Assembly (NCBI GenBank): GCA_903900155.1
Contig: CAIUMD010000007.1
Span: 1 to 64,000 of the forward strand
Origin: an uncultured Caulobacterales bacterium
GTDB taxonomy: Bacteria; Pseudomonadota; Alphaproteobacteria; Caulobacterales; Caulobacteraceae
Reading direction: 5' to 3'
DNA: 64,000 nt
The notes below the pieces were generated by a model. That model made no database searches and was not told the origin of the DNA. It saw nothing but the letters and a program-made list of their open reading frames with translations. Positions 1 to 64,000 of this stretch are shown here, piece after piece (the first letter of the stretch is position 1; each line of letters begins with the position of its first letter). The translations under genes and the position numbers were made by a program.

Positions 1-35
1 ATAGGCCGAGCTGCCCCCTCCGGCCCTCTGGGCCA

Positions 36-54
36 CCTCCCCCAACGGGGGAGG
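36..54. repeat. Palindrome CCTCCCCC-AAC-GGGGGAGG
   Basis: A perfect 8-bp inverted repeat with a 3-nt loop lies just past the 3' end of anmK. It could act as a terminator hairpin or be one copy of a dispersed GC-rich intergenic palindrome. There is no clear T-run on either side, so a terminator role is only an inference. Confidence 0.5.
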
Positions 55-63
55 AGAATTCCG

Positions 64-1164
64 CTACGGCTGAACTATTCTTCCGCCCGTCATCGGCGCC
101 TTCACCCCCGTGGTGCCCGGGAAGCTGATCGGCAGGCCAGCCGCCGTCCGCGCCGCCAGGTAGGCGAAGGCCTCGGCCTCGATGCTGTCGCCGCGCCAGC
201 CGTAGTCTTCCGCCGTCTTGACCGGCACCGGGGCGCGCTCGGTCAGCACCTTCATGATCTGCGGATTATGCCGCCCGCCGCCGCAGACGATCAGGGCGCT
301 AGGCCTGGCCCCGTGCTCGAAGGCCTTGATCACCGCCTCGGCCGTGAAGGCCACCAGGGTGGCGGCGGCGTCCTCGGCCGATAGCGGCTCGACCAGGTCC
401 AGCGGGAAGTCGTAGCGGTCCAGCGACTTGGGCGCGGGGCCAGCGAAATAGGAACTGGCCAGGAACGCATCGAGAATCTTCTGATCCACCCGGCCCGACG
501 CGGCCAGGCGGCCGTTCTCGTCGAAACGGCCCAGGCCCCGCTCCTGCAGCATCAGGTCGATCATGCCGTTGCCGGGCCCGGTGTCGAAAGCCAGGAGCTC
601 GTCGTCGCCAATGAGGGTGATGTTGGCCACGCCCCCAATGTTCAGCGCCGCCACCGGCGCGGGCAGGCCCGAGGCGCGGGCGCGGGCGGCGTGATAGATC
701 GGGGCCAGCGGCGCCCCCTGCCCGCCCGCCGCCACGTCGGCCGCGCGGAAGTCGAAGGCCACCGGCCGGCCCGTCGCCTTGGCCAGGCGCTCGGCGTCCA
801 GCAGTTGCACCGTACGACCAATCCGCTCCGGCGTCGGGCGCTCGTGCAGCACGGTCTGGCCGTGGACGCCCAGGAGGTCGAAGTCGCTCCAAGACAAGCC
901 GTGCTTGGCGATGAAGCTCGTCGCCGCGTGCAGATGCTCGTCGGCGACGGCGCGAGCGGCCTCGGCGAAGATCTCCGGCTCGGGCTTGTCGCGCGGCCAG
1001 CCCCGGGCGATCTCGGTCGTCACCAGCAGCAGGTCGCGGGTCTCTTCGCGCAGCTTGCGCTCGCCCGCCGGGCCAAAGGCCTGGATCTCGTGGCCGTCGG
1101 TCTCCAGCACCGCCATGTCGACCGCGTCGAGCGAGGTGCCGGTCATGAATCCAAGGATACGCAT
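64..1164 (-). CDS. anmK: Anhydro-N-acetylmuramic acid kinase
   Basis: This cytoplasmic enzyme recycles cell-wall sugar: it hydrates and phosphorylates 1,6-anhydro-MurNAc to MurNAc-6-phosphate. The 366-residue protein has the usual length. It carries the ASKHA-fold kinase motifs GTSLDAVD near residue 9, GVHGQTV near 99, NIGGVANIT near 174, DTGPGNGMID near 193 and CGGGRHN near 294. The ATG start gives the canonical MRxLGxMxGTSLD opening. It diverges from tyrS over a 264-bp gap, an arrangement common in alphaproteobacteria. Identification is secure by motif. Confidence 0.95.
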   Translation of the reverse strand: MRILGFMTGTSLDAVDMAVLETDGHEIQAFGPAGERKLREETRDLLLVTTEIARGWPRDKPEPEIFAEAARAVADEHLHAATSFIAKHGLSWSDFDLLGVHGQTVLHERPTPERIGRTVQLLDAERLAKATGRPVAFDFRAADVAAGGQGAPLAPIYHAARARASGLPAPVAALNIGGVANITLIGDDELLAFDTGPGNGMIDLMLQERGLGRFDENGRLAASGRVDQKILDAFLASSYFAGPAPKSLDRYDFPLDLVEPLSAEDAAATLVAFTAEAVIKAFEHGARPSALIVCGGGRHNPQIMKVLTERAPVPVKTAEDYGWRGDSIEAEAFAYLAARTAAGLPISFPGTTGVKAPMTGGRIVQP

Positions 1165-1428
1165 GATCCGTTGACTGCCATGCCCGCGAACGGGTAGCTA
1201 GGCCCCATGATCGACGCTTTCGTCCTGGCCCGTCCCTATTACCGCCCGCTGCCATAGCGGGAGGACGATAAGCCATGTCGCCGCCCCGCCTCGCCGGGGT
1301 CGCTCCTTTCCAGTCGATCATGCGCTCCGGCTCCCTGCCCGGAGTTTGAAATGAAACCCTCACATTCCCTCGATTTGGCCGACCCCGCCGTGCTAGACGG
1401 CGCCCCATCACATTCAGAGAGTCGATCC

Positions 1429-2688
1429 ATGTCCGCCGCGTCTGCCTTCAAGTCGGAGTTCCTGCGAACCCTGGAGGCGCGCGGCTACATCCATCAGATC
1501 ACGCATCCGGACGACCTGGACGCCGCGGCCGCCGGCGGGATCGTCACCGCCTACATCGGCTTCGACGCCACGGCGCCCAGCTTGCACGTCGGCTCGCTGA
1601 TCCAGATCATGATGCTGCGCCGCCTGCAGCAGGCCGGTCACAAGCCGATCGTCCTGATGGGCGGCGGCACGACCAAGGTCGGCGACCCGACCGGCAAGGA
1701 TGAGAGCCGCAAGCTGCTGTCGGACGACGACATCAAGGCCAACATCGCCGGCATCAAGCAGGTCTTCGCCAAGTTCCTGACCTTCGGCGACGGCCCGACC
1801 GACGCCATCATGGTCGACAATGACGAGTGGCTCTCGAAGTTCGGCTACGTGCAGTTCCTGCGCGACTACGGCGTGCACTTCACGGTCAACCGGATGCTGG
1901 CCTTCGACTCGGTCAAGCTGCGGCTCGAGCGCGAGCAGCCGATGACCTTCCTCGAATTCAACTACATGCTGATGCAGGCCACCGACTTCCTGGAGCTGAA
2001 CCGCAAGTACGGCTGCGTGCTGCAGATGGGCGGCTCGGACCAGTGGGGCAACATCCTGAACGGCGTCGAGCTGACCCGCCGCGTCGACCAGAAGGCCGCC
2101 TTCGGCCTGACGACGCCGCTGCTGGCCACGGCCTCGGGCGCCAAGATGGGCAAGACCATGGCCGGCGCGGTGTGGCTGAACGCCGAGCAGCTCTCGCCCT
2201 ACGACTACTGGCAGTTCTGGCGCAACACCGAGGACGCCGACGTGGGCCGCTTCCTGAAGCTCTTCACCGACCTGCCGCTGGAGAAGATCGCGGAACTGGA
2301 AGCCCTTGAAGGCGCCCAGATCAACGACGCCAAGAAGGTGCTGGCCGACGAAGCCACCCGCATGGCCCACGGCGACGAAGAGGCCAAGAAGGCCCGCGAC
2401 GCCGCCGAGAAGGCCTTCGAGCAAGGCGCCCTTTCGGCCGACCTGCCGACCTTCGAGGTCCCGGCGGCCGAGCTGGAAGCCGGCATCGTCCTGGCGGCCC
2501 TGTTCGCCGACGCCGGCCTGGCCGGCTCGCGCGGCGAGGCCCGTCGCCTGGCTCAGGGCGGCGGCCTGAAGGTCAACGACAAGGCCGAGGCCAGCGCCGA
2601 CCGCGTCATCACCTCGGCGGACCTCGTCGAAGGCGTGGTCAAGCTGGCCGCCGGCAAGAAGAAGATCGTCTTGGTGAAGCCTGTTTAG
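1429..2688 (+). CDS. tyrS: Tyrosyl-tRNA synthetase
   Basis: It charges tRNA-Tyr in the cytoplasm. From the ATG at 1429 the protein is 419 residues, the usual TyrS length. The reading frame is open back to 1351, but the extra 26 residues do not look like TyrS, so I prefer the downstream ATG. Class I signatures are present as HVGS (the HIGH variant) near residue 45 and KMGKT (the KMSKS loop). The C-terminus, containing [16 protein letters not shown], is an S4 RNA-binding domain that grips the tRNA anticodon stem. Confidence 0.96.
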
Positions 2689-2759
2689 TTATGGGTTGAT
2701 TGTGCTCCCGGCCCTGGCGTAGCCAAGGGTCGGGGGTTCCCCTTCTGGAGACGCGTTCG

Positions 2760-3221
2760 ATGCTGCAGCCCGGCGACAAGGCCCCTGATTTCGACCTGCC
2801 GACCGATACCGGCCGCGTCAGCCTGGCCGGCCTGAAGGGCAAGAACGTCGTCCTGTACTTCTATCCGAAGGACGACACCGCCGGCTGCACGTCCGAGGCC
2901 CTGCAGTTCTCGTCGGAAGTCGAGGAATTCCAGAAGCTGGGCGCGGTGATCGTGGGCGTGTCCAAGGACAGCGCCGCCTCGCACGCCAAGTTCCGCAAGA
3001 AGCACGACCTGACCATCGAGCTGGCCGCCGACCCGCTGGGCGACGTGGTCGAGGCCTATGGCGCCTGGGTCGAGAAGAGCATGTACGGCCGCAAGTACAT
3101 GGGCATCGACCGCTCGACCTTCCTGATCGACCGCGAAGGCGTCGTCCGCGAGGTCTGGCGCAAGGTGAAGGTCCCCGGCCACATCAAGGCCGTGATGAAC
3201 GCCGCCAAGGCCATCAAGTAA
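2760..3221 (+). CDS. bcp: Thioredoxin-dependent peroxiredoxin, BCP/PrxQ family
   Basis: It reduces hydrogen peroxide and organic peroxides using thioredoxin. The 153-residue protein has the BCP layout: GDKAPDFDLP at the N-terminus, then FYPKDDTAGCTSEA with the peroxidatic cysteine. The second cysteine that many PrxQ proteins have five residues later is absent (SEALQF follows), which suggests a one-Cys-type cycle. I chose the ATG at 2760, which directly precedes the conserved start LQPGDKAPDF; an upstream TTG at 2700 is open but unlikely. It lies 71 bp after tyrS on the same strand. Confidence 0.93.
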   Translation: MLQPGDKAPDFDLPTDTGRVSLAGLKGKNVVLYFYPKDDTAGCTSEALQFSSEVEEFQKLGAVIVGVSKDSAASHAKFRKKHDLTIELAADPLGDVVEAYGAWVEKSMYGRKYMGIDRSTFLIDREGVVREVWRKVKVPGHIKAVMNAAKAIK

Positions 3222-3314
3222 AATTCTCCCCGGCTTTCGCCTATCTGGGGAACCGCCGCGCAGCGACGGTGTTGTATCCGCGCCTCTACCTGTGACCTTT
3301 CGGCGCAAGCTCGA

Positions 3315-3352
3315 CCTTAACAGGTGACGTTCGCGGTCAGGAAACGTTAAGG
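3315..3352. promoter_or_regulatory. Inverted repeat CCTTAAC-N24-GTTAAGG
   Basis: Two perfect 7-bp inverted half-sites, CCTTAAC at 3315-3321 and GTTAAGG at 3346-3352, sit about 115 bp upstream of the M23 peptidase gene. They could be operator half-sites. The TTAA cores resemble CtrA half-sites, but the spacing and orientation do not fit the TTAA-N7-TTAA consensus. The binding factor is unknown. Confidence 0.3.
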
Positions 3353-3466
3353 ATCGGAGCGCAAGGTTATATTTTGCGACTCGCGCTCACTTCGGGCGTG
3401 AAGAGTCTTGCACGTTCCCGCTTTCTCGTAGCATATCGCCGAACCTGAAACGGGGGTTCTCGGGCG

Positions 3467-4618
3467 ATGGCGATTAAGCGCTTCAAGCGACTGCGGCAGT
3501 CTCTCGAAACTCTTTTCCCCGAACGGCACATCTACATCCGCTCCGGCGGCGAGATGCGTGGTTATGTCTTCTCCACCAACAAGCAGCTGCTGGGGGCGAC
3601 CGGCGTCGCCGTGACCGCGCTGTGGATGGGCGTCTGCACCGCGGCCATGGCCGTCAACGCCCTGGCCGTCAGCTCGACCGACCAGCAGGTCATCAAGCAG
3701 AAGGCCTATTACGAGCGCCTGAACGCCGACCGCCAGGCGCGCCTGAACAGCGCCGTCGCCCAGCTGTCGGCCACCAACGGCAACTTGGATGACCTGGCCG
3801 CCTCGGTCGAGAAGCGTCACGCCGCCCTGGCCCTGCTGGTTTCCGACTTCAAGGGCGTGCCCGGCGCCGCCGAAGCTCTCAAGGTCGCCAAGCCGCGCCT
3901 GCTGGCCGCCAGCCCCGTGCAGCGCATCCAGGCCACCCGCATGGATCAGGAGCGCCTGATCGACGCCGCCGAGGGCTTCGCCAAGAGCCGCGCCGAGCGC
4001 CTGCGCCTGGCCATGCGCATGGCCGGCCTGGACGCCTCCAACTTCACCGGCCGCGGCGTGTCGCTGGGCGGCCCGCTGATCGAGGCCAAGGATCCGCGGG
4101 CTCTCGCCGCCGTCCTGGACGTCGATGAGGACTTCGCCAGCCGCATCCAGCACGCCGCCAACGACATGTCGGACATGCGTAGCCTGGGCGCGGCCAGCAA
4201 GAAGCTGCCGCTCTACCGTCCGACCGGCAATCCGGCCCTGTCGTCCAGCTACGGCGTCCGCTTCGACCCGTTCACGCGCCGCCCGGCCTTCCATTCGGGC
4301 CTGGACTTCCCGGGCGCCTTCTACACCCCGATCATGGCCACCGCGCCGGGCGTCATCTCGTTCACGGGCGTGCGCTCGGGCTATGGCAACACGGTCGAGA
4401 TCGACCATGGCGGCGGCTTCAAGACCCGCTACGCGCACCTGGCCACCATCGGCGTTCGCGTCGGCCAGCGCGTGACCATCGGCACGCGGATCGCGGCCAT
4501 GGGCTCGACCGGCCGCTCGACCGGTCCGCACCTGCACTACGAAGTCTGGGTCAACGGCAAGGCCCAGAACCCCAATCGTTTCTTGAAGGCTGGTGAGTAT
4601 GTTCAGCAAGCAAGCTAA
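3467..4618 (+). CDS. Membrane-anchored M23 (LytM-type) peptidoglycan endopeptidase, bactofilin-linked
   Basis: This is a predicted DD-endopeptidase that cuts peptidoglycan cross-links. Of 383 residues, about 1-40 are cytoplasmic and basic, about 45-70 form one membrane segment, and a helical periplasmic region follows. The M23 domain spans about 250-375. Zinc ligands are visible: HSGLD around H276 and HLHYEV around residue 355. The 3' end overlaps the bacA start by 20 nt, so the two are almost certainly co-translated. The same pairing exists as LmdC-BacA in Hyphomonas, where the bactofilin positions the peptidase. I infer the same partnership here. Confidence 0.88.
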   Translation: MAIKRFKRLRQSLETLFPERHIYIRSGGEMRGYVFSTNKQLLGATGVAVTALWMGVCTAAMAVNALAVSSTDQQVIKQKAYYERLNADRQARLNSAVAQLSATNGNLDDLAASVEKRHAALALLVSDFKGVPGAAEALKVAKPRLLAASPVQRIQATRMDQERLIDAAEGFAKSRAERLRLAMRMAGLDASNFTGRGVSLGGPLIEAKDPRALAAVLDVDEDFASRIQHAANDMSDMRSLGAASKKLPLYRPTGNPALSSSYGVRFDPFTRRPAFHSGLDFPGAFYTPIMATAPGVISFTGVRSGYGNTVEIDHGGGFKTRYAHLATIGVRVGQRVTIGTRIAAMGSTGRSTGPHLHYEVWVNGKAQNPNRFLKAGEYVQQAS

Positions 4619-5087
4619 GTCCGGCAAGACCCCGGCGCGTATCGAGCCCCTGCCCACCCCGATGGCGGTCGCCCCGGTCGAGCAGGCCCGCCGCGCCCCG
4701 CCGAAGGTCGCCTCGCTCCTGTCGGCCGACCTGACCATCGAAGGCAGCGTCACCGGCGAAGGCGAGCTGCAGATCGACGGCGTGGTCAAGGGCGACGTCC
4801 GCGTCGGCCGCCTGACCGTCGGCGAGACCGGCCACATCGAAGGCGGCGTCTATGCCGAGGTGGTGGAAGTGCGCGGCCGCGTGGTCGGCGCCATCACCTC
4901 CAAGCAGGTCCGCCTCTATGGCACCTCATATGTCGACGGCGACATCACCCACGAGCAGCTGGCCATGGAAACCGGCGCCTTCTTCCAGGGCCGCAGCCTG
5001 AAGTTCCAGCGCCCCGCCCCGGTCGCCCAGCCGGCGCCGCAGGCAGAAGCCGCGCCGCTGCCGCTGCCCAAGCCGGTCGCCGGCTGA
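4599..5087 (+). CDS. bacA: Bactofilin BacA, polymerising cytoskeletal scaffold
   Basis: It polymerises at the inner membrane and recruits wall enzymes; in Caulobacter BacA contributes to stalk synthesis. The 162-residue protein starts MFSKQAKS, the membrane-targeting peptide known for Caulobacter BacA. The bactofilin beta-helix core runs from about 40 to 135, with repeats such as GEGELQIDGVVKGDVRVG. The C-terminal tail is proline- and alanine-rich and disordered. The ATG at 4599 lies inside the end of the M23 gene; the GTG at 4593 would add two residues. A strong terminator follows. Confidence 0.94.
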   Translation: MFSKQAKSGKTPARIEPLPTPMAVAPVEQARRAPPKVASLLSADLTIEGSVTGEGELQIDGVVKGDVRVGRLTVGETGHIEGGVYAEVVEVRGRVVGAITSKQVRLYGTSYVDGDITHEQLAMETGAFFQGRSLKFQRPAPVAQPAPQAEAAPLPLPKPVAG

Positions 5088-5113
5088 GCCCTTTCAGGCT
5101 CCTGAAACATCAA

Positions 5114-5144
5114 CGCCCCGGACGACTCCGGGGCGTTTTTGTTT
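5114..5144 (+). terminator. Rho-independent terminator after bacA
   Basis: CGCCCCGGA at 5114-5122 pairs perfectly with TCCGGGGCG at 5127-5135 around the loop CGAC, and TTTTTGTTT follows. It lies 27 nt after the bacA stop codon and ends the M23-bacA transcript. Confidence 0.9.
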
Positions 5145-5153
5145 AGCGGTTCG

Positions 5154-5202
5154 ACCGCACCGTCCAGTTGGCCGGACGGGCGCGTCGCACCGCACCGTCC
5201 AG
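5154..5202. repeat. Direct repeat of ACCGCACCGTCCAG
   Basis: The same 14 bases occur at 5154-5167 and 5189-5202, offset by 35 bp, in the convergent gap between bacA and prfB. No gene covers them. This may be remnant repeat DNA; no function is visible. Confidence 0.45.
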
Positions 5203-5300
5203 AACGCCGTCGAGAACCTGAAAGACGGGGTCTGATCGAGGTCGGCCGCCAGGGGCCGACCGAAGCGGCGACCTATGTCCCGCTGACGCCTTGGCGGAAA

Positions 5301-5387
5301 CCTCGCCCTTCGACAGGCTCAGGGTGAGGTTTCTGGGTCGCCGGCGGTCTGCAATGGTCCTCATCCCGAGCTTGTCGAAGGACGAGG
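5301..5387. repeat. Inverted pair of 29-bp palindromic repeat units, copy 1
   Basis: Unit A (5301-5329) starts CCTCGCCCTTCGACAGGCTC and unit B (5359-5387) is its near-exact inverse. The reverse complement of A differs from B at only four positions, all transitions. Each unit can also fold on its own through CCTC and GAGG ends. The core is TTCGACAGGCTCAGG. The same inverted pair recurs at 15852-15937, also in a convergent gap. This is a REP-like or dispersed intergenic element. Confidence 0.75.
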
Positions 5388-5399
5388 ACCACGCAGTGC

Positions 5400-6522
5400 T
5401 TAAGCCTCGCCGCCGTCGCGGGTGTGACCCACGCGCTGGGCCAGCGAAGCGCCCATGAAGGCGTCGAGATCGCCGTCCAGCACGCCTTGCGTGTCGGAGG
5501 TCTCGACGTTGGTCCGCAGGTCCTTGACCATCTGGTAGGGCTGCAGGACGTAGCTGCGGATCTGGTGACCCCAGCCGATGTCGGTCTTGGTGTCTTCCAG
5601 CGCCTGCTGGGCGGCTTCGCGCTTTTGCAGCTCGGCCTCGTAGAGGCGCGCGCGCAGCATCTTCCAGGCTTCCTCGCGGTTCTGGTGCTGCGAGCGGCCG
5701 GCCTGGCAGGCCACCGCGATGCCGGTCGGGATGTGGGTCAGACGCACGGCCGAGTCCGTCTTGTTGATGTGCTGACCGCCGGCGCCGGAAGCGCGGTAGG
5801 TGTCGGTCCGCACGTCGGACGGATTGATCTCGATCTCGATATTGTCGTCGACCACGGGATAGACCCAGGCCGAGGCGAACGAGGTGTGGCGACGGGCGCT
5901 GGAGTCATAGGGGCTGATGCGCACTAGGCGGTGCACGCCAGCCTCGGTCTTCAGCCAGCCATAGGCGTTTGGGCCCTTGACCAAGAGAGTCGCGGACTTG
6001 ATGCCGGCCTGGTCGCCGTCGGTCTCTTCGATCAGTTCGGTCGTCATGCCGTGGGCGTTGGCCCAGCGCGTGTACATGCGCAGCAGGATGCCGGCCCAGT
6101 CGCACGACTCGGTGCCGCCGGCCCCGGAGTTGATTTCGACATAGGCGTCGTTGCCGTCGGCCTCGCCCGACAGCAGGGCCTCAAGTTCGGCGCGACCGGC
6201 GCGTTCCTTGATGGCCTTCAGCTGGGCGCGAGCGTCGTTCAGGGAGTCCTCGTCGGACTCCATGTCGGCCAACTCGGCGTATTCGACGGCGTCCTTGACG
6301 TCGCGCTCGATCGACTGCACGGCCTCGACCTTGGCGGCCAGGGCGGCGCGTTCGCGCGAGACGGCTTGGGCTTCCGACGGGCGGTCCCACAGGGTCGGGT
6401 CTTCGACCCGTGCGTTCAGCTCATCGAGCTTTCGGAGGGCGACATCCCAGTCAAAGACGCCTCCTGAGCAGTCCCACGGACTGCTCGATGTCGGCCGCGG
6501 CGGCCTCGACATCCGGTCGCAT
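5400..6522 (-). CDS. prfB: Peptide chain release factor 2, with programmed +1 frameshift
   Basis: RF2 releases finished peptides at UGA and UAA. Translation starts at the ATG at 6520-6522, runs 23 codons to CTT, meets in-frame TGA (6451-6453) and must shift +1 to continue with GAC (D-W-D-V). An AGG-AGG Shine-Dalgarno-like sequence at 6460-6465 sits just before CGT-CTT-TGA-C, the classic autoregulatory RF2 cassette: scarce RF2 favours frameshifting. The product is 373 residues. [15 protein letters not shown] is the peptidyl-hydrolysis loop. The stop-recognition motif is SPY rather than the SPF of E. coli. This is not a pseudogene. Confidence 0.96.
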
Positions 6523-6599
6523 CACGTAACTCCGTGACAGTGTTGAAGGGCGCGGGAGATAACGCGCGTCGCTCTCCCGCGCAATGAGGTCACCGCGCT

Positions 6600-8966
6600 T
6601 TAATACAGGCCGCTGAGGGGATCGGTCTTGGGCGGCGGCGGCTTGCCGGGTTGCGGCGCCGGCTGGACCGGCTGCGGCAGGCCCGGCGACAGCTGCTCGT
6701 ACGGGATCGGCCCGGTCGGCGCGACCTCGACCCGCGGCTCGGTGCCCGGACGGAAGGCTTCGCGGACGCCGCGCACCATAGCGAACTTGGCCGTCTTCGG
6801 CGGCTTGAAGTCGACGATCGGCTGGCCTTCCAGGGCGACCTTCATGAAGTCGCTGAACACCGGCACGGCGTCGGTGGCGCCCGTCTCGCCCTCGCCCAGC
6901 GAGCGGTTGTCGTCGAAGCCGACGAACACGCCGACCACCAGGTTCGGCGAGAAGCCGACGAACCAGGCGCTGCGGTACTCGTTGGTCGTGCCGGTCTTGC
7001 CGGCCAGGGGACGCCCCAGCGCGCTGACGGCGGCGGCGGTGCCGCGCTGGACCACGCCCTGCAGCATTGAGGTGATCTGATAGGCGGTGACCGGATCCAT
7101 GATCTGCTCGCCCGGCGCGGCGAAGCGCGGGCTCTCATCGCCGTTGAAGCCGGCCTCGCACCGGTCGCAGTCGCGCTTGTCGGCGCGGAAGATGACCTTG
7201 CCCTCGCGGTCCTGCACTAGCTCGATCAGGTGCGGATCGACGCGGCGGCCGCCATTGACGAAGGCGGCATAGGCGGAGGTCAGCTTGAACGGCGTCGTCT
7301 CGCCCGCGCCCAGGGCCATGGCCAGGACGGGGTCCATGCTTTTCACCACGCCGGCCCGCTGGGCGAAGTCGACGATCTTCTTCATGCCCACGCCCTGGGC
7401 CAGGCGCACGGTCATGGCGTTGATCGACAGCTCCAGACCCTTGCGCAGCGGCTGCGCCCCATAGAACTCCTTGTGGTAGTTCTCCGGGCTCCAGTCCTCG
7501 CCGTTCGCCCCCTTAAAGGTGATGGCGCTGTCGACCACGACGCTGGCGGGCGTGTAGCCGTTCTCCAAGGCGGTGGCGTAGACGAACGGCTTGAACGACG
7601 AACCGGGCTGACGCATCGCCTGGGTGGCGCGGTTGAAGTTCGACAGCGAATAGGAATAGCCGCCGACCAGGGCGACGATCCGCCCCGTATAGGGCTCCAT
7701 GGCCACCAGGGCGCCGTTGACCGCCGGGATCTGGCGCAGGCGATAGCCGGCGTCGGTTTTCTCGACAAACACCAGGTCGCCGGCCTTCAGCCCCTTGCCG
7801 TTCTTGGCCCAGGTCATGTCCTCGCCGACGATCTGGCCCTCGCCCTCGTTCTTGACGAGACGGACGCGGCCGTCGTTGGAGGTGACCAGGGCCGCGCGCC
7901 ACTGGCGGCGCTCGGACGGCGCGGCCTTGGCCAGCGCGGTCTTCTCCCAGGCCAGGTCAGTAGATTCGACGTGACCCCACGCCCCGCGCCAGCCGTGGCG
8001 GCGGTCGTACTTTTCCAGGCCGTCCATCAGCGCGACCCGGGCGGCCGTCTGCAGGCGCGGATCCAGGGTCGTGCGCATGTAATAGCCGCCTTCGTTCAGG
8101 CGGGGACCCAGCGTGGCCATGCCGCGCTGGCGCACTTCCTCGACGAAGTAGTCGGCATCGCGATAGGCGGCGCGCTTGGGCGCGGCCTGCACGACCAGGT
8201 CCTCGGCCATCGCCTTGGCCGCGTCTTCCTTGGACACCCAGCCCTGCTCGGCCATCTGGCCCAGCACCCAGTTGCGGCGCGCCAGGGCTTTGGCCTTGTT
8301 GCGGATCGGGTGGTAGTTGTCGGGCCCCTTGGGCAGCGACGCCAGGTAGGCGCATTGGGCCAGGGTCAGGTCCGGCAGCGACTTGCCGAAATAGTTGTAG
8401 GCGGCCGCGCCGACGCCGAACGAGCGATAGCCCAGCCAGATTTCATTCAGATACAGCTCGAGGATCTGCTGCTTGGTCAGCGACTGCTCCAGGCGGTGGG
8501 CCAGGATCGCTTCCTTGAACTTGCGGCCGACCGTGGCGTCGCTGGTCAGCAGGACGTTCTTGGCCACCTGCTGGGTGATCGTCGAGCCGCCCTCCAGGCG
8601 ACGGCCACGAATGGCGTTGCCGACGTTCTTGATCATGGCGCGCGACAGGCCGCCCACGTCGACGCCGCCGTGCTGGAAGAAGTTGCGATCCTCGGCCGCC
8701 AGGAAGGCCTGGGCCAGCTGCGGCGGGATCTGGTCGTAGGGGATGAAGATCCGGCGTTCTTTGCTGTACTCGCCGATCAGGGTGCCGTCCCACGCATAGA
8801 CGCGCGTCGCCGTCGGCGGACGATAGTCCTGCAGCTCACCGGCGTCGGGCATGTCGTGGAACAGCCAGGCGGCATAGATCGCGATCGCGAATCCCGCGAC
8901 CGCGATGGCCGAAAGCACCGCCACGCCCGCGATGGCCATCCATCGTTCGGTGGGTTTCAGATCCAC
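6600..8966 (-). CDS. mrcA: Penicillin-binding protein 1A, bifunctional glycosyltransferase/transpeptidase
   Basis: It polymerises glycan strands and cross-links peptides in the periplasm. Residues about 10-40 are the membrane anchor. The GT51 domain shows EDRNFFQHGGVD and GGSTITQQVAKN, then an OB-like insert, then the transpeptidase with SSFKP (SxxK), SINAM (SxN) and AGKTGTTNEY (KTG). The proline-rich tail is typical. I chose GTG at 8964-8966 because GGAGG sits five bases upstream; this gives 788 residues. The frame is open to 9005 without a better site. amiC lies upstream on the same strand, so wall synthesis and wall cleavage genes are neighbours. Confidence 0.95.
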   Translation of the reverse strand: MDLKPTERWMAIAGVAVLSAIAVAGFAIAIYAAWLFHDMPDAGELQDYRPPTATRVYAWDGTLIGEYSKERRIFIPYDQIPPQLAQAFLAAEDRNFFQHGGVDVGGLSRAMIKNVGNAIRGRRLEGGSTITQQVAKNVLLTSDATVGRKFKEAILAHRLEQSLTKQQILELYLNEIWLGYRSFGVGAAAYNYFGKSLPDLTLAQCAYLASLPKGPDNYHPIRNKAKALARRNWVLGQMAEQGWVSKEDAAKAMAEDLVVQAAPKRAAYRDADYFVEEVRQRGMATLGPRLNEGGYYMRTTLDPRLQTAARVALMDGLEKYDRRHGWRGAWGHVESTDLAWEKTALAKAAPSERRQWRAALVTSNDGRVRLVKNEGEGQIVGEDMTWAKNGKGLKAGDLVFVEKTDAGYRLRQIPAVNGALVAMEPYTGRIVALVGGYSYSLSNFNRATQAMRQPGSSFKPFVYATALENGYTPASVVVDSAITFKGANGEDWSPENYHKEFYGAQPLRKGLELSINAMTVRLAQGVGMKKIVDFAQRAGVVKSMDPVLAMALGAGETTPFKLTSAYAAFVNGGRRVDPHLIELVQDREGKVIFRADKRDCDRCEAGFNGDESPRFAAPGEQIMDPVTAYQITSMLQGVVQRGTAAAVSALGRPLAGKTGTTNEYRSAWFVGFSPNLVVGVFVGFDDNRSLGEGETGATDAVPVFSDFMKVALEGQPIVDFKPPKTAKFAMVRGVREAFRPGTEPRVEVAPTGPIPYEQLSPGLPQPVQPAPQPGKPPPPKTDPLSGLY

Positions 8967-9126
8967 GCGACCTCCGTCGGGCAGACCCCCTCGCCTGCCG
9001 CACACCCTTCACTAGATCGCTTGTCGCCGAACCGTAAGCGGTTTTGCGGTCGCACCTTCGGCCAGCGAAGCGCGAACGATCCCCCTGTGATTAGAGCGGC
9101 GCGGGGAAAAGGGGAAGCGCAGTCCC

Positions 9127-10317
9127 TTAGGACTTGCGCAGACCCGCAGAGAAATAGGCCTCGATCGAGTCCGCCACGGCGCCCACCAGGCGAGCGCGGC
9201 TGCTCTTGGTGGTCAGGAACGCCTCGTCGTCCGGATTGGTGATGAAGCCCATCTCCAGCAGCACGGCGGGCACGTCCGGGGCCAGCAGCACGATGAAGCC
9301 GGCGTCGCGGTGGCTACGGCGCAGCAGCGTCGTTTCCTGGCTGACATTGGCCAGCAGCAGCTGGGCGAAGGCGGACGAGCGGTTCTTGGTCGCGCGTTGG
9401 CTCAGGTCCAGCAGGATCTGGCTGACGGCGCGATCACGGCCCGGCATGTTGGCCTTCATCAGCCAGTCGTCCTTGTCCAGGACCAGACCGACGCGTTCGG
9501 AACCCTTGTCCGACACGGTGTAGACCGACGCGCCCCGGGTCGAGGTGTCGGGCCCCGAGTCGGCGTGCATGGAAATAAAGAGATCCGCATCGGCGCGGCG
9601 GGCGATCTGCACCCGGCCTTCCAGCGGGACGAAGGTGTCGGTCTCGCGGGTCAGCACGACCTGATAGCGGCCCGTGCGCTCCAGGCGCTCCTTCAGCGCC
9701 TTGGCGGCGGCCAGGGTCACGTCCTTCTCGAAGACATTGGCGCCCAGAGAGCCGGGATCCTTGCCGCCGTGGCCGGCGTCGATGACGATGACCTTCTTCA
9801 TGCGCAGCGGCGCGGCCTTGATCGGGCCGCTGGCCACGGTCAGGCGCGGGGCGCTCGGCGCGAGGCCGGCGCCCTCCACGGCTTTCAGGTCGATGACATA
9901 ACGATAGGCGCTGGCGCCGTCGCCCGGCGGCAGCAGGAAACGGCGGCGAACCTCGGCCTTGCCGGCCAGGTCCAGGCGCAGACGGGCGCCGCCGGCGGCC
10001 TCGTCGATGACCCAGCGCTTGACCAGGCCCTGGCCCGTGCCCTGCAGGTCGCCGGAAACCAGAACATTGGGCAAAGCCATGACCAGGCGCTGGTCGCTCA
10101 TGCCGTCGGACAGCAGCTTGCCGGCCGCGGCGCGGTCCAGGTCGATGACCACGCGGGTTTCGTTGCGATCGCCGCCGAAGCGGACTTTCTGCACGCCAGC
10201 GGGCGCGGCGGGGCCCTGGGCGGTCGCCACGGCGACGCCAGCCGTCGTCAGGCCGCCGATGATCAGCGCCGCGCGGACCCAGCCCATGCGGGTCAAACTG
10301 ATAAGAACCTTACGCAT
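9127..10317 (-). CDS. amiC: N-acetylmuramoyl-L-alanine amidase (AmiC-like), secreted
   Basis: It removes stem peptides from glycan strands during cell separation. The protein is 396 residues. A signal peptide of about 34 residues ends near ATAQG. An AMIN domain (about 40-150) probably targets the septum or wall. The Amidase_3 zinc domain (about 185-390) shows IDAGHGGKDPGS, SMHADSG and LLEMGFITNPDD, which contain the zinc ligands and catalytic glutamate. Caulobacter has a single essential-type amidase of this kind. It precedes mrcA with a 160-bp gap. Confidence 0.94.
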   Translation of the reverse strand: MRKVLISLTRMGWVRAALIIGGLTTAGVAVATAQGPAAPAGVQKVRFGGDRNETRVVIDLDRAAAGKLLSDGMSDQRLVMALPNVLVSGDLQGTGQGLVKRWVIDEAAGGARLRLDLAGKAEVRRRFLLPPGDGASAYRYVIDLKAVEGAGLAPSAPRLTVASGPIKAAPLRMKKVIVIDAGHGGKDPGSLGANVFEKDVTLAAAKALKERLERTGRYQVVLTRETDTFVPLEGRVQIARRADADLFISMHADSGPDTSTRGASVYTVSDKGSERVGLVLDKDDWLMKANMPGRDRAVSQILLDLSQRATKNRSSAFAQLLLANVSQETTLLRRSHRDAGFIVLLAPDVPAVLLEMGFITNPDDEAFLTTKSSRARLVGAVADSIEAYFSAGLRKS

Positions 10318-10828
10318 CCCCGCCCGCGTATGCCGGAACTGGTGAACCGAACGTCAATATCGCTGGAAGGCGGTAGCCAAAGGGTTAAGTCCAGATCCTC
10401 CGTCGAAAGCTTTTCTTTTGCTCGCCGATGTGGCTACAGTCCCGCCGCGCGCGAAGTCCGTGATCGTCACGACTCCACGCGGGCCGCCTGTGCCTCGAAA
10501 GTGGTCCTGAACCTCTTCCGAAGCGGAGACGGCAGACTAGATAGTGTTCGAGACGCGGCCGACCTGGCGGGCAAGAGCCCTGCCGTGACACCGCGTCGAG
10601 GGGCTCGCGTCGGGCTCAAACGCCTTCCTGGCGACGACGCGCCATCCAAGCCCGCGCCTGGCGCGGTAGGGACAAACGAAACCTCAATGGGCTGCGCCGC
10701 ACCCGATCGCCTTTGGCACCCGATCCTTCGCAACCGCGCTGACGGTGCGACGATCGGCGACGCGCGCGCCCTTCATTCAGAACGGCGACCGGGCCTCGCG
10801 CCCGCAGCGCGCCGCGGAGACTTCCTTA
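10318..10828. other. Gene-free divergent region; probable long RNase E leader
   Basis: About 510 bp separate the amiC and rne starts. I see no convincing ORF, tRNA or mobile element. It must hold both promoters, and probably a long rne 5' UTR. RNase E autoregulates through its leader in E. coli, so a structured leader is plausible here but not shown by the sequence alone. Confidence 0.5.
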
Positions 10829-13528
10829 ATGTCGAAGAAGATGCTGATCGACGCAGCACACGCAGAAGAGACGCGTGTGGTCGTCGTGGACGGAACCCGG
10901 GTTGAAGAGTTCGACTTCGAGAGCCAAACCCGCAAACAGCTTCGCGGTAACATCTATCTCGCCAAGGTGACCCGGGTCGAACCCAGCCTGCAGGCTGCGT
11001 TCATCGAGTACGGCGGCAATCGCCACGGCTTCCTGGCGTTCAACGAAATCCACCCGGATTACTATCAGATCCCGGTCGCGGATCGGGAAGCGCTGATGCG
11101 CGACGACTCGGGCGACGACGAGGACGACACCCCGATCTCGCGCCGCGCCTCGGGCGGTGACGACGAGGACGACAACGGCGCCGATCACGCGATCGACGAC
11201 GATGAAGACGACGTCGAAGAAGAACTGGCGCGCCGCAAGCGCCGCCTGATGCGCAAGTACAAGATCCAGGAAGTGATCCGCCGTCGGCAGATCATGCTGG
11301 TGCAGGTCGTCAAGGAAGAGCGTGGCAACAAGGGCGCGGCCCTGACCACCTACCTGTCGCTGGCCGGCCGCTACGGCGTCCTGATGCCCAACACCGCCCG
11401 CGGCGGCGGCATCAGCCGCAAGATCACCGCGGTGACCGACCGCAAGCGCCTGAAGAGCGTCGTCCAGAGCCTGGACGTGCCGCAGGGCATGGGCCTGATC
11501 GTCCGCACGGCCGGCGCCAAGCGCACCAAGGCCGAGGTCAAGCGCGACTACGAATATCTGCTGCGCCTGTGGGAGAACATCCGCGACAACACGCTGCACT
11601 CGGTCGCCCCGGCGCTGATCTACGAGGAAGAAGACCTCGTCAAACGCGCCATCCGCGACATGTACGACAAGGACCTGGACGGCATCTGGGTCGAGGGCGA
11701 CGCCGGCTACAAGGAAGCGCGTGACTTCATGCGCATGCTGATGCCGAGCCAGGCCAAGAAGGTCTTCAACTACCGCGACCCGACCCCGCTGTTCGTGAAG
11801 AACAGGATCGAGGACCATCTGGCCCAGATCTATTCGCCGGTCGTGCCGCTGCGTTCGGGCGGCTATCTGGTGATCAACCAGACCGAAGCCCTGGTCGCCA
11901 TCGACGTCAACTCGGGCAAGGCCACGCGCGAGCGCAACATCGAGGCCACGGCGCTCAAGACGAACGTCGAGGCCGCCGAGGAAGCCGCGCGCCAGCTGCG
12001 CCTGCGCGACCTGGCCGGCCTGATCGTCATCGACTTCATCGACATGGATGAAGCCAAGAACAACCGCACGGTCGAGAAGGTCCTGAAGGACGCCCTCAAG
12101 GACGACCGCGCCCGCATCCAGATGGGCAAGATCTCGGGCTTTGGCCTGATGGAGATCAGCCGCCAGCGTCGCCGCACCGGCGTCCTGGAAGGCACGACCC
12201 ACGTCTGCGAACACTGCGAAGGCACCGGCCGCGTCCGCTCGGTCGAAAGCAGCGCTCTCGCCGCCCTGCGCGCGGTCGAGGTCGAAGCCCTGAAGGGCTC
12301 GGGCAGCGTGATCCTGAAGGTCTCGCGCTCGGTGGGCCTCTACATCCTGAACGAAAAGCGCGCCTATCTGCAGCGTCTGCTGACCACGCACGGCCTGCAC
12401 GTCACGGTCATGGTCGACGACAGCCTGCATGCCGGCGACCAGGAGATCGAGCGCACCGAGCTGGGCGAGCGCATCGCCGTGGCTCCGGCCCCGTACGTCG
12501 AGGACGACGACTTCGACGCCGCGGTCTTCGAGGACGAGGAAGAAGACGACGAGATCATCGACGACGAGGACGAAGACGATCTCGAGCGCGAAGACACCGA
12601 CGACGACGACGCCTCGGCCCGCAAGCAGGCTCGCGACGACGATCGCGGCGACCGCAAGGGCCGCCGTGGTCGTCGCGATCGCGGCCGTGGACGGGGTCGG
12701 CGCGACGAGCGTGAGACCGAAGCCGAAACCGACGCCGAGGGAGAAGAGGACGAGATCGAAGGCGACGCCGACGACCGCGCCGAGTTCGGCGACGATGACG
12801 ACGGCGCCCGCCGCCGCCGCCGCCGGGGCCGCCGTGGCGGTCGTCGTGGCGGTCGCGAGGACGGCGATCGTCCGACCGACGCCTTCGTCTGGATCCGTCC
12901 GCGCGTCCCGTTCGGCGAGAACGTCTTCACCTGGCACGACCCGGCCGCCCTGGTCGGCGGCGGCGGCGAGCCTCGTCGCCCGGCGCCGGAAGCCCGCGCC
13001 GACCGTGAGGAAAGCGTCGAGCGTCCGGAACGCGCCGAACGCCCCGAGCGCGAGGAACGGTCGGGCCGTGAACGCGGTCGCCGTGGCCGCGATCGTAGCC
13101 GTCGCAACCGTGACGAGACGATCCAGGCCGAGGCTGTCGCGCCTGTCGAGGTCGTGACCGAGGCCGCCGAACCGGCCGAGCCGTTCGAAGCCCCGGTCCT
13201 GGCGCCGCCGGTGATCGCCGGCCCGCCGGCCGACGTCTGGGTCGAACTGCCCGAGCCCGAGGAAGCGCCCAAGAAGCCCAAGCGCGCCCGCGCTCGCAGC
13301 AAGAAGGCTGTCGCCGAGGCCGCGCCGGAGGCTGTCGAGGCTGTCGCCGAGGTCGTGACCGAGACCGTCGCCGTGGTTCCGCCGGAGCCTGTCGTCGAGG
13401 CGGCTCCGGAACCGGCGCCGGCGCCCGAACCCGTCGCGGAGGCCGAACCGGCCGCTCCCGTCGAGCCGGACCCGAACGAGATCACCACTCCGCCCGAAAA
13501 GCCCCGCAAGGGCTGGTGGCGCCGGTAG
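10829..13528 (+). CDS. rne: Ribonuclease E, degradosome scaffold
   Basis: This endoribonuclease makes the first cuts in mRNA decay and rRNA processing and organises BR-body condensates in Caulobacter. The 899-residue protein starts at ATG 10829 with GGAG nine bases upstream. The S1 domain (about 35-210) is split by a long Asp/Glu-rich insert (about 95-140). The DNase I-like site shows VAIDVNSGKAT and VIDFIDMDE. The Zn-link is CEHCEGTGRVRS. Beyond about 560 comes an intrinsically disordered tail of acidic blocks and Arg/Gly blocks. It ends EKPRKGWWRR; the GWW motif docks PNPase in Caulobacter. Confidence 0.97.
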   Translation: MSKKMLIDAAHAEETRVVVVDGTRVEEFDFESQTRKQLRGNIYLAKVTRVEPSLQAAFIEYGGNRHGFLAFNEIHPDYYQIPVADREALMRDDSGDDEDDTPISRRASGGDDEDDNGADHAIDDDEDDVEEELARRKRRLMRKYKIQEVIRRRQIMLVQVVKEERGNKGAALTTYLSLAGRYGVLMPNTARGGGISRKITAVTDRKRLKSVVQSLDVPQGMGLIVRTAGAKRTKAEVKRDYEYLLRLWENIRDNTLHSVAPALIYEEEDLVKRAIRDMYDKDLDGIWVEGDAGYKEARDFMRMLMPSQAKKVFNYRDPTPLFVKNRIEDHLAQIYSPVVPLRSGGYLVINQTEALVAIDVNSGKATRERNIEATALKTNVEAAEEAARQLRLRDLAGLIVIDFIDMDEAKNNRTVEKVLKDALKDDRARIQMGKISGFGLMEISRQRRRTGVLEGTTHVCEHCEGTGRVRSVESSALAALRAVEVEALKGSGSVILKVSRSVGLYILNEKRAYLQRLLTTHGLHVTVMVDDSLHAGDQEIERTELGERIAVAPAPYVEDDDFDAAVFEDEEEDDEIIDDEDEDDLEREDTDDDDASARKQARDDDRGDRKGRRGRRDRGRGRGRRDERETEAETDAEGEEDEIEGDADDRAEFGDDDDGARRRRRRGRRGGRRGGREDGDRPTDAFVWIRPRVPFGENVFTWHDPAALVGGGGEPRRPAPEARADREESVERPERAERPEREERSGRERGRRGRDRSRRNRDETIQAEAVAPVEVVTEAAEPAEPFEAPVLAPPVIAGPPADVWVELPEPEEAPKKPKRARARSKKAVAEAAPEAVEAVAEVVTETVAVVPPEPVVEAAPEPAPAPEPVAEAEPAAPVEPDPNEITTPPEKPRKGWWRR

Positions 13529-13542
13529 GCTGACCTGATGAT

Positions 13543-13572
13543 GGCCCGCGCGTCCTGACCGATGCGCGGGCC
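13543..13572 (+). terminator. Hairpin after rne
   Basis: GGCCCGCGC at 13543-13551 pairs perfectly with GCGCGGGCC at 13564-13572 around a 12-nt loop, 14 bp past the rne stop codon. Only weak T content follows (AAATTCG), so this may be a 3'-end stabiliser rather than a strong intrinsic terminator. Confidence 0.55.
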
Positions 13573-13665
13573 AAATTCGTTTCGGCGAGAACCCTTGTTC
13601 CCTCCCGCCGGACTTCCAAGTTAGACTGGTCGCGGTTCGCGGGGGCGCGATCTGGAGATCGTTCG

Positions 13666-15081
13666 ATGACCTCGCGTAGCGGGCATGCCGGGAAGAAGCT
13701 GGGCGTGGCGTTGTCCGCCCTGGCCGTGCTCGCGTCCGGAATTCCCCAGGTCGCCCTGGCCCAGGACGACGGTCCCTCCCTGATCCGCGACACCGAGATC
13801 GAGGAAATCCTGCACCACGACTCCGACCCGATCTTCGCGGCGGCGGGCCTGGATCCCAAGAACGTTCGCATCCTGATCATCGGCGACAAGTCCCTGAACG
13901 CCTTCGCGACCCAGGGCCTGCAGATGGGCCTCAATACCGGCCTGATCCTGCAGACCGAGAATCCCAACCAGTTGCGCGGCGTCATCGCCCACGAAACCGG
14001 ACACCTGGCCGGCGGCCACCCGATCCGTTCCGACGAGATGATGCGCGCGGGCCTCAAGCCCATGATCCTGACCATGGGGCTGGGCGTGCTGGCCGCCCTC
14101 GCCGGCTCGGCCAGCGGCGCCGCCATGCTGCTGGGCAACGCCCAATATGCCGGAGCGCTGGGCGCCCTGGGCTACAGCCGCGAGCAGGAATCACGCGCCG
14201 ACCAGGCCGGCGCCGGTTTCCTGGAGGCCACCGACCAATCGGGACGCGGCCTCGTGGAGTTCTTCGACAACTTCCGCTACCAGGAAGTCTTCGACCAGTC
14301 CCGGCGCTTTGCCTATTTCCGCAGCCACCCCCTGTCATCCGAACGGATCGAGGTGCTGCGCAGCCGCGTCGAGCGCCAGTCGCATTTCAGCGCCGTCGAC
14401 ACGCCGGAAGACCTGGCCCAGCACGAGGTGATGAAGGCCAAGTTGGAAGGGTTCCTGAACCCGCAGGTCGCCTTGATGAAGTACAAGGAGACCGACACGG
14501 GCTTTCCGGCCCGCTATGCCCGCGCCATCGCCTACTACCAGATGAAGGACCCCGACCGGGCCCTGAGCCTGCTGCAGCCGCTGATCGACCAGCACCCCGA
14601 CAATCCCTACCTGTGGGAGATGAAGGGCCAGATCCTGTTCGAATTCAACCGCATCGCCCAGGCCGAGGAGCCGCAGCGCAAGTCGGTGCAGCTCAAGCCC
14701 GACGCGGCCCTGCTGCGCATTAACCTGGGCCAGACCCTGATCAGCCTGAACGATCCCAAGAAGGTCGAGGAAGGCGTCCAGGAGCTGAAGCGCAGCCTGC
14801 TGAACGATCCCGACAACGCCGTGACCTGGCGCCTGCTGGCCCAGGCCTACGACACCCAGAAAAAGGACGGCGAGGCCCGCCTGGCCACCGCCGAGCAGTA
14901 CTATTCCCTCGGCGCCGTCCGCGAAGCCAAGGTCTTCGCCATGCGGGCTCGCGAACTCTTGACCAAGAATACGCCCGAATGGCGTCGGGCCACCGACATC
15001 GTCCTGGCCTCGCGACCGACCAACCAGGACCTGAAAGACCTGGCCAAGGAAGGCCTCGCCCAATCCAACCCGGCCCACTAG
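13666..15081 (+). CDS. Periplasmic M48 metalloprotease with TPR repeats, BepA-like
   Basis: It probably degrades misfolded outer membrane proteins, as BepA does with BamA and LptD. The protein is 471 residues. A signal peptide ends near VALAQDD. The M48 domain shows HETGH at residues 109-113, with the third zinc ligand expected in SREQESRADQ. TPR repeats occupy about 280-440. The start has GGAG eight bases upstream. It is followed by a DsbA-like lipoprotein gene after 21 bp, so both envelope-quality-control genes probably share a transcript. The bepA symbol is withheld because M48 paralogues exist. Confidence 0.88.
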   Translation: MTSRSGHAGKKLGVALSALAVLASGIPQVALAQDDGPSLIRDTEIEEILHHDSDPIFAAAGLDPKNVRILIIGDKSLNAFATQGLQMGLNTGLILQTENPNQLRGVIAHETGHLAGGHPIRSDEMMRAGLKPMILTMGLGVLAALAGSASGAAMLLGNAQYAGALGALGYSREQESRADQAGAGFLEATDQSGRGLVEFFDNFRYQEVFDQSRRFAYFRSHPLSSERIEVLRSRVERQSHFSAVDTPEDLAQHEVMKAKLEGFLNPQVALMKYKETDTGFPARYARAIAYYQMKDPDRALSLLQPLIDQHPDNPYLWEMKGQILFEFNRIAQAEEPQRKSVQLKPDAALLRINLGQTLISLNDPKKVEEGVQELKRSLLNDPDNAVTWRLLAQAYDTQKKDGEARLATAEQYYSLGAVREAKVFAMRARELLTKNTPEWRRATDIVLASRPTNQDLKDLAKEGLAQSNPAH

Positions 15082-15102
15082 GGCCCCTCCTCCGAGACCT
15101 CT

Positions 15103-15843
15103 ATGACCGTCTTCTGTCGCGCCGCGACCCTCGCCGTTCCGTTCGCCATCGCCGGCCTGACCCTCGCCGGCTGCGGTCCGGCCAAACCCGACAAGGCCTT
15201 CGGCGAGAAGGTCCGCGCCTATCTGCTGGAGCATCCCGAGGTGCTGATGGAAGCCAGCCAGAAGCTGCAGGAAAAACAGGCCCAGCAGCAGGCCGTCTCG
15301 GCCCAGAAGGCCATCGGTCAGTACCGCCAGGCCATTGAGCGCGACCCGCGCGACGTCGTCATCAATCCGAACGGTTCGATCACGGTCACCGAGTTCTTCG
15401 ACTATCGCTGCGGCTACTGCCGCCGCGCCGCGCCCGAGATCGTCGAGCTGGTCCAGAAGAACCCGGACGTGCGTCTGGTGCTCAAGGATTTCGTGATCTT
15501 CGGCAACGACAGCGAGGCGGCTGCCCGCCTGATGCTGGGCGCCAAGGACCAGGGCAAGAGCCTGGAGCTCTACAAGGCCCTGATGGCCGAGAACGCCCTG
15601 GACGCCGCCGGCGCCCTGCGCATCGCCCAAAGCATGGGCGTCGACATGGCCAAGGCCCGCGCCGCCGGCGAGAGCCAGGCCGTGACCCAGCACCTGGCCG
15701 ACACCGAGGCCCTGGCCAAGACCCTGCAGCTGTCGGGCACCCCGGCCTTCATCGTCGGCGACACCCTGATCCCGGGCGCAGACATCAACGCCCTGAAGCT
15801 GGCGATCGAGCAGACGCGGGCGGCCAAGGCGAAGGCGGGCTGA
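15103..15843 (+). CDS. DsbA-family thiol:disulfide lipoprotein (Com1/ScsC-like)
   Basis: This is a predicted periplasmic disulfide oxidoreductase or isomerase. Of 246 residues, the first 24 form a lipoprotein signal with lipobox LAGC (acylated Cys24). A Gln/Lys-rich helical stretch follows; in ScsC and Com1 proteins such a region drives oligomerisation. The thioredoxin-like domain carries the redox motif CGYC at 103-106 after EFFDYR. The cis-Pro loop is GTPAFIVGD. It lies 21 bp after the M48 protease gene. A substrate cannot be named from the sequence. Confidence 0.87.
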   Translation: MTVFCRAATLAVPFAIAGLTLAGCGPAKPDKAFGEKVRAYLLEHPEVLMEASQKLQEKQAQQQAVSAQKAIGQYRQAIERDPRDVVINPNGSITVTEFFDYRCGYCRRAAPEIVELVQKNPDVRLVLKDFVIFGNDSEAAARLMLGAKDQGKSLELYKALMAENALDAAGALRIAQSMGVDMAKARAAGESQAVTQHLADTEALAKTLQLSGTPAFIVGDTLIPGADINALKLAIEQTRAAKAKAG

Positions 15844-15851
15844 GGACCCGC

Positions 15852-15937
15852 CCTCGTCCTTCGACAGGCTCAGGATGAGGGCTAATTTGCCGGCGCGTCA
15901 GTTGAAAACCTCATCCTGAGTTTGTCGCAGGACGAGG
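15852..15937. repeat. Inverted pair of 29-bp palindromic repeat units, copy 2
   Basis: The units lie at 15852-15880 and 15909-15937 and share the core TTCGACAGGCTCAGGATGAG and its inverse with the pair at 5301-5387. The spacing is the same to within a base (28 versus 29 bp between units). Again the element sits between convergent genes, the DsbA-like lipoprotein and thiG. It may double as a bidirectional transcription stop. Confidence 0.75.
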
Positions 15938-15953
15938 TTTTCAGCATCCGAAG

Positions 15954-16763
15954 CTAGATCAGCCCCGCCAGCGGCGAACTGGGATCGGCGTACAGCCGCT
16001 TCTGCATCCGCCCCGCCAGATACGCCTCGCGGCCGGCGATGACCGCGTGCTTCATGGCCTTGGCCATGCGGATGGGGTCCTTGGCCTCGGCGATGGCGCT
16101 GTTCATCAGGATGGCGTCGCAGCCCAGCTCCATGCCGACTGCGGCGTCCGAGGCCGTGCCGACTCCGGCGTCGACCAGCACCGGGACCTTGGCGTTCTCG
16201 ACGATGATCCGCAGGTTGACGCGGTTCTGGATGCCTAGCCCTGAGCCGATCGGCGCGCCCAGCGGCATGATCGCCACGGCGCCGGCCTCTTCCAGCTTCC
16301 GCGCATAGACCGGGTCGTCAGAGCAATAGACCATCACCTGGAACCCGTCGGCGACCAGCAGCTTCAGCGAGCGCAGGGTCTCTTCCATGTCCGGGAACAG
16401 GGTTTTGGGGTCGCTGAGAACCTCCAGCTTGACCAGGTCCCAGCCGCCGGCCTCGCGGGCCAGGCGCAGGGTGCGCACGGCGTCCTCGCCGGTGAAGCAG
16501 CCCGCCGTGTTCGGCAGATAGGTGAATTCGCTCGGCTTGACGTAGTCGACCAGCAGCGGCTGGGTCGGGTCCGTCAGGTTCACGCGGCGCACCGCCACGG
16601 TGACGATCTCGGCCCCGGCCGCGCGGGCGGCGGCGGCGTTGGTCGCATAGTCCTTGTACTTGCCCGTGCCGACGATCAGGCGCGAGCGGAAGGTGCGGCC
16701 GGCGACGGTCCAGGTTTCGTCGGCGTCAGCGACGGCGGAGTCGGGGGAAACGTGCGCGTTCAT
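15954..16763 (-). CDS. thiG: Thiazole synthase
   Basis: It forms the thiazole phosphate of thiamine from 1-deoxyxylulose-5-phosphate, dehydroglycine and ThiS thiocarboxylate. The protein is 269 residues. A short N-terminal extension precedes the usual start [19 protein letters not shown]. The TIM barrel motifs include [15 protein letters not shown] (Schiff-base lysine region), [24 protein letters not shown] and [12 protein letters not shown]. thiS lies 45 bp upstream on the same strand. No other thiamine gene and no TPP riboswitch is visible here, so the rest of the pathway must lie elsewhere. Confidence 0.95.
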
Positions 16764-16808
16764 GAGGCCGGTTTACGCCCCGTGAGCCCGCGTTTCAAAT
16801 GCCGAGGA

Positions 16809-17009
16809 TCAACCGCCGCCGATAAAAGTGACGATCTCGATACGGTCGCCCTCGGCCAGCGCGGTCTCGCCATAGGTCGAGCGCGGGGCGATCTCGAGAT
16901 TGCGCTCGACCGCCACCTTGCGGGCGTCCAGGCCCAGGGCGGCCACCAGATCGGCGATGGTGACCACGTCGGCCACGTCCCGCTCTTCCCCGTTCAGCAA
17001 AAGCCTCAT
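16809..17009 (-). CDS. thiS: Sulfur-carrier protein ThiS
   Basis: A ubiquitin-fold protein whose C-terminal glycine is thiocarboxylated to deliver sulfur to ThiG. I place the start at ATG 17007-17009, which has a GGAGG nearby and gives 66 residues starting MRLLLNGEE. The longer frame to 17129 would overlap aroQ and does not resemble ThiS. The C-terminus ends IGGG, giving the required Gly-Gly end. It is the first gene of a thiS-thiG pair, divergent from aroQ with only 79 bp between starts. Confidence 0.92.
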
Positions 17010-17088
17010 CTCACCTCCGAAGCGAGCCGTGCTTGTGACCCGACGGAACCGGCTATACAAGACCTCCCGGAATCGACGGCGGAGCCGC

Positions 17089-17529
17089 ATGGTAAAACCG
17101 ATCCACGTGCTGAGCGGGCCCAACCTCAATCTGTTGGGGACCCGCGAGCCCGAGATTTATGGCAAGGACACGCTCGACGATGTCCGTGCGCGCTGTGAGG
17201 CGCGGGCGGCTTCGCGTGGCGTTTCGGTGGTCTTCCGCCAGTCCAACCATGAGGGCGTGCTGATCGATTGGGTTCAGGAGGCGCGTGAGTCGGCCTCGGC
17301 CCTGATCCTCAATCCGGCCGGCTACGGCCACACCTCGATCGCGCTTCTGGATGCGCTCAAGACCTTGAGCATCCCGGTGATCGAGTGCCACCTGTCCAAC
17401 CCGGCGGCGCGGGAGGAATTCCGCCGCCACACCTTCGTTTCGCTCGCGGCTACCGGGATCGTCTCCGGCTTCGGCGTGGCGAGTTATGACCTGGCGATCG
17501 AGGCCGCCTTCGGCCTGATCCGCGTTTAG
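17089..17529 (+). CDS. aroQ: Type II 3-dehydroquinate dehydratase
   Basis: It converts 3-dehydroquinate to 3-dehydroshikimate in the shikimate pathway. The 146-residue length fits the dodecameric type II enzyme. Signatures: [18 protein letters not shown] at the N-terminus with the catalytic tyrosine, [24 protein letters not shown] and [14 protein letters not shown] with the catalytic histidine. The ATG at 17089 has GGAG upstream. accB follows after 60 bp; aroQ-accB-accC is a common alphaproteobacterial order. Confidence 0.95.
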
Positions 17530-17589
17530 CAACGATAACGCCCGGCGTTTTCCGCCGCCGGGGCGCTCAGAAGAACAAGGTAAGCTTCC

Positions 17590-18105
17590 ATGTCGAACCC
17601 CAAGGCCCCCGCCGATCCGGTCGAAGCTCCGGCCATCGACGCCCGTCTGGTCCGCAAGCTGGCGGACATCCTGAAGGACACGGGCCTGTCCGAGATCGAA
17701 GTCGAGCATGCCGGCCTCAAGATCCGCGTCGCCCGCGAGCTGACCGCCGCGCCGGTCAACTACGTCCAGGCCGCGGCGCCGGCCTACGCCCCCGCGCCCG
17801 TCGCCGCGCCGGCCCCGGCTGCTGCTCCGGCGCCCGCCGCTGAAGCCGCTCCGGCCCCCGCCGCCGTTCGTGGCGACGCGGTGAAGTCGCCGATGGTCGG
17901 CACCGCCTATCTGTCGCCCCAGCCGGGCGCGGACGCCTTCATCAAGGTCGGTGACACGGTCTCGGCCGGCCAGACCCTGCTGATCGTCGAAGCCATGAAG
18001 ACCATGAACCCGATCTCGGCTCCGAAGGCGGGCAAGGTCGTCGAGATCCTGGTCGCCGACGCCCAGCCCGTCGAGTTCGGCGAGCCGCTCGTCGTCATCG
18101 AGTAA
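17590..18105 (+). CDS. accB: Biotin carboxyl carrier protein of acetyl-CoA carboxylase
   Basis: It carries carboxybiotin between AccC and AccA/D for malonyl-CoA synthesis. The protein is 171 residues. An N-terminal dimerisation helix (about 15-50) and an Ala-Pro linker (about 60-95) precede the biotinyl domain. The biotinylated lysine is K137 in EAMKTMN, where the usual second Met of EAMKMMN is Thr; this is a tolerated variant. It lies 5 bp before accC. Confidence 0.95.
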
Positions 18106-18110
18106 CGGCC

Positions 18111-19457
18111 ATGTTCGACAAGATCCTCATCGCGAACCGGGGCGAGATCGCGCTCCGGGTCCACCGCGCCTGCAAGGAAATGGGCATCGCCACCGTGGCG
18201 GTCCACTCCGAGGCCGACCGCAACTCCATGTGGGTGCGCCTGGCGGACGAAAGCGTCTGCATCGGCCCCGCGCCGGCCGCCAAGAGCTATCTCAACATCC
18301 CGTCGATCATCGCGGCGGCCGAGATCACCGGCGCCCAGGGCATCCACCCGGGCTATGGCTTCCTGTCGGAGAACGCCCGCTTCGCCGAGATCGTCGGCGC
18401 GCACGGCTTCACCTTCATCGGTCCCAAGCCCGAGCACATCCGGATGATGGGCGACAAGATCACCGCCAAGCAGGCCGTGAAGGACGCCGGCATCCCGGTC
18501 GTCCCCGGCTCGGACGGCGGCGTCTCCACGGAAGAAGAGGCCTTCGAGGCCGCCGACAAGATCGGCTTCCCGGTGCTGATCAAGGCCGCCGCCGGCGGTG
18601 GCGGTCGCGGCATGAAGGTCGCCCAGACGCGTGAAGACCTGGCCGAAGCGGTTGCGACCGCCCGCGCCGAGGCCCGCGCCGCGTTCGGCGACGACACGGT
18701 CTATATGGAGCGCTACCTCCAGAAGCCGCGCCACATCGAGCTGCAGGTCATCGCCGACAGCCACGGCAACGTGGTGCATCTGGGCGAACGCGACTGCTCG
18801 CTGCAGCGCCGCCACCAGAAGGTGCTGGAAGAAGCCCCCTCGCCGGCTCTGTCGGCCGAGGGACGCGCCAAGATCGGCAAGATCGTGGTCGACGCCGTCA
18901 AGGCCATTGGTTATCTCGGCGTCGGGACCATCGAGTTCCTGTGGGAGAACGACGAGTTCTTCTTCATCGAGATGAACACCCGCCTGCAGGTCGAGCACCC
19001 GGTCACCGAAGCCATCACCGGCATCGACCTCGTCCGTGAGCAGATCCGCATCGCCGCCGGCCTGCCGCTGTCGTTCACCCAGGACGACGTCGTCTTCGAA
19101 GGCCACGCCATCGAGTGCCGGATCAACGCCGAGAACGCGCGGACCTTCACGCCCTCGCCGGGCGTGATCACCGACTTCCACGCCCCTGGCGGCCTGGGCG
19201 TTCGCCTGGATTCAGCGATCTACACCGGCTACGCGATCCCGCCGTACTACGACAGCCTGATCGGCAAGCTGATCGTCCACGGCCGCGACCGCGCCGAGTG
19301 CATCGCGCGCCTCAAGCGCTGCCTGGCCGAAATGGTGGTCGGCGGCGTCGAGACCACGATCCCGCTGTTCCAGGACCTGCTGGTGCAGCCCGACATCCTG
19401 GCCGGCGACTATAACATCCACTGGCTGGAACGCTGGATCAAAGCCCAGGAAGCCTAA
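18111..19457 (+). CDS. accC: Biotin carboxylase subunit of acetyl-CoA carboxylase
   Basis: It carboxylates biotin on AccB using ATP and bicarbonate. The 448 residues match the usual length. ATP-grasp motifs: [13 protein letters not shown] at the N-terminus, [12 protein letters not shown] (glycine-rich loop), [19 protein letters not shown], and [16 protein letters not shown] at the metal and bicarbonate site. It is translated from an ATG five bases past accB. aat follows after 8 bp, so aroQ, accB, accC and aat may form one transcript. Confidence 0.97.
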
Positions 19458-19465
19458 CCCCGGGA

Positions 19466-20125
19466 ATGGCGATGGAAGACGCCTTCACGGTCGACGATCT
19501 GATCGCCTGCTATGCGCGCGGCGTCTTCCCCATGGCCGACGCCCGCGAGGACGAAAGCCTGTTCCTGATCGATCCCGAGCGGCGGGGCGTCCTGCCGCTC
19601 GGGGACTTTCACATCCCCAAGCGCCTGGCCCGCACGGTCCGCAACGGTCCCTACCAGGTCAGGATCGACACCGCCTTCGACGCGGTGATCGAAGGCTGCG
19701 CGGCCTCCAAGCCCGGCCGGCTCGACACCTGGATCAATCACCCCATCCAGCGCCTGTACGGCCAGCTCTACGCCCGTGGCCTAGCTCATAGCGTCGAGAC
19801 CTGGGACGGCGACCGGCTGGTCGGCGGCCTGTACGGCGTGGCCCTGGGCGGCGCGTTCTTCGGCGAGAGCATGTTCTCGACGGCGCGGGACGCCAGCAAG
19901 GTGGCGCTGGTGCATCTGGTGGCGCGGCTAGTGGCCGGCGGCTATCAGCTGCTCGACACCCAGTTCCTCACCGATCACCTGACGCAGTTCGGCACGCTCG
20001 AAATCAGCCGCGCGGACTATCGCCGACGGCTGGCCAAGGCCCTGCTGGTTCCGGGGGACTTCTACGGCTTGGCGGGCGGCGCGTCCGGAAGCGACTGCTT
20101 GCAGGCGATCAGCCAGGCGTCATAG
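19466..20125 (+). CDS. aat: Leucyl/phenylalanyl-tRNA-protein transferase
   Basis: It adds Leu or Phe to proteins with N-terminal Arg or Lys, marking them for ClpS/ClpAP degradation; N-end rule turnover is active in Caulobacter. The protein is 219 residues. Motifs: GVFPMAD near residue 20, [36 protein letters not shown] (written here as two joined motifs, HSVETWDGD and LVGGLYGV), FFGESMFS and [14 protein letters not shown] 19466 or 19472 could serve as start. Its last 64 bp overlap the convergent DUF2155 gene. Confidence 0.94.
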
Positions 20126-20703
20126 ACCGGGTGCTCCAGCGGGTGCAGGCCCGGCGTGCTGGCGTACATCCAACCCTTGTAGACTTGGCGTCCAGGCGGC
20201 GCGGCGCGGCCGGCCTGGGCCTTGGGCTGGGTGTCGATGACGACATAGGCCGAGGTTTCCGGCGCGATCTCGTCGGCGGCGGCCGTCTCGCAGGCGCGGA
20301 CGGTGAAGATCAGGGTCTTGTAGCGGATCGGCTGGCCCACCGGGACCTCGAACCGCATGGTCTCGGTCGTGACCTTGTCCAGGGCCTGGACGATGGCCAC
20401 CGAATAGCGCTGACGCTTAGCGGGTTCGACCGGCTTGGCCGGAGTCGTCGGTTTGGGCGTTACGACGGCGCCGGGCTTGGGCGAGGCCGGCGGCACGGGA
20501 TTGGCGGCCGCCGGGGTCACCTGGGTCGGCTGGGCCTCGCCGGCCGGCGTCGGCGCGGGGGCCGGACGCGGCGCGGGCGGCGCTTGCGGGGCCAGAGGCG
20601 CGGCCGGGGGCTGGAACGTCGAGTTCTGGCGCGCCAACGCTGCGCCGGCCACGGTCAGACCGGACAGGACGGCGACGGCTGCCAGGGAAGCCCGACGGGC
20701 CAT
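20062..20703 (-). CDS. DUF2155-domain secreted protein
   Basis: The function is unknown. The 213-residue protein has a signal peptide ending near AALARQN, then a long Pro/Ala-rich linker (about 30-100), then a DUF2155 domain with [27 protein letters not shown] and [19 protein letters not shown]. In alphaproteobacteria this family often sits beside the NDUFA12-like gene, as here (5 bp apart), and is presumed periplasmic. Its 3' end overlaps aat tail-to-tail by 64 bp. The start is ATG at 20701-20703; the longer open frame to 21171 is a shadow of the upstream gene. Confidence 0.85.
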
Positions 20704-20708
20704 GCGGC

Positions 20709-21104
20709 TTATTCCGGCTTCCAGGCTTCGTAGTCGCTGGTGGCGACCGCGCGTTCGCCGCCACGGGTCAGCGAACCCTTCGGACGCCACGCATAGACCG
20801 TGCCGGTCAGGTTCGGCAGGTGATCCTTTTCCCACGCGCGACGCGGCAGCGGAACCTGGGTCGGCGGCTCGTCGAAGGTGTAGTGCAGCCAGCCGCTCCA
20901 GTCCGGCGGGACCTTCGAGGCTTCGGCATAGCCGTTGTAGATCACCCAGCGGCGCTTGCGCTGGTCGTAAGAGTCGCTGTTGTCGCGGGCTTCGAAATAG
21001 CGGTTGCCTTGCTCGTCCTGGCCCACAAACACGCCGCGGCGGCCGATATGGAAGCGCTGACCCAGGGTCGCGCCGTTCCACCACGTGAAGATCGCTTTCA
21101 GCAC
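20709..21104 (-). CDS. NDUFA12/17.2-kDa-like subunit of NADH:ubiquinone oxidoreductase
   Basis: This is an accessory subunit of respiratory complex I found in alphaproteobacteria and mitochondria. The 131-residue protein has the family pattern: WWNGATLGQRF, VGQDEQGNRYFE, RRWVIYNGYAEASKVPP, WSGWLHYTFDE and AYEAWKP-like end YEAWKPE. The main nuo operon is not in this window. It is followed 5 bp later by the DUF2155 gene, and the two are probably co-transcribed. Confidence 0.92.
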   Translation of the reverse strand: MLKAIFTWWNGATLGQRFHIGRRGVFVGQDEQGNRYFEARDNSDSYDQRKRRWVIYNGYAEASKVPPDWSGWLHYTFDEPPTQVPLPRRAWEKDHLPNLTGTVYAWRPKGSLTRGGERAVATSDYEAWKPE

Positions 21105-21382
21105 TACGTTCGCACCTGAAATTGCAAGGCTTTGGCTTACCGCGAGACGCGCGGCGAAGCGGCCGGAACATAGCGCCCCAGGCTCGCAGCGTCCAGCGCC
21201 GCTAGGTCCAGGCCGACTTCAACATCTTGTGGATTAGAGCCCCCAGACCCACGACATCTATTGAGGCTCGGCGAGCGAGGTTCTAGCTTGGGGTGCGACC
21301 TTACGCGCATCCCGACGGCACGGAATCAGTCATTAGGGATTTGGTAAGACATCACGACCGCCGCCCGGACCGGAACTCGCCC

Positions 21383-24109
21383 ATGCGCACGCCCGCCAAA
21401 GCCGCCGGACTTGTCCCCGCCATGGAGTGGCGCGACCTGGAACGCGCCGACGAGATGGTCGTGGTCTCCGCCCCTGCGGCCTGGAGCGACGCCCGTGTCG
21501 AGGCCTGGCTGGACTGGGCCGGCGAGATCGAGCCCAAGGCCCCGCTGGGCGGCGGCCCTGCGCGTTATGCCGACCGTATCGCCCAGGCGGGCCTGGCCCG
21601 TGGCCTGTTCGGCGACAAGGCCGACGCCGCCGCGTTCCGCGAAGCCCTGCTGGCCACCATGCTGTCGGGCGTCGCCACGCCCGCCGGCGGCCAGGCCGGT
21701 CTGGAGTTGCTGTCCGACATCGGCGAGTTCGAGTTCCAGAGCGCGGTGAAGACCACCCTGGCCCAGCGTCGCGGGCGCCTGCTGGCCGCCCAGGCCGCCG
21801 CGCGCCTCGACGCCGCCCTGGCCCAGGTCGCCGACGCCGTGCGCCGCTGCTCGGGCGACGCCCGCGCCTGCAGCGACGTCCACAAGAACCCCGCCCTGGC
21901 CCGCGCCGCCCGCAAGGCCCGCGAACTGGGCGCCGACGATCGCACCATCCTGGACGCCATCGCCACAGCCGACACCCTGCGCTCCTCGCTGGGCGAGCAG
22001 GCGCCCGAGCGCGAACTCTCGATGGTCGCCTCGGCCTCGCGCCAGGCCGTCGCCGCCGGTGACGAGGCCTCGGGCCTGGCGGCGCAGGTCGGCTGGGAAA
22101 CCAGCGCCTTGACCCTGGCCCTGTCGCCGAACGACGCCGAGCTGATCTCGCGCGGCGCGGGCGCCAGCGCCGCCATCGACGCCAGCGCCTTCCTCGACGA
22201 GGACGGTTTCGACGTCGAGCGCTTCACCTATGTCTGCCACCTGTGGGGCACGGCCCTGGAGCTGGCGCGCGGCGACCGCCCTGCCCGCCTGGGCCTGGCC
22301 GGCGTCGGCGACTGCCTGCTGACCCAGGGCTGGGCCCAGACCAGCGTCGAGGGCCGTGACGGCGCCGCCGCGCTGTGGGCCTTGGCCGTGGGCGCGGCCT
22401 TGTCGGCCAGCGCCGAAGCCGCCGCCGTGCTGGGCCAGGACGAAGCCTTCGCCCAGGACAAGCAGGGCGTGCTCAAGACCCTGGCCGAACGCCGCGTGCG
22501 CGCCGCCGCCCTGCGCTCGGCCCTGGCCACCGAGGCTGCCGCCGCGCTGGCCACAGCCCACGCCCTGGCCCGCAAGCAGGGCTTGCGCTCGGCCGCCCTG
22601 GTCGGTCCGTTCGAGGATGTCGAGGCCAGCTTGCGCCTGGGCGGTTCGCCCGTCGGCGCGGCCGGCGCGGTGTCACCCGTGTCGGTCGCCCAGACCGCCG
22701 ACGGCTGGCTGCTGCCGGCCTTCAGTCCCGCCGCCTTCGAGGCTCTGTCGGCCGAAGGCGTCGACCTGGACGCCGCCCGCCGTCACGCCCTGGGCCACGG
22801 CTCGCTGCTGGACAGCCCGGCCATCGACCACGTGATGCTACAAGCGCGCGGCTTCACCGCCCATGAGATCGAGAAGGCCGAGAACGCCCTGCGCGAGCAT
22901 CACGGCATCCGCGCCGCCTTCGCTCCAGCCCTGGTCGGCGCAGGCTTCCTGCGCGACGTGCTGGGCGCCTCGGCCGAGGACGTGGCCCGCCGCGACTTCG
23001 ACACCCTGGCCTTCGCCGACTTCTCGCCCACCGAGATCGCCGCCGCCGAACGCCACGCCCTGGGCGCGGGCGCGCTGGGCGACTGCGAGGCGCTGAACCC
23101 GGAACTGCGCGAGGCCTTCCGCTCGATCGAGGCCCCGGCCTTCGCCGACCGCCTGGCCATGCTGGCGGCCGTCGAAAGCTTCGCCTGCCTGCCCTCGCCG
23201 GTCACCGTGCCGGTGGCCTTCGACAGCCGCCCGGCCGACGCCGTCCGCGCCCAAGCAGCGGCGGCCCGCTCGGGCATCCGGGCCCTGCGCCTGCAACGCG
23301 CTACGGCTCCGGCCGACTTCAAGCTCGATTTGCCCGAGGAGGCCGCGCCCGAACCCGCCCGCGTCGCCGCGCCCGTCCGCGAGCCGATCGTCACCGAACG
23401 CGTGGTCGAGAAGATCGTCGAGCGCGACCGCGCCCGCCGCCGCCTGCCCGATCGCCGCAAGGGCTACATCCAGAAAGCGGCCGTCGGCGGCCACAAGGTC
23501 TATCTGCACACCGGCGAGTACGAGGACGGCGAGCTGGGCGAGCTGTTCATCGACATGCACAAAGAAGGCGCGGCGTTCCGCAGCCTGATGAACAACTTCG
23601 CCATCGCCGTGTCGCTGGGCCTGCAGCACGGCGTGCCGCTGGAAGAGTTCGTCGACGCCTTCGTCTACACCAAGTTCGAGCCGGCCGGCCCGGTGTCGGG
23701 CAACGACTCGATCAAGTCGGCGACCTCGATCCTGGACTACATCTTCCGCGAACTGGGCGTCTCGTACCTGGGCCGCGATGACCTGGCCAATGGCGACAGC
23801 GGCCAGTTCAACGCCGACGGCCTGGGCTGGGGCAAGCCGCTGGAGGACGACGAGATCGACGATGTCGGCCTGGACCCCGTCCTGGCCAGCAAGTTCATCT
23901 CCAAGGGCTTTTCGCGCGGCGCGGCGCCCGACAACCTCGTGTTCGCCTCGTTCGGCCGCAAACGCGTCGAGGGCGCCGATCGTCCTGGCGCCGAGGGCGA
24001 GATGTGCCCGGCCTGCGGCGATCTCTCGCTGACCCGTCGCGGCGGCATGACCGTGTGCGACACCTGCGGCGCGCAGTCGGACCGTCCCGGGCCTGTCGCC
24101 TCGTCCTGA
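21383..24109 (+). CDS. Probable degenerate class II (B12-type) ribonucleotide reductase paralogue with TSCPD domain
   Basis: The 908-residue protein starts at ATG 21383; the frame is open to 21293. Its C-terminus (about 685-860) is nearly canonical for alphaproteobacterial Nrd[74 protein letters not shown] zinc ribbon follows (CPAC 875-878, CDTC 892-895). The upstream part is Ala-rich and diverged, but remnants align with Nrd[16 protein letters not shown] near 300 (barrel), then [18 protein letters not shown] and [12 protein letters not shown] near 490-540. The cysteine-bearing DCANPCG-type and TINMP-type motifs expected after these are gone. I infer a catalytically dead paralogue, perhaps regulatory. 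NrdJ alignments are from memory. Confidence 0.72.
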
Positions 24110-24180
24110 GCCTGTTCGGCTGGCATTAAGGTTGCTGCGTCAGGGTGAAGACGACCCTTTCGCGTAGGACCTGCGCCAGA

Positions 24181-24672
24181 ATGAAACCGATTGCTCTTCT
24201 TGCGGCCCTCGCCGCGCTGGTCATTGCTGGCACGGCTAACGCCCAGAACGCCGGCCAGATTTCGGCCGTGCGCAATGGCGCCCACTGTCCGCGCTGCAAC
24301 CTGTTCCAGGCCGACCTGTCGAACCTGGAGCTGAAGAGCAAGAACCTGTCCGGCGCCCGCCTGCGCCAGGCAGACTTCTCGACGGCGATCATGAACCGCA
24401 CCCGCTTCGCCGGCGGCGACCTGCGGGATGTCAACGCCTATGGCGCGGTGCTGACCGGCGCCAGCTTCGCCCGCGCGGACCTGACCAACGCCAGCTTCGT
24501 CGGCGCCTATCTGCAGGGCGCGAACTTTTCGGGCGCGCGGCTGTCGGGCGTCAACTTCTCGGGCGCCGAGATGAACCGCGCCGTGGGTCTGAGCCAAGGC
24601 CAGTTGAACGGCGCCTGCGGCGACGACTCCACGTTGCTGCCGCGGGGACTTTCCATTCCGCGCTGCCGTTAA
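24181..24672 (+). CDS. Secreted pentapeptide-repeat protein (short paralogue)
   Basis: The function is unknown. The protein is 163 residues. A signal peptide ends near ANAQN. About 75 residues of pentapeptide repeats A(D/N)LxX follow, for example NLSGARLRQADFS, GASFARADLTNASF and LQGANFSGARLSGVNFSG, which fold as a quadrilateral beta-helix. The helix is preceded by a CPRC motif (HCPRCNLFQADLS). The C-terminal tail LSQGQLNGACGDD with one further Cys also occurs in the neighbouring paralogue. The ATG at 24181 starts the signal peptide; an ATG at 24145 is open but adds only non-signal residues. Confidence 0.82.
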   Translation: MKPIALLAALAALVIAGTANAQNAGQISAVRNGAHCPRCNLFQADLSNLELKSKNLSGARLRQADFSTAIMNRTRFAGGDLRDVNAYGAVLTGASFARADLTNASFVGAYLQGANFSGARLSGVNFSGAEMNRAVGLSQGQLNGACGDDSTLLPRGLSIPRCR

Positions 24673-24771
24673 ATCCCCGTCATTACCGCAATTTAAGTGG
24701 CTTCCGGCCCTCCGACGGTTCAAACCGTAACTCACACAGTCGCGTATCGTTGGACTGGCACGGAGAAGTCG

Positions 24772-25632
24772 ATGTCCCGCTTGGGCGTTTCAATCGCCGC
24801 CTTGACGCTGAGCCTGCTGGCCCTGGCCGGCCAGGCTCACGCCTCGATCGAAGACAAGGACGTCGCCAAGCTGACCTCCTTCGGCGGTATGTGCGCCAAC
24901 TGTGATCTCGCAGGCCGCAAGCTGATGAACGCCAAGTTCGCGGGCGCCAACTTCGCCAAGTCCGTCCTGATCGGCGCCGACCTGCGCGGCGCGATGTTCT
25001 ATGGCAGCAACTTCGCCGCCGCCGACCTGACCCGCGCCGACCTGCGCGGCGCCGAGATGCGCGGCGCCAACTTCGTGGCCGCCAACTTCACCGACGCCAA
25101 GATGTCGGGCGTCGAAAGCAGCGGCGCCAACCTGCAATCGGCCATCATGGTCCGCGTCGACCTGTCGTCGTCCGAACTGCATGGTTCGCAACTGGTCGGC
25201 GCCAACCTGCAGCGCGCCCGCCTGTCGAACGCCGAGCTGACCGGCTCGAACATGCAGGGCGTCAACGCCCGCGACGCCGACTTCTCGAACGCGGAGCTGA
25301 CCCACGCCAACATGACCGGCGGCAAGTTCGAAAGCGCCAACTTCCGCAATGCCGACCTGACGGCCGCCAACCTGCGCGGCGCGGTCTTCAACGGCGCCGA
25401 CTTTCGCAACGCCGACCTCAGCGCCGCCGTGCTGACCGGCGCGGATTTCTCGGGCGCCAGGGGCCTGGACCAGGACCAGCTGGACGAAGCCTGCGCCGAC
25501 GGCATGCGCCTGCCCGCGGGCTTCACCATCCGCCCCTGCAACGGCATGCGGAACGCCCGCTTCATGCTGCTGCGCGAGATGCCGAAGGCGCCGCCGGCTC
25601 CGCCGAAGCCGCCCAAGCCTCCGAAGTACTGA
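24772..25632 (+). CDS. Secreted pentapeptide-repeat protein (long paralogue)
   Basis: The function is unknown. The protein is 286 residues. A signal peptide ends near AHASIED. A CANC motif (MCANCDLAGRKLMNAKF) precedes about 40 pentapeptide units running to about residue 230, for example GADLRGAMFYGSNFAAADL. The tail then matches the short paralogue (LDQDQLDEACADGMRLP) and ends in a Pro/Lys-rich stretch. It lies 99 bp after the short paralogue, so the two arose by tandem duplication and repeat expansion or loss. The start ATG at 24772 has GGAG upstream. Confidence 0.83.
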   Translation: MSRLGVSIAALTLSLLALAGQAHASIEDKDVAKLTSFGGMCANCDLAGRKLMNAKFAGANFAKSVLIGADLRGAMFYGSNFAAADLTRADLRGAEMRGANFVAANFTDAKMSGVESSGANLQSAIMVRVDLSSSELHGSQLVGANLQRARLSNAELTGSNMQGVNARDADFSNAELTHANMTGGKFESANFRNADLTAANLRGAVFNGADFRNADLSAAVLTGADFSGARGLDQDQLDEACADGMRLPAGFTIRPCNGMRNARFMLLREMPKAPPAPPKPPKPPKY

Positions 25633-25640
25633 TCAACAAA

Positions 25641-25678
25641 AAGCCCTCCGATCCGAGATCGGAGGGCTTCTTCGTTTC
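25641..25678. terminator. Bidirectional terminator between pentapeptide gene and aspS
   Basis: AAGCCCTCCGATC at 25641-25653 pairs perfectly with GATCGGAGGGCTT at 25657-25669 around CGA. On the minus strand it is followed by TTTTTG, ending aspS. On the plus strand CTTCTTCG follows, giving a weaker stop for the pentapeptide gene. Confidence 0.88.
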
Positions 25679-25708
25679 GGACTCTCGCTCCGCTTACACC
25701 TTGATCGC

Positions 25709-27547
25709 CTAAACCTTGATGGGGGGCGCCGTGCGGATGTGCAGTTCCTTCAACTGCTTGTCGAGCACGTTGGCCGGCGCGTTCATCAGCAGGTCCTGGC
25801 CCTGCTGGTTCAGCGGGAAGGCGATGACTTCACGGATGGCGACCTGATCGGCCAGCAGCATGACGATGCGGTCGATGCCGGGGGCCAGACCGCCGTGCGG
25901 CGGCGCGCCGTAGCGGAAGGCGTTCAGCATGCCGCCGAACTGCTCCTCGACCACTTCCGGGCCGTAGCCGGCGGTGGCGAAGGCCTTGAGCATGATCTCC
26001 GGCTTGTGGTTCCGGATCGCGCCCGAGCACAGCTCGTAGCCGTTGCAGACGATGTCGTACTGGTAGGCGCGGATGGTCAGCGGGTCCTGGGTCTCCAGAG
26101 CTTCCAAACCGCCTTGCGGCATCGAGAACGGGTTGTGGCTGAAGTCGACCTTCTTCTCGTCCTCGTTCCACTCGAACATCGGGAAGTCGACGATCCAGCA
26201 GAACTTGAACTGGTTCTCGTCGACCAGCTTCAGCTCCGTGCCGACGCGGGTGCGGGCCAGGCCGGCGAACTTGGCGAACACGGCGGGATCGCCGGCCACG
26301 AAGAAGGCGGCGTCGCCGGCGCCCAGGCCCAGCGATTCCATCAGGGCTTGCGTCGGCTCGCCCAGGTTCTTGGCGATCGGGCCGCCCCAGCCGCCCTGGT
26401 CTTCCGACCAGAAGACGTAGCCGAGGCCCGGCTGGCCTTCGCCTTGCGCCCAGCTGTTCATGCGGTCGCAGAACGCGCGGCTGCCGCCGGTCGGCGCCGG
26501 GATCGCCCAGATCTGGTTCTTGGCGTCCGCGCCCAGGATCTTGGCGAACAGGCCAAAGCCGCCGTCACGGAAGTGCTCCGAGACGTTCTGCATCTTAATC
26601 GGGTTGCGCAGGTCGGGCTTGTCGCTGCCGTACCAGGCCATCGACTGCATGTAGGTCAGGCGCTCGAAGCCCTGGTGCTCGAACGACTCGCCCAGGTCGT
26701 TGGTGAAGGTGTGCGCGCCCGAGATCGGCGAGACCGGCTTGCCGTTCGAGAACTCCTCGAAGACGCCGTGCATGACGGGCTCGATGGCCGCGAACACGTC
26801 TTCTTGCGTCACGAAGCTCATCTCGACGTCCAGCTGGTAGAATTCCAGCGAACGGTCGGCGCGCAGGTCTTCGTCGCGGAAGCACGGCGCGATCTGGAAG
26901 TAGCGGTCGAAGCCCGAGACCATCAGCAGCTGCTTGAACTGCTGGGGCGCCTGCGGCAGGGCGTAGAACTTCTCGGGGTGCAGACGCGAGGGCACCAGGA
27001 AGTCGCGTGCGCCTTCCGGCGACGAGGCCGTCAGGATCGGCGTCTGGAACTCGTTGAAGCCCTGGGCGAACATGCGGTTGCGGATCGACTGGATCACGCG
27101 CGAGCGCAGGACGATGTTCTTGTGCAGGGTCTCGCGACGCAGGTCGAGATAGCGGTGCTTAAGGCGGATCTCTTCCGGATAGTCCGGCTCGCCGAAGACC
27201 GGCAGCGGCAGCTCGGCGGCTTCCGACAGCACCTCGACGGCCGAGACGCGGATCTCGATCTCGCCGGTCGGCAGGTTGGGGTTCACCACGCTGGCGTCGC
27301 GGGCGATGACCTCGCCGTCGATCTTGATCACGCTTTCCGCCCGCAGGCGCTCGACCGTCGAGAAGCCCGGGGTTTCCGGGTGCAAAACGAGCTGCGTCAG
27401 GCCGTGGTGGTCGCGCAGGTCGATGAAGACCAGACCGCCGTGGTCGCGCTTGCGATGGATCCAGCCCGACAGGCGCACCGAGGAACCGGTGTCGGAAGCG
27501 CGCAGGGCGCCGCAGTTGTGGGTGCGATAGGCGTGCATGGAGGTCAT
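25709..27547 (-). CDS. aspS: Aspartyl-tRNA synthetase
   Basis: It charges tRNA-Asp. The 612-residue bacterial-type enzyme has the N-terminal OB fold ([20 protein letters not shown]), class II motif 2 ([10 protein letters not shown] preceded by QIAPC), a GAD insertion domain around 300-430 ([16 protein letters not shown]), and motif 3 ([15 protein letters not shown]). The start may be ATG 27547 or the ATG at 27538 ([10 protein letters not shown]); neither has a clear Shine-Dalgarno. Whether it also aspartylates tRNA-Asn cannot be judged from sequence alone. tpiA lies 79 bp upstream on the same strand. Confidence 0.96.
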
Positions 27548-27626
27548 GAAAGTCTTGAATACGCGGTGATTTGCAAGGCGCGGTAAGGCGCACGTGGGCG
27601 CCCCGATGTCAAGGATTCTAGGCCTG

Positions 27627-28388
27627 TTACGCAGCTTCGACGATGGCCAGGAAGTCCTTGGCCTTCAGCGACGCGCCGCCGACCAGGGCCCCGCCGACAT
27701 TGGGCGCGGCCAGGATCTCGCGGGCGTTCTCGGGCTTCACCGAGCCGCCGTACAGGATCTGGATGGTCTCGCCCTGCTCGCCGAACAGGCTGATCAGCTC
27801 GGCGCGGATGGCGGCGTGCATCTCGACGATGTTGTCGACCGAGGCCACGTGACCGGTGCCGATGGCCCACAGCGGCTCGTAGGCGATGTTGAACGCCTGG
27901 CCCTTCAGGCTGAGCGGCAGCGAGTTGTGCAGCTGGTTGATGACGAAGCTGACCGCCTCGCCCGCCTCGCGCTGGGCCAGGCTCTCGCCGACGCAGATGA
28001 TCGGCTCCAGGCCCGCGGCGATGGCCGCCTGCGCCTTGCCGGCCACCATCTGGCAGGTCTCGCCATGATCGGTGCGGCGCTCGGAGTGGCCGACGATGAC
28101 CAGGGTCCCGCCGGCGTCGGCGATCATCTCGGCCGAGGTGTCGCCGGTGTGGGCCCCGCTGGCCTCGCCGTGGCAGTCCTGGCCGCCGGTCAGGACGAAC
28201 GAACCCTCCACGGCCTGGGCCAGGCGGTGCAGCAGGGTGGCCGGCGGGAAGATGGCGACGCGGGCGCCGGCCGGCCGGCCATCCAGCCCGGCCGCGACCG
28301 CGCGGGCCTCGTCGAGAGCAGCCGACAGGCCGTTCATCTTCCAGTTTCCGGCGATCAGCGGCCGGGGAGTCGTGCTCGAAAGGGTCAT
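27627..28388 (-). CDS. tpiA: Triose-phosphate isomerase
   Basis: It interconverts dihydroxyacetone phosphate and glyceraldehyde-3-phosphate. The 253-residue TIM barrel has the catalytic set: Lys in AGNWKMNG, His in IVGHSERR, Glu in [11 protein letters not shown], and phosphate loops VKPENA and VGGASL. It is divergent from ppiD across a 139-bp promoter region. Confidence 0.97.
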
Positions 28389-28527
28389 GGACGCCTTCTT
28401 GGCGTCACGCTCGCTTGGGAAGTCAAGCCCAGGCCGCTTGCCCGGTCCCCCGCGGCTCTACTATACCCGCTGCTCTCGACCCCCTTGCCTATTCGCTTGG
28501 CGGTCCGCCTGGAAGGTTTTCGATCGC

Positions 28528-30489
28528 ATGCTCGCCGGTTTCCGCTCCTTCGCCAAATCGCCGTTCGCGGTGCTGCTGTTTGGTCTCCTGATCGTCAGCT
28601 TCGCCATCTTCGGCATCAGCGACGTGTTCAAGGGGCCGCAAGGCTCGGGCGTCATCAGCGCCGGTTCGCGCACGGTGTCCGCCCAGGACTTCAAGGCGCG
28701 CTTCGACAACTATCGCAAGGCGATGGAACAGCGCGGCGGTGAGGCCATCACCCCCGACCTGGCCGTCGAGCGCGGCATCGATCGCCAGATCGTCGCCGAG
28801 CTGACCCTGCAGGAATCGATCGCCGCCGCGATCCAGAAGATGGGCGTGACCCCGTCGGACAAGCTGGTCGGCGACATCGTCCACCAGCAGATGAGCGCCC
28901 TGCCGCCCGGCCAGCGCCCGTTCAGCCCTATCACCGGCAAGTTCGACCAGCAGGCCTATGCCGCGCTGCTGGCCCAGAACGGCCTGACGCCGCAGGTCTA
29001 CGAGGCCTCGCTGCGTGACGAGATCGCCAACGCCCACTTCTTCTCGGCCGTGGCCGACGGCCTGAAGGCCCCGCGCATCTACGCCGCCCTGCAAGGCGCC
29101 TACCTGCTGGAAGCCCGCGACGTCGCCGCCTTCGCCGTGAACCCGGCCTCGGTGGAGCGCCCCGCCCCGCCGACCGACGCCCAGCTGACCGCCTTCATGA
29201 AGGAAAACGCCGAGCGCCTGACCCGTCCGGAGACTCGCGTGCTGTCGATCATGCGCGTCAGCGCCAAGGCCCTGGAACCGACCGTCACGGTCGACCAGGC
29301 CGCCGTGCAGAAGGCCTTCGACTTCCGCAAGGACAGCTTGGCCAAGCCGGAAACCCGCTCGCTGATCCAGATCGCCGCCCCGGACGCCAAGGCCGCCGCC
29401 GCGATCTCCGACCGCCTGAAGAAGGGCGAGGATCCGGTCGCCGTCGCCAAGGCCTATGGCAAGACCCCGCTGATCCTGACCGACAAGCCCAAGACCGCCG
29501 TGCCGGACCGCAAGGTCGCCGACGCCGCCTTCACCCTGCCCGCCGGCCAGGTCAGCGCTCCGATCGCCGGCGAACTGGGCGTCTCGGTGATCAAGGTCAC
29601 CAAGGTCACGCCAGGCGTCGTGGCCACGCTGGAAAGCGTCCGGCCGCAGATCGAGGCCGAGGTCCGCAGCCAGGCCGCCCAGAGCAAGGCCTATGACCAG
29701 ACCCAAGCCTACCAAGACGCCCACGACGCCGGCGCCGACCTGATCGCCGCCGCCACCAAGGCCGGCGCCATGGTCGCCACGACCGCCCCCCTCACCGCCC
29801 AGGGTACGGATCCCGTCGGCCAGCCGGCGCCCGGCCTGACCCCGGACATCATCAAGACCGCCTTTGGCCTGTCGCAAGGCGGCGAGAGCGAACTGGTCGA
29901 GCTGGGCAAGGGCGAATATTACGCCGTGAAGGTCGAGAAGATTAATCCGGCCGCCATGCCGCCCCTGGCCGAGATCAAGCCGCAGCTGACCGCCATCTGG
30001 CTGAACCAGGAGATGGGCAAGCGCCTGAAGGCCAAGGCCGACGCGCTGGCCGCCCGGGTCAAGAAGGGCGAGAGCCTGGAAGCCGTCGCCGCCTCGGCCC
30101 AGTCGAACGTCCAGAAGGTCGCCGGCCTGTCGCGCCAGAACGCCCGCCAGCAGATGGGCCTGGGCCAGGCGTTCCTGGGCGCGGCCTTCTCGGCCAAGTC
30201 GGGCGAGACCTTCGTGGCCCGCGCCGGCCAGCAGGGCGAAGCCTATGTCGTCGCCAAGCTGGAAGGCGTGAAGGCCGCCCCGTCGGCCCAGGTGGCCCAG
30301 ATCGCCGCCATCACCCAGCAGCAGACGGCCGGCGGCCTGATGCGCGACCTCGGCGAAGCCTCGCGCAACGCCGCCAAGGTCCAACTGAAGACCAAGAGCA
30401 ACCTGACCCTGGCGCGCCAAGCCATCGGCGTCGACACCGACGCCTTGGCCAAGGCTGATGCCGCCAAGGCCGGAAAGAAAGCCGAGTAA
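28528..30489 (+). CDS. ppiD: Membrane-anchored peptidyl-prolyl cis-trans isomerase, PpiD/SurA-like
   Basis: This is a periplasmic chaperone at the Sec translocon exit. The 653-residue protein has a cytoplasmic N-terminus MLAGFRSFAKSP, one membrane helix (about 13-32), a SurA_N-like chaperone region (about 35-240), one divergent parvulin domain (about 240-380) with PETRSLIQI and LGVSVIKV, and a C-terminal helical region. The start is ATG 28528 with GGAAGG upstream; an open frame to 28072 overlaps tpiA and is rejected. The stop codon overlaps the trpE start as TAATG, implying coupled translation. Confidence 0.9.
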   Translation: MLAGFRSFAKSPFAVLLFGLLIVSFAIFGISDVFKGPQGSGVISAGSRTVSAQDFKARFDNYRKAMEQRGGEAITPDLAVERGIDRQIVAELTLQESIAAAIQKMGVTPSDKLVGDIVHQQMSALPPGQRPFSPITGKFDQQAYAALLAQNGLTPQVYEASLRDEIANAHFFSAVADGLKAPRIYAALQGAYLLEARDVAAFAVNPASVERPAPPTDAQLTAFMKENAERLTRPETRVLSIMRVSAKALEPTVTVDQAAVQKAFDFRKDSLAKPETRSLIQIAAPDAKAAAAISDRLKKGEDPVAVAKAYGKTPLILTDKPKTAVPDRKVADAAFTLPAGQVSAPIAGELGVSVIKVTKVTPGVVATLESVRPQIEAEVRSQAAQSKAYDQTQAYQDAHDAGADLIAAATKAGAMVATTAPLTAQGTDPVGQPAPGLTPDIIKTAFGLSQGGESELVELGKGEYYAVKVEKINPAAMPPLAEIKPQLTAIWLNQEMGKRLKAKADALAARVKKGESLEAVAASAQSNVQKVAGLSRQNARQQMGLGQAFLGAAFSAKSGETFVARAGQQGEAYVVAKLEGVKAAPSAQVAQIAAITQQQTAGGLMRDLGEASRNAAKVQLKTKSNLTLARQAIGVDTDALAKADAAKAGKKAE

Positions 30490-32024
30490 TGAGTCTGGAA
30501 CCCGCGTTCGACGCCTTTTCGGAAGCCTACCAGTCCGGACGGCAGCAGGTCGTCTGGACCCGTCTGATCGACGATCTCGAGACCCCGGTCTCGGCCTATC
30601 TGAAGATCGCCCAGACGCGTCCCTACAGCTTCCTGTTCGAGAGCGTCGAAGGCGGGACCTGGCGCGGTCGCTACTCGATCGTGACCATGAACCCGGACCT
30701 GGTGTGGCGTTGCCGCGGCGACCAGGCCGAGATCGCGGAAGGCGACGACATCCCCGCCGGCCGCTACACGGCCCAGCCGGGCGGCGCTCTGGACAGTCTT
30801 CGTGATCTCGTGGCGCGTTCACGCATGGACCTGCCGGCCGGCCTGCCGCCCATGGCCGCCGGCGTGTTCGGGGCCCTGGGCTACGACCTGGTCCGTCTGG
30901 TCGAGCGCCTGCCCGACATCAATACGGACGCGCTGGGCCTGCCGGACGGGATCATGACCCGGCCGCAGATCGTGGCGATCTTCGACGCCATCGCCCAGGA
31001 GATCATCCTGACCACGGCCGTGCGTCCGCAAGCCGGCGTCTCGGCCCAGGACGCCTACGCCGCCGCCCGCGCCCGGATCGAGACGGTCATGGCCGACCTG
31101 CATCGCCCGCTGGGCCACGACGCGCCGCGTCCGGCCCGCGGCCCGATGGAGTTCACCACCCCGGTCAGTCGCGCCGACTACGCCGACGTGGTCGCCCAGG
31201 CCAAGGACTACATCGCCGCCGGCGACATCTTCCAGGTCGTGGCCAGCCACCGCTTCCGCGCGCCCTTCGACCTGCCGCCGTTTGCGCTGTATCGCTCGCT
31301 GCGCCGCACCAACCCGTCGCCGTTCCTGTTCTTCCTGAACCTGGACGGCTTCAACTTGATCGGCTCCAGCCCCGAGATCCTGGTCCGCCTGCGCGATGGC
31401 AAGATCACCATCCGGCCGATCGCCGGCACCCGTCCGCGCGGCGCCACGCCCGAGCAGGACGCGGCGCTGGAAGCCGAGCTGCTGGCCGATCCCAAGGAAC
31501 GCGCCGAGCACCTGATGCTGCTGGACCTAGGCCGCAACGACGTGGGTCGTGTCGCGATGCTCAACCACCAGGGCCGCAACGCCCCAGCCGAGCGTCCCAA
31601 GGGCCCCAACGTCCGCGTGACCGAAAGCTTCAAGATCGAGCGCTACAGCCACGTCATGCACATCGTCTCGAACGTCGAGGGCACGGCGCCCGACGGGGTC
31701 GATCCGGTCGACGTGTTGATGGCCGCCCTGCCCGCCGGCACCCTCTCCGGGGCGCCCAAGGTGCGGGCCATGGAGATCATTGACGAGCTGGAAGTCGAAA
31801 AGCGCGGCATCGGCTATGCCGGCGCCGTGGGCTATTTCGGCGCCGACGGCTCGGTCGACACCTGCATCGTGCTGCGCACGGCGCTGGTCAAGGACGGCAT
31901 GATGTACGTCCAGGCCGGCGGCGGCATCGTCGCCGACAGCGATCCGGACGCCGAGTACGACGAAACCCTGCACAAGTCCCGCGCCCTCAAGCGCGCGGCT
32001 GAAGAGGCCTGGCGATTCAGCTGA
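30489..32024 (+). CDS. trpE: Anthranilate synthase component I
   Basis: It converts chorismate plus ammonia to anthranilate, the first step of tryptophan synthesis. Of 511 residues, the N-terminal domain carries LLFESVEGG-like sequence (FLFESVEGGTWRGRYSI) and the chorismate-binding domain shows IFQVVASHRF, IAGTRPRGATPEQD, LGRNDVGRVA and TLSGAPKVRAMEIIDELE. It is coupled to ppiD by a 1-bp overlap, an unusual upstream partner. trpG, trpD and trpC follow about 450 bp later, separated by a small opposite-strand gene and strong palindromes. Confidence 0.96.
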   Translation: MSLEPAFDAFSEAYQSGRQQVVWTRLIDDLETPVSAYLKIAQTRPYSFLFESVEGGTWRGRYSIVTMNPDLVWRCRGDQAEIAEGDDIPAGRYTAQPGGALDSLRDLVARSRMDLPAGLPPMAAGVFGALGYDLVRLVERLPDINTDALGLPDGIMTRPQIVAIFDAIAQEIILTTAVRPQAGVSAQDAYAAARARIETVMADLHRPLGHDAPRPARGPMEFTTPVSRADYADVVAQAKDYIAAGDIFQVVASHRFRAPFDLPPFALYRSLRRTNPSPFLFFLNLDGFNLIGSSPEILVRLRDGKITIRPIAGTRPRGATPEQDAALEAELLADPKERAEHLMLLDLGRNDVGRVAMLNHQGRNAPAERPKGPNVRVTESFKIERYSHVMHIVSNVEGTAPDGVDPVDVLMAALPAGTLSGAPKVRAMEIIDELEVEKRGIGYAGAVGYFGADGSVDTCIVLRTALVKDGMMYVQAGGGIVADSDPDAEYDETLHKSRALKRAAEEAWRFS

Positions 32025-32052
32025 GCCTTAGGGCTGTTCTTCCGCTGAAGGA

Positions 32053-32265
32053 CTAGTCGCCCAGGCGATCGTCCGGGAGGTGCTGAGTGACCGCCGGCGG
32101 CGCCAGCACCATCACCGTGGCGAAAGCCAGCGCGCAGATCGCGGCGAAGGCCGCGGCGGCCAGCACCGGCGCCATCTTCTGGGCGCGAGTCTTGGGCCGC
32201 AGCAGCGCGCGGACATAGGCGACGGCGACAGGGTCCAGGGCGGAATCACGCGGGTCCATGCCCAT
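32053..32265 (-). CDS. Small single-pass membrane protein of unknown function
   Basis: I do not recognise this 70-residue protein. It has a basic segment RPKTRAQK near residue 24 followed by one hydrophobic helix (about 30-55, rich in Ala) and a short acidic tail DDRLGD. ATG 32265 or ATG 32259 could be the start; neither has a good ribosome-binding site. It is encoded against trpE and trpG in the gap between them. Codon use resembles its neighbours, with GC at third positions, which supports a real gene. Confidence is moderate because of size. Confidence 0.55.
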   Translation of the reverse strand: MGMDPRDSALDPVAVAYVRALLRPKTRAQKMAPVLAAAAFAAICALAFATVMVLAPPAVTQHLPDDRLGD

Positions 32266-32350
32266 ATGATGCTTGAAGACCGCGACCGCTGTAACCGTAA
32301 CTGAAAGCCGCGCGCGAAAATGCCGCTACACAAAGGCTTCGCTCAGGCCA

Positions 32351-32382
32351 CAGGCATTTTGGATGACCATCCAAAATGCCTG
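32351..32382. repeat. Perfect 14-bp inverted repeat upstream of trpG
   Basis: CAGGCATTTTGGAT at 32351-32364 pairs exactly with ATCCAAAATGCCTG at 32369-32382 around GACC. It lies about 90 bp before the trpG start. The perfect, AT-containing stem stands out in this GC-rich sequence. It could be a terminator for the leftward small gene's promoter region, a regulatory RNA stem or a repeat. No T-run follows. Confidence 0.7.
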
Positions 32383-32399
32383 CGTCTTCTCAAAACCTG

Positions 32400-32447
32400 G
32401 AGCGCGTTCGGGCGGCGAAACCGCTTACACTTTCGCCTAACGCGCTC
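32400..32447. repeat. Compound stem-loop immediately upstream of trpG
   Basis: GAGCGCGTT at 32400-32408 pairs with AACGCGCTC at 32439-32447, and inside it GGCGAAA (32414-32420) pairs with TTTCGCC (32431-32437) around a 10-nt loop. The end sequence CTCTAG matches the ends of the palindromes at 36422-36522, suggesting one dispersed family. It ends 27 bp before the trpG ATG. No tryptophan-codon leader peptide is visible, so classical attenuation is not supported. Confidence 0.65.
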
Positions 32448-32474
32448 TAGAACCGCACCTCGAAAGGCGGCGTC

Positions 32475-33071
32475 ATGATCCTCGTCATCGATAACTACGA
32501 CAGCTTCACCTACAACCTCGTCCACTATCTGAACGAGCTGGGGGCCGAGACGGTCGTCTACCGCAACGACGCGCTGACCGTGCAGGAGGCTCTGGGCCTG
32601 GCGCCGGCCGCCGTCCTGCTGTCGCCGGGCCCCAAGGCCCCGGACCAGGCCGGCATCTGCCTGCCCCTGCTGCAGGCCGCGCCCGAAGGCCTGCCGATCC
32701 TGGGCGTGTGCCTGGGCCACCAGGCCATTGGGCAAGCGTATGGCGGCGAGGTGATCCGCGCCAAGGCCGTCATGCACGGCAAGGTCAGCAAGGTCCGCCA
32801 CGACGACAAGGGCGTCTTCAAGGGCCTGCCTAACCCCTTCACCGCCACCCGCTACCACTCGCTGGCCGTCCGCCGCGAGGACCTTCCCGCCGACCTGGAA
32901 GTGACCGCCTGGACCGACGACGGCGAGATCATGGGCGTGCAGCACAGGACGCGTCCGGTGTTCGGCGTCCAGTTCCACCCGGAATCGATCGCCACCGAGG
33001 GCGGCCACCAGATGCTGGCCAACTTCATGGACCTGTCGGGCGTCAAGCGCGACGCGCAGATCTGGGTCTAG
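32475..33071 (+). CDS. trpG: Anthranilate synthase component II, glutamine amidotransferase
   Basis: It supplies ammonia to TrpE by hydrolysing glutamine. The 198-residue class I amidotransferase has [15 protein letters not shown], the nucleophile Cys in [12 protein letters not shown], and the His-Glu pair in [21 protein letters not shown] lies upstream of the ATG. It is separated from trpD by 2 bp, so trpG-trpD-trpC is one operon. Confidence 0.97.
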
Positions 33072-33073
33072 CC

Positions 33074-34099
33074 ATGTCCGACGCCTTCAAGCCGCTGCTG
33101 GCCAAGCTGGCCGACGGCCAGACCCTGGGCGACGAGGACGCCGAGGTGTTCTTCGCCGCCTGCCTGCGCGGCGAGCCGACCCCGGCCCAGGTGGCCGCCG
33201 CCGTCACCGCCATGCGCCTGCGCGGCGAGACGGTGGGCGAGATCGCCGCCTGCGCCCGCGCCATGCGCCGCGCCGCCGTGCAGCTGGAACATCCCTACGA
33301 GGTCATCGACGTCTGCGGCACCGGCGGCGATGGCCTGCACACCCTGAACATCTCCACGGCGGTCGGTTTCGTGGCCGCCGGCGGAGGCCTGAAGGTCGCC
33401 AAGCACGGCAACCGCGCCATCACCTCCAAGTCCGGCACCGCCGACGTCCTGACCGCCCTGGGCGTCAATATCGACGCCACGCGCGAGCAGCAGCGCCGGG
33501 CCCTGGACGAGGCCGGCATCTGCTTCCTGTTCGCCCAGGCCCACCACGCGGCGATGAAGCACGTCTCGCCGATCCGCCAGCAGCTGGGCTTTCGCACCAT
33601 CTTCAACCTTCTGGGTCCGCTGACCAATCCGGCCGGCGCCAAGCGGCAGGTGGTCGGCGTCTCGGCCCCGCGCTTCGTGGAGCCGATCGCCAAGGCCTTG
33701 GGCGCGTTGGGCGCCGAGCGCGCCTGGTCGGTGCACGGCTCGGGCATGGACGAGCTGACCACGACGGGCGAGACCGAGGTCGCCGAATGGCGCGACGGCC
33801 GCATGCATCTGTTCACGATCACGCCCGAGGCCGTGGGCCTGCCCCGCGCCGCGCTGGCCGACATCACCGGCGGTGATCCCGAATTTAACGCCGCCGCCCT
33901 GACCCGCCTGTTCGACGGCGAAAAGGGCGCCTATCGCGACATCGTGCTGCTGAATGCCGCCGCCGCCTTCCTGGTGGCCGACAAGGTCGAGACCCTGGTC
34001 GAAGGCATCGAACTGGCCGCCGAGGTCATCGACGAAGGCCGCGCCAAGACGGCCCTGGCCGGCCTGGTGGCCGCTACGAATATGGAAGTCCCCGCGTGA
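33074..34099 (+). CDS. trpD: Anthranilate phosphoribosyltransferase
   Basis: It transfers phosphoribose from PRPP to anthranilate. The protein is 341 residues. The PRPP-binding motif [17 protein letters not shown] is near residue 80 and [17 protein letters not shown] is near 113. [19 protein letters not shown] fits the C-terminal domain in two stretches ([27 protein letters not shown]). Its stop codon overlaps the trpC GTG start (GTGA). Confidence 0.97.
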
Positions 34100-34884
34100 C
34101 CGATATCCTCGCCAAAATCGCGGCCTACAAGCGCGAGGACGTCGCGGCCCGCAAGGCCGAGCGCTCGCAGGCCGATGTCGACGCCGCCGCCCTGGTCGCC
34201 ACGCCGTCGCGCGGCTTCAAGGCCGCTTTGGAGGTCCATCACGCCCCCGGCAAGCTCTCCTTGATCGCCGAGATCAAGAAGGCCTCGCCGTCCAAGGGCC
34301 TGATCCGCGAGGACTTCGATCCCCCGGTGCTGGCCCGCGCCTACGAAGCCGGCGGCGCGGCCTGTCTTTCCGTGCTGACGGACGGTCCCAGCTTCCAGGG
34401 CGCCGACGAGTACCTGGCAGCCGCCCGCGCGGCGACCGCCCTGCCCTGCATCCGCAAGGACTTTCTGGTCGATCCCTGGCAGGTGGCCGAAAGCCGCGCC
34501 CTGGGCGCCGACGCCATCCTGGTCATCCTGGCCATGATCGACGATGCGCTGGCCGCCGAGTTGATGAGCGAGGCCAAGCGCCTGGGCATGGACGCCCTGG
34601 TCGAGGTGCACGACGAGGCCGAGATGGCCCGCGCCGGCGCCCTGGGCTCGGATCTGGTCGGCATCAACAACCGCGACCTGAAGAGCTTCGTCGTCGACCT
34701 GGCCGTCACCGAACGCCTGTCGGCCCAGGCCCCGAAAGGCGCCCTGCTGGTCACCGAAAGCGGCATCTTCACCCACGAGGACGTGGTGCGCATGGAAGCG
34801 ACCGGCGCCAAGGCCATGCTCGTGGGCGAAAGCCTGATGCGCAACGCCGACGTCACTACGGCCACCCAGACCCTGATCGGCTGA
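34096..34884 (+). CDS. trpC: Indole-3-glycerol-phosphate synthase
   Basis: It closes the indole ring from CdRP. The 262-residue TIM barrel is monofunctional, not fused to TrpF. Motifs: [66 protein letters not shown] and LVGESLMR. The start is GTG at 34096, overlapping the trpD stop by 4 bp, so translation is coupled. trpF, trpA and trpB are not in the window. Confidence 0.97.
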
Positions 34885-34984
34885 CAAATAGAGGCTGAAG
34901 GATCGGGTGCGCGCCATCTGGCGTTTTTCCCGACAGCCGCTCACAGTCCTCTCGACAAGAACGCCGCCGCGCGAGGAAACGCGA

Positions 34985-35551
34985 ATGCATTGGCTCGCCC
35001 GCGTGGTGAATTGGTCCCTCGTCGCCTTCTTCAAGCGCGAGGGCTGGACGATCGAGGGCTCGGCCCCGACCACGACCCGCAAGTTCGTGATCATCGCCGC
35101 GCCGCACACCAGCAACTGGGACTTCGTCTATTTCCTGGGCGCGGCCGACGCCCTGAACCTGAAGCTCAGCTTCATGGGCAAGGCCTCGCTGTTTCGCTGG
35201 CCGTTCGAGCGGCTGATGAAGGACCTGGGCGGCGTGCCGATCGACCGCTCGCAGTCGCGCGACACGGTCCAGGCCATGGCCGACGAGTTCGCCCGCCGCG
35301 ACGAATTCATGCTGACGATCGCGCCCGAAGGCACGCGCGGCAAGGCCAGCGGCTGGAAGACCGGCTTCTACAACATCGCCCTGAAGGCCGGCGTGCCGAT
35401 GGTGCCCGGCTTCATGGACTATAAGCGCAAGGTCGTCGGCCTGGGCCCGGCGATGACGCCCAGCGGCGATTACGAGAAGGACCTGGCCGTGCTGGCGGCG
35501 TTCTATGCGCCCGTCACGCCGAAGCATCCGGAATTGAAGACCATCCTCTAA
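34985..35551 (+). CDS. Lysophospholipid acyltransferase-family protein
   Basis: It probably acylates a lysolipid or glycerol phosphate at the inner membrane; the exact substrate is unknown. Of 188 residues, the N-terminus MHWLARVVNWSLVAFF is amphipathic or hydrophobic. The HX4D catalytic motif is HTSNWD near residue 41, and the substrate loop is APEGTRGKASGWKTGFYNIA. It is short compared with PlsC. The start ATG at 34985 has GAGGAAA upstream. It sits 100 bp after trpC and 62 bp before lepB. Confidence 0.85.
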   Translation: MHWLARVVNWSLVAFFKREGWTIEGSAPTTTRKFVIIAAPHTSNWDFVYFLGAADALNLKLSFMGKASLFRWPFERLMKDLGGVPIDRSQSRDTVQAMADEFARRDEFMLTIAPEGTRGKASGWKTGFYNIALKAGVPMVPGFMDYKRKVVGLGPAMTPSGDYEKDLAVLAAFYAPVTPKHPELKTIL

Positions 35552-35613
35552 CGCGCCACGATTTAGCCAAGCTCGCCGTCCTAACCTTGACCTCTGCAAG
35601 CAAGGGGACGGCG

Positions 35614-36405
35614 ATGCGCAAGTGGACTGAAGGCCTGATCGAGACCGCCAAGACGGCGGCCATCGTGCTGGTGGTGTTCCTGATCCCGCGCACGGTCTTC
35701 TGCCAGCCGTTCACGATCCCGTCGGAGTCGATGCAGCCCACCCTGCTGGTCGGCGACTACATCCTGGTCTCCAAGTATCCGTACGGGGTGAGCCGGCACT
35801 CGATCCCGCTGAGCCCGCCGGTCGGCCACGGCCGGCTGTTGGGCCAGGCGCCCGAGCGCGGCGACATCGTGGTTTTCAAGAAGCCCAGCGACGGCCGCAC
35901 GGACGTGATCAAGCGCGTCATCGGCCTGCCCGGCGACCGCATCCGGATGAACGGCGGCGGGGTGCTCATCAACGGCGCCCCCGTCACCCAGACCCTGACC
36001 GGCATCGACGCCGAAGGCTCCCCCGGCGCCTGGCCGATCCCGGTTCGCCACCTGCGCGAGACCCTGCCCAACGGCCGCACCTACGCCACCAACAGCTTTG
36101 GAGCCGACACGCTCGCGGCCAATACCGGCGTCTATACCGTTCCGGCCGGCTGCTACTTCGTGATGGGCGACAATCGCGACAACTCGCTGGACAGCCGCTT
36201 CAATCCCGGCTCGACGCCCAAGGGCTATGCCTCGTGCGCCTGGGACGTGGCCCGCGACGCCGATCTGCCGCCGGAGTTGGGCATGGGCTTCATCCCGGCC
36301 GAGAACCTGGTCGGCCGCGCCGAGCGGGTGCTGTTTTCGTGGAACGGCCACGGCCTTCGGTTGGAGCGCACCCTCAAGGCGCTGCCGGCTCCCAAGGTTG
36401 GCTGA
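35614..36405 (+). CDS. lepB: Signal peptidase I
   Basis: It removes signal peptides from exported proteins at the inner membrane. The 263-residue protein has an N-terminal membrane helix (about 10-30). The catalytic Ser lies in FTIPSESMQPTLLVGDYILV (two motifs, PSESMQPT and GDYILVSKY), the catalytic Lys in DVIKRVIGLPGDRI, and the box E motif is FVMGDNRDNSLDSRF. An insert around 105-155 is longer than in E. coli. ATG 35614 with AGGGGA upstream is preferred over the TTG at 35587. Confidence 0.95.
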   Translation: MRKWTEGLIETAKTAAIVLVVFLIPRTVFCQPFTIPSESMQPTLLVGDYILVSKYPYGVSRHSIPLSPPVGHGRLLGQAPERGDIVVFKKPSDGRTDVIKRVIGLPGDRIRMNGGGVLINGAPVTQTLTGIDAEGSPGAWPIPVRHLRETLPNGRTYATNSFGADTLAANTGVYTVPAGCYFVMGDNRDNSLDSRFNPGSTPKGYASCAWDVARDADLPPELGMGFIPAENLVGRAERVLFSWNGHGLRLERTLKALPAPKVG

Positions 36406-36421
36406 GCCCACAACCCTCGCT

Positions 36422-36471
36422 AGAGCCCTTTCCGATCTGATCGAAACGATCAGTCGGATAAAAAGGGCTCT
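36422..36471. repeat. Compound palindrome, AGAGCCCTTT ... AAAGGGCTCT
   Basis: A 10-bp outer stem (36422-36431 with 36462-36471) encloses CTGATCG/CGATCAG (36437-36443 with 36447-36453) and CCGA/TCGG with one bulged T, closed by an AAA loop. Nearly the whole 50 bases is paired. It lies between lepB and the methyltransferase gene and directly precedes a second palindrome of similar design. Confidence 0.75.
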
Positions 36472-36485
36472 CAATCAAAGATCTG

Positions 36486-36522
36486 GAGCATTTCACCGAT
36501 CCGTTCGGATCGGAAAATGCTC
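36486..36522. repeat. Compound palindrome, GAGCATTT ... AAATGCTC
   Basis: GAGCATTT (36486-36493) pairs with AAATGCTC (36515-36522), and CCGATCCG (36496-36503) pairs with CGGATCGG (36506-36513). It ends in GCTCTAG, like the element before trpG. Together with 36422-36471 this fills the lepB-methyltransferase gap. It looks like a dispersed structured intergenic repeat and may act as a terminator for lepB. Confidence 0.75.
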
Positions 36523-36556
36523 TAGGGTCCGCGCCAGTTCGAGTTGAGGGAATCGA

Positions 36557-37342
36557 ATGCGGGCCTTCCTGTCCAAGCTGCGTCGCGTCTTGTCGCCCGC
36601 CCCGCCCCCCGCCGAGGCCGTGACCGCCCCGCAAGAGCTCTGGCATCTGGTCGGCGCCGCCGACGCCGACTACGTGCGCGTGGGCCAGCAGTTCAAGCAG
36701 TTGTTCATCGACGCCGGCCTGCAGCCGCACCACGCCATCCTGGACGTCGGCTGCGGCATCGGGCGCGCCGCCGCGCCGCTCGTCGACTATCTGGACGAGA
36801 CCGGCCGCTACGCCGGCTTCGACGTCATGGCCCAGGCCATCGACTGGTGCCGGGCCAATATCGCCGTCGGCGATCCGCGCTTCGAATTCACCCACGCCGA
36901 CATGCACAGCGACCGGTACAATCCGGAAGGCTCGCAGCCGGCCAGCCGTTTCGTCTTCCCGTATCCGGACGCCAGCTTCGACTTCGTCTGGCTGGGCTCG
37001 GTGTTCACCCACCTCTTGGCCGCCGACCAGGCCCAGTTCGCCCGCGAGATCGCCCGCGTGCTGAAACCCGCCGGGACCAGCGTCATCTCCTGGTACCTGA
37101 TCGACGACGAGGCCCGCGCCAACACCGGCAACGGCCAGATCGCCTTTGACTTCGTCCACGCCCTGGACGGCTGCTGGACGGCCAATCCGGACATGCCGGA
37201 GGACACCATCGCCTACGCCCTGGCGTCGATCCTGGCGCAGTACGAGGGCCTGGGCCTGGACGTGCTGAACGTCGCCCTCGGCGTCTGGCGCCGCCAGCCG
37301 ATGCAGGACCAGGACATCATCGTGGCCCGCAAACGCGCCTGA
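36557..37342 (+). CDS. Class I SAM-dependent methyltransferase, substrate unknown
   Basis: The 261-residue protein shows the SAM-binding motif I ILDVGCGIGRAAAP near residue 61, an acidic residue after strand 2 in YAGFDVMAQAI, and motif II/III sequence FDFVWLGSVFTHL and REIARVLKPAG. The first 25 residues are basic and Pro/Ala-rich. GAGGGA lies upstream of the ATG. The substrate cannot be told from sequence. It replaces the moaC-moeA genes that often stand between trpC and lexA in other alphaproteobacteria. Confidence 0.85.
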   Translation: MRAFLSKLRRVLSPAPPPAEAVTAPQELWHLVGAADADYVRVGQQFKQLFIDAGLQPHHAILDVGCGIGRAAAPLVDYLDETGRYAGFDVMAQAIDWCRANIAVGDPRFEFTHADMHSDRYNPEGSQPASRFVFPYPDASFDFVWLGSVFTHLLAADQAQFAREIARVLKPAGTSVISWYLIDDEARANTGNGQIAFDFVHALDGCWTANPDMPEDTIAYALASILAQYEGLGLDVLNVALGVWRRQPMQDQDIIVARKRA

Positions 37343-37439
37343 AAGCTTTTGTTAAGCTTTTGATTCTGGGCGACATTTACCCTATCGGCCAAGCTAACTA
37401 TTGATTTTGCTCGCCTTTCTCGGGCGAACGACGCTCGAC

Positions 37440-37468
37440 TTGACTTTAGTGCGGAACGCCTAGAGAAC
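37440..37468 (+). promoter_or_regulatory. lexA promoter with SOS box GAAC-N7-GAAC
   Basis: GAAC at 37454-37457 and GAAC at 37465-37468 are separated by exactly seven bases, which is the alphaproteobacterial LexA operator. TTGACT at 37440-37445 lies 12 bases before GCCTAGAG, a fair match to the Caulobacter housekeeping promoter, so the operator overlaps the -10 region. This predicts autorepression of lexA. It lies 45 bp before the lexA ATG. Confidence 0.85.
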
Positions 37469-37513
37469 ATTCGAAAGGTTTGCGGTTTGTTCCGCGCTCC
37501 AGCCGAGGTCGAC

Positions 37514-38221
37514 ATGCTCACCCGCAAGCAGCACGAACTGCTGATGTTCATCCACGAGCGGATCAAGGAGACCGGCGTCTCCCCGTCCTTCGACGAGATG
37601 AAGGAGGCCTTGGACCTGGCTTCAAAGTCGGGCATCCACCGGCTGATCACGGCCCTGGAAGAGCGCGGCTTCATCCGCCGCCTGGCCCATCGGGCCCGGG
37701 CGCTGGAGGTGGTGAAGCTGCCGCAGCAGGCCACGACGGCCGCCCCGCCCAAGGGCCGCGGCGCGTTCCGCCCGCAGGTGTTCGAAGGCGGCGGCTCGCC
37801 GCCGCCGGCTCCGGCCGCCTCTTCGGCGCCGGCCAATGACAGCCGCGAGCTGCCGATCCTGGGCAAGATCGCCGCCGGCACTCCGATCGACGCCATCCAG
37901 CACGAGCGCGAGCGCCTGCCGGTGCCCGAAGCCATGCTGGGCAACGGCGAGCACTATGTCCTCGAGGTGCAAGGCGACTCGATGATCGAAGCCGGCATCC
38001 TCGACGGCGACTACGTCATCATCAAGAAAGGCGACACCGCCACCTCGGGCGAGATCGTCGTCGCCCTGGTCGGCGAGGAAGCCACGCTCAAGCGCCTGCG
38101 CAAGAAGGGCGGCTCGATCGCCCTGGAAGCAGCCAACCCCAAATACGAGACCCGCATCTTCGGCCCCGACCAGGTCGAGGTGCAGGGCAAGCTGGTGGGT
38201 CTGATCCGGCGGTATCACTAG
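37514..38221 (+). CDS. lexA: LexA repressor / self-cleaving SOS regulator
   Basis: It represses DNA-damage genes and cleaves itself when stimulated by RecA. The 235-residue protein starts [16 protein letters not shown]. The winged-helix domain (about 1-70) includes [21 protein letters not shown] Pro/Ala-rich linker (about 75-115) is longer than in E. coli, as usual in this class. The cleavage site is Ala-Gly in KIAAGTPI. The catalytic Ser lies in [11 protein letters not shown] and the Lys in [12 protein letters not shown]. The SOS box upstream supports autoregulation. Confidence 0.97.
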
Positions 38222-38244
38222 ACTGCTGTAGCGACCTGAGAATT

Positions 38245-38277
38245 GGCCCCGATCTCGCCTGAGGTTCGGGGCCTTTT
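38245..38277 (+). terminator. Rho-independent terminator after lexA
   Basis: GGCCCCGA at 38245-38252 pairs with TCGGGGCC at 38266-38273, and TTTT follows. It starts 24 bp after the lexA stop codon. Confidence 0.85.
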
Positions 38278-38288
38278 CGTATCTGCCC

Positions 38289-38319
38289 CGTCATTCCCGC
38301 CACAAGGGCGGGAATGACG
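38289..38319. repeat. Perfect 13-bp palindrome CGTCATTCCCGCC ... GGCGGGAATGACG
   Basis: The arms at 38289-38301 and 38307-38319 match exactly around ACAAG. This is a familiar proteobacterial intergenic REP-type motif. It stands between the convergent lexA and PEP-mutase-family genes, next to the lexA terminator, and may terminate transcription from the other strand. Confidence 0.75.
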
Positions 38320-38337
38320 ATCTGGGAGGTGGGCTGG

Positions 38338-39093
38338 CTACAGCCGTCCCTCCTCCGCCAACCGCTTGGCGACGGTCTCGAAGCCGGCCCAAGCGGCCGC
38401 CGCCAACGAAGCCCCGGTGCTGACCCGGCGCACGCCCAGCGCGCCCAGACTCTCGACCGACATGTCCGAGCTCCAGAACAGGATGTTGACCGGCTTGGGG
38501 GCCACGGCCTGGACGATGGCGCGGATCTCTTCGGGATCGGTCACGGCTGGGGCGTAGAGGCAGTCAGCGCCGGCGGCGGCATGGGCTTTCAGGCGCTCCA
38601 GGGTCGGCGCCAGATCACGATTGCCGCGCAGATAGCCCTCGGTGCGGCCGACCAGGATCACATCCTGGCCCGAGGCGTCGATGGCGGCGCGGGCGGCCTT
38701 CAGGCGCTCGACGGCGTCCGGCAGGTCGTAGAGGGCCGAACCCGACCAGTCCTCGATCGACAGGCCCGCGACACCGGCTTCGATGGCAAGATTGACGCTC
38801 TCGGCCACGCCTTCCGGAGCGTCGGCAAAGCCGGCCTCGAAGTCGGCATTCACCGGCAGGTCGGTGGCGGCGCATAGCTGGGCCAGGTGGGCGATCACCC
38901 CCTCGCGGGTGATCTCGCCATCATCCTTGCCCAGAGCCCAGGCCGCCCCGGCGCTGGTCGAGGCCAGGGCCTTGAAGCCCAGCTTCTGCAGCCGCTTGGC
39001 GCTGCCGGCGTCCCAGGGGTTAGGCAGCGCAAAGCAGCCCTCGACATGCAAGGCGCGAAAAGCGGCGCGGCGGCCGGCGAACGGGTTCGACAT
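38338..39093 (-). CDS. Isocitrate lyase/PEP mutase-family protein
   Basis: This is a PEP mutase/ICL superfamily carbon-carbon or phosphorus-carbon lyase of unknown substrate. Of 251 residues, key motifs are FALPNPWDAGSAKRL, the metal-binding region LPVNADFEAGFAD, and GLSIEDWSG. The catalytic KKCGH of true isocitrate lyase is absent, so it is not AceA; a 2-methylisocitrate lyase-like or oxaloacetate decarboxylase-like role is possible. The start is ATG 39091-39093 with GGAGG seven bases upstream. comEC ends 28 bp upstream on the same strand. Confidence 0.85.
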   Translation of the reverse strand: MSNPFAGRRAAFRALHVEGCFALPNPWDAGSAKRLQKLGFKALASTSAGAAWALGKDDGEITREGVIAHLAQLCAATDLPVNADFEAGFADAPEGVAESVNLAIEAGVAGLSIEDWSGSALYDLPDAVERLKAARAAIDASGQDVILVGRTEGYLRGNRDLAPTLERLKAHAAAGADCLYAPAVTDPEEIRAIVQAVAPKPVNILFWSSDMSVESLGALGVRRVSTGASLAAAAWAGFETVAKRLAEEGRL

Positions 39094-39121
39094 CACCAAT
39101 CCTCCAAAAGACGCGCGAGAC

Positions 39122-41290
39122 TTAGCCGCCACTTATGTCACTGGATGTCAGCAGGCGGCTCCAAGGCCGGTCGCCTCGCAATGGCTGCGCCCAGACGATG
39201 CGCCAGCCGTCCGGATGGCGATAGAGCTCGGCGGCCCCGCCCCGGGCGAAATCCTCCGCGGCCAGCAGCACGGTGTCGGCGCACAGCGGCGGGATCCGCG
39301 CCGGCGCTGGTCCTCGGATCACCACGACCTCGCTGGCTGCGCACATGCCCGACAGGGTCTCGGCGTCGGGCGTCTTGCGGCTCCAGGCCAAGGACAGCCG
39401 CACCGGCGCGCCCAAGGCCGGTGCGCAGACCCGCTTCTCGCACGCATAGAGGCTCCAGGTCGCGGGCTCGAGACCCCGCCGGCGCGCCCACAGCTCTGCG
39501 CCGAAGCGCTTGGCGTCGGTGCGCAGCAGCACGGCCACATCGCCGGAACGGACGGCCGCCGTAGCGCCATCGGCGGCGATCCAGGCGTCCGGCGGCGTGG
39601 GACGCGGCCACAGGGCGACCGCCAGGGCCAAGGGTGCGCCGATCCAGCGCAGGCGGCCCTTCCACAGGCACAGGATCATCAGGCCCAGGAAGGCGACCAC
39701 CAGCACCTGGGGCGGTGCGCTGGCGACGATCCTCTGGGCGCCGTAGGCGGCGGCGAAGCCGTTCGCGATCCCGACCATGCCATCAATGCCCCAGCCCGCG
39801 ACGGCCAGGAACGGCGCGCCCAGACCGGACGGCTCCAGCAAGGTCCCGATCGCCAGGAACGGCATGATCACGAACGACGACAGCGGCGCGACCGCCAGAT
39901 TGGCCGGCAGGCCCCAGACGGCGACGCGGTTGAAGTGCTGCATCGCGAACGGCGCGGTCGCCAGGCCCGCCACGAGGCTCGCGGCGACCGAAGCCGCCAG
40001 CCAGGTGATCCCCGCCTGCGGCCAACGGATCCACCAGGGCGTCGAAATCTCCTTCACCGGCCGCGGCCACGCCTCGGCCAAGGCCACCAGGGCGGCGGTG
40101 GCGGCGAACGACATCTGGAAGCCCGGCTCGCCGGCCGTCTCGGGCTTCAGCGCCAGGATGACCAGCGCCGCGACCGCCAGGCCGTGCAGCGTGATCGCTC
40201 GTCGATCGAACAGGACGGCCAGGAACGCCACGCTGGCCGTGATCGCCGCTCGCTCGGCCGGCGGCGGCGCGCCGGAGATGACCAGGTAGCCCAGGACGGC
40301 GACCAAGCCGGCGACGGCGGCGATCTTCTTGCCCGGCGCCCGCAGGGCCAGCCAAGGCCAGGCGGCGACGCCCAGCCGCACCACGCCGAACATGAAGCCG
40401 CCGACAATGGCCATGTGCAGGCCGGAGATCGAGATGATGTGCGCCAACCCCGAGGCGCGCATGGCGTCTGTCTGCGCCTGGGGGATCCAAGCCTCGTGTC
40501 CGGTGACCATGGCCGCACCCAGGCCGCCGCTGGTGGGTCCCATGCGCGCATAGATCCGCTGAGCCAGGCTCCAGCGGAAGGCGTTGATCGCCATGGAGAG
40601 GCGCAGACGCCACGGCGGCGGATCCAGCCGCGCCGCATCCCAGTCGCCGATCACGAATCCCACGCCGCCGATCGAGTCGAACCAGGCGTCGCGGGCGAAA
40701 TCGTACGATCCCGGCGCGGCCGGCGGCGGCGGCGGTCCCAGCATGGCTCTCAGCCGGATCGACTGCCCCGGCGCCGGCGTCTCGTTCTCGCCGATCGTCA
40801 CCCGAATCCGGCGCGGCGTGCGCTCCGGCGGCAGGCCCGACACCCAGGCGGGCGCGATCAGCAGGCGCGGCCCGCCTGCGCCAGGGCTGACCACGTCGAC
40901 AACGAAGCCCTCCACTCGCCGCACGACCCGTTCTCCGGCCATGATCGGCGCGGCCACCCGGTCGCTGCGGACCTTGGCGGCAAAGCCTCCAGCCGCGCCG
41001 CAGGCCGCCAAGCTGACCACGGCCACCAACAGCCTGGTAGCGTTCCGCTGACGAAGCGTCTGCCAGACCGCCGCCAGCACAAGCGTCACGCCGCCCAGCC
41101 ACCAGAAAGACGGCTCACGCCCCGCTTCCAGATAGCCCGCCGCGCCGAGGCCGAACGCCACCGGCGTCCACAGGAAGGCGCGCGCCGCGTTGACTCGCAC
41201 TTCGGCGACCATCAGCGCCGCGGCGTCCCGCCAGGAGACCCGCCTTGCCGCTATCGCCGGCGCAACATCGGCAAGTTCCGCGCCTAACAC
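39122..41290 (-). CDS. comEC: ComEC/Rec2-family DNA-uptake channel protein
   Basis: It should form the inner-membrane channel for single-stranded DNA uptake. Of 722 residues, about 25-90 hold membrane helices, then an OB-like domain (about 100-210), then the competence domain of many membrane helices with HIISISGLHMAIVGG near residue 285. The C-terminal 170 residues follow the usual position of a beta-lactamase-like nuclease, but I see no HxHxDH metal motif. GTG 41288-41290 is the assumed start; the ATG at 41212 is an alternative. It is divergent from gltX, the normal alphaproteobacterial neighbour. Confidence 0.88.
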   Translation of the reverse strand: MLGAELADVAPAIAARRVSWRDAAALMVAEVRVNAARAFLWTPVAFGLGAAGYLEAGREPSFWWLGGVTLVLAAVWQTLRQRNATRLLVAVVSLAACGAAGGFAAKVRSDRVAAPIMAGERVVRRVEGFVVDVVSPGAGGPRLLIAPAWVSGLPPERTPRRIRVTIGENETPAPGQSIRLRAMLGPPPPPAAPGSYDFARDAWFDSIGGVGFVIGDWDAARLDPPPWRLRLSMAINAFRWSLAQRIYARMGPTSGGLGAAMVTGHEAWIPQAQTDAMRASGLAHIISISGLHMAIVGGFMFGVVRLGVAAWPWLALRAPGKKIAAVAGLVAVLGYLVISGAPPPAERAAITASVAFLAVLFDRRAITLHGLAVAALVILALKPETAGEPGFQMSFAATAALVALAEAWPRPVKEISTPWWIRWPQAGITWLAASVAASLVAGLATAPFAMQHFNRVAVWGLPANLAVAPLSSFVIMPFLAIGTLLEPSGLGAPFLAVAGWGIDGMVGIANGFAAAYGAQRIVASAPPQVLVVAFLGLMILCLWKGRLRWIGAPLALAVALWPRPTPPDAWIAADGATAAVRSGDVAVLLRTDAKRFGAELWARRRGLEPATWSLYACEKRVCAPALGAPVRLSLAWSRKTPDAETLSGMCAASEVVVIRGPAPARIPPLCADTVLLAAEDFARGGAAELYRHPDGWRIVWAQPLRGDRPWSRLLTSSDISGG

Positions 41291-41464
41291 TTGGAAACCA
41301 CTGTATTTTTGACGACTAAGCCAAGTTCGCCGCTATGCGGAATATGGCTGGTCCCGGAAGGAAGCGGCATGCTAAGACGCGCCGCCCCAAGTCGCTCAGC
41401 ACTCGCCTTGCGGTTCGCGTTCCTCGACGCCATTTCCGCGTCCAGCCCCACAGACTCGAAGCTC

Positions 41465-42868
41465 ATGTCGAACCCCACCTCTTCCGGCGTCGTCACGCGC
41501 TTCGCCCCCTCGCCTACCGGTTTCCTGCATATCGGCGGCGCCCGCACGGCGCTGTTCAACTGGTTATATGCACGCCACACGGGAGGAAAGTTCCTTATTC
41601 GCGTCGAGGACACCGATCGCGAGCGTTCGACCGAGGCGGCCGTCGCCGCCATCTTCGAGGGCCTGAACTGGCTGGGCCTTGAATCGGACGCCGAGGTCGT
41701 ATTCCAGCACACCCGCGCCCCGCGCCACGTCGAGGCCGTGCAGGAAATGCTGGCCGCCGGCCGCGCCTATCGCTGCTGGATGACCGTCGAGGAACTGGAA
41801 GTCGCCCGCGAGAAGGCCCGCGCCGAAGGCCGCGCCATCCGCTCGCCCTGGCGCGACGCAACCGACGGCGACCTGTCGGTCCCGCACGTCATCCGCTTCA
41901 AGGGTCCGCTGGACGGCGAGACCGTCGTGGACGACATGGTCAAGGGCCCGGTGACCTTCCGCAATATCGAGCTGGACGATCTCGTTCTGCTGCGCGCCGA
42001 CGGCGCCCCGACCTACAACCTGGCCGTGGTCGTCGACGACCACGACATGGGCGTCACCCACGTGATCCGCGGCGACGACCACCTGAACAACGCCGCCCGT
42101 CAGAGCCTGATCTACAAGGCCCTGGGCTGGGACGTGCCGGCCTTCGCCCACATCCCGCTGATCCACGGCCCGGACGGCGCCAAGCTCAGCAAGCGCCACG
42201 GCGCCCAAGCCGTCGGCGAGTTCGCCGACCTGGGCTACATCCCCGAGGGCATGCGCAACTACCTGGCGCGCCTGGGCTGGGGCCATGGCGACGACGAGGT
42301 GTTCAACGACGAGCAGGCGATCAGCTGGTTCGACGTGGCCGACGTGGTCAAGGCGCCGGCGCGCCTGGACTGGGCCAAGCTGAACCACATCAACGCCCAG
42401 CACCTGCGCAAGGCCGACGACGCCCGCCTGACCGAGCTGGCCCTTGCGGCCGCCGAGAAGCGCGGCGAGAGCCTGCCGGCCGACGCTCGCGAGCGCATCG
42501 CCCGCACCGTTCCGGAAGTGAAGGAAGGCGCCAAGACCATCCTGGAGTTGGTCGACCACTGCGCCTTCGCGCTGAAGACGCGTCCGCTGGCGCTGGAAGA
42601 GAAAACCCAAAAGCAGCTGACCGAGGAAACCGTCGAGCGCCTCAAGCGCCTGCGGGAGCAACTGGCCTCGGTCGCCAGCTTCGACGCCCCTACCCTGGAA
42701 ACCGCGTTGAAAACGTTCGCGGAATCCGAGGACGTCGGCTTCGGCAAGTTCGGCCCTGCCCTGCGCGGGATCCTGACCGGCGGCGCGCCGGCTCCGGACC
42801 TGAACAAGACCATGGCCGCGCTCGCCCGCGAAGAGAGTTTGGGGCGCCTTGACGACGCCCTGGCCTAG
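41465..42868 (+). CDS. gltX: Glutamyl-tRNA synthetase
   Basis: It charges tRNA-Glu, and possibly tRNA-Gln for GatCAB amidation. The protein is 467 residues. HIGG in FAPSPTGFLHIGGARTAL-type sequence is the HIGH motif, and KLSKRHG near 240 is the KMSKS motif. The start is ATG 41465 (MSNPTSSGVVTRFAPSPTG); the frame is open to 41291 without family similarity. It is followed by gltA after 76 bp. Confidence 0.96.
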   Translation: MSNPTSSGVVTRFAPSPTGFLHIGGARTALFNWLYARHTGGKFLIRVEDTDRERSTEAAVAAIFEGLNWLGLESDAEVVFQHTRAPRHVEAVQEMLAAGRAYRCWMTVEELEVAREKARAEGRAIRSPWRDATDGDLSVPHVIRFKGPLDGETVVDDMVKGPVTFRNIELDDLVLLRADGAPTYNLAVVVDDHDMGVTHVIRGDDHLNNAARQSLIYKALGWDVPAFAHIPLIHGPDGAKLSKRHGAQAVGEFADLGYIPEGMRNYLARLGWGHGDDEVFNDEQAISWFDVADVVKAPARLDWAKLNHINAQHLRKADDARLTELALAAAEKRGESLPADARERIARTVPEVKEGAKTILELVDHCAFALKTRPLALEEKTQKQLTEETVERLKRLREQLASVASFDAPTLETALKTFAESEDVGFGKFGPALRGILTGGAPAPDLNKTMAALAREESLGRLDDALA

Positions 42869-42944
42869 CGCGCATGAGGCGCTATAACGCACCTGCGAAA
42901 ACGAAAGTTGGACTGCTCGTTCCAATTTATGAAGGGGTCTACTG

Positions 42945-44225
<1,281 letters not shown>

Positions 44226-44250
44226 GGCGCGGTTCTTCGGACCAAGGATC

Positions 44251-44276
44251 AGGCCCCGCTTCGGCGGGGCCTTTTT
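44251..44276. terminator. Rho-independent terminator after gltA
   Basis: AGGCCCCGC at 44251-44259 pairs perfectly with GCGGGGCCT at 44264-44272 around the stable TTCG tetraloop, and TTTT follows. It serves gltA and lies between convergent genes; the opposite strand lacks a matching T-run. Confidence 0.92.
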
Positions 44277-44279
44277 CGT

Positions 44280-44543
44280 TTAGCGCTTCAAGAGGAAGCT
44301 GAGGACCTCGGCCACGGCGCGGTACAGCGCCTCGGGGATCTCCTCGTCGATCTCGATGGTCGACAGGGCCTGAGCCAGCACGGGGTCTTCCTCGATCGGC
44401 ACGCCGTGCTCGCGGGCTGTCTCGATGATCTTCTCGCCCACCCAGCCCTGGCCCGAGGCCACGACCTTGGGGGCGTTGGGCTCTTCGTAGAGCAAGGCCA
44501 CCGCGATGCGCGGCCGGGCCGAGGGTCCGCTGATCCCGCTCAT
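44280..44543 (-). CDS. FlhB C-terminal-domain-like protein (FlhX type)
   Basis: An 87-residue stand-alone version of the FlhB/YscU cytoplasmic C-terminal fragment. RIAVALLYEEPNAPKVVASG matches the segment after the autocleavage site; IEEDPVLAQALSTIEIDEEIPEALYRAVAEVL (read as EEDPVLAQAL and DEEIPEALYRAVAEVL) is the typical end. The membrane domain and the NPTH cleavage motif are absent. It overlaps the upstream FliK-like gene by 4 bp (ATGA), so both are co-translated. Such proteins can substitute for FlhB-C in export switching. The role here is inferred. Confidence 0.87.
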   Translation of the reverse strand: MSGISGPSARPRIAVALLYEEPNAPKVVASGQGWVGEKIIETAREHGVPIEEDPVLAQALSTIEIDEEIPEALYRAVAEVLSFLLKR

Positions 44544-46291
44544 GAAGCCTGGTCCACGAAATGGCCCAGGGGACTGACGCCGCCGGGAGACGGCGGCGCG
44601 CCGGAATGGACGGCCACCTCGGGGGTCAGCTCGGCTTCACGCAGGGCCGCGCCCAAGCTCTCCTCGCCAGCTCGCAGGCGGGCAATGGTCTCGGCCCGCT
44701 CGGCCCACAGCGAGACCCGCGTGCGCGAGCCCGTCAAGGTGACCATGGCATGGACCGGGCCCAGCGGCTCGACATCGATCGAGAAGCGGGCCTTGTAGGT
44801 GCGTTCGGCCGGACCGACCGCGCCGCCAGAACCGCCGCCGTCATGGCTGATCTCGAACTGCGCGACGGCCACGCCTTGGGGCGTCACGAACGGCAGGTCC
44901 AGGTTCAGGCGCGCCCCCGGCTGGCGGGCTTCGGGCGTCTCGAGTTCATGCTGCTGGGCGTCGGGCAGAGAGGCGATCTGCATCAGGTCCTGTCGCGCCA
45001 GGGCGCCGCTCGCGCCCTTCAGCAGACCGCGCACGACGTCGATGGTCGACTGGCCCAGGGACTGCGTCGGCGATGTCGGCTTCTGGCCGGCCATCGGGCC
45101 GCCGGCATAGGGCGGCGGCGGGACCTTGGAGCGGGCGATCTCGACAGCCGGGGCGCCGTAGCCTCGTGCGACGACGGCCTTGGCTTCGGCTTGCGGCGGC
45201 GGCTCCTCGGCGAGGGCTTCCTCAGCCAGCAGACCGGCTTGGATCAGCGGCGACAGCGCCTGCCGCGCGGCCGCCACGGGATTTGGCGGGGCCTTGGGCG
45301 GGGCGACGAAGGAACCGAAGCGGGCGGCCAGCGGCTCTTCCTCCGGCGGCTGCGGCGGGGATGCGTTCGGCTTGGGCGCGGGCGCGGCGCCCTCGGTCTG
45401 CGGGGCCTGCGGCGAAGGCGACGCCGGCGTCGCCACGGTCGGAGCGTCCTTGGGAACCTGGGCCAATTTCGGCTGGGTCGGCGCGGGCGTCGACGCCGGC
45501 GTGGAGGTCTGCGCGGGGGGCGGTTGAGCGGCCGGGCCCTGCGGCGCTGCGCGGACCGTGGGTTGCTTAGAATCCACCGGGGCGGATGGTGCCTCAGCGG
45601 CATGTTCCGCCGGAAGCTCGGCAATCGCTTGAGGCACGGCGCGGGCCAGCCAGGCCGACAGCGCCCCCCGGAACACCAGCAGTGCGGCCTTCATGTCATT
45701 GGCCTGCGGAAGCGTCGGAGCGGCCTCAGGAGAGGTCGCGACGGCCGCGCGCGCCATGCGGGCTTCCAGGAAGACGCCGGAGCGCTCCACAGCTTGGCGC
45801 AGCCCCTGGGGCGTGGCCAGTTCAGCGGCCTTGGGCGTCTGGGCCAGCAGCGCCCTGCCCGCCTCGCGCACCTCGGACGGCATGTCGGAGCGGTCGACGA
45901 CGGCGCGGACATTGGCCATCAACGGCGCAACGCCGACCTGGCGCGGCACGGCCTCGGCGGCGGCGGTGCGCACCGCGCGAGCCATGCGGGTCTCGGGCGT
46001 CGCCTTGGGCGCAGCCTGTTGAGGTGGAAGCGCGCCCTTGGCCGTACTCGAGGCGTCGGCGGCGTGGCCAGCGTCCTGAGGCGAGACCTGGCCGGCCTGC
46101 TCAATCGGCGCGCCGGTCTTGGGCGGTGTTTGAGGCGCGGCCGGACGGCCCACGATTTGCCCCAGCTCGGCGCTCATGTTGGTCAGCGCCTGGCGGGCCA
46201 TGGCCTGCAGAACGGCGACCGAATCCGGAGGGGTTCCGGCCGGAAGGGCAGGAAGGATCGGGGTCAGGGGCGTGGTCGGGTCGATGGCCAC
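44540..46291 (-). CDS. FliK-like protein with flagellar hook-length control C-terminal domain
   Basis: The 583-residue protein has a low-complexity Ala/Pro/Gln-rich region from about 40 to 430 and a folded C-terminus (about 455-560) with LPFVTPQGVAVAQFEISHD, YKARFSIDVEPLGPVHAMV and VSLWAERAETIARLRAG, which fits the Flg_hook domain of FliK. The start is GTG 46289-46291 with GGAG upstream. It overlaps an FlhB-C-like gene, mirroring the YlqG-YlqH pair of Bacillus. It follows lpxB by 58 bp, away from known flagellar clusters, so a flagellar role is inference. Confidence 0.75.
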   Translation of the reverse strand: MAIDPTTPLTPILPALPAGTPPDSVAVLQAMARQALTNMSAELGQIVGRPAAPQTPPKTGAPIEQAGQVSPQDAGHAADASSTAKGALPPQQAAPKATPETRMARAVRTAAAEAVPRQVGVAPLMANVRAVVDRSDMPSEVREAGRALLAQTPKAAELATPQGLRQAVERSGVFLEARMARAAVATSPEAAPTLPQANDMKAALLVFRGALSAWLARAVPQAIAELPAEHAAEAPSAPVDSKQPTVRAAPQGPAAQPPPAQTSTPASTPAPTQPKLAQVPKDAPTVATPASPSPQAPQTEGAAPAPKPNASPPQPPEEEPLAARFGSFVAPPKAPPNPVAAARQALSPLIQAGLLAEEALAEEPPPQAEAKAVVARGYGAPAVEIARSKVPPPPYAGGPMAGQKPTSPTQSLGQSTIDVVRGLLKGASGALARQDLMQIASLPDAQQHELETPEARQPGARLNLDLPFVTPQGVAVAQFEISHDGGGSGGAVGPAERTYKARFSIDVEPLGPVHAMVTLTGSRTRVSLWAERAETIARLRAGEESLGAALREAELTPEVAVHSGAPPSPGGVSPLGHFVDQAS

Positions 46292-46349
46292 GACGACGGC
46301 TCCACGGCGACAGTTGTCCTGACCCTATGAGTCGAGCGTAAAACTCCGG

Positions 46350-47516
46350 TTAACCACCTTGGCCGTGAGCCTTCAGGAAGCCCAGCAGAGCGTCGGCAGC
46401 CGCCTCTGATGGATCGGGCATGCCCCGTCCCATCTTGTCCAGCGCAACGCTCTGCTCGGCCGCCTGGCGCGCCCGCAGGGCCGGATCGTCGAGCAGCTTG
46501 CCAACCTCGCGCGCCAGGCCTTCACCGTCACAGGCGTCCTGCAGCAGTTCCGGCGCCACGGCCTTGCCGGCGGCGATGTTGAACAGCGTCACCCACTTGG
46601 GCTTCATCAGGCGCCTGAGGATGGCGTAGGTGATGGCGCCGGTCTTGTAGCCGACCACCATGGGCGCGCCGGCCAGGGCCAGTTCGGTGGTCACCGTGCC
46701 GCTGCACGCCAGGGCGACATCGCCGGCGACGAAGGCGTCGTCCTTCAACGCCTCGTCCTCGATGACGTGAGCGCGGAACGGCCAGCCGGCCACGCGGGCC
46801 TTCACGGCCTCGACCACGGTGTAGGCGGCGGGAATGACGACCACCAATTCGGGCCGCTCCGCCTTCAGCCGGCGCACGGCGTCCTCGAAGGCCGGCATGA
46901 CGCGCTCGATCTCGGACGGTCGGCTGCCGGGCAGCACCAGCAAAACCTGGTCTGTCGCCGAGGCTCCAACGGCGGTCCGCAAACGCGCGCCGTCGGCATG
47001 GTCGAAACGCTTGGCCAGGGCCGAATTACCGACGAAGACGTTCTCCAGCCCGGCGGCGTCGAAATACGGCTTGTCCATCGGCTGGATCGACAGCAGCAGG
47101 TCGACGGCCCTGGCCAGGCCCTGGGCGCGCCCTTCACGATAGGCCCAGACTTGCGGCGCGACATATTTCACCAGCGGCAGCTTGGGATCGAGCTTCCGCA
47201 GCGCCTTGGCCAGGCGAATGTTGAAACCCCAGCTGTCGATCAGGACCGCCACATCTGGCTTCTCGCGGGCCGCCAGAGCCACCGTGTCGTCCAGGCGCGC
47301 CTTGACCGTCGGGTAGGCTTTCAGGCCCTCCCAGATGCCCAGGATCGACAGGTGGGCGATGTCGAAGGGACTCTCGACCCCTTGCTCGGCCATCTTGGCC
47401 CCGCCGACGCCGACGAAGGTGACCTGATCGTCCAGCCGCGCCCGCAGCGCTTTGGCAAGGCTGGCGCCCAGCGTATCGCCCGACGCCTCGGCGGCGACCA
47501 GCATCACCTTAAGCAT
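46350..47516 (-). CDS. lpxB: Lipid-A-disaccharide synthase
   Basis: It joins UDP-2,3-diacylglucosamine to lipid X to form the lipid A disaccharide at the inner membrane. The 388-residue GT19 enzyme has VAAEASGDTLGASLAKAL at the N-terminus, FVGVGGAKMAEQGV, DSWGFNIRLAKAL, YVAPQVWAYREGRA, LLVLPGSRPSEIER and CSGTVTTELALAGAPMVVGYK (as SGTVTTELALAG). It overlaps the lpxI stop by one base (TGATG), giving the lpxI-lpxB pair. Confidence 0.96.
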   Translation of the reverse strand: MLKVMLVAAEASGDTLGASLAKALRARLDDQVTFVGVGGAKMAEQGVESPFDIAHLSILGIWEGLKAYPTVKARLDDTVALAAREKPDVAVLIDSWGFNIRLAKALRKLDPKLPLVKYVAPQVWAYREGRAQGLARAVDLLLSIQPMDKPYFDAAGLENVFVGNSALAKRFDHADGARLRTAVGASATDQVLLVLPGSRPSEIERVMPAFEDAVRRLKAERPELVVVIPAAYTVVEAVKARVAGWPFRAHVIEDEALKDDAFVAGDVALACSGTVTTELALAGAPMVVGYKTGAITYAILRRLMKPKWVTLFNIAAGKAVAPELLQDACDGEGLAREVGKLLDDPALRARQAAEQSVALDKMGRGMPDPSEAAADALLGFLKAHGQGG

Positions 47517-48358
47517 CAGGGCCGCCCCTGCGGATCGACCCCCAGCACGAAGAGGCCCAGATCGTCGGCGCAGGCGATCACCGCCTCGCGGTCGACCACC
47601 AGCAGGCGGCCGGTTTCGCCGACCACGCCAGCCAGGCCCGCGCGGGCGGCGCGCTGGAGGGTGGCCACACCGATGGTGGGCAGGTCGACCTTGGTCTCCT
47701 GGATCGGCTTGGGCGCCTTGGCCAGCACGCCCTTGGGACGCTCGGCCGAGCCGCGGATGGCCCCTGGCAGCTGCTCCACGCGGCGCAGCATGGCGTCGGT
47801 GCCTTCCTGGGCCTCGACGGCCAGGACCAGGCCGTCGCAGACCACGGCGCCCTGCCCGACGTCCAGCCGGCCGATCTCGCGGGCGACATGCAGGGCCTTG
47901 TCGATATCGGCCATCTGCTCGGGCTTAGGGGTGTGCTTGCCCAAGCGACCGCGCGGCAGGGTCATCTCGCCCATCACCTCGTGAGCGCCCTCGATCTCGA
48001 AACCCTCCTTCTCGAATTCGTCCAGCACCCGGCGCAACAGGGCGTCGTCGCCCTTGCGCGCGGCGACGATCAGGCTGGGCAGCACCTTCACGCCCCGGGC
48101 GTCAGGCAACAGCTTCGAGAAATCGGGACGATTGACGTTGCCGGCGAAGCAGACGACCTCGCAGCCCTCGGCTCGCAGCGCCTTGAACACCTTGCCGAAC
48201 TCGCCGATGCCGACCTCGATGCCGGCATGGCGCGACAGGGTCGGCTCGGCAAAGCCACGCAAGCGCATGACGGCGAAGGCGCGTCCGGCGGCCTCGCAAT
48301 GGGCCGCCAGTTCGACGGGAAGCGACCCGCCGCCGGCGATCAGACCCAGCTTGCGCAT
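47516..48358 (-). CDS. lpxI: UDP-2,3-diacylglucosamine pyrophosphatase, LpxI type
   Basis: It cleaves UDP-2,3-diacylglucosamine to lipid X and UMP; this LpxI class was characterised in Caulobacter, which lacks LpxH. The 280-residue DUF1009 protein has LGLIAGGGSLPVELA at the N-terminus, VCFAGNVNRPDFSKL, AHEVMGEMTLPRGRLGKH and DGLVLAVEAQEGTDAML, with LPTIGVATLQRAARAGLAGV near the C-terminus. It sits between lpxA (9 bp) and lpxB (1-bp overlap). Confidence 0.95.
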   Translation of the reverse strand: MRKLGLIAGGGSLPVELAAHCEAAGRAFAVMRLRGFAEPTLSRHAGIEVGIGEFGKVFKALRAEGCEVVCFAGNVNRPDFSKLLPDARGVKVLPSLIVAARKGDDALLRRVLDEFEKEGFEIEGAHEVMGEMTLPRGRLGKHTPKPEQMADIDKALHVAREIGRLDVGQGAVVCDGLVLAVEAQEGTDAMLRRVEQLPGAIRGSAERPKGVLAKAPKPIQETKVDLPTIGVATLQRAARAGLAGVVGETGRLLVVDREAVIACADDLGLFVLGVDPQGRP

Positions 48359-48367
48359 CCCTCTACC

Positions 48368-49159
48368 CTAGATTTCCCGCTCGGGCAGGCAGAGCGGGCG
48401 GTTGGCGTCAGCGCGGATGAAGTCGACAATCTCCATGACTTCCGGATTGCCGGCATGGATCTCGGCCACGTCGTCCAGGCGCTCCTGGAAGGTGCCTTCG
48501 TCGGCGAACATCAGGCGGTAGGCGGCGCGCAGGGCGTTGATCGTCTCGCGCGAGAAGCCCCGACGCTTGAGGCCGACCAGGTTCAGGCCCTCGAGATGGG
48601 CGTGGTTGCCCCAGACCGAGCCGTACGGGATGACGTCCTTGGTCACCGCGGCCAGGCCGCCGATGAAGCTGTAGCGGCCGATGCGCGAGAACTGGTGCGC
48701 GGCGGCCAGGCCGCCCATGAACACATAGTCGCCGATCGACACGTGGCCGCCCAGGGTCGCGCCCTTGGCCAGCACCACGAAGTCGCCGACGATGCAGTCG
48801 TGGGCCACGTGCGAGCCGACCATGTAGAGGCCGTCCGAGCCGATCGTGGTCACGCCGCGGCCCGAGGCCGTGCCGGTGTGCATGGTCACGTGCTCGCGGA
48901 TGATGTTGCGCGGACCGATCAAGAGCTCGGTCTTCTCGCCCTTGTGGCCCAGGTGCTGGGGCGGACCGCCCAGATTGGCGAACGGATGGACGACGCAGTT
49001 CTCGCCCAGGGTCGTCGCGCCTTCCACCACCACGTGCGACAGCAGGCGCACGCCGGCTTCCAGGGTCACGTCGGGACCGACGATGCTGTAGGGCCCGATC
49101 TGGACGTCCGCGGCGATCTTGGCCTCGGGGGCGACGATGGCGGTGGGATGGATCGTCAT
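48368..49159 (-). CDS. lpxA: UDP-N-acetylglucosamine O-acyltransferase
   Basis: It performs the first step of lipid A synthesis. The 263-residue left-handed beta-helix protein starts [15 protein letters not shown] at ATG 49157-49159, overlapping the fabZ stop by 4 bp (ATGA). The catalytic His lies in [16 protein letters not shown], and [19 protein letters not shown] is the typical C-terminal region. The open frame continues upstream in the fabZ shadow and is not used. Confidence 0.96.
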
Positions 49160-49635
49160 GCCTTGGGGCCCGTCTCGACGACCATGGCGGCGAACTCGAC
49201 CTCGGCGGCGACCTTGTCGCCGACCTTGGCCACGCCCTTGAACTTGAAGATCGAGGAGCGGGCGCGCAGCACCTCGACTTCCATGCGGATCACGTCGCCG
49301 GGACGCACGGGCGTGCGGAAGCGGGCGTTGTCGACCGACATGAAGAAGATGGTCTTGCCCTCGGTGTCGACCTCCAGGCTTTTGCTCATCAGCACCGCGC
49401 CCGTCTGCGCCAGGGCCTCGATGATCAGCACGCCAGGCATCACCGGATTGCCCGGGAAGTGGCCCTGGAAGAAGGGTTCGTTGACCGTCACGCACTTGAT
49501 GCCGACGATCGACTTGTGGGCCTGGTAATCCTCGGCGCGATCGACCAGCAGGAACGGATAGCGGTGCGGGATGCGCGCCAGGATCTCGGCGATATCGATG
49601 TCGGTCCGCACCGTTTGCTCGGTGTTCTCGGTCAT
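49156..49635 (-). CDS. fabZ: 3-hydroxyacyl-ACP dehydratase
   Basis: It dehydrates 3-hydroxyacyl-ACP, competing with LpxA and LpxD for substrate, which explains its place in the lpx cluster. The 159-residue hotdog-fold enzyme has [16 protein letters not shown], the catalytic His and Glu in [26 protein letters not shown] (as [13 protein letters not shown] and [11 protein letters not shown]). The start is ATG 49633-49635, two bases past lpxD; the longer frame would overlap lpxD. Confidence 0.96.
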
Positions 49636-49637
49636 TG

Positions 49638-50654
49638 TCAGCCCTTCGTCCCTCGGCCGCCCGCCATGCGCGACAGCCATGCGGTCTCCCGAAGCCACCG
49701 CTTGAGCGGCCGCGCCGGGAATCCCGTCCAAGTTTCACCTTCCGGCACGTCCTTGAACACCGAGGCGGCCGCCCCGATGCTCGCGCCCGAGCCGATGTTC
49801 AAGTGGTCAGCGACGCCGGCCTTGCCGCCAAATGCGACGCCGTCGCCGACGACCGTACTGCCCGACAGCCCCGTATAGGCCGCCAGCACGCAATTGCGTC
49901 CTACACGGACGTTGTGCGCGACATGCGTCAGGTTGTCGATCTTGGTGTTCTCACCGATCGTCGTGTCGGCGAACGCGCCGCGGTCGACGCAGCTGTTGGC
50001 GCCGATGGTGACGTTGTCCTGGATCACCACGCGCCCCAGCTGGGGCATGTCGACCATGCCGCGCGGTCCGGCGGCGGCGCCAAAGCCCGCCTCGCCCAGC
50101 ACCGCGCCGGCCGAGATCGATACGCGGTCGCCCAGCAAGGCAAAGCCGATCACGGCGTTGGCGCCGATCACGCAGTCGCGGCCGATCAGAACGCCCGGAC
50201 CAATGGCGGCCCCGGGGCCGATCCGCGTGCCGCGCCCAAGGCGAGCGCCCTGCCCGATCGTCACGTTCGGCGACAGCAGGACCCCGTCCTCCAGCTCTGC
50301 CTCGGGATGGATGGCGGCGGCGCCTTCATGCCGGCGCGGCGCATGCAAGCGTCCGACGGCGGCGGCCCAGGCGGCCTGCGGATGCCTGGTGACCAGGGCG
50401 GCGCAGGACGCGGGCAGGAAATCCTGGTGTTCCGGACGCACAAAACAGGCGCCGGCCCGGGTGGCCCCGGCGGCGTCCTTGCGCTTGGCGTCGGAGAAAA
50501 AGGTGATCGCCTGCGCGTCGGCCGCATCAAGCGGCGCGGCATGGACGATCATGCGGTCGCCAGCGCCCGCGTCCGCCAGTTCAGCGGCGCCGGCCCGGGC
50601 CAACTCGGAAAGCGACGCCGGACCCGGGCTATCGAAGAAACGCGGGTCCGGCAT
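49638..50654 (-). CDS. lpxD: UDP-3-O-acylglucosamine N-acyltransferase
   Basis: It adds the N-linked acyl chain in lipid A synthesis. Of 338 residues, an N-terminal domain (about 1-100) recognises the nucleotide sugar and hexapeptide repeats follow. The catalytic His is probably in [34 protein letters not shown] and [20 protein letters not shown] are family-typical. The gene lies between skp (54 bp) and fabZ (2 bp). Confidence 0.95.
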
Positions 50655-50708
50655 GGCTCCTCACGGCAAAAACGTTCCCCTTAGGTAAACCCAAGGGAGA
50701 CGATTCGC

Positions 50709-51347
50709 TTATTTATTGGACGGCTGCAGAGCGGCGGCGCCCGGGACCTGCTGGTCCAGACGTTCGCGGTCGAAGGTCAGCGTCTTGATGCGGGCGTCCA
50801 GAGCGGTCACCACGGCGCTGGTGATGTCCATGGCCGGATTGGCCAGCATCACGGATTCGCGGTCGAACAGGATGCTGCACTTGGCGGCCTGGTAGGCCTG
50901 CTTGATCGGCGTGTCCATCTCTTGATAGACGCGCGCGAGGGCCTTCTGCTCGGTGGCTTCCACTTCACGCTGGCGCAGTTGGCCCTTGCGTTGCCAGGCG
51001 TTGGCCTTGACCTGCAGGGCGGCGGCTTGCTGCTCCAGGGCGTCTTGAGCCGTGGTCGCCTTCTTGGCGTCCAAAGCCTTGCCTTCATTTTCCAGGGCCG
51101 TGCGCTCACCGCCCAACTCGGCGTTGACCTGCTGGGTGATGGTTTGCAGGCGCGCGGTGACGGCCTTGCCGACCTGCGAGCCGCCAACGACGCTCGGGGT
51201 CGACAGGATGCAGACGCCCGGCAGGGCCGGACCGTGCGAGATGGCCGCAGCGGCCGGCGCGGCGGCGGGAGCCGTCTGGGCCGAAGCGCTGGTCGCGATA
51301 GCGAGGGCGACGACGCTGGACGCGGCCGCGGACAGGAACTTGGACAT
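50709..51347 (-). CDS. skp: OmpH/Skp-family periplasmic chaperone
   Basis: It is predicted to hold unfolded outer membrane proteins for BamA. The 212-residue protein has a signal peptide ending near ATSASAQT, an Ala-rich linker, then VCILSTPSVVGGSQVGKAV and a long coiled-coil helix pair (about 75-160, for example ALENEGKALDAKKATTAQDA) of Skp type. It is longer and more Ala-rich than E. coli Skp. It starts 2 bp past bamA, its functional partner. Confidence 0.87.
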   Translation of the reverse strand: MSKFLSAAASSVVALAIATSASAQTAPAAAPAAAAISHGPALPGVCILSTPSVVGGSQVGKAVTARLQTITQQVNAELGGERTALENEGKALDAKKATTAQDALEQQAAALQVKANAWQRKGQLRQREVEATEQKALARVYQEMDTPIKQAYQAAKCSILFDRESVMLANPAMDITSAVVTALDARIKTLTFDRERLDQQVPGAAALQPSNK

Positions 51348-51349
51348 GT

Positions 51350-53701
51350 TTATTGGAACCTTGTGGAGGTGGAGAACCGGAACGTTTCGGTTCGGTCGTA
51401 GACTTCCTTGGCCAAAATGCGGCTGATATCGAATCGAATGGGGCCCATGGGCGATTTCCAGTCAATCGAGATACCGGCCGAGGCACGCAGGCCAAGGTTG
51501 TCCTTGATGTTCGGATTGAAGACGCCGGGCGACCTCTGGCGATCCGCATCATCCAGCAGACCCGCCGTACCCACATCGCTGAACAGCGAGGCCCTGATGC
51601 CGTATTGTTCAGGCAGGAAGGTCGGAAGCGTCAACTCGAAGGTGCTGATGGCGTACAGCTTCGCGCCCATCGAGTTATAGGTGTTCGAGACGTCGCGCGG
51701 ACCGATGCCGGCGATCTCGAAGCCGCGGAACGAGGTGCCGCCACGATAGAAGCGGTCGTTGATGCGAACGTTGTCGCCACCCAAGCCCTCAATATAACCG
51801 AACGAACCGGTGGCGCTGAACACGAGGCCCTTGGTGAAGCCCCAGTACCAACCGGCGTCGGCTTCGGTCTTGAGGTACTTCACGTCGCCGCCGATGCCGG
51901 CCAGGTCCTGGTTCAGGTCGGCGAACCAGCCGCGGGTCGGATTGATCGGGTCGTTGCGCTTGTCGATGCGCAGGCCGTAGCCGATCAGCGACGTAATGTA
52001 GGCGCCGCGCTGCAGGCAGAGGATCTGCGACACCGAGCCGCTGCTGCAAAGGCTGTCGGCCACGCTCACGTTGTCCTGGCGGATCGTGTAGCGCAGGCTC
52101 ATCGAAGAATTGTTGGTGAGCGGGAAGCCGAGGCGGATATCGCCGCCGACCGACTTGGTGTCGTAGGCCGCATAGCGCGAGAGGTCGTAGCGGAAGGTGT
52201 ACAGGTTGACGCCGGCTACGAGGTTGCGGCCAAGGAAGCGCGGCTCGCTGAAGCCGAGATCGATCTGCTGACGCAGCGAGCCCACCGAGGCGCGGGCGCG
52301 CAGGTTCTGGCCTCGACCGCGGAAGTTTCGCTCGGTGATGCCGACGTCCAGCACCAACCTGTCGATCGAGCTGTAGCCGGCGCTGAACGACAGTTCGCCC
52401 GTCGGCTGCTCCTCGACCCTGACCCGCAGGCTGGTGCGGTCCGGAGCCGAGCCCGGTGCGTCCTGGATATCCACTTCCTTGAAGAAGCCCAGGCGGCGGA
52501 TGTTGTTCTTCGAGCGGTCGACCAGAACGCGGTTGTAGGCGTCGCCTTCGGCCACTTCCAGCTCGCGGCGCAGGACGTAATCCAGCGTGCGGGTGTTGCC
52601 GACGATGTCGATGCGATCGACATAGACGCGCGGGCCTTCACGGACCTGGAACACGACGTCGACGGTCTTGGTTTCGCGGTTGGGCACGTAGCGCGGGCGC
52701 ACGTCCACGAAGGCGAAGCCGGCGGCGCCCGCCGCAAAGGTCAGGGCGTCGGTGGCCTGCTCGATCTTCTCGTCTTCGTACAGTTGACCGGCGCGGATCG
52801 GCAGGATCTGGGCCAGCAGGTTGCCGTCCAGCTTCTTCAGTTCCGTTTCGACGGTCACCTTGCCGAACTTGTACTTCGGACCCTCTTCCAGGGTGTAGGT
52901 GACGGCGAAGCCATTCTTGTCCGGGGCCAGTTCGGCCACCGACGATACGACGCGGAAATCGAAGAAGCCACGGTTGCGGTAGTGCTTGCGCAGTTGCTCG
53001 CGGTCGTACTCGATCCGGTCAGGGTCGTAGTTGTCGTTGCTGGTCAGGATCTTGTACCAGCGGCTTTCCTTGGTGACGACCACGTCGCGCAGGTCGTTGT
53101 CCGAGTACTCGGCGTTGCCCAGAAAGTTGATGCCCAGCACGCCGCTCTTGGCGCCTTCGGCGATCTCGAACACCAGGTCGACGCGCTTTTGCGGCAGCTC
53201 GACCACCTTGGGCGTCACGGTCGCCGAGATGCGGCCCGAGCGGCGGTACAGCTCGATGATGCGCTGGACGTCCGCCTGAACCTTGGCGCGGGTGAAAATG
53301 CCGCGCGGACGGATCTGTACTTCGTCCTTCAGCTTGTCTTCCTTGAGGGACGAGTTCCCTTCGAAGACCACCTGGTTGATGATCGGGTTCTCGACGACCT
53401 TCACGATCAGCTCGCCGCCCTGCATCTCGATCTTCACGTCGGCGAACAGGTCGGTGCGGGCCAGGGTCTTCAGCGCCAGGTCGAGGCGCTGGCTGTCGAC
53501 CGTGTCGCCCGGCTGGATCGGCAGATAAGACAGAACCGTGCCCTGCTCGATGCGCTCGTTGCCTTGCACGACGATGCGCTGGACCACCCCGGTCTGGGCG
53601 GACTGCGCAAAGGCCTGATGCGGAGCCACCAGGGCCGTCGAGCCGAGGAGCAGCGCCATACCCGTGGCGAACGCGGCGCTGTGGGCGCGAAGTTTGTTCA
53701 T
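51350..53701 (-). CDS. bamA: Outer membrane protein assembly factor BamA
   Basis: It inserts beta-barrel proteins into the outer membrane. From ATG 53699-53701 the protein is 783 residues; ATG 53711-53713 would add four. A signal peptide ends near HQAFAQS. Five POTRA domains (about 30-420) start VVQRIVVQGNERIEQGTV. The barrel carries the Omp85 signature RGFEIAGIGPRD region (SFRGFEIAGIGPRD). The C-terminus ends TSTRFQ, with Phe penultimate rather than last. It is flanked by mmpA and skp. Confidence 0.95.
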   Translation of the reverse strand: MNKLRAHSAAFATGMALLLGSTALVAPHQAFAQSAQTGVVQRIVVQGNERIEQGTVLSYLPIQPGDTVDSQRLDLALKTLARTDLFADVKIEMQGGELIVKVVENPIINQVVFEGNSSLKEDKLKDEVQIRPRGIFTRAKVQADVQRIIELYRRSGRISATVTPKVVELPQKRVDLVFEIAEGAKSGVLGINFLGNAEYSDNDLRDVVVTKESRWYKILTSNDNYDPDRIEYDREQLRKHYRNRGFFDFRVVSSVAELAPDKNGFAVTYTLEEGPKYKFGKVTVETELKKLDGNLLAQILPIRAGQLYEDEKIEQATDALTFAAGAAGFAFVDVRPRYVPNRETKTVDVVFQVREGPRVYVDRIDIVGNTRTLDYVLRRELEVAEGDAYNRVLVDRSKNNIRRLGFFKEVDIQDAPGSAPDRTSLRVRVEEQPTGELSFSAGYSSIDRLVLDVGITERNFRGRGQNLRARASVGSLRQQIDLGFSEPRFLGRNLVAGVNLYTFRYDLSRYAAYDTKSVGGDIRLGFPLTNNSSMSLRYTIRQDNVSVADSLCSSGSVSQILCLQRGAYITSLIGYGLRIDKRNDPINPTRGWFADLNQDLAGIGGDVKYLKTEADAGWYWGFTKGLVFSATGSFGYIEGLGGDNVRINDRFYRGGTSFRGFEIAGIGPRDVSNTYNSMGAKLYAISTFELTLPTFLPEQYGIRASLFSDVGTAGLLDDADRQRSPGVFNPNIKDNLGLRASAGISIDWKSPMGPIRFDISRILAKEVYDRTETFRFSTSTRFQ

Positions 53702-53733
53702 GTGACCAATCATGGACGGAGGGCGAGCGCAGT

Positions 53734-54930
53734 TCACGTGAACAGGCCGCCGATGAATTTGAACACGTCGTAGCGGTTGAGGTCGTTCCACGCCGCGAAC
53801 AGCATGAAACCCAGGATCAACGCAAGCCCCGCGCGGAAGCCGGCGGCCTGGAAATCCGCCCGCAGGGGCCGTTTGGCGATGGCCTCATAGGCGTACATCA
53901 GGAGATGGCCGCCATCGAGAACCGGGATCGGCAGCAGATTCATGAAGCCGATGCTGACCGACAGGCTGGCGATCAGCAGCATCGACGAGATGAAGACCCG
54001 CAGGGCCATGGTGGCCGCGTCGGGCGCGCCCTGCGCCGAAGCCTTGGTGACCGCGCCGGCCGTGTGGCCGATGCCGATCAGGCCGCTGATCTGGTCGGCG
54101 GGCAACTGACCGGTGACGAGGCGGCCCAGATAGAAGCCGATCGTCTTGATCATGCCCCACACCTCGACCGTGGCGTCGGGAATGGCCGACAGGACGCTGG
54201 AGCGCTTGAACTGAGTGACGCCGGCGTTCTCGATGCCCAACTGGCCGGTCTTCATGCGGCCGGTGATCTTGTCGTTGATCTCAACGAGGCGCGGCGTGGC
54301 GGTCAGCTGGACCTGCTGCTGGCCACGCGTGACCGTGAACTTGATCGGCAGGTTGGCGCGCAGCGAGACATAGCCCTGCAGGTCCTGGAAGGTTCCGATC
54401 TTGCGGCCGTCGGCGGCGACGATCACGTCGCCTTTCTTAAAACCCGCAACCTGGGCCGCGCCACCGGGCACGACGCCGTTGACGGTAGCCGCTCGCTGCG
54501 GCGTGCCGACCATCACCAGGAAGACGGCCATGATCAGGATGGCGAGGATGAAGTTCGAGATCGGACCGGCCGCGGCGATGATCGCCCGCTGCCAGACCGG
54601 CTTGAAATGGAAGTACTTGGCGACGCCCGCTTCGCCTTCGCGGCGCACGATCGACTCTCGCATGGCGTCCAGATTGTCCTGGTCGGGTACGCTGGCGGCG
54701 TTCTCGTCGCCCGAGAAGCGCACATAGCCGCCCAGCGGGATCGAGGCGATCCGCCACTCGACGCCCCGCTTGTCGCGCCAGGAAAACAGCGGCGGGCCGA
54801 AACCCAGCGAGAAGCAGTCGATCGCCACGCCGCAGGCGCGCGCGGCCCAATAGTGCCCCAGTTCGTGGATGGTCACCACGACGGACAGCACGAAGACCGT
54901 GGACAGGATGAAGATCAAAACGTCGGTCAT
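53734..54930 (-). CDS. mmpA: RseP-type intramembrane metalloprotease (MmpA)
   Basis: This site-2 protease cleaves membrane proteins within the bilayer; the Caulobacter orthologue MmpA releases PodJ at the cell pole. The 398-residue protein has HELGH near residue 22 in TM1, a PDZ domain (about 125-205, VNGVVPGGAAQVAGFKKGDV), and the second active-site motif NLLPIPVLDGGHLLMY near 345. Only one PDZ domain is obvious, whereas E. coli RseP has two. It lies between dxr and bamA, the conserved order. Confidence 0.93.
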   Translation of the reverse strand: MTDVLIFILSTVFVLSVVVTIHELGHYWAARACGVAIDCFSLGFGPPLFSWRDKRGVEWRIASIPLGGYVRFSGDENAASVPDQDNLDAMRESIVRREGEAGVAKYFHFKPVWQRAIIAAAGPISNFILAILIMAVFLVMVGTPQRAATVNGVVPGGAAQVAGFKKGDVIVAADGRKIGTFQDLQGYVSLRANLPIKFTVTRGQQQVQLTATPRLVEINDKITGRMKTGQLGIENAGVTQFKRSSVLSAIPDATVEVWGMIKTIGFYLGRLVTGQLPADQISGLIGIGHTAGAVTKASAQGAPDAATMALRVFISSMLLIASLSVSIGFMNLLPIPVLDGGHLLMYAYEAIAKRPLRADFQAAGFRAGLALILGFMLFAAWNDLNRYDVFKFIGGLFT

Positions 54931-54950
54931 GAGATGGCCGGTCCCCCGGG

Positions 54951-56153
54951 TCAGCGCCCGCGATGCTTTTGCGCGACAACCTCGGCCGCAATGCGGCGAG
55001 CGCTGGCGTCAATCATCATCGCGTTCTCGACCGCGTCGTCATTATCCGTGACGGATAGTGCGCCAAAACTGTTCATACGCTCGAGGGTCCCCGCCACCGA
55101 GGCGGCAATATCGAGAAACCCGATACGCCGGTCAAGGAAGGCCGCCACGGCGACCTCATTGGCGGCATTCATAGCGGCTGGCGCGGCCCCCGCCAGACGA
55201 AGCGCCTCACGGGCGATCGCGATCGACGGGAAGCGGTCCAGGTCCGGCGATTCGAAGGTCAGCTGGCCGTAGGCGGCCAGGTCCAGTCGCTTGGCGGGCC
55301 AAGGCAGGCGGTCGGGCCAGGCGAAGGCGCAGGCGATCGGCGGGCGCATGTCGGGCGCGCCCAGCTGGGCCAGGGTCGAGCCGTCGGCGTATTCCACCAG
55401 GCTATGGATCACGGACTGGGGATGGATCACGACGTCGACGCGGTCTTCCGGCGTTCCGAACAGGTACGAGGCTTCGATCATCTCGAGCCCCTTGTTCATC
55501 ATCGTCGCGGAATCGACCGAAATCTTGGCGCCCATCGACCAGTTGGGATGGGCGATGGCCTGTTCCGGGGTCGCTGCGGCCATCGCGGCCTTGTCCCAGG
55601 TCCGGAACGGACCGCCCGAGGCGGTCAGGATCAGGCGCGCCACCCTGTGGGCGCAGTCGGGCTGCAGCACCTGGAATATTGCGGAATGTTCGGAATCGAC
55701 CGGAATCACCGAGCCGCCCGCCGCCTTGGCGATCGCGAGCAAGGCGGGGCCCGCGCAAACGAGGCTTTCCTTGTTGGCCAGGGCGATCACGGCGCCGGTG
55801 CGCGCAGCGGCCAGGGTGGGCGCCAGGCCGGCCGCGCCGACAATGGCCGACATCACCCAGTCCGCGCCCATGGCGGCGGCCTCGATGATCGCCGTCGCGC
55901 CGGCGGCGGCGCGCACGCCGGTTCCGGCCAGGCCCTCCTTCAGCTGCTGGAGCTTGGTCTCGTCCTCGATGACCGCGACCTGCGGCCGCCAACGCAGGGC
56001 CTGCTCGACCAGGCGCTCGACATTGCGCCCCGCCGTCAGGGCCAGGATGTCAACCTCGACGCCGGATTCTTCGAAGAGGCTGAGGGTGGAAAGGCCGATC
56101 GATCCGGTCGAGCCCAGCACCACCACCTTACGAGGATAGGTCAATGGGCCCAT
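54951..56153 (-). CDS. dxr: 1-deoxy-D-xylulose-5-phosphate reductoisomerase
   Basis: It makes MEP, the committed step of isoprenoid synthesis, supplying UppS next door. The 400-residue protein has the NADPH-binding [12 protein letters not shown] at residue 12, [14 protein letters not shown], the metal-binding [23 protein letters not shown], and [21 protein letters not shown] as [16 protein letters not shown]. Its 5' end overlaps the cdsA stop by 13 bp. Confidence 0.96.
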
Positions 56154-56968
56154 CCCACATGGTCGATCAGGCGGACGGCGGCGACCACGATCGCCGCGAA
56201 CATCAGCCCGTCGACGCGATCAAGCAGGCCGCCGTGGCCTGGAATGATATCGCCGCTGTCCTTCACGCCGAACCGGCGCTTGAGCATCGATTCCCACAGG
56301 TCGCCGGCCATGGTGGCCAGGCCGCCCAGCAGGCCGACCAGGGCCGCGGCGGGCCAGACCAGCTTCAGATGGGCGAAATGAGCCACCAGCACGGCGCCGA
56401 TCGTCGCCGCCACCAAGCCGCCGATGAAGCCCGACCAGGTCTTGTTGGGCGAGATCTGGGGCCACAGTTTGGGCCCCTTCAGCAGACTGCCGGCCACATA
56501 GGCGAAGATGTCGGCGAACCAGGTCACCACGAACAGCAGCAGCGTCCACCCCAAGCCGTCCGGCAGCGAACGGACCCAGACCAGGGCGATGACCGCCGGG
56601 GCGATATAGACGACGCCATAGGCCGCGTCGGCCCGGCGCTCGACCGCGCCACGAGCGATCAGCCCGGCCAGGAACGCGCCGGCCAGCACGACCGACCAGG
56701 CGATGAAGAACAGATGCAGGAAGGCGGCGACGACCGCGACGGCGCAGAACAGACCCACCACGCCGCCCACGGCGTTGGGCGCCTTGGGCGCGCTGATCTT
56801 GCCCCACTCACGCGCCAGCAGCGCCGTGCAGACCAGGGCCAGGGCCAGGAACCAGAGCTTGCCCAGCAGAACGGCAGCCACGACCATCGGCACGAGCACG
56901 GTGGCCGAAACCACGCGCGTCTTCAGATTGCCCCAGTTGAAGCGCTTAGCCGGCGACGGCGACGTCAT
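56141..56968 (-). CDS. cdsA: Phosphatidate cytidylyltransferase
   Basis: It makes CDP-diacylglycerol for phospholipid synthesis. Of 275 residues, about eight membrane helices are visible. The signature at the C-terminus is [21 protein letters not shown] chose ATG 56966-56968 ([16 protein letters not shown]), with GGAGGG ten bases upstream; the open frame to 57016 overlaps uppS more deeply. It overlaps uppS by 23 bp and dxr by 13 bp, consistent with a tightly coupled uppS-cdsA-dxr run. Confidence 0.92.
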
Positions 56969-57722
56969 CGGCCGCGATCCCTCCATAACGTCGATCGCGA
57001 CGGCGATAGTCGGCAATGGCCGCGGCCAGGGCCTCGGGACCGTAGTCGGGCCATAGCACGTCCTGGAACACCAGCTCGGCGTAGGCGCATTCCCACAGCA
57101 GGAAGTTGGAGATGCGGCGCTCGCCGCTGGTGCGCACGATCAGGTCCGGGGCCGGCGACGAAGCGGTCGACAAGAACCGCTCGAACGTCTCCTCGGTCAG
57201 GTCCGAAGCCTTGGCCTCACCCCGCTCGACCTTCTCGGCGAAGGCCCGCGCGGCGTCGGCGATGTCGGCCTGGCCGCCGTAGTTGAAGGCCACCTGCAGG
57301 GTGAACTCGGTATTGCCGGCGGTGCGCTTTTCGGCCCGGTCGATGACCTCAGCGATGTCCGCCGACAGCCCCGTACGGCGGCCGATGATGCGGACGCGAA
57401 CGCCCGCCTTGGCCAGGCGCTCGAGGTCCGATTCGACATAGGCCTTGAGCAGGCTCATCAGCTCGGAGACCTCGTGCGCCGGCCGGCGCCAGTTCTCGGT
57501 CGAGAAGCCGAAGACCGTCAGCACGCCGACGTTCTGGCTCTGGGCGCCCTCGACGGTGCGCTTCAGGGCGTTGACGCCGGCCCGGTGACCCAGGACGCGC
57601 GGCATCCCCCGCTGCTTCGCCCAGCGGCCGTTGCCATCCATGATAATGGCCACGTGCAGACGTTGACCGGATGCGCCGTCGGCGCGTTCCGAAACGTTCT
57701 GCAGACCGGTGGTCGCCGGCAT
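56946..57722 (-). CDS. uppS: Undecaprenyl diphosphate synthase
   Basis: It makes the C55 lipid carrier for peptidoglycan and O-antigen. The protein is 258 residues. Motifs are VAIIMDGNGRWAKQRGMPR with the catalytic Asp, GHRAGVNALKRTV, LTVFGFSTENWRRP, and RTSGERRISNFLLWECAYAE (C-terminal substrate site). ATG 57720-57722 is preferred to the TTG at 57731. frr lies 50 bp upstream on the same strand. Confidence 0.95.
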   Translation of the reverse strand: MPATTGLQNVSERADGASGQRLHVAIIMDGNGRWAKQRGMPRVLGHRAGVNALKRTVEGAQSQNVGVLTVFGFSTENWRRPAHEVSELMSLLKAYVESDLERLAKAGVRVRIIGRRTGLSADIAEVIDRAEKRTAGNTEFTLQVAFNYGGQADIADAARAFAEKVERGEAKASDLTEETFERFLSTASSPAPDLIVRTSGERRISNFLLWECAYAELVFQDVLWPDYGPEALAAAIADYRRRDRRYGGIAADDVAVAG

Positions 57723-57772
57723 TGTCTTCAACCTTCCCTCGTCGCCTCCCCACTAACTCTCAAGGGAGGCGA

Positions 57773-58339
57773 TTAGACCTGCATGATCTCTTGTTCTTTG
57801 ATTTTCAAGGCCTCGTCGACTCGCTTGATGGCTTCGTCGGTCAACTTCTGGACCTCGGTTTCCATCTTCTTGCGCTCGTCCTCGGCGATAGCGCCGTCCT
57901 TCTCGGCCTTCTTCAGGTCGTCATTGGCGTCGCGGCGGACGTTACGGACGGCGATCTTCTGCTGCTCGGCGTATTTGCCGGCGATCTTCGAAAGATCCTT
58001 GCGGCGCTCTTCGGTCAGCGGCGGGATCGGAATGCGCAGATTCTGACCTTCGACGACCGGGTTCAGGCCCAGGCCCGACGCACGGATCGCCTTCTCGACC
58101 GAGACGACGACGCCACGATCCCAGACGCTGACATTGATCTGGCGCGGCTCGGGCACGCTGACCGAGGCCACCGCGTTCAGCGGCGTGGTCGAGCCATAGG
58201 CTTCGACCATCACCTGGTCCAGCAGGCTGGCCGACGCGCGGCCGGTACGCAGGCTGCCGAACTCTTCCTTCAGAGCGGCGACGGCCTTGTCCATGCGATC
58301 GCGGTAGCGCGACAGGACGGGTTTTTCGGCGGCGGCCAT
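57773..58339 (-). CDS. frr: Ribosome recycling factor
   Basis: With EF-G it splits post-termination ribosomes. The protein is 188 residues. Conserved stretches: [27 protein letters not shown] (as [19 protein letters not shown]), [32 protein letters not shown] (as [17 protein letters not shown]), [11 protein letters not shown] and [13 protein letters not shown]. pyrH lies 24 bp upstream on the same strand. Confidence 0.97.
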
Positions 58340-58363
58340 GAGGCTCTCCTCGCTTCTATATGG

Positions 58364-59101
58364 TTAGGCGGCGCGGTCGGAGACCACGGTGTGCGTCCCC
58401 TCGCCTCGCAGGACGTTCAGCAGGTTGCCGCGTCCCTTGATCGAGAAGACCACGATCGGAATATTGCTGTCGCGCATCAGCGCCACGGCCGAGGCGTCCA
58501 TGACCCGCAGGTCCTTGGCCAGGACGTCCATATAGGTCAGGTGGTCGTAGCGCTCGGCCGTCGGATCCTTCTTGGGATCGGCGGTGTAGACGCCATCGAC
58601 GCTGGTGCCCTTGAACAGGGCGTCGCACTGCATCTCGGCCGCGCGCAGGGCGGCGGCGGTGTCGGTGGTGAAGAACGGGTTGCCGGTGCCGGCGGCGAAG
58701 ATCACCACACGGCCCTTTTCCAGGTGACGCTGGGCGCGGCGGCGGATGTAGGGCTCGCAGACCGTGGCCATCGGGATGGCCGACTGCACGCGGGTCTGGA
58801 CGCCGATGCGCTCCAGGGCGTCCTGCATGGCCAGGGCGTTCATCACGGTGGCCAGCATGCCCATATAGTCGGCGCTGGAGCGCTCCATGCCCTTGGCCGC
58901 GCCGGCCATGCCGCGGAAGATGTTGCCGCCGCCGATCACCAGGCACAGCTCGACGCCCGACTTCATGATCTCGGCCACGTCCTGGGCGACGGATCCGACG
59001 GTGTTGGTGTCGATACCGTAGGGCGTGTCGCCCATCAGGACCTCGCCAGACACCTTCAGCAGGATACGGCGGTATTTCTGAGGTGCGTTGGTATCGGACA
59101 T
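58364..59101 (-). CDS. pyrH: UMP kinase
   Basis: It phosphorylates UMP to UDP, feeding RNA, UDP-sugar and lipid A synthesis. The protein is 245 residues. Motifs: [35 protein letters not shown] (as [14 protein letters not shown]), [34 protein letters not shown] and [20 protein letters not shown] (in part). It begins the pyrH-frr-uppS run after a 194-bp gap holding the tsf terminator. Confidence 0.97.
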
Positions 59102-59216
59102 GGGACCGCTATTCCTGAGTCGTCGGCACGCACATTACGGTGCGTTCTACAGAAGTGGGATGTGTTTTGCCAACCGCGGCCCAGGCTCAAAGAGAGAGTA
59201 GCCGTACGGCAGGCGC

Positions 59217-59252
59217 AAAAAAGGCGCGGCGCGCGTCTAGACGCGCCGCGCC
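59217..59252 (-). terminator. Rho-independent terminator after tsf
   Basis: On the minus strand a long GC stem (59223-59252, centred on TCTAGA; arms GGCGCGGCGCG and CGCGCCGCGCC) is followed by TTTTTT (59217-59222). It lies about 45 bp past the tsf stop codon, after a weaker hairpin at 59263-59285. It ends the rpsB-tsf transcript and isolates pyrH. Confidence 0.9.
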
Positions 59253-59295
59253 CTGATTGTTTGCCGGGATCCTCAAGGACCCCGGCGGCAAAGCC

Positions 59296-60234
59296 TTAGG
59301 CCTGGCCGGTCATCGAGGCGACTTCGGCGGCGAAGTCGTCCTGCTTCTTTTCCACGCCTTCGCCCAGGGCCAGACGGGTGAAGCCCTTCACGGTGATCGG
59401 GGCGCCCAGGGTCTTGGCGGTCTCGGCGACCAGTTGCTCGACGGTCTGGTCCGGGTTCATGACGAAGGCCTGCTTCAGCAGCACGACTTCTTCCAGGAAC
59501 TTGCGGATACGGCCTTCGATCATCTTTTCGACGACGGCGGCCGGCTTGCCCGATTCCAGCGCCTGCTCGGTGAACACGGCCTTTTCACGCTCGATGGCGG
59601 CAGGGTCCAGATCGTCCGGCGACAGCGACAGCGGGGCGGTCGCGGCGACGTGCATGGCGATCTTGCGGCCCAGGTCGCGCAAGGCGGCCTTGTCGCCGGT
59701 CGACTCGACGGCCACCAGCACGCCGATGCGGCCCAGGTCGGGCGCGGTGGCGTTGTGGATGTACGAGGCGACGACGCCGTTCTCGACGGTCCACTTGGCG
59801 GCGCGACGCACCATCATGTTCTCGCCGATCGTGGCGATCAGGTTCGTCAGGTGGTCCTGAACGGTTTCGCCGCCGGTCAACTTGGCCGCGGTGATGGCGT
59901 CGACCGAACCGTCGGTGCTCAGAGCCGCGCCGGCGATCTGACGGGCAGCGCCCTGGAACAGGTCGTTGCGCGACACGAAGTCGGTTTCGGCGTTCACTTC
60001 GACGGCCGTGGCGGTTTCGCCAGCGCCTTGCTCGGCGGTGGCGACGGCCACCAGGCCTTCGGCGGCGGCGCGGTCGGCCTTCTTGGCGGCCTTGGACAGG
60101 CCCTTGGCGCGCAGCCAGTCGATGGACGCTTCGATGTCGCCGTTGTTTTCCGACAGCGCCTTCTTGCAGTCCATCATGCCGACGCCGGACTTTTCGCGCA
60201 GTTCCTTGACGAGGGCGGCGGTGATCTCAGCCAT
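59296..60234 (-). CDS. tsf: Elongation factor Ts
   Basis: It exchanges GDP for GTP on EF-Tu. The 312-residue protein has the N-terminal UBA-like domain [21 protein letters not shown] and the EF-Tu-contact motif [10 protein letters not shown] near residue 80 (usually TDFVARN). The coiled-coil and C-terminal domains include [22 protein letters not shown] (as [16 protein letters not shown]). It is the second gene of the rpsB-tsf operon. Confidence 0.97.
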
Positions 60235-60300
60235 CGAAAATCTCCAGATTCAAACGGTTAGCGACCGAGCCTGCACCCAGCCGTATCTCTAATGCGTAAG

Positions 60301-60375
60301 CGACCGGGCTTGTTAGCCCGGTCGCATGTCAGGGTCGCGACGGCCTCCGCGGCCTGGCCGAGCCAGGCGGGAGGC
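60301..60375 (-). promoter_or_regulatory. Two hairpins in the rpsB-tsf intergenic space
   Basis: CGACCGGGCT at 60301-60310 pairs with AGCCCGGTCG at 60315-60324 around TGTT. A second stem is built on CCTGGC/GCCAGG with GCCTCC/GGAGGC flanks at about 60342-60375. Neither has a T-run on the transcribed strand, so they may attenuate or act as processing or mRNA-stability stems that set S2 and EF-Ts ratios. The role is inferred. Confidence 0.5.
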
Positions 60376-60384
60376 GCGTTGGAA

Positions 60385-61215
60385 TTAGCCTTCGGCCGAT
60401 TCCGGAGCCGCTTCGGCGGCCGGCGCTTCTTCAGCGGCGGCTTCCGGAGCTTCCGGAGCCAGAGCGCGGGCCAGGGCCGGCTCGGTCGGGTTCACGGCGG
60501 CGCCCAGGTCGACGCCGGCGCCGGCCTGGCCAGCGGCCAGGCCGTCCAGGACGGCGTCAGCGATCAGGTCGCAGTACAGCTGCAGGGCGCGGGCGGCGTC
60601 GTCGTTACCCGGGATCGGATAGGTGATGCCGTCCGGATCGCAGTTGGTGTCGAGGATGGCGACCACCGGGATGTTCAGCTTGCGGGCTTCCAGGATCGCG
60701 ATCGCTTCCTTGTTGGTGTCGATCACGAACATGATGTCGGGGATGCCGCCCATGTCCTTGATGCCGCCCAGCGACAGTTCCAGCTTGTCGCGTTCGCGGG
60801 TCAGCTGCAGCAGTTCCTTCTTGGAACGGCCTTGGCCTTCACCCGACAGGACGCCTTCCAGCTCGCGCAGACGCGCGATCGAGCCCGAAACGGTGCGCCA
60901 GTTGGTCAGGGTGCCGCCGAGCCAGCGGTGGTTCACATAGTACTGGGCGCAGCGCTTGGCGGCCGTGGCGACCGGGTCGCTGGCCTGACGCTTGGTGCCG
61001 ACGAACAGCACGCGGCCGCCGGCGGCGGCGACTTCACGGACCTTCACCAGAGCTTGGTGCAGCAGCGGGATCGACTGCGACAGGTCGATGATGTGGATGT
61101 TCGAGCGCGAGCCGAAGATGTAACGATCCATCTTCGGGTTCCAGCGGTGCGTCTGGTGGCCGAAGTGGGCGCCGGCTTCCAGGAGCTGACGCATGGAGAA
61201 TTCGGGAAGAGCCAT
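60385..61215 (-). CDS. rpsB: 30S ribosomal protein S2
   Basis: The 276-residue protein starts [20 protein letters not shown] at ATG 61213-61215. Other S2 signatures are TRRWNPKM-like [40 protein letters not shown] and [21 protein letters not shown] 35-residue Ala/Glu-rich C-terminal extension (about 240-276) goes beyond the bacterial core, as in other alphaproteobacteria. It is first in the rpsB-tsf operon. Confidence 0.97.
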
Positions 61216-61599
61216 CGGGCCTTTATCCTTTTTCCGGTTGAACCTCCGCGGACACCCCCGTTCCAGACCATTCTGGAGCGGGACCGGAACGGCGACGCCG
61301 GGATGTCTCCCCGGCGCAACCGAACGTCCACGTGTGGAATGGCGGCGCAAATAGTCTCTCGGCGGAGAAAAAGCAAGCCCCCAGGCCTCATCGGGGGCGC
61401 GATTGGGGACGACAAGCCGCATCGATCGCACGGTTTGGCTGGCCGCAACGCCGTTTATCGCAACAACCATCCCCGAAGAACCGAGGGATATCCGCCAGCG
61501 CTCCGCAGGACGACCGGAAAGCTGTCGCCATTCCGACATACTGATGTGGCCCCATCGGGTCGGTGACGTCGATACCACGGCATAGCTGCAGGAGGTGTC
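61216..61599. other. Gene-free divergent region with structured rpsB leader
   Basis: About 384 bp separate the rpsB and HAD starts. On the rpsB side two hairpins stand out: CCCGTTCCAGA/TCTGGAGCGGG (61257-61267 with 61272-61282, one G-T wobble) and CGCCGGG/CCCGGCG (61296-61302 with 61310-61316). They would lie in the rpsB 5' UTR and could bind S2 for autoregulation. I see no ORF of merit in the rest. Confidence 0.45.
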
Positions 61600-62250
61600 A
61601 TGCTCGCGGTCTTCGATCTGGACGGAACGCTGCTGAACGGTGATTCCACAGGCCTGTGGCTTTGGGAACGGGTCAAGCGCTCACCACTGCGCGCCCTGGC
61701 CGTTCTGGCCGCGGCCCCCGTCGCCGCGCCCATGGTGATCATGCCGCGCACGCGCCGGGCCGGCGCTTCGATTCTGCTCTGGATCGCGACGGCCGGCCTC
61801 AACGAACAGAAATTACGCGAATCGTGCGCGCGGTTCGGCGAGGCGTTCCGGGCCGGGGGCAGTTCCCTCTCCTGGCGGACCGGCGGCATGACGGCTCTGC
61901 AAGCGCACCTGCGGGCGGGCGACCGCGTCGTGGTGGTTACGGCGGCCCCCGCCATCCTGGCGCAAGCCCTGATCGGACCGCTCGGCCATCCGATTGAGGT
62001 TCTCGGCACCTCGCTCAAGCCGCGCGCCGGCGGCTGGGTCGCCGACATCCACTGCCGTAACCAGCGCAAATGCCAGGCCCTGGCCGAGGCCGGTCACGGC
62101 GAGCAATGGGCCTATGCCTATACCGACAGCCTCGACGACCTGCCGCTGCTGCGCGGCGCCGAGCGGCCGGTCATCGTCAAGGGCGGCAAGGCGGCCGAGC
62201 GGCGGCTGTTCCGGGCGGGGCTGGCGAACGGGCGCGCGGCGGCCTGGTAG
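61600..62250 (+). CDS. HAD-superfamily phosphatase (HAD-IB, SerB-like)
   Basis: This is a predicted phosphomonoesterase of unknown substrate. The 216-residue protein has motif [13 protein letters not shown] with nucleophile Asp at residue 6, motif II VVVTAAP near 110, and motif [17 protein letters not shown] near 168. A hydrophobic cap stretch [18 protein letters not shown] could touch the membrane, as in PGP phosphatase- or CicA-like HAD proteins. AGGAGGTG upstream of the ATG is a strong ribosome-binding site. Confidence 0.86.
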
Positions 62251-62317
62251 GGCGAGGGTTCGCACCGATACGCCAGCGCCCATTGCGGACATCCGCCCGC
62301 GAAAGCATTCTTGGCGA

Positions 62318-62860
62318 ATGCGACCGCCAGAAGAGTTCCAGACCGATCGACTAAGGCTGCGCCCGGTCGAATGTTCGGACGCCACGGCGATCTTCAGAAC
62401 CTACGCCGCCGAGGCGGCGCCGACGCGGTTCATGCCCTTCGTCCGCCACCGCGACGAGAACGACAGCTTGGCCTTCGCCCAGCGCTGCGAAGACTGCTGG
62501 ACATCCAGTTCGGCCTTCCCCTGGGCCATCATCGAAAAGATCTCCGGGCGCTTCATGGGCGTCATCGAACTCCGGCTGTCGCCCCCTAAGGCCGATTTTG
62601 GCTACATCCTGGGGGAACCCTTCTGGGGGCGGGGCTTCGCCACCGAAGCGGCGTCGACCGTCGTGGCCTGGGCGATCGCCCAGCACGGCATCTTCCGCGT
62701 ATGGGCCACCTGTCATCCCGACAATGCCGCATCAGCCGCCGTTCTTCGCAAGGTGGGCCTGGCCCATGAGGCCAAGCTCGCCAACTGGGAAGGGCGCCCC
62801 CAACTGAGCGAGACGGTGGGTCCCAGCGACTGCTATGCGCTGACGAGGTCGCCCCGCTAG
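62318..62860 (+). CDS. GNAT-family N-acetyltransferase (RimJ/RimL-like)
   Basis: It probably acetylates an amino group on a protein or small molecule. The 180-residue protein has the RimJ/L opening FQTDRLRLRPVECSDATAIF, the acetyl-CoA region FGYILGEPFWGRGFATEAAS and NAASAAVLRKVGLAHEAKL, all typical of the Acetyltransf_3 family. The start is ATG 62318; the upstream open frame is the shadow of the HAD gene 68 bp away. Substrate unknown. Confidence 0.87.
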   Translation: MRPPEEFQTDRLRLRPVECSDATAIFRTYAAEAAPTRFMPFVRHRDENDSLAFAQRCEDCWTSSSAFPWAIIEKISGRFMGVIELRLSPPKADFGYILGEPFWGRGFATEAASTVVAWAIAQHGIFRVWATCHPDNAASAAVLRKVGLAHEAKLANWEGRPQLSETVGPSDCYALTRSPR

Positions 62861-62882
62861 CTGTTTCCAACCGCCCGCGCCT

Positions 62883-63233
62883 TCAGAACGATTTGCCGTC
62901 CACCCGCTGTGGCTGCAACGCAAAGACGTCGACGTCGTCCAGGGTGCGGACATTGATCGCCACCATCGCCTGGCCGTTCGGCGCGGTCCCGCGACCGAAC
63001 GACTGGATGCCGCAGGTCTCGCAGAAGAAATGCGCAATGTTGTGGGTGTTGAACTTGTATTCAGTCAGAGCGTCCTCGCCGCTCCGCAGCTCGAAAGCGT
63101 CGGTCCCCGCGAAAGCCATGACCGCCCCCAGCTTGCCGCAGCGCGAGCAGTTGCAGCTGATCAGGTCCTCCAGACCCATCTCGACCGCAAAGCGCACGCG
63201 CCCGCACTGACACCCGCCTTCATGCCTGGCCAT
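62883..63233 (-). CDS. GFA/DUF636-family zinc protein
   Basis: The family is named for glutathione-dependent formaldehyde-activating enzyme, but its members' functions are mostly unproven. Of 116 residues, the zinc ligand motifs are GGCQCGRVRF, ISCNCSRCGKLGA and HFFCETCGIQSFGRG. The start is ATG 63231-63233 with GGAGAAGG upstream. It is convergent with the GNAT gene and lies upstream of the end of dnaE on the same strand as dnaE. Confidence 0.87.
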   Translation of the reverse strand: MARHEGGCQCGRVRFAVEMGLEDLISCNCSRCGKLGAVMAFAGTDAFELRSGEDALTEYKFNTHNIAHFFCETCGIQSFGRGTAPNGQAMVAINVRTLDDVDVFALQPQRVDGKSF

Positions 63234-63352
63234 CGACCTTCTCCCTGTTCGTAGCCCGCTTCGGGCGCGTCGCTGCAAGTTCACTCCGGTCTCGAACGTA
63301 TCGCGGGTTCGGATTCCTCCGACTTCGCCAACCCCGAAATAGGAAAATATTC

Positions 63353-64000
63353 CTACACATCCTCCAGCAGCGCCACGCCCGGCGCGGTCTTCAGCGCCCC
63401 CCGCAACGCCGCATCCAGCGCGTAGCGTCCCGGCAGGCGCAGCTCGATCTCGCGGCCGCCGCCGATGGCGGCGACGAAGGTCACCTCGCCGCCCTTTTGG
63501 CCCTGGGCCGGTTCGAGGCGGCGTTTCAGCGCCTCGATCTCGGTGGCCGACGGCGACAGGTGGACCCGCAGGCCGGCCACCACGTTCTCGATGGCTTTCT
63601 CGATCGGCTCGGCGTCGTCGCCGAAGAAGCGGACCTCGCCGTCGCGGGCCTTGGCGCGGACCTTGATGACTACGGCCTTGCCCGGCTCAAGCACGTCGCG
63701 ACACTTCCGCAGGCTCTCAGGCGGAAACAGCACCTCGTACTCGCCGGACGGGTCTGACAACGAGACGAAGGCGAACTTTTCACCGCTTTGCGAGGCGCGC
63801 TCCTGACGGCGACGGACGACGCCGCACATCCGCAGAGCCTCCATGCCGGCCTCGGCCTGCCCCATGGCCTCGGTCACCAGGGCCACGCGCTTGCGGCGCA
63901 GCATGCCGACCACGTCCTCCAGCGGGTGACCGGTCAGGTAGAAGCCGACGGCCGACAGCTCTTCGTCCAGCAGGTCGACCTGGTTCCAGTTCTCGGTCTT
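63353..64000 (-). CDS. dnaE: DNA polymerase III alpha subunit, C-terminal fragment (cut by window edge)
   Basis: This is the main replicative polymerase. Only the last 215 residues are in the window. The reading frame is open from 64000, starting [20 protein letters not shown] (near the domain boundary) and [10 protein letters not shown], which is the DnaE signature before the OB fold. The OB domain covers [20 protein letters not shown] and [17 protein letters not shown]. The tail is DnaE-specific. The GTG at 63913 is not a start. A TAGGAA/TTCCTA palindrome overlaps the stop codon (63340-63355). Confidence 0.93.

Follow-up and report, generated by a model that had tools for sequence, protein, structure and literature searches.

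The locus considered here raises the question of why a gene descended from a B12-dependent (class II) ribonucleotide reductase (RNR) should keep one of its domains in good order when the catalytic part of the protein has fallen into decay. The gene lies in a stretch of 64,000 nucleotides (the window) from an uncultured Caulobacterales bacterium. An initial annotation, drawn from the letters of this stretch, read it as a decayed paralogue of NrdJ with a retained TSCPD domain, and proposed for it a selected, non-catalytic role. The parts of the gene to which the following discussion refers are these:

21383..24109, plus strand: coding sequence of the decayed NrdJ orthologue (P0001), 908 residues (open reading frame, NCBIfam, alignment)
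22262..22504, plus strand: remnant of the NrdJ barrel, residues 294-374, without catalytic residues (Pfam, PDB match, alignment)
22721..23119, plus strand: residues 447-579, the best-kept NrdJ stretch outside the C-terminus (PDB match, identity)
23435..23785, plus strand: TSCPD (IscU-like) block, residues 685-801 (Pfam, identity, dN/dS)
24005..24067, plus strand: zinc ribbon, residues 875-895, with C875, C878, C892 and C895 (alignment with Stackebrandtia NrdJ)
24047..24049, plus strand: M889, replacing redox cysteine 933 of Stackebrandtia NrdJ (alignment)
24083..24085, plus strand: R901, replacing redox cysteine 945 of Stackebrandtia NrdJ (alignment)

The reading frame and its coordinates, the motifs, the descent from NrdJ and the retention of TSCPD were all borne out by Pfam, NCBIfam, the PDB and the alignments. 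The open frame extends back to a GTG at 21293, and the alignment of relatives begins at the ATG at 21383. The best NCBIfam match is the NrdJ model NF005736, with 382.1 bits (cut-off 1737), and the Pfam match to the RNR barrel also stays below its threshold (16.5 bits, cut-off 23.9); TSCPD (PF12637) is recognized at residues 701-791 with 39.4 bits (cut-off 22.8). The relative found in the PDB is the B12-dependent RNR of entries 7b9p and 7b9q, matched over residues 294-374 and 447-579. Both stretches had been viewed as remnants of the barrel, which holds for the first, whereas the second aligns with what we take to be the helical "HUG" (dimer) insertion of NrdJ and not with the barrel core. A literature search for the HUG domain together with RNR brought up no paper whose title points to the bacterial domain.

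The extent of the catalytic loss is evident from the alignments. In the first of these, comprising 13 eroded and 5 intact proteins, about 300 NrdJ residues are deleted in the window protein. The erosion sites named at the outset are real, the DCA(N/S)PCG segment being deleted and TINM having become VTVPVAF, yet the larger losses lie upstream, where a deletion has removed the region carrying the N-terminal redox cysteine and other sequence stands in place of NPCSE, TACNLAS and APTGTIG. Single residues were then counted over 62 intact and 80 eroded proteins, aligned from the loci in hand; the intact list excludes proteins cut by a locus end, the eroded list was compiled by hand (66 Caulobacterales and 14 others), and the tallies are of sequences and not of events, because close relatives are included. 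All 13 residues checked are kept by every intact NrdJ. The radical cysteine of the finger loop (NxCxE) is present in 62/62 intact and 0/80 eroded proteins, with a proline at this position in the window protein. The N-terminal (first active-site) redox cysteine is likewise kept by none of the 80, and the second by a single one (L168; labels in f, g, G and L denote families, genera, genomes and loci of the data set), both being absent from the window protein. Mapping of the radical and redox cysteines, which had been suggested with the annotation, thus reveals no intact catalytic set.

The C-terminal end combines loss with retention. According to the accessible text of PMC5704485, the zinc ligands of Stackebrandtia NrdJ are residues 920, 923, 936 and 939, and its redox cysteines are 933 and 945. 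The four ligands persist in the window protein, in line with the zinc ribbon first described after the block, and all four are kept by 69 of the 80 eroded proteins, the other 11 being without a ribbon. A C-terminal redox cysteine had been described as lost; the loss is confirmed, but it concerns both cysteines of the pair and not one, and neither is kept in any of the 80. Where NrdJb and the CRD have six cysteines, two of them redox-active, only the four zinc ligands are found. That the gene encodes a working B12-dependent RNR, as annotated, is therefore scarcely credible: the NrdJ model is its best NCBIfam match, and the available part of PMC6538847 names NrdJ (CCNA_01966), but the radical cysteine and the redox pairs are missing, the barrel is partly deleted and the model score is far below the cut-off.

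Whether the gene is a second copy or the lineage's own nrdJ is answered by its surroundings and by the rest of the genome. In the window, its neighbours are the following:

17590..18105, plus strand: accB, syntenic neighbour (Pfam, locus comparison)
18111..19457, plus strand: accC, syntenic neighbour, used for the tree (Pfam, locus comparison)
19466..20125, plus strand: aat, leucyl/phenylalanyl-tRNA-protein transferase, syntenic neighbour (Pfam, locus comparison)
20062..20706, minus strand: DUF2155 protein (family search, window only)
20709..21104, minus strand: NDUFA12-family gene, divergent from the decayed nrdJ, syntenic neighbour (Pfam, locus comparison)
24145..24672, plus strand: pentapeptide-repeat protein 1, syntenic neighbour (Pfam, locus comparison)
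24697..25632, plus strand: pentapeptide-repeat protein 2, syntenic neighbour (Pfam, locus comparison)
25709..27547, minus strand: tRNA synthetase of class II (D, K, N), taken to be aspS, syntenic neighbour (Pfam, locus comparison)

The order accB-accC-aat-ndufA12-[gene]-pentapeptide-aspS surrounds the eroded gene in Caulobacter, Phenylobacterium, Brevundimonas and Maricaulis, and in large part it also surrounds intact nrdJ at L057, L069, L070, L072, L111, L117, L121 and L128; many other intact nrdJ loci, including those of G039, G047, G048 and G056, are without it. Since this neighbourhood is shared with several intact nrdJ loci, the simplest reading is that an inherited nrdJ has eroded at its original site. 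A search of its own genome with the window protein, at E values up to 10, returned one match, the protein itself. The reading as a paralogue is ruled out by these two results, and the gene is almost certainly the lineage's inherited nrdJ orthologue, dead and decayed where it stood. The proposed roles as an inhibitor or an assembly partner of NrdJ fall with the paralogue, because the genome holds no other NrdJ on which the protein could act; it may still be a nucleotide or RNA sensor, which was the third role suggested. As a separate observation, eroded loci and many intact ones have one or two pentapeptide-repeat genes (24145-25632 here) downstream of the gene, and these remain in G123 although the nrdJ-derived gene is lost there.

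The genome does contain a separate RNR, as had been supposed. Only class I NrdA and a weak echo of the window protein come up in a search with the barrel family, with no NrdJa-like catalytic subunit. NrdA scores 1030.8 bits (cut-off 620) against its NCBI model, and NrdB is also present. Twelve of 61 relatives, 9 of them among the 37 genomes of the genus (G003, G025-G029, G032, G035 and G036, together with G037, G043 and G053 beyond it), encode an additional class II RNR, distinct from this one, whose barrel is intact. The NPCGE motif is found in all five of these extra enzymes that were examined (L171-L175), one of which (L172) passes the NCBI NrdJ_Z cut-off (550.7 vs 399.95 bits), and four have a C-terminal cysteine ribbon, L175 with its 582 residues being the one that lacks it. 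The eroded protein was considered as a partner of such an extra enzyme and rejected, because four of the five carry their own ribbon and the window's genome has no such enzyme. For similar reasons, it is very improbable that the protein donates electrons in trans, in the manner of NrdJb, to class I or to another class II RNR. The two share a domain make-up, a TSCPD/IscU-like domain with a zinc finger (PMC9669993, in its accessible text), but the C-terminal redox cysteines needed for such a role are the ones that all 80 eroded proteins have lost.

The decay is not confined to this genome and has probably occurred more than once. All 37 genomes of the genus, the present one included, contain a homologue, which in G004 and G015 is represented by short fragments at contig ends only; the open frames listed for the genus reach up to 977 residues. 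In the search of the genus plus relatives, 58 of 61 genomes have a match. Among 200 Caulobacterales genomes, the C-terminal domain is present in 188 and no match is found in 12 (three in g12, seven in f4 g10, one in f4 g314 and one in f3 g306); in G123 the flanking genes adjoin, the gene being cleanly absent between them. Named records of the eroded form, from a search in which 80 out of 583 related stretches were retained, belong to Caulobacter, Phenylobacterium, Brevundimonas, Asticcacaulis and Maricaulis. One assembly (G277) has two near-identical eroded copies, L164 and L226, the second on a contig of 6.3 kb, and this pair is probably a strain or assembly duplicate.

The class-wide sample consisted of 385 alphaproteobacterial genomes, in which the C-terminal domain was found in 247 at E 1e-10. 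A catalytic segment of 100 residues matched 254 genomes at E 1e-3 and 235 more strongly than 1e-30, the cut that was chosen, the next best match being at 1.5e-21. The domain occurs without a strong match to the catalytic segment in 19 of the 247 genomes, namely in Caulobacterales (4), f13 (3), f31 (3) and f102 (4), and in f45, f104, f154, f164 and f176. The reverse, a catalytic segment without the domain, occurs in 7 genomes. Read from stop to stop, the eroded frames range widely in length. The longest are those of f45 (1229 residues, with a first methionine near 110) and f176 (1089), followed by f154 (918), f164 (812), f104 (667) and the Caulobacterales loci checked (774-1007). Frames of f31 have 530-565 residues, a third one of 984 being homologous in its second half only. 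At the lower end, f13 (282-289, ribbon present, with a third frame cut by the contig) and f102 (277-280, without ribbon) have stand-alone TSCPD proteins of about 275 residues at the same locus, two of which score 46.2 and 49.6 bits in Pfam (cut-off 22.8).

The neighbourhood described above is found, whole or in part, at the genes of f13, f102, f104, f164, f45 and f176; the f31 locus retains ndufA12, and that of f154 has none of it. On a quick accC tree of 65 rows, from which f31, f154 and f164 are absent, in which L213 and L069 form long branches and in which three low-GC rows deviate in composition, the eroded state needs 7 changes as drawn, the starred branches force at least 3, and a single eroded clade is rejected (p-AU 1e-69). 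The corresponding tree of the TSCPD domain, with few columns and too short to decide, does not reject such a clade (p-AU 0.34). The independence of the losses is thus argued from the accC tree, the synteny and the different break points.

What has been retained through these losses is also what evolves most slowly. Over the whole gene, nine close Caulobacter genomes give a dN/dS of 0.147 (from our own NG86-type script); for residues 685-801 the value falls to 0.016, and the remaining regions lie at 0.087-0.254. The block also stands out in six Brevundimonas (0.039 vs 0.094-0.455 elsewhere) and in seven Caulobacter at middle distance (0.083 vs 0.300-0.549), for which the ratios are rough because dS looks saturated. 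The decayed gene is still under purifying selection, and the strong selection on one end of a protein that has lost its catalytic residues, as first proposed, is confirmed. In sampled pairs, eroded Caulobacterales proteins reach an identity to intact NrdJ of 0.80 within the block and of 0.20-0.37 outside it; the 14 other eroded proteins reach 0.68 within the block. The conserved block had been drawn to residue 860, which is justified up to 801, residues 802-870 being only 27% identical to intact NrdJ. When block distance is set against that of AccC, the slope is 0.50 for intact NrdJ (65 pairs) and 0.68 for eroded Caulobacterales (147 pairs); the eroded block thus evolves somewhat faster than in intact NrdJ, yet more slowly than AccC. 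At conserved fourfold codons, three sets of relatives show fewer third-base differences in the block than across residues 1-684 (0.33/0.41, 0.34/0.53 and 0.26/0.40), a modest effect compatible with codon choice, with an overlapping RNA or antisense constraint as an alternative.

A functionless, slowly decaying remnant would account for the loss of catalysis, for the 12 Caulobacterales genomes without the domain, for the clean deletion in G123 and for the divergence of the block in two families, f31 (45-59% identity to the window protein) and f104 (38-44% to four intact NrdJ). It is nevertheless improbable, since dN/dS in close Caulobacter lies well below 1 in every region, the domain persists in 188 of 200 Caulobacterales and the same domain is the one retained in separately decayed lineages. 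The divergence in f31 and f104 does argue against an equally strong function everywhere, and together with the 12 losses it indicates that the domain is not indispensable in every lineage.

One candidate source of such selection is the remaining RNR. The class I small subunit (NrdB) is present in 19/19 eroded genomes and in 79/228 of those with both domain and segment (Fisher p 7e-9, for genomes that share ancestry); counted by lineage, as Caulobacterales and eight families, all nine have class I. This association may suggest that the protein regulates or assembles class I NrdAB, for instance as a dNTP-responsive oligomer docking on NrdA, and the accessible text of PMC5704485 describes the C-terminal domain of Stackebrandtia NrdJ as required for the higher oligomers induced by dATP and dGTP, and as having a part in electron transfer. 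However, class I went unmatched in 149 of the 228 genomes that combine domain and segment, yet the TSCPD block is 84% identical among intact NrdJ, and for these two reasons the constraint on the block does not come from class I. Conversely, TSCPD went without a match in 83 of the 181 genomes that have class I. Sites resembling the NrdR box, with up to 4 mismatches, lie upstream of 4/10 intact nrdJ and 0/7 eroded genes, and upstream of the own nrdA (L176) and nrdB (L177) with 4 and 3 mismatches; shuffled sequences reach 2-5 mismatches at best, so that this contrast is a weak one. A class I regulator is thus unlikely.

Binding of RNA or DNA by the zinc ribbon and the basic PDRRKGYxQKA segment is another unlikely source of the constraint. 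The ribbon bears a sub-threshold Pfam likeness to TFIIB-type and Rrn7 zinc ribbons (17.1 bits, cut-off 27.1), that of Stackebrandtia NrdJ was modelled on a tRNA-modifying enzyme (PMC5704485, accessible text), and the start of the block is basic; but over its full length the block is slightly acidic (14 K+R, 17 D+E and 4 H), and the ribbon is the part that 11 of the 80 eroded proteins have dispensed with. A profile of the TSCPD alignment gave a single match among PDB sequences, at E 1.3, which was disregarded.

The explanation favoured here, and considered reasonably probable as a whole, is that an inherited, dead nrdJ has been kept for a non-catalytic function of its TSCPD domain. That this IscU-like domain has a selected second function apart from nucleotide reduction is likely in its own right. 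Such a function would already have been served inside the working NrdJ; where class I NrdAB covered the supply of dNTPs, the B12-dependent barrel would have been free to decay, and the protein would then have shrunk towards its TSCPD domain. A redox role is excluded by the sequence, which leaves self-association and docking. In its least certain step, the proposal regards the domain as a non-redox, cysteine-free docking or oligomerizing scaffold that would bind a slowly evolving cellular partner, a mechanism put forward tentatively; this partner might, as a guess, be nucleic acid or else a protein that takes part in replication or in the supply of DNA precursors. It is somewhat probable, in more general terms, that the domain is a bifunctional passenger with a conserved role outside nucleotide reduction, around which the enzyme was whittled away in several separate lineages, ending in the stand-alone form.

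The accessible text of PMC9669993 predicts the C-terminal domain of long class II RNRs to be IscU-like, with an alpha+beta fold, and states that no role has been reported for it so far, oligomerization being suggested; the initial annotation, too, knew of no described function. In the open-licence literature searched, no description of this family as catalytically dead was found. The accessible part of PMC6538847 regards dNTP production as one of the purposes that B12 serves in Caulobacter crescentus, and it places NrdJ (CCNA_01966) in the pathway. From the annotation, the genomes of the genus and the eroded form in Caulobacter vibrioides (L034, 81% identical), CCNA_01966 would be the gene described here. 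Judged by the sequences of this family, the counting of this NrdJ as a B12 use is probably wrong; B12-dependent reduction may still occur in the genus, because 9 of its 37 genomes have the second class II RNR. CCNA_01966 is also listed among the RNAs that co-purify with the sRNA GsrN (PMC5869019, accessible text). Catalogues of B12 need which rely on matches to "NrdJ" would be misled in such lineages. At the same time, lineages that keep the domain without the enzyme constitute a natural experiment separating a hidden function from catalysis, and Caulobacter offers a tractable host in which the function of the domain can be sought.

Among known systems, the likeness to the IscU scaffold lies in the fold predicted in PMC9669993 (accessible text), while residues 685-801 contain no cysteine and hence no IscU-type ligands for an Fe-S cluster. 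NrdJb, the small subunit of the split class II RNR of Pseudomonas aeruginosa, performs disulfide exchange for NrdJa (PMC4520616, accessible text). It resembles the window protein in having a TSCPD/IscU-like domain and a zinc finger with no catalytic barrel activity on the same chain (PMC9669993), whereas the window protein has lost both redox cysteines and its genome is without an NrdJa-like partner. Stackebrandtia NrdJ shares the spacing of the zinc ligands and the domain behind its higher oligomers (PMC5704485) and differs in its redox pair, 933/945, which here is M889/R901. The alphaproteobacterial NrdJ of model NF005736 differs from the window protein in possessing the radical cysteine, the redox pairs and some 300 further residues; it agrees with it in locus, in the N- to C-terminal order of the remnants, in a block about 80% identical and in the four zinc ligands.
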